A stretch of DNA of 10,407 nucleotides from Propionibacteriaceae bacterium (GTDB lineage Bacteria; Actinomycetota; Actinomycetes; Propionibacteriales; Propionibacteriaceae). The notes under the pieces are model-generated. The model saw only the letters and a program-made list of their open reading frames with translations, ran no database searches and was not told the DNA's origin. Where the stretch lies: positions 1 to 10,407 of the forward strand of contig JAUNUL010000073.1 of the NCBI GenBank assembly GCA_030538175.1, given 5' to 3'. Position numbers and translations under genes: made by a program. This document shows, piece after piece, positions 1-10,407 of this stretch (position 1 is its first letter; each line of letters starts with the position of its first letter).

Positions 1-99
1 GAGGATACCGCTGAGCCGACCAACGAGGAGCTCGCCGAGTCTGCTGACTCGCCGGAATCCGCCGACGAGGCTGACGAGAAGGCCGACAAGGACGCCTGA
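1..99 (+). CDS. C-terminal acidic tail of an unidentified protein (5' end outside window)
   Basis: An open frame enters from the left edge in frame 1 and ends at TGA 97-99, giving 32 residues. They are almost entirely Glu, Asp, Ala, Ser, Pro and Lys (for example EDTAEPTNEELAES and DEADEKADKDA). This is a low-complexity, highly acidic and probably disordered tail with no domain. Such tails end several actinobacterial proteins, including trigger factor and some ribosomal proteins, but nothing here identifies the parent. A strong terminator follows 20 nt downstream, so this is the last gene of its transcript and is not in an operon with thrC. Coding status is supported by the open frame running directly into stop plus terminator. 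Confidence 0.6.
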   Translation, partial: EDTAEPTNEELAESADSPESADEADEKADKDA

Positions 100-119
100 T
101 CCGCGTGCTTTCGTCAATC

Positions 120-155
120 GGCGCCTGCCCTTCGGGGTGGGCGCCGTTTGCGTTC
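120..155 (+). terminator. Rho-independent terminator after the acidic-tail gene
   Basis: An 11-bp stem pairs 120-130 (ggcgcctgccc) with 135-145 (gggtgggcgcc). Nine pairs are Watson-Crick and two are G-U. The loop is TTCG closed by C-G, the extra-stable UUCG tetraloop. A moderately T-rich tail (gtttgcgtt) follows. The position, 21 nt after the TGA at 97-99, fits termination of the upstream gene. Confidence 0.85.
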
Positions 156-271
156 CAGGATCAGTGAGCAACAACAGGATTGAGCATCGAGGGCTTGGTT
201 GGGCCATCAGCGGGCTGCGGGGCGGGTGGCACATGGAGTGGGAGCGCGCATCGTCGAGCCTGGAGCGTCGA

Positions 272-277
272 TAGGCT
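272..277 (+). promoter_or_regulatory. -10 box of a leaderless promoter for thrC
   Basis: TAGGCT matches the actinobacterial -10 pattern TANNNT. Six bases separate its last T (277) from the GTG start at 284, so transcription would begin at or next to the start codon and the mRNA would be leaderless. This fits the absence of a convincing Shine-Dalgarno sequence upstream of 284. No clear -35 hexamer is seen 16-18 nt upstream. The rest of the 100-283 gap holds the terminator and nothing else recognisable. The same TAGGCTGGG arrangement recurs at 6550. Confidence 0.55.
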
Positions 278-283
278 GGGTGG

Positions 284-1688
284 GTGCGCTATGTCTCCAC
301 TCGTGATCCCAACCCGGTCGGACTCCCGTTCTGCGACATCCTCCTCGCGGGCCTCGCGCCCGACGGTGGGCTCTATCTGCCCGAGTCGTATCCGCAGATT
401 TCAGCCGAGACCCTGACCGACTGGCGTGAGCTGCTGACAACGCGTGGGTATGCGGCGTTGGCAGCCGAGGTCCTGTCGCTCTATGTCGACGACATCCCCG
501 CCGAGGATCTCGCGGGGATCTGCGCGCGGGCGTACACGGCCGAGAAGTTCGGCACCGACGACATCGTCGGGGTCACCGACATCGGGGACGGGCTGCTGCT
601 CGGACACCTGTCGAACGGCCCGACCGCCGCGTTCAAGGACATGGCCATGCAGTTGCTGGGCGAGCTCTTCGAATATGAGCTCGAACGGCGCGATCAAACC
701 CTGACCATCCTCGGCGCGACCAGTGGCGACACGGGGTCCGCCGCGGAATATGCGATGTTGGGCAAGCCCCGGGTTCGGGTGTTCATGCTCACACCGGCCG
801 GCCGCATGAGCCCGTTCCAGCAGGCCCAGATGTTCTCCCTCGACGACCCGCGGATCGTCAACATCGCGGTCGAGGGCGTTTTCGATGACTGCCAGGACCT
901 CGTCAAGGCGGTCAACGGCGACCTCGGGTTCAAGGCCGAGCACCGGATCGGCGCCGTCAACTCGATCAACTGGGCCCGGTTGGTGGCGCAGGTGATCTAT
1001 TACGTGGCGCTCTACCTGCACGCGACGGACTCCAACGACCAAACGGTGACCTTCACGGTCCCGAGTGGCAACTTCGGCAATATCTGTGCCGGGCATATCG
1101 CGCGCGAGATGGGCGTGCCCATCGACACGCTGGTGTTGGCGACCAACGAGAACGACGTGCTGGCCGAGTTCTTCGCCACCGGCGTCTATCGGGTGCGGGG
1201 GACTGCCGAGACTCACGAGACCTCCAGCCCGTCGATGGATATCTCCAAGGCCTCCAACTTCGAGCGGTTCATCTTCGACCTCATCGGCCGGGATGCCGGG
1301 GAACTTCGGAAGCTTTTCGCCGAGGAGTTGGCCGCCCACGGGCGATTCGATCTGTCGGGGTTGCCGGCGTACCAATCCCTGCGGGAAAGGTTCGGTTTCG
1401 TCGCGGGGTCGTCGACACACGCCGACCGGGTCGCGACCATCGCCGCCGAGCATCAGGCGACCGGCATCACGATCGACCCGCACACCGCAGACGGTGTGAA
1501 GGTCGCGCGGGACCTGCGGGCGCAGCTCACCCCGCCGGTCCGCAACCATCGTCGAGGCGCTCGGTCACGATGTGGAACGGCCCGAGCGGTTCGCCGGTAT
1601 CGAGGACCTGCCCCGCACGGTGGTGGACCTCCCCAACGATGCCGACGCTCTCAAGGCACTCATCGCCGCCACCCCCAACCCGGCATAA
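284..1688 (+). pseudogene. thrC: Threonine synthase ThrC, frame broken near 1540 by an apparent ~35-bp internal deletion
   Basis: Threonine synthase is a PLP enzyme converting O-phosphohomoserine to threonine, the last step of threonine biosynthesis in the cytosol. This is the class II form, close to Corynebacterium ThrC (about 481 aa). The GTG start gives MRYVSTRD, matching the family N terminus. Visible features are the PLP lysine in AAFKDMAMQ (K118), the GATSGDTG loop (144-151), SGNFGN (261-266) and HTADGVKVARDL near 400. After V419 (codon 1538-1540) the frame turns to Arg-rich nonsense and runs on to TAA 1706-1708, as a 474-aa ORF at 284-1708. One frame over, from 1542, the genuine C terminus continues (ATIVEALGHDVERPERF ... 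LPNDADALKALIAATPNPA), ending at TAA 1686-1688. Compared with the family, the segment equivalent to IVLETALPxKFA is absent: 12 codons expected, 1 nt present. The product is probably impaired or inactive; an assembly error remains possible. Confidence 0.88.
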
Positions 1689-1704
1689 TCTGCAGTCATC
1701 TGGC
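1679..1704 (+). repeat. Left copy of a 26-bp perfect inverted repeat
   Basis: The segment begins cccggcataatctgcagtca and continues to 1704. Its reverse complement occurs exactly at 2740-2765, 26 of 26 bases, with mismatches immediately beyond both ends. The copy overlaps the last codons of thrC and contains the ancestral thrC stop (TAA 1686-1688). The heptamer ggcataa occurs at 1682-1688 and again at 1702-1708, the second spanning the inner edge of this copy; it is not doubled at the right copy. Confidence 0.9.
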
Positions 1705-1732
1705 ATAACGGCAGCGTTGGCCCTAGTCAGGG

Positions 1733-1769
1733 TTCTCCACAAGTGATTGCGGTGCAGGAATTGTCCACA
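1733..1769 (+). promoter_or_regulatory. Two DnaA-box-like TCCACA motifs upstream of the nuclease gene
   Basis: TTGTCCACA at 1761-1769 equals the consensus DnaA box used by high-GC actinomycetes, and TTCTCCACA at 1733-1741 differs from it by one base. The two are in the same orientation with 28 bp between starts, and lie 53 bp upstream of the ATG at 1822. They could bind DnaA, could be an operator for the nuclease's winged-helix N terminus, or could be chance. There is no AT-rich unwinding region, so this is not an origin. Confidence 0.35.
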
Positions 1770-1821
1770 ACCGGCGGGCTCCCCGTGAACCGCGCTGGGG
1801 CATTCCACGCATGTTCCCGGC

Positions 1822-2748
1822 ATGAAGCCCGCAAAGCTGGACGTCTGGACCATCCTCTATAACCAACACGGCCTGATCTCCTACGACACCTGCCCGCCCG
1901 AGCTGTTCGGGGTCATGAGGCGCATGGCCGCAGCAGGTGAACTCGGCAGCGTGCTGCCCGGGATCTTCGCGCCGACCGATCGCGTGGACGACCCGTTCAT
2001 CCGGATGCGGGCGGCCACGCTGCGCGATCCGGATGTGGTCTTCACTGACCTCACCGCAGCACACCTGCTGTGGCAAGCGCCGAGCCCAGCATCGATCAGC
2101 GCTATCGGCCGATTATCCGGTGACCGGCCGGGGTATGCGTTCTCCACCCGTTTCGTGGATCCACAGTGGGTCGTCGGGTCTCGGGGTTTCCGTTGCACGC
2201 ACCCAGCGCTGACTGCAGTGGATCTGATCCCTCGCGAGGGCGGGCGCTATGTGGATCGTTTCCTCCGGGACGCCCGCACCGAGGGCGCCACAGCGCTGCG
2301 GATGATGTGGCAGGCATTTCATGCCCACCCGCATCGACCCGGCAATGTCGTGCGGCAGCAGATTCTGAGTGATTCGCGAGATCGACCCTGGTCGGAGGCG
2401 GAGCGACTGGCACACCAGCAGTTGAGAGAGGCCGGCATCGAGGGCTGGAAAACCAACTATGCCGCGATGGCCAGCAGTGGCCGCCTCATGTTTCTCGACG
2501 TTGCCATCCCACGGCTGAAGATCGCGCTCGAAATCGATGGGTATGGGAGTCATTCCTCGCCTGAGGCCTTCCATACTGACCGGATCAGGCAGAACGACTT
2601 GATGGTGGATGGCTGGCTGGTGCTGCGGGTGACGTGGAGCATGCTCGAGAACCGCAGTTGGTTGCACTGGTTGGAAACGGCAATTTCTGCACGTGACTGG
2701 CCCTGGGTGCCCGCCCACAAGGCAAAACGCGCTCGAGACGCCAGATGA
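1822..2748 (+). CDS. AbiEi-like winged-helix / DUF559 (Vsr-like) endonuclease-domain protein
   Basis: This 308-aa soluble protein has two parts. Residues 1-90 look like the AbiEi-type winged-helix region (HGLISYDTC; TDLTAAHLLW). Residues 190-290 match the DUF559 nuclease fold of the Vsr/PD-(D/E)XK group: SEAE with E192/E194 in the first helix, then D226 in MFLDVAI, E237 and D239 in ALEIDGYGSH, and the closing block HTDRIRQNDLMVDGWLVLRVTW. These acidic residues sit where the metal-binding residues of the fold are expected, so the active site looks intact. Proteins of this type are common in actinobacteria, mostly as solitary genes, and their role is not established. The AbiEi likeness suggests autoregulatory DNA binding, and no toxin partner is adjacent. 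The ATG at 1822 has no clear Shine-Dalgarno; the ATG at 1811 meets a stop after four codons. The gene lies between 26-bp inverted repeats and its TGA is inside the right one. Confidence 0.85.
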   Translation: MKPAKLDVWTILYNQHGLISYDTCPPELFGVMRRMAAAGELGSVLPGIFAPTDRVDDPFIRMRAATLRDPDVVFTDLTAAHLLWQAPSPASISAIGRLSGDRPGYAFSTRFVDPQWVVGSRGFRCTHPALTAVDLIPREGGRYVDRFLRDARTEGATALRMMWQAFHAHPHRPGNVVRQQILSDSRDRPWSEAERLAHQQLREAGIEGWKTNYAAMASSGRLMFLDVAIPRLKIALEIDGYGSHSSPEAFHTDRIRQNDLMVDGWLVLRVTWSMLENRSWLHWLETAISARDWPWVPAHKAKRARDAR

Positions 2749-2765
2749 CTGCAGATTATGCCGGG
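2740..2765 (-). repeat. Right copy of the 26-bp perfect inverted repeat
   Basis: Reverse complement of 1679-1704 over all 26 bases; on the + strand it begins gccagatgactgcagattat. The stop codon of the nuclease gene (TGA 2746-2748) lies inside it. A PstI-type CTGCAG palindrome sits in the middle of both copies, but the repeat itself is not a hairpin. Confidence 0.9.
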
Positions 2766-2766
2766 A

Positions 2767-2832
2767 TGTGAACACAGGTGGGTGTGTGCACAGACGGGGG
2801 CCTCTGCAGGGGGTTGGTGTGAACAGACGGGG
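2767..2832 (+). repeat. Three short direct repeats (TGTGnACAGACGGGG-like) upstream of the mannosidase
   Basis: TGTGCACAGACGGGG at 2785-2799 and TGTGAACAGACGGGG at 2818-2832 agree at 14 of 15 bases, with starts 33 bp apart, about three helical turns. A weaker third copy, TGTGAACACAGGTGG, begins at 2767, 18 bp before the second. They fill the first part of the non-coding stretch before the GH92 gene and could be binding sites for a regulator of it. No promoter hexamers could be assigned with confidence in 2766-2902. Confidence 0.45.
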
Positions 2833-2904
2833 CGGGGCACTGGACACCGGCACCCGCGATCTCTACCTTTCATGTTGATTCTCAGGCGGCCGAGCGCTGC
2901 AGGT

Positions 2905-2913
2905 GAAAGGTGG
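2905..2913 (+). promoter_or_regulatory. Ribosome binding site that decides the GH92 start
   Basis: GAAAGGTGG lies four bases before ATG 2918. It overlaps the alternative in-frame GTG at 2903, which would place the binding site inside the coding sequence. The ATG is therefore preferred. Confidence 0.6.
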
Positions 2914-2917
2914 CGCA

Positions 2918-5122
2918 ATGAAGAGCCGTTCGTTGAGCACGGTCGACCCGTTCATCGGGTGTGAACCGACCGATCTCCATCCCTCCACCGGCCTCGCGGC
3001 GACGTGGTGGAGCCCGAAGCCGCAGATCGGCAACACACATCCCGGGGCGACCTATCCGATGGGGATGGTGTCGGCGTGCGCCTATTCCGGTGCCTACCCA
3101 ACGGGTTACGGGCGTTTCGACTTGAGCACCGAAGGCGTGCCCCCGGAGATCCACCCCACCCAGACAGCCTCGGGCTTCACGCACTTCCAGCAGTCGGGGA
3201 CGGGTGCGATCCGCAAGTACTACAACTATTTCCGCGTCACCCCGATGATGGATCCGATCGACGGGCTCGGGCGGGCGTGGGAGTTGCTCGATGAGCGCGC
3301 CGCCCCAGGATGGTACGCCGCGACCCTGGACAACGGCATCCAGTGTGAGCTCACGGTCGGTCCGAAGTCGGCGATCCACCGGTACACGTTCCCGCGGACC
3401 AAAGATGCTCGCATCGCGATCGACTTCTCCCACGGCGGGCTGACGATTCCGTACAGCCGGACCTATCCGCTGCGCGCCAACCTCGAGGTGCTCGACACCC
3501 ATGCGGCGGCCGGGCAGGTCACGGTCGAGGGCGTCCCGCTCGCCGTGCACATCGAGTGCTTGAGCGATGGCTGGCGGCCGCAGTTGTGGTACGACCATCG
3601 CCGCATGCCCGGCAGCAGCCGACTCGAGTTCTCCGCGATCCGCCCCACGACGATGCGGCCGTTCGGTGTGTTGTGGACTGGGCCGCTCGATGTGACTGCC
3701 AGCGTTGAGATCCGGATCGGCTTCTCGCTGCGCGGTGCAGACAGCGCCAAGGCCAACCTGGACGCCGACGTCCCTCGCGAACGGGAATCCTTCGAGATCC
3801 GCCGCAGTCGGACAGAGGAAGCCTGGACCGAACATCTGGACAAGATCCACGTCGAGGCGCCCACTCGGGAACGCCAGACCGTGTTCGACACGGCCGTCTA
3901 TCACAGCCTCATCAAGCCGGCGATCATGCAGTCGGAGTCGCCGTGGTGGCCCAACCCGGGGCCGTTCGCGTTCGACATCTGCACGATGTGGGATATCTAT
4001 CGCACGCAACTGCCGCTGCTGATCGTGCTCGCACCGAAGAAGGCCGCCGATCTGGCCAGCGCGCTGATCACGATCTGTGAGGAGGAAGGCAACTTCCCGA
4101 TCGGCTATCGCATGGCCCGGGGTGCGGATCGCTTCTCCCGGCAGGGGAGCGCGTTGGCGCACACGTTCCTGGCCGCGGTCAACCAGGCCGGTCTGCCGGG
4201 GGTCGACTGGGAGCTGGCATTGACCCTCATGGCGACCGATCTGCGGCGCACCTATGGCGAGGAATTCCTGCGTTTCGGCCGGGCCGAGCCGATCACCCAC
4301 ACCTTGGATCTGGCGTTCGGGCACTGGTGCACCGCGCACGTCGCCCGGCAGGTCGGGGACAACGCGCTGGCAGAGTCGCTGGCCAAGCGCGCGGGGGGCT
4401 GGCGCAACGCGTTCGACGCCGATGGCCGGCTGCTGCGGGCGTCCACGTTCTATGAGGGCACCCGCTGGAACTATTCGTTCCGGCTTCTGCACGACATGGC
4501 TGGTCGCATCGAGATGGCCGGCGGCGATGGGCCGTTCGTGGATCTGCTCGACGCTTTCTTCGGGTTTGGGGCCGAACCCGAACGCCAGCCCGGCGTCGGA
4601 CCGGATGCCGACGAACTTGTCCGGGGCTATGAGCTCGGTCGCTTCCAGGGCATGAACAACGAGCCCGACATGGACGCGCCGTGGGCGTACACGTATGCCG
4701 GGCGACCCGATCGGACCGCGGAGGTCGTGCACGGGATCGTCACGAACCAGTTCCGGGCGACCCGGGGTGGGTTGCCGGGCAACGACGACTCGGGGGGTTT
4801 GAGTTCCTGGTATGTCTGGGCGGCGCTTGGCCTGTTTCCCGTCGTCGGTCAGGATGTCTTCCTGCTCAATGCACCCGCCCACGAGCATGCCCGCATCTCC
4901 ACCGGCGCCCAGGACTTGACGATCGACACGGTCGGCTACCGTGCTCCCGAGCCGGACCAGCCCCCGCAGTTCGTCACCGGTGTCACATTGGAGGGTCGCA
5001 AGGTCGATCGCGCGTGGCTCAGCGGGGACGAGTTCCGGCGCGGCGGGCAGCTTGTCGTGACGTTGGGTGACAAGCCGGGTGATTGGGGTACGCAGATCCG
5101 GCCGCCGTCGTATCCCACGTGA
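2918..5122 (+). CDS. GH92 family alpha-mannosidase (putative alpha-1,2-mannosidase), no signal peptide
   Basis: A 734-aa glycoside hydrolase of family GH92, Ca2+-dependent inverting exo-alpha-mannosidases that remove mannose from mannans, N-glycans or other mannosides. Landmarks run in family order: VDPFIG (9-14) at the very N terminus, NTHPGATYPMGMV near 45, SGFTHFQQSGTG near 95, MWDIYRTQLPLL with W358/D359, the MNNEPDMDAPWAYTYAG block with E582, and GLPGNDDSGGLSSWYVWAALGLFPV (starting at 618) with D623/D624. The acidic residues of these last two blocks are the conserved active-site and calcium region of the family. The length is typical. The family domain begins within 10 residues of the ATG, with no signal peptide or membrane segment, so the enzyme should be cytosolic, unlike many secreted GH92 enzymes. 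An in-frame GTG at 2903 would add five residues. The gene stands alone between the nuclease module and two glycosyltransferases; mannose linkage specificity is inferred from the family only. Confidence 0.93.
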   Translation: MKSRSLSTVDPFIGCEPTDLHPSTGLAATWWSPKPQIGNTHPGATYPMGMVSACAYSGAYPTGYGRFDLSTEGVPPEIHPTQTASGFTHFQQSGTGAIRKYYNYFRVTPMMDPIDGLGRAWELLDERAAPGWYAATLDNGIQCELTVGPKSAIHRYTFPRTKDARIAIDFSHGGLTIPYSRTYPLRANLEVLDTHAAAGQVTVEGVPLAVHIECLSDGWRPQLWYDHRRMPGSSRLEFSAIRPTTMRPFGVLWTGPLDVTASVEIRIGFSLRGADSAKANLDADVPRERESFEIRRSRTEEAWTEHLDKIHVEAPTRERQTVFDTAVYHSLIKPAIMQSESPWWPNPGPFAFDICTMWDIYRTQLPLLIVLAPKKAADLASALITICEEEGNFPIGYRMARGADRFSRQGSALAHTFLAAVNQAGLPGVDWELALTLMATDLRRTYGEEFLRFGRAEPITHTLDLAFGHWCTAHVARQVGDNALAESLAKRAGGWRNAFDADGRLLRASTFYEGTRWNYSFRLLHDMAGRIEMAGGDGPFVDLLDAFFGFGAEPERQPGVGPDADELVRGYELGRFQGMNNEPDMDAPWAYTYAGRPDRTAEVVHGIVTNQFRATRGGLPGNDDSGGLSSWYVWAALGLFPVVGQDVFLLNAPAHEHARISTGAQDLTIDTVGYRAPEPDQPPQFVTGVTLEGRKVDRAWLSGDEFRRGGQLVVTLGDKPGDWGTQIRPPSYPT

Positions 5123-5171
5123 CGCCCGGCGTTTGCCAAACCGTCATCTGATTGGCCTTTGCTGTCCCGGC

Positions 5172-5191
5172 CGGGTGTCCCCGGATACCCG
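5172..5191 (+). other. Short hairpin between the GH92 gene and the first glycosyltransferase
   Basis: CGGGTGTCC (5172-5180) can pair with GGATACCCG (5183-5191), with one G-U pair. No T-run follows, and the hairpin lies 13 nt upstream of the GGAGG of the next gene. It may be a weak terminator, an operator or an mRNA 5' structure. It is statistically modest in GC-rich DNA. Confidence 0.3.
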
Positions 5192-5203
5192 CAACAACAC
5201 CTT

Positions 5204-5208
5204 GGAGG
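5204..5208 (+). promoter_or_regulatory. Ribosome binding site that decides the start of the first glycosyltransferase
   Basis: GGAGG with five bases to ATG 5214. An open frame reaches back to ATG 5067, but that start would lie inside the end of the GH92 gene, and its first 49 residues (Arg-rich, no glycosyltransferase features) are not credible. Confidence 0.75.
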
Positions 5209-5213
5209 GTGCC

Positions 5214-6512
5214 ATGTCCCGACCTGAGCGCCGACTTGTGATTGTCGTCCGTGCCGACCCCGTCATTTGTGGGCATTCGGTCGAGGCGCGCAATCTTGCG
5301 GAGGCTGCGCTGCTGCGCGGCTTCACCGACGTACGCATCGTCACCTGGCCCATCGACCGGCTCCAAGCGGCCGGCCTGCCGCTGAAGCCGCTGGACTCGA
5401 TCCTGCCGTACAGCCCCGGGATCACCGTGGAACGGCCCGAACCGGTCGGCGACTACAAGGTCCCGGACGGGCGCTATGTGTCCGGCCTGATCGGGCGGCT
5501 CGTTGAGCTGTTCACGGATGGTGTCGAGACGGTGGCGCTGTCGCTCTATCTCACCCCGCACACGATCGCGATCAACGATGCGCTGCACGTGGCGAAGCAG
5601 ACCGGCCTGCCCGTGAACGTCACCACGGTCGCCGAGGCGGTTGGTTCCGACGTCACGAATGTGGTCCGCAATGCGGTGGCCCAGGACCGGTTCGGCGCTG
5701 CCGCCCACCTGCTGGCGAGCTACCTGTCGTCCGATCACTGCCTCGCGGTCTCGCAGTACACCAAGGACATCATCGTCGAGGCCGCGACCGAGCTCGACCG
5801 CCTGCACGGCACCAACTTCGCCGCCCAATGCATCGAGCGGGTCGGCATCTCCTATCCGGCGATCGACACGTCGGCGTATGTGAATCTCGATCCGGCCGAG
5901 GTGGATCAGCGGCTCGCGGCGCGTGGCCTGGAGCGGGATGGCTACATCCTGTTCCTTTCGCGGTTGAGCCCGGCGAAGGGTGTCGATGACCTCATCGAGG
6001 CGTACGCCGGCTCGCGCGCGAAGGACAAGGTCCGACTCGTGATCGCAGGTCGTGGTCCGGTCGAGGATGAACTCCACGCACTGGCGGCCGCGTCACCGGT
6101 CGCTGAGCGGATCACGTTCCTGCACGACGTGGATGACGAGGAGAAGCCATTCCTGATGGCGGGGGCTGCGGCGTACTCGCTGCCGAGCAAGCCGCTGGAG
6201 GAGTTCGTCGAGACGTTCGGCATCGCCCTGGCGGAGAAGATGCTGGCCGGTGGCGGTCCGGTGATCACGACCCTGACCGGCGGCATCGGCGAGGCGGTCG
6301 GGCACTGCGCGCTGATCCATGAGCCCGGCGACGTCGAACAGCTCCGCGCCCACCTCGATCATGCGATCTGTGACCTCTCCGATGAGGAGCGGGCCGCCGA
6401 TGAGATCCGGGCCCGGACGTTCGCGTTGCAGTTCGACCGGCAGGTCATCCTCGATCGGATCCTCGATCGGCTCGAACTTCCTGAGGCGGACGTCGTCGAT
6501 CTTCAGGCCTGA
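5214..6512 (+). CDS. Glycosyltransferase family 4 protein (GT-B fold), 432 aa
   Basis: A retaining GT-B glycosyltransferase that would move a sugar from a nucleotide donor to an unknown acceptor in the cytosol. The N-terminal Rossmann half starts with LVIVVRADPVICGHSVEARNL (8-28); the usual Gly-Gly loop of GT4 enzymes is replaced by CGHS (19-22). The C-terminal donor-binding half shows ILFLSRLSPAKGVDDLI (S249-K255), VIAGRGPVEDEL, and the E-x7-E motif of GT4 in VETFGIALAEKM (E333 and E341), followed by GGPVITTLTGGIGEAV. There is no membrane segment. The N-terminal half between about 60 and 230 (YKVPDGRYV; EAVGSDVTNVV; VSQYTKDIIVEA) is longer and more distinctive than in ordinary GT4 enzymes, so it may form its own subfamily. 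The start has a good GGAGG site. Its neighbours are a GH92 mannosidase and a second GT4, suggesting a shared glycan, but donor and acceptor are unknown. Confidence 0.88.
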   Translation: MSRPERRLVIVVRADPVICGHSVEARNLAEAALLRGFTDVRIVTWPIDRLQAAGLPLKPLDSILPYSPGITVERPEPVGDYKVPDGRYVSGLIGRLVELFTDGVETVALSLYLTPHTIAINDALHVAKQTGLPVNVTTVAEAVGSDVTNVVRNAVAQDRFGAAAHLLASYLSSDHCLAVSQYTKDIIVEAATELDRLHGTNFAAQCIERVGISYPAIDTSAYVNLDPAEVDQRLAARGLERDGYILFLSRLSPAKGVDDLIEAYAGSRAKDKVRLVIAGRGPVEDELHALAAASPVAERITFLHDVDDEEKPFLMAGAAAYSLPSKPLEEFVETFGIALAEKMLAGGGPVITTLTGGIGEAVGHCALIHEPGDVEQLRAHLDHAICDLSDEERAADEIRARTFALQFDRQVILDRILDRLELPEADVVDLQA

Positions 6513-6549
6513 CCACCCGCCGGTCCGCACGGGGTCTGCCTGCAGCGCC

Positions 6550-6555
6550 TAGGCT
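6550..6555 (+). promoter_or_regulatory. -10 box of a leaderless promoter for the second glycosyltransferase
   Basis: TAGGCT (TANNNT pattern) is followed by seven bases and then GTG 6563. The surroundings (TAGGCTGGG) match those of the thrC start at 272. There is no Shine-Dalgarno before 6563, consistent with a leaderless transcript starting at or near the GTG. No convincing -35 box is seen. This would make 6563-8430 a transcription unit separate from the upstream GT4, despite the 50-bp gap. Confidence 0.5.
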
Positions 6556-6562
6556 GGGCTGC

Positions 6563-7747
6563 GTGACCGACCGACTGCGCATCGCCCAGCTCGCCAACTT
6601 CGTCGGGCCGGTGTCCGGGGGGATGCGGCAGGCGATCGAGCGGTTGGGTGAGGGCTACGTGGCCGCGGGCCACGAGCGGATCCTCGTGATGCCGGGTGAG
6701 CGCGATGAGACGGTCGAGACCGAAGCCGGGATCGTCGTGACGGTCGCGAGCCCCCATCTGCCCAACTCGGCGTACCGGATGATCGCCCAGCCCTGGCGCG
6801 CCCTGGTCGCGTTGGACCGTTTCCAGCCGACGACCGTGGAGGTGTCGGATAAATGGACGCTGTCGCCGGTGGCCGGTTGGGCGCGGCGGCGCGGCATCGG
6901 CTCGATCCTGTTCAGCCACGAGCGGTTGGACGACATGCTGGGGCTGTGGCTGCGTCGGGCGTTCGGTGTGGAGACCGCGGTGGGTGCGTTGAATCGGCGG
7001 CTGGCCCAGGCGTTCGATCGGGTGGTGGTGACGTCGGGGTACGCCGCGGATGAGTTCCTGGACACCACCGCCAGCCTGGCGAGGGTGCCGCTCGGGGTGG
7101 ACCTCGCGACGTTTCGGCCCGATGTGGGGACGCCAGCCGAGGATGGGCTGCTCAAGCTCTGTTATGTCGGGCGGCTGTCGCGGGAGAAGAGCCCGCACCT
7201 GGCGGTCGCGGCGGCGGTCGAGGTGCACCGCCGCGGCGTCCCGATGCGGATGGACGTCTATGGCGATGGTCCTCACCGCGATGAGTTGGTCGAGATCGCC
7301 GGCGATGCGCCGGTGGTCTTCCATGGTTATCTGTCGGGTCGCAACGAGGTCGCGCGAGCGTACGCCGCAGCGGATGCGTCCTTGAGCGTGTGTCCGGCGG
7401 AGACCTTTGGATTGGCGGTGCTGGAGGCGCTCGCGACGGGCACACCGGTCGTGACCGCCGATCGCGGGGGAGCGCGGGAACTGGTCGATGAGACCTGCGG
7501 GGAATGGGACCGCCCCGACGCGATGCATCTGGCGGACGCGATCGAGCGCATGGCTGCGCGGCCCCGGGTGCAGACCCGGGCAGCGGCGCGGGCGCGGGCC
7601 GAGCAGTTTGCGTGGTCCCGCAGCGTCGAGCTGATGCTCGACCTGCACCGGGAGCTCGCTCGAGACGAGCCCTATCAATCGAAGTGGCGGGACAGGGTGC
7701 GGGGCATGTTGCGGCCCCGCGCGCAGGATGAGGAGAAGGGCTTGTGA
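6563..7747 (+). CDS. Glycosyltransferase family 4 protein (GT-B fold, mannosyltransferase-like), 394 aa
   Basis: A classical GT4 enzyme. The N terminus RIAQLANFVGPVSGGMRQAI (6-25) carries the Gly-Gly acceptor-side loop (G19-G20). The second half starts after VPLGVDLATFRPD and shows CYVGRLSREKSPHLAV (R204, K209), DVYGDGPHRDEL (near 232) and the E-x7-E motif in CPAETFGLAVLEAL (E280 and E288), then GTPVVTADRGGARELV. The length is typical. The pattern is that of the group holding PimB- and MgtA-like GDP-mannose-dependent alpha-mannosyltransferases, so mannose transfer is plausible, but related UDP-sugar enzymes cannot be excluded. There is no signal or membrane span; it would work at the cytosolic face. 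The GTG start fits the leaderless promoter. Its TGA (7745-7747) overlaps the GTG of the transglutaminase-like gene, implying translational coupling. Confidence 0.9.
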   Translation: MTDRLRIAQLANFVGPVSGGMRQAIERLGEGYVAAGHERILVMPGERDETVETEAGIVVTVASPHLPNSAYRMIAQPWRALVALDRFQPTTVEVSDKWTLSPVAGWARRRGIGSILFSHERLDDMLGLWLRRAFGVETAVGALNRRLAQAFDRVVVTSGYAADEFLDTTASLARVPLGVDLATFRPDVGTPAEDGLLKLCYVGRLSREKSPHLAVAAAVEVHRRGVPMRMDVYGDGPHRDELVEIAGDAPVVFHGYLSGRNEVARAYAAADASLSVCPAETFGLAVLEALATGTPVVTADRGGARELVDETCGEWDRPDAMHLADAIERMAARPRVQTRAAARARAEQFAWSRSVELMLDLHRELARDEPYQSKWRDRVRGMLRPRAQDEEKGL

Positions 7748-8430
7748 CCAATTCGACAGCCGACCGACGGGCTCGCCACCTGCGGTGGGTGATCCCCGTG
7801 GCGTTGGCGACGGTCGCCGTCGCGCCAGTGATCGCGCGGACACCACGTCCGGAGATCCGCGAACCGGAGGGGGTCCGCACGCTCGCCGACGCGGTCCAGC
7901 ACTGCCGGAACACGGGGCTGACCGGCTGGGATCTGGTGGCGTACGCCCAGGATCTGGTGCACCGCAAGTTCTCGCGCTATTCGATCCTCAGCCTGTGGGA
8001 GACCCCCAGTCGGGCGTTCAAGAACTCACGGGGATATTGCAGCCAATACAACGGCGCGCTCTGGCACATCCTGCGTGAGCTGGGTTTTGAGGCCGACCGG
8101 GTGTTCGCGACCCGCGTGCGTCAGGACAGCAACCCTTGGTGGCGGATGGGCCATTCCTGGGTGCAGGTCACCATCGACGGGCGGACGCTCGACGTCTGCG
8201 CCGGGAGGCCCGACAACCGGCCGGGGCACGTGTCGTTCATCCCGGTGACCGAGGTGCTGCCGTTCGGGGCGTTCACTTATTGGAACACCAACAACGGGAT
8301 GGTTCTGTTCACGCTCGGCACCGTCTGGCGGACCCTGCTGCGCGGTCAGCCATTGCCCCGTTGGGTGGAGCGCGAGTTCGGCACTCGGGTGCACGAACCC
8401 GACCCGGCAGACCGCCAGACGCCTGGCTGA
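7744..8430 (+). CDS. Membrane-anchored transglutaminase-like (Cys-His-Asp) protein
   Basis: A 228-aa protein. After a basic start (ADRRARHLR), residues about 14-31 (WVIPVALATVAVAPVIA) form a hydrophobic segment, a likely signal anchor or uncleaved signal peptide, so the rest should face outside. The body carries the order of a transglutaminase-like domain: C99 in SRGYCSQYNGAL, H137 in MGHSWVQVTI and D150 in GRTLDVC, the expected Cys-His-Asp triad. Members of this superfamily act as proteases, amidases or crosslinking enzymes; which applies here is not visible. The GTG start overlaps the stop of the preceding GT4 gene (GTGA), with an AGGAGAAGG-type binding site about 5-13 nt upstream inside that gene. 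Coupling to a glycosyltransferase suggests work on the same envelope glycan or glycoprotein, but this is inference. The tail after about 190 is Arg/Pro-rich. Confidence 0.78.
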   Translation: MTNSTADRRARHLRWVIPVALATVAVAPVIARTPRPEIREPEGVRTLADAVQHCRNTGLTGWDLVAYAQDLVHRKFSRYSILSLWETPSRAFKNSRGYCSQYNGALWHILRELGFEADRVFATRVRQDSNPWWRMGHSWVQVTIDGRTLDVCAGRPDNRPGHVSFIPVTEVLPFGAFTYWNTNNGMVLFTLGTVWRTLLRGQPLPRWVEREFGTRVHEPDPADRQTPG

Positions 8431-8508
8431 GTCACTATGGAGGCCTGGCCTGCGAGCGGCCTGCCGTAGGGAGGTCTGGGCTAGTTCGGCCGGGGCGCAA
8501 TGACGCGC

Positions 8509-8515
8509 AGGAGGG
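8509..8515 (+). promoter_or_regulatory. Ribosome binding site of hmgA
   Basis: AGGAGGG, seven bases before ATG 8523, is the strongest Shine-Dalgarno in the window and fixes the hmgA start. The open frame extends far upstream, but there it overlaps the transglutaminase-like gene and encodes nothing recognisable. Confidence 0.8.
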
Positions 8516-8522
8516 AGCGACC

Positions 8523-9773
8523 ATGGCCTTCTATCGATCCGTCGGCAGCGTGCCGCCCAAACGGCACACCCAGCATCGGGCTCCGGATGGTGAGCTCTAT
8601 CGCGAGGAACTGATGGGTGCGGAGGGGTTCTCCTCGGATTCGTCGTTGCTCTATCACCGCCACCTCCCATCGGCCGTGACCGATATTCGCCCGTGGAGCC
8701 CGGGCGACCTCACGCTCACCCCGAACGAACCGCTCGCGCCGAGGCACCTGAGCCTGCACGACCTGTTCGCTGCGGGTGCCGACCGAGGTGTCGATGCCGT
8801 ACGCGGCCGCCGGCTGCTGCTCGGCAATGCCGACGTCCGGCTGACCTATGTCGCCGCCGACACTGCGAGTCCGTGGTATCGCAATGCCCTCGGCGATGAG
8901 TGCGTCTTCGTCGAGCGGGGGAGTGCACGCTTGGAGACGGTGTTCGGTGCGTTCGACGTCCGCGCCGGTCACTATGCGATCATTCCGCGGGCGACGACCC
9001 ACCGGTGGCTGCCGTCCGCACCCGGGAGCCCGGGCCACGTCGAGCCGTTCCGGGCGTACGCGATCGAGGCGAACAGCCACATCATGCCGCCGCGGCGCTA
9101 TCTGAGCCGCTTCGGGCAGTTGTTGGAACACAGCCCCTATTGCGAACGCGACCTCGTCGGACCGACCGAGCCGCTGCTCGCCGAGGACATCGGGGACGAT
9201 CCGGGGGCGAGCACGGAGGTGTACATCAAGCACCGCGGCGCGGGTCCTGCGGGCGTGGGCGGCAGCGTCCATGTGCTTCCGCACCATCCGCTCGACGTGG
9301 TCGGTTGGGACGGTTGTCTGTATCCCTATCTGTTCCACATTTCCGACTTCGAGCCGCTGACCGGCCGGATCCATCAGCCCCCGCCGGTGCATCAGGTGTT
9401 CGAGGCCCATAACCTCGTGATCTGCAATTTCGTGCCTCGCAAGGTGGACTATCACCCGTTGGCTATTCCAGTGCCGTACTACCACTCCAACGTCGACTCC
9501 GATGAAGTCATGTTCTATGTCGACGGCGACTATGAGGCTCGCAAGGGGTCCGGCATCGGGCGCGGCTCGATCTCGCTACATCCCGGCGGGCACACGCACG
9601 GCCCGCAGCCAGGGGCGATGGAGGCATCGCTGGGTCGGGAGCGGTTCGACGAGACCGCGGTGATGGTCGATACGTTCCGGCCGCTGGATCTCGGGGAGGG
9701 TGCGCTGGCCTGCGATGACGGTGTCTATCGCTGGTCCTGGGGTGGCGGTCGCGGCGGGCCGAGCGGTGCCTGA
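8523..9773 (+). CDS. hmgA: Homogentisate 1,2-dioxygenase
   Basis: A cytosolic Fe(II) dioxygenase that opens the ring of homogentisate to maleylacetoacetate, the central step of tyrosine and phenylalanine degradation. The 416-aa product begins MAFYRSVGSVPPKRHTQH, typical of the shorter bacterial form, and consists of two cupin halves. The metal site is visible: H321 and E328 in YYHSNVDSDEVMFYVDGDYE and H359 in HPGGHTHGPQPG, corresponding to the His-Glu-His ligands of the human enzyme. The region YPYLFHISDFEPLTGRIHQPP is also typical. The strong AGGAGGG site supports ATG 8523. The 92-bp gap upstream (8431-8522) shows no identifiable operator or terminator. The last 8 nt overlap the next gene, fahA, so the two catabolic steps are encoded together. 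No maleylacetoacetate isomerase or hydroxyphenylpyruvate dioxygenase is within the window. Confidence 0.95.
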   Translation: MAFYRSVGSVPPKRHTQHRAPDGELYREELMGAEGFSSDSSLLYHRHLPSAVTDIRPWSPGDLTLTPNEPLAPRHLSLHDLFAAGADRGVDAVRGRRLLLGNADVRLTYVAADTASPWYRNALGDECVFVERGSARLETVFGAFDVRAGHYAIIPRATTHRWLPSAPGSPGHVEPFRAYAIEANSHIMPPRRYLSRFGQLLEHSPYCERDLVGPTEPLLAEDIGDDPGASTEVYIKHRGAGPAGVGGSVHVLPHHPLDVVGWDGCLYPYLFHISDFEPLTGRIHQPPPVHQVFEAHNLVICNFVPRKVDYHPLAIPVPYYHSNVDSDEVMFYVDGDYEARKGSGIGRGSISLHPGGHTHGPQPGAMEASLGRERFDETAVMVDTFRPLDLGEGALACDDGVYRWSWGGGRGGPSGA

Positions 9774-10407
9774 GGCGTTCGGTTCTGCGGGGTTTGGGGG
9801 GTTCGGGCTGGATCATCTGCCCTATGGCGTCTATTCCGTCGCCGATGGCGTACGCCGGGTCGCCACCCGGCTGGGGGACACGGTTATCGACCTGGCGGGC
9901 GCCCTGGCCGGACGGGTCGCGGACGCCGACGAGCTGTTCGCGACCCACACCCTGAACCGGTTCCTGGCTGCGGGGCAGGAGCGCTGGGTCGAGGTCCGGT
10001 CGACGCTCCAGGAAATCCTGGCCGAGCCCGTGCCGGCCGCCGTGCAGCACCCCTTGGCGGCGGTCAGGCTGCACCGACCGGTCGACTTCGCCGACTATGT
10101 GGACTTCTATGCCAGCGAGCACCATGCGACCAATCTCGGTCGGCTGTTTCGTCCCGACGCGGCTGAGCCGCTGCTGCCCAATTGGAAGCATCTGCCGGTG
10201 AGCTATCACGGGCGGGCCGCCACCATCGTGGAATCTGGCGTCGACATCATCCGGCCTTGTGGGCAGCGACTGCTGCCCGGCGAGGATGTCCCGACGTTCG
10301 GCCCGTGTCAGCGGCTCGACATCGAAGCCGAGCTTGGCTTCATCGTGGGCACCCCGACCGCGATGGGGACGCGGATCACGCCGGATGACGCCGACCGGCA
10401 CCTGTTC
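9766..10407 (+). CDS. fahA: Fumarylacetoacetase, N-terminal part (runs off window end)
   Basis: This enzyme splits fumarylacetoacetate into fumarate and acetoacetate, the last step of the homogentisate pathway. 214 codons are present, about half of the usual ~400-430. The N-terminal SH3-like domain shows GFGLDHLPYGVYSV. The start of the catalytic FAH domain shows DYVDFYASEHHATNLGRLFR with D113 (metal ligand position) and H120 (the catalytic histidine position of mammalian FAH), then LPNWKHLPVSYHGRA, and RLDIEAELGFIVGT with E187 and E189 (further metal ligands). The remaining ligands lie beyond the window. The GTG start overlaps the last 8 nt of hmgA and gives the usual distance to LPYG. An in-frame GTG at 9742 is possible but would add eight residues and a longer overlap. 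There is no distinct Shine-Dalgarno, suggesting coupled translation with hmgA. Confidence 0.93.
   Translation, partial: MPEAFGSAGFGGFGLDHLPYGVYSVADGVRRVATRLGDTVIDLAGALAGRVADADELFATHTLNRFLAAGQERWVEVRSTLQEILAEPVPAAVQHPLAAVRLHRPVDFADYVDFYASEHHATNLGRLFRPDAAEPLLPNWKHLPVSYHGRAATIVESGVDIIRPCGQRLLPGEDVPTFGPCQRLDIEAELGFIVGTPTAMGTRITPDDADRHLF

Follow-up and report, generated by a model that had tools for sequence, protein, structure and literature searches.

What does a solitary nuclease gene do between two perfect copies of the same repeat? This question is raised by the window, the 10,407-nucleotide stretch of a Propionibacteriaceae genome that was analyzed here. The 26-mer CCCGGCATAATCTGCAGTCATCTGGC is located at positions 1679-1704 of the forward strand and recurs, exactly reverse-complemented, at 2740-2765; about 1e-8 perfect inverted pairs of 26 bp are expected in a window of this size. 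As the first-pass annotation had stated, the repeats enclose exactly one gene, a solitary DUF559/MTES_1575 gene (1822-2748, forward strand, 308 amino acids), and no transposase was seen between them. A recombinase gene was found neither between nor directly beside the repeats. The boundary drawn by that annotation is real and common to a second genome of the same genus (G003), but the 26-mers are only the outer parts (arm A) of elements of about 92 bp. The left element (1679-1771, forward strand; model match 1680-1767, E 2e-18) continues with a middle motif at about 1714-1728 and arm C at about 1752-1766. The right element (2671-2765, reverse strand; model match 2673-2764, E 5e-18) faces it, with its arm A at 2740-2765; both copies are part of the model that scored them. 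The nuclease gene shares its final 78 bp with the right element, and its stop codon falls within the right 26-mer. The module is flanked by thrC (284-1708 as called, forward strand) and, downstream, by a GH92 glycosidase gene (2903-5122, forward strand). The thrC reading frame breaks near 1540, and in the frame homologous to G003 the stop is the TAA at 1686-1688, within the left 26-mer.

Both elements belong to a family, R1, with about 30 copies in the genome of the window. Arm A (22-24 bp) lies outside and arm C, which is partly complementary to A, inside; the middle motif is GACTAGGGCAAACGC or a close variant on the complementary strand. R1 forms an imperfect palindrome with 10 consensus pairs. 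The 22-bp core of the 26-mer occurs in this genome at 13 places exactly and at 19 places with at most three mismatches, the two of the window included in each count. Solo copies are dispersed between genes: 16 of 20 ORFs beside them match an NCBIfam family, with no transposase or DUF559 protein among these 16, and two solo copies are missing at the corresponding sites in four relatives. The other DUF559 genes found in this genome (C265, C137) lie away from the R1 copies listed. As the 22-mer is identical in 13 copies with differing interiors, the perfect identity of the repeats, previously ascribed to recent origin or maintenance, does not prove recent origin and points to maintenance. A reading of R1 as an RNA structure was rejected, as RNAalifold within this genome gave 10 pairs without any two-sided change; two-sided change occurs only between genomes, and R1 was therefore treated as a DNA element. 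Inspection by eye revealed no clear T-run after the R1 arms, and an Rfam search of 12 loci (the window and 11 with copies) returned three tRNAs and no other family.

The protein combines two halves, in agreement with its earlier assignment as an AbiEi-like/DUF559 nuclease. Residues 3-186 are AbiEi-like and residues 191-293 form an EDxHD/Vsr-like nuclease domain, whose presence is based on fold and sequence-profile match. The match to PF18741 (E 8e-6, 26.3 bits) does not reach the family cut-off of 38.2, the weak match to PF04480 (E 0.009) also lies below the cut-off of that family, and for the N-terminal half PADLOC AbiEi models give weak matches (E 1e-4 for the window protein). An alignment of 22 chosen relatives shows no variation at E194, D226, E237 and D253. 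PF18741 occurs at E<=1e-4 in 32 of 37 family genomes and above its curated cut-off in 21 of 37; some PF18741 domains of this set sit in giant fusion proteins. Absence from Foldseek or VIA-align listings was not counted as evidence. In the literature, neither a settled role for solitary DUF559-type nucleases nor a link between DUF559 and such framing repeats was found.

A DNA-processing enzyme gene flanked by an intergenically dispersed palindrome is the arrangement outlined for REP/RAYT systems (REPtrons, REPINs), with conserved matched ends, a variable middle and enzyme-specific repeats, in the cited accounts (PMC3733652, PMC3116915, PMC8266576). The unit in the window is likewise an enzyme gene flanked by a dispersed palindromic extragenic repeat. 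It probably represents a REPtron-like unit, in which the nuclease gene is framed by copies of a palindrome-like element that is most likely its target. The best reading, which we hold with reasonable but limited confidence, is a REP/RAYT-like system whose enzyme is unrelated to RAYT and would recognize and propagate its own palindromes. The fold differs, being AbiEi plus EDxHD/Vsr here and a Y1 HUH transposase in RAYT; the latter (PF01797) was found in none of five genus genomes and in 6 of 14 control genomes. GTAG or CGTC tags are absent from the consensus ends of R1, the family checked. According to a passage in PMC3733652, a dedicated transposase is lacking in some REP families.

In G003 the framed nuclease is also located at thrC, in the same orientation relative to thrC as in the window. 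All eight R1 copies found in G003 carry one common two-sided change from A-T to G-C. The number of R1 cells with two-sided change (eight) lies above all 500 shuffles; only one of the 10 pairs changes on both sides, which is reached in 497 of 500 shuffles and speaks against the REPtron-like reading. Among 12 genomes, thrC was found in nine, and the stretches downstream of it were read in seven: the element is present in G003 and absent from the other six. In G002 and G004, thrC is followed by another gene instead of GH92, and a motif scan downstream of it detected no element. The search for an empty thrC-GH92 junction proposed earlier yielded no clean empty site for the cassette among the seven stretches. 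Weak R1 matches in G001 and G017 were discarded, as no clear R1 arms were visible by eye. Comparison of six solo sites of G003 with 29 loci of the window's genome gave one common neighbourhood (L020/L061), where the position is not clearly identical.

Across the family, 44 of 152 non-redundant DUF559 genes (duplicates removed) have strongly matching flanks at a score of 25; among controls, the count is 5 of 505 for neighbouring genes and 1 of 319 for genes from other places. The repeat had been expected to lose its significance if it proved dispersed and unrelated to DUF559; it is dispersed, but the link holds at family level. The window itself scores 27.8, barely above the threshold, and the 108 of 152 genes below it argue against the REPtron-like reading. 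Controls were chosen as the longest ORFs that do not overlap, and some of these are spurious. High-scoring controls (L133, L214, L205, L261, L219) were retained as such, and the test extends 200 bp into the gene. The 319 genes derive from 36 of 40 stretches (evenly spaced in G023, hand-picked in G004 and G003); the remaining four, which overlap or border framed genes already known (L346, L347, L350, L357), were not used. A first set of 105 loci held four previously known cases and one locus twice (L123 = L153). At a lower threshold of 18.2 the contrast is smaller (65/152 versus 56/505). Controls pass there in 9/120, 48/401, 56/505 and 16/319 cases, and since 11% of control genes do so, the mismatched-pair null is too lenient at this threshold. 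A strong palindrome is present in a framing copy of 24 of the 44 framed genes; the 20 without any copy at a palindrome score of at least 24, relative to a null from one segment length and one genome, count against the REPtron-like reading. Framing copies run in the same direction for 32 of the 44 genes and are inverted for the other 12, among them that of the window. Counting against the REPtron-like reading, this preponderance of direct copies differs from REP/RAYT, and so do copy numbers that span the range between the framing copies alone and about 30. A dispersed palindrome flanks the enzyme gene in the window, G003, L170/L187, L109 and L125. The L135 family has no solo copy in 420 kb sampled, contrary to the REPtron-like reading, and L088, L080 and L087 show framing copies only within the 180-220 kb sampled. 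Our own profile HMM recovered L322 (E 2e-8), which matches no Pfam family at E<=0.01, and failed to detect L334, where the nuclease half was assigned by visual inspection.

The main rival explanation regards the nuclease as cargo. Palindrome-bounded units would owe their movement to a different enzyme or to homologous recombination of one palindrome with another, and would carry selfish or defensive genes, most often DUF559 nucleases and sometimes toxin-antitoxin pairs. We consider this unlikely; it is the main rival because a toxin-antitoxin-like pair is also found between palindromes of one family. In G007 a DUF433/DUF5615 pair (L298) lies between two L125-family palindromes, and the whole unit of about 0.98 kb is absent at the orthologous G030 site; at this one clean empty site (L298/L299) no target-site duplication was recognized by eye. 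The sugar transporter L317, whose framing palindromes look by eye like those of L176, and the weak PADLOC match of the N-terminal half are also consistent with cargo. The content of framed intervals argues otherwise: of the 24 hairpin-framed intervals found in 2.29 Mb, 18 contain DUF559 loci (15 flagged automatically and three assigned by hand, most of these loci having been fetched for DUF559), and arbitrarily placed stretches totalling 720 kb contained just one such interval, of AbiEi type with a DUF559-like end. The palindromes are moreover nuclease-specific, being similar in 3 of 21 nuclease pairs with protein identity >0.6 and in 0 of 969 other pairs. A limited look for another mobilizer gave no Y1 transposase in five genomes of the genus, and no transposase family was seen among the 20 ORFs beside solo copies, four of which matched no family.

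A regulatory function of the palindromes is improbable. The upstream copy would serve as an AbiEi-type operator and the downstream copy as a terminator or mRNA end, with solo copies as regulon sites or terminators. AbiEi proteins are described to autoregulate via 23-bp inverted repeats in their own promoters (PMC7319586), and the positions of the framing copies agree with this, as the upstream copy terminates at a median distance of 70 bp from the start codon, and the downstream copy begins about at the stop codon. The arms of an orthologous solo palindrome in G007 and G030 (L283/L287) are kept and its middle differs, which would also be expected of a fixed functional site. However, framing copies are about 95% identical over 93-119 bp, non-palindromic parts included (L125 113/119, L145 88/93), and solo copies lie beside unrelated genes, with the corresponding sites of two such copies lacking the element in four relatives. 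At one site (L125/L315), one of the genomes G007 and G030 harbors palindrome-nuclease-palindrome and the other a single palindrome; such alternatives, like the lack of a clear T-run after the R1 arms, speak against regulation. Two further sites were set aside: a solo copy absent in G007 (L289/L296), where the gap exceeds the element and may be a deletion, and a palindrome split by a transposase-like gene in G007 (L294). Plain dispersed repeats, such as MITEs of an unknown transposase, that landed by chance on both sides of the gene would fit the dispersal of R1 and the position of C265 and C137, but are very unlikely given the same framing in G003 and the enrichment over two kinds of control genes. 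A phase-invertible segment, suggested earlier by perfect inverted repeats about 1 kb apart, is hardly credible, as the orientation is the same in both genomes, the direct copies of most framed relatives are unable to invert a gene, and a recombinase gene was not found at the repeats.

Under the REPtron-like reading, the AbiEi-like half would contact the paired arms in dimeric form; binding to inverted repeats is on record for AbiEi proteins (PMC7319586). The EDxHD/Vsr-like half would nick or cut the element, which may be extruded as a hairpin. Through repair or strand transfer, the element would be copied into new intergenic sites, either by itself or together with the gene enclosed by two copies. 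The arms would stay matched through selection for recognition while the middle drifts. The earlier proposal of a nuclease acting at the repeat is compatible with the wider framing data. The sequences themselves show the framing, the dispersal, the conserved arms, the two-sided change throughout the G003 copies, the association of framing with DUF559 genes, the two copies missing in four relatives and the cassette or solo palindrome at L125/L315; binding, cutting, movement and protein-driven spread are inferred. Among nucleases, the homing endonuclease I-Bth0305I shares the EDxHD catalytic domain in fold and profile, and the site pair L125/L315, occupied in one genome and holding the palindrome alone in the other, is also reminiscent of it. 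In contrast to I-Bth0305I, the gene is free-standing and intergenic and lies outside any intron, intein or target gene, the proposed target is the framing palindrome and the second half is of AbiEi type. The AbiE type IV toxin-antitoxin systems share the AbiEi antitoxin fold of residues 3-186, but here this half is joined to a nuclease domain and the neighbours are thrC and GH92, with no adjacent AbiEii (DUF1814) toxin gene. The Vsr mismatch endonuclease differs in that no methylase gene adjoins the window nuclease, and in the extra N-terminal half and framing repeats found here.

More tentatively, free-standing AbiEi-EDxHD (DUF559/MTES_1575) proteins could form a separate class, each recognizing, cutting and spreading its own palindrome, with the gene carried between two copies and other genes between copies, such as toxin-antitoxin pairs, also movable. 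A self-spreading DNA system of this type may not have been described so far. If a solitary DUF559 gene of this kind pairs with its own dispersed palindrome, the family gains a testable function, and REP-like elements would gain a second, unrelated enzyme lineage. Dozens of enzyme/site pairs would then be at hand for studying the joint change of a DNA-binding half and its target, and the class reading, if true, would provide a role for a large family of unknown function.

The perfect 26-bp inverted repeats reported by the first-pass annotation were confirmed at 1679-1704 and 2740-2765, with a single gene of 308 aa between thrC and GH92, the DUF559/MTES_1575 nuclease (1822-2748, + strand). The chance expectation for such a pair is about 1e-8 per window. 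Read in the frame homologous to G003, a complete genome from this genus, thrC terminates inside the left copy; the nuclease gene terminates inside the right one. Compared with its intact G003 counterpart, thrC loses its reading frame near 1540 (region 1530-1708), through either an assembly error or a real frameshift; the assembly comprises 553 contigs with a completeness of 87.8% and a contamination of 5.1%. The repeats had been proposed as the boundary of a nuclease module, and they do enclose the gene, but they are not confined to it. Their 22-mer core is dispersed in the same genome, with 13 exact places and 19 at up to three mismatches, whereas the reversed 22-mer used as control had none. 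From 18 of these 19 places extends a block of nearly constant length (~92 bp), termed R1, which lies at 1679-1771 (+) and 2671-2765 (-) in the window; the remaining place, on contig C125, matches arm A only. The block consists of three conserved parts with free spacers, namely the outer arm A (CGGCATAATCTGCAGTCATCTG), a middle motif and arm C, which is partly complementary to arm A, and forms an imperfect palindrome with 10 consensus pairs. A sequence-only search model built from the 18 copies yielded 31 matches at E<=0.01 in this genome. These are intergenic or located at gene ends, and by our reading the C end frequently faces a stop codon. An NCBIfam family could be assigned to 16 of the 20 ORFs adjoining solo copies (e.g. 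lysS, zwf, rsmI, larB, larC and thiO), none of these 16 being a transposase, and four have no NCBIfam match at E<=1e-10. At L009:2009-2237 on contig C10 a pair of R1 elements lies face to face, about 40 bp apart and with no gene in between.

The R1 model was also searched in 57 genomes, including that of the window. Besides the latter only G003 has more than one match (eight); three genomes give a single match apiece, weak and partial. Among the four other genomes of the genus, a close homologue of the nuclease occurs in G003 only (71%; best elsewhere 49%). There the framed module recurs: the nuclease lies after thrC and before GH92 with two R1 copies and an equal span; the thrC-GH92 interval of G003 also harbors an extra gene, MerR-like by eye. 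Two R1 copies of the window's genome, one behind lysS and one behind rsmI, are without a counterpart at the corresponding loci of all four same-genus relatives. Behind rsmI, G003 (L310) carries another palindrome, CGATGCCACA...TGTGGCATCG, where the window's genome has R1. At one paired position arm A carries G and arm C carries C in all eight copies from G003, and the copies of the window's genome have A and T in 17 of 18 cases and G and T in one. As five of the six solo neighbourhoods in G003 match none of the 29 loci compared from the window's genome, this change from A/T to G/C spans copies at different sites. The aligned copies point to concerted change of the R1 family, as would be expected if the arms are read pairwise by a co-changing factor. 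Two-sided change affects one of 10 R1 pairs, a count reached by 497 of 500 shuffles; the two-sided cells number eight, above all 500 shuffles.

Framing of DUF559 genes was also analyzed across the family, in which PF18741 matches 32 of 37 genomes at E<=1e-4 and 21 above the curated cut-off. A scan of 21 loci, initially found with the window protein, for exact inverted repeats of at least 15 nt at 0.4-2.5 kb detected five: the window, its G003 counterpart, and L080, L087 and L088, where DUF559 genes carry repeats other than the window's. When the upstream and downstream flanks of DUF559 genes were compared, 44 of 105 loci in a first set exceeded the 99% level of mismatched pairs, and a score above 25 was obtained for 20 of 79 DUF559 genes versus 1 of 120 other genes of those loci. 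A second set from named genomes, overlapping the first in part, gave 18 of 65 versus 4 of 401. In the joined, non-redundant sets 44 of 152 DUF559 genes are framed versus 5 of 505 others (p 3e-25; 65 of 152 versus 56 of 505 at the lower threshold of 18.2), and 40 of 148 without four cases known before the test. In G023, G004 and G003, 36 stretches of 20 kb placed arbitrarily contain only one framed gene out of 319. Of the 44 shared segments, whose median length is 86.5 bp, 32 are direct and 12 inverted; a median of 70 bp separates the end of the upstream segment from the start codon, and the downstream segment starts roughly at the stop codon. A palindrome score of at least 24 in at least one copy was found for 24 of the 44 framed genes versus 1.25% of random segments. 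The shared flanks are not all palindromes, and L163, L198 and L203 may represent other kinds of repeats. At L203 (G014), TTTTCCCGTTNTCTCGGTCAAACG-like repeated units at 2070-2253 and 3224-3407 flank a DUF559 gene in inverted arrangement.

The palindrome of L170/L187 gives 10 matches in G007 and as many in G030, with none in three further genomes, and that of L109 gives seven in G023, with none in a further four; these counts include framing copies, and a single palindrome can yield two matches. For the L125 palindrome, 240 kb of G007 contain four places (two of which form the frame) and 442 kb of G030 contain six, with no place in another 2.1 Mb of loci. Samples of 180-420 kb revealed two further places each for L145 and L109, none for L135, and framing copies only for L088, L080 and L087. 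The clearest comparison of turnover is the L125 site, which in G007 reads palindrome-DUF559-palindrome; the orthologous intergenic site of G030 holds one palindrome of the same family, with reversed interior and without a gene. At another site G007 and G030, two genomes of one genus, carry different nuclease genes, L195 in G007 and one framed by its own inverted repeats at L322:13107-14383 in G030. Of the solo palindromes orthologous between G007 and G030, that at L283/L287 has kept its arms with an unrelated middle, and that at L298/L299 (~9.9-10 kb) is alike over its full length. At L294:1979-3400 (G007) a palindrome is split by a gene that by eye looks like an IS30-type transposase, and the G030 orthologue L288 is uninterrupted.

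The strongest rival explanation is that DUF559 genes are a frequent cargo of palindrome-bounded units. Other cargo does exist, as L125-family palindromes frame a DUF433/DUF5615 toxin-antitoxin-like pair at L298:4891-5825 (G007), a unit wholly absent from the orthologous G030 site. By eye, the palindromes framing a sugar transporter gene at L317:6129-8054 (G030) resemble those of the L176 nuclease. The frequency with which DUF559 is the enclosed gene weighs against this explanation: 18 of 24 hairpin-framed intervals in the DUF559-rich set hold DUF559 loci (15 flagged, three assigned by hand). Five repeat-framed intervals were found in the 36 arbitrarily placed stretches, a sample not directed at DUF559, and the one with hairpin repeats, L334:10972-12126, encloses a gene with an AbiEi_4 match (E 3e-8), weak AbiEi_1 matches and a C-terminus that by eye is DUF559-nuclease-like. 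The cargo explanation is also opposed by the palindromes, each of which on sequence comparison is specific to its nuclease. In a comparison of 45 framed genes (990 pairs), palindromes resemble each other in 3 of the 21 pairs whose proteins exceed an identity of 0.6 and in none of the 969 other pairs. The one part with a wider distribution is the R1 middle motif, which, allowing at most one mismatch, was found across 2.3 Mb of other loci at L104 and L032 only (0.2 expected). L104, from another genus, has it in both framing copies; L032 (G027, ~1490-1540) has the exact motif GACTAGGGCAAACGC in a hairpin loop with unrelated arms, a match that is not independent because this locus was fetched by the R1 model. 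The L032 hairpin lies near a sequence that looks tRNA-like by eye.

In the mostly open-access literature, where DUF559 appears in 14 papers, no work joins it with 'repetitive extragenic palindromic' or 'inverted repeat'; in the text available, co-mention with 'palindrom' is limited to two papers, one a study of CRISPR and quorum sensing and the other a cancer review, and further combined searches gave no DUF559-palindrome link among the matches listed. In the accessible sections, a DUF559-containing intein gene is assigned to the EDxHD family (PMC9403480), MTES_1575 names a Vsr-type domain in a large fusion protein (PMC3710099), and the words RAYT, nuclease and transposase are all absent from a REP survey (PMC12306157). 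In anatomy and evolution the nuclease unit resembles the REP/RAYT systems, for which the available excerpts describe a dispersed palindrome, with matched ends and a variable middle, on both sides of an enzyme gene (PMC3116915, PMC3733652, PMC8266576). It is nevertheless not a member of these systems, since their Y1 transposase is present in none of five genomes of the genus, their GTAG or CGTC tag is absent at the R1 ends, and the framed enzyme has another fold. If the nuclease acts on its palindrome, the unit would work in the manner of REP/RAYT.
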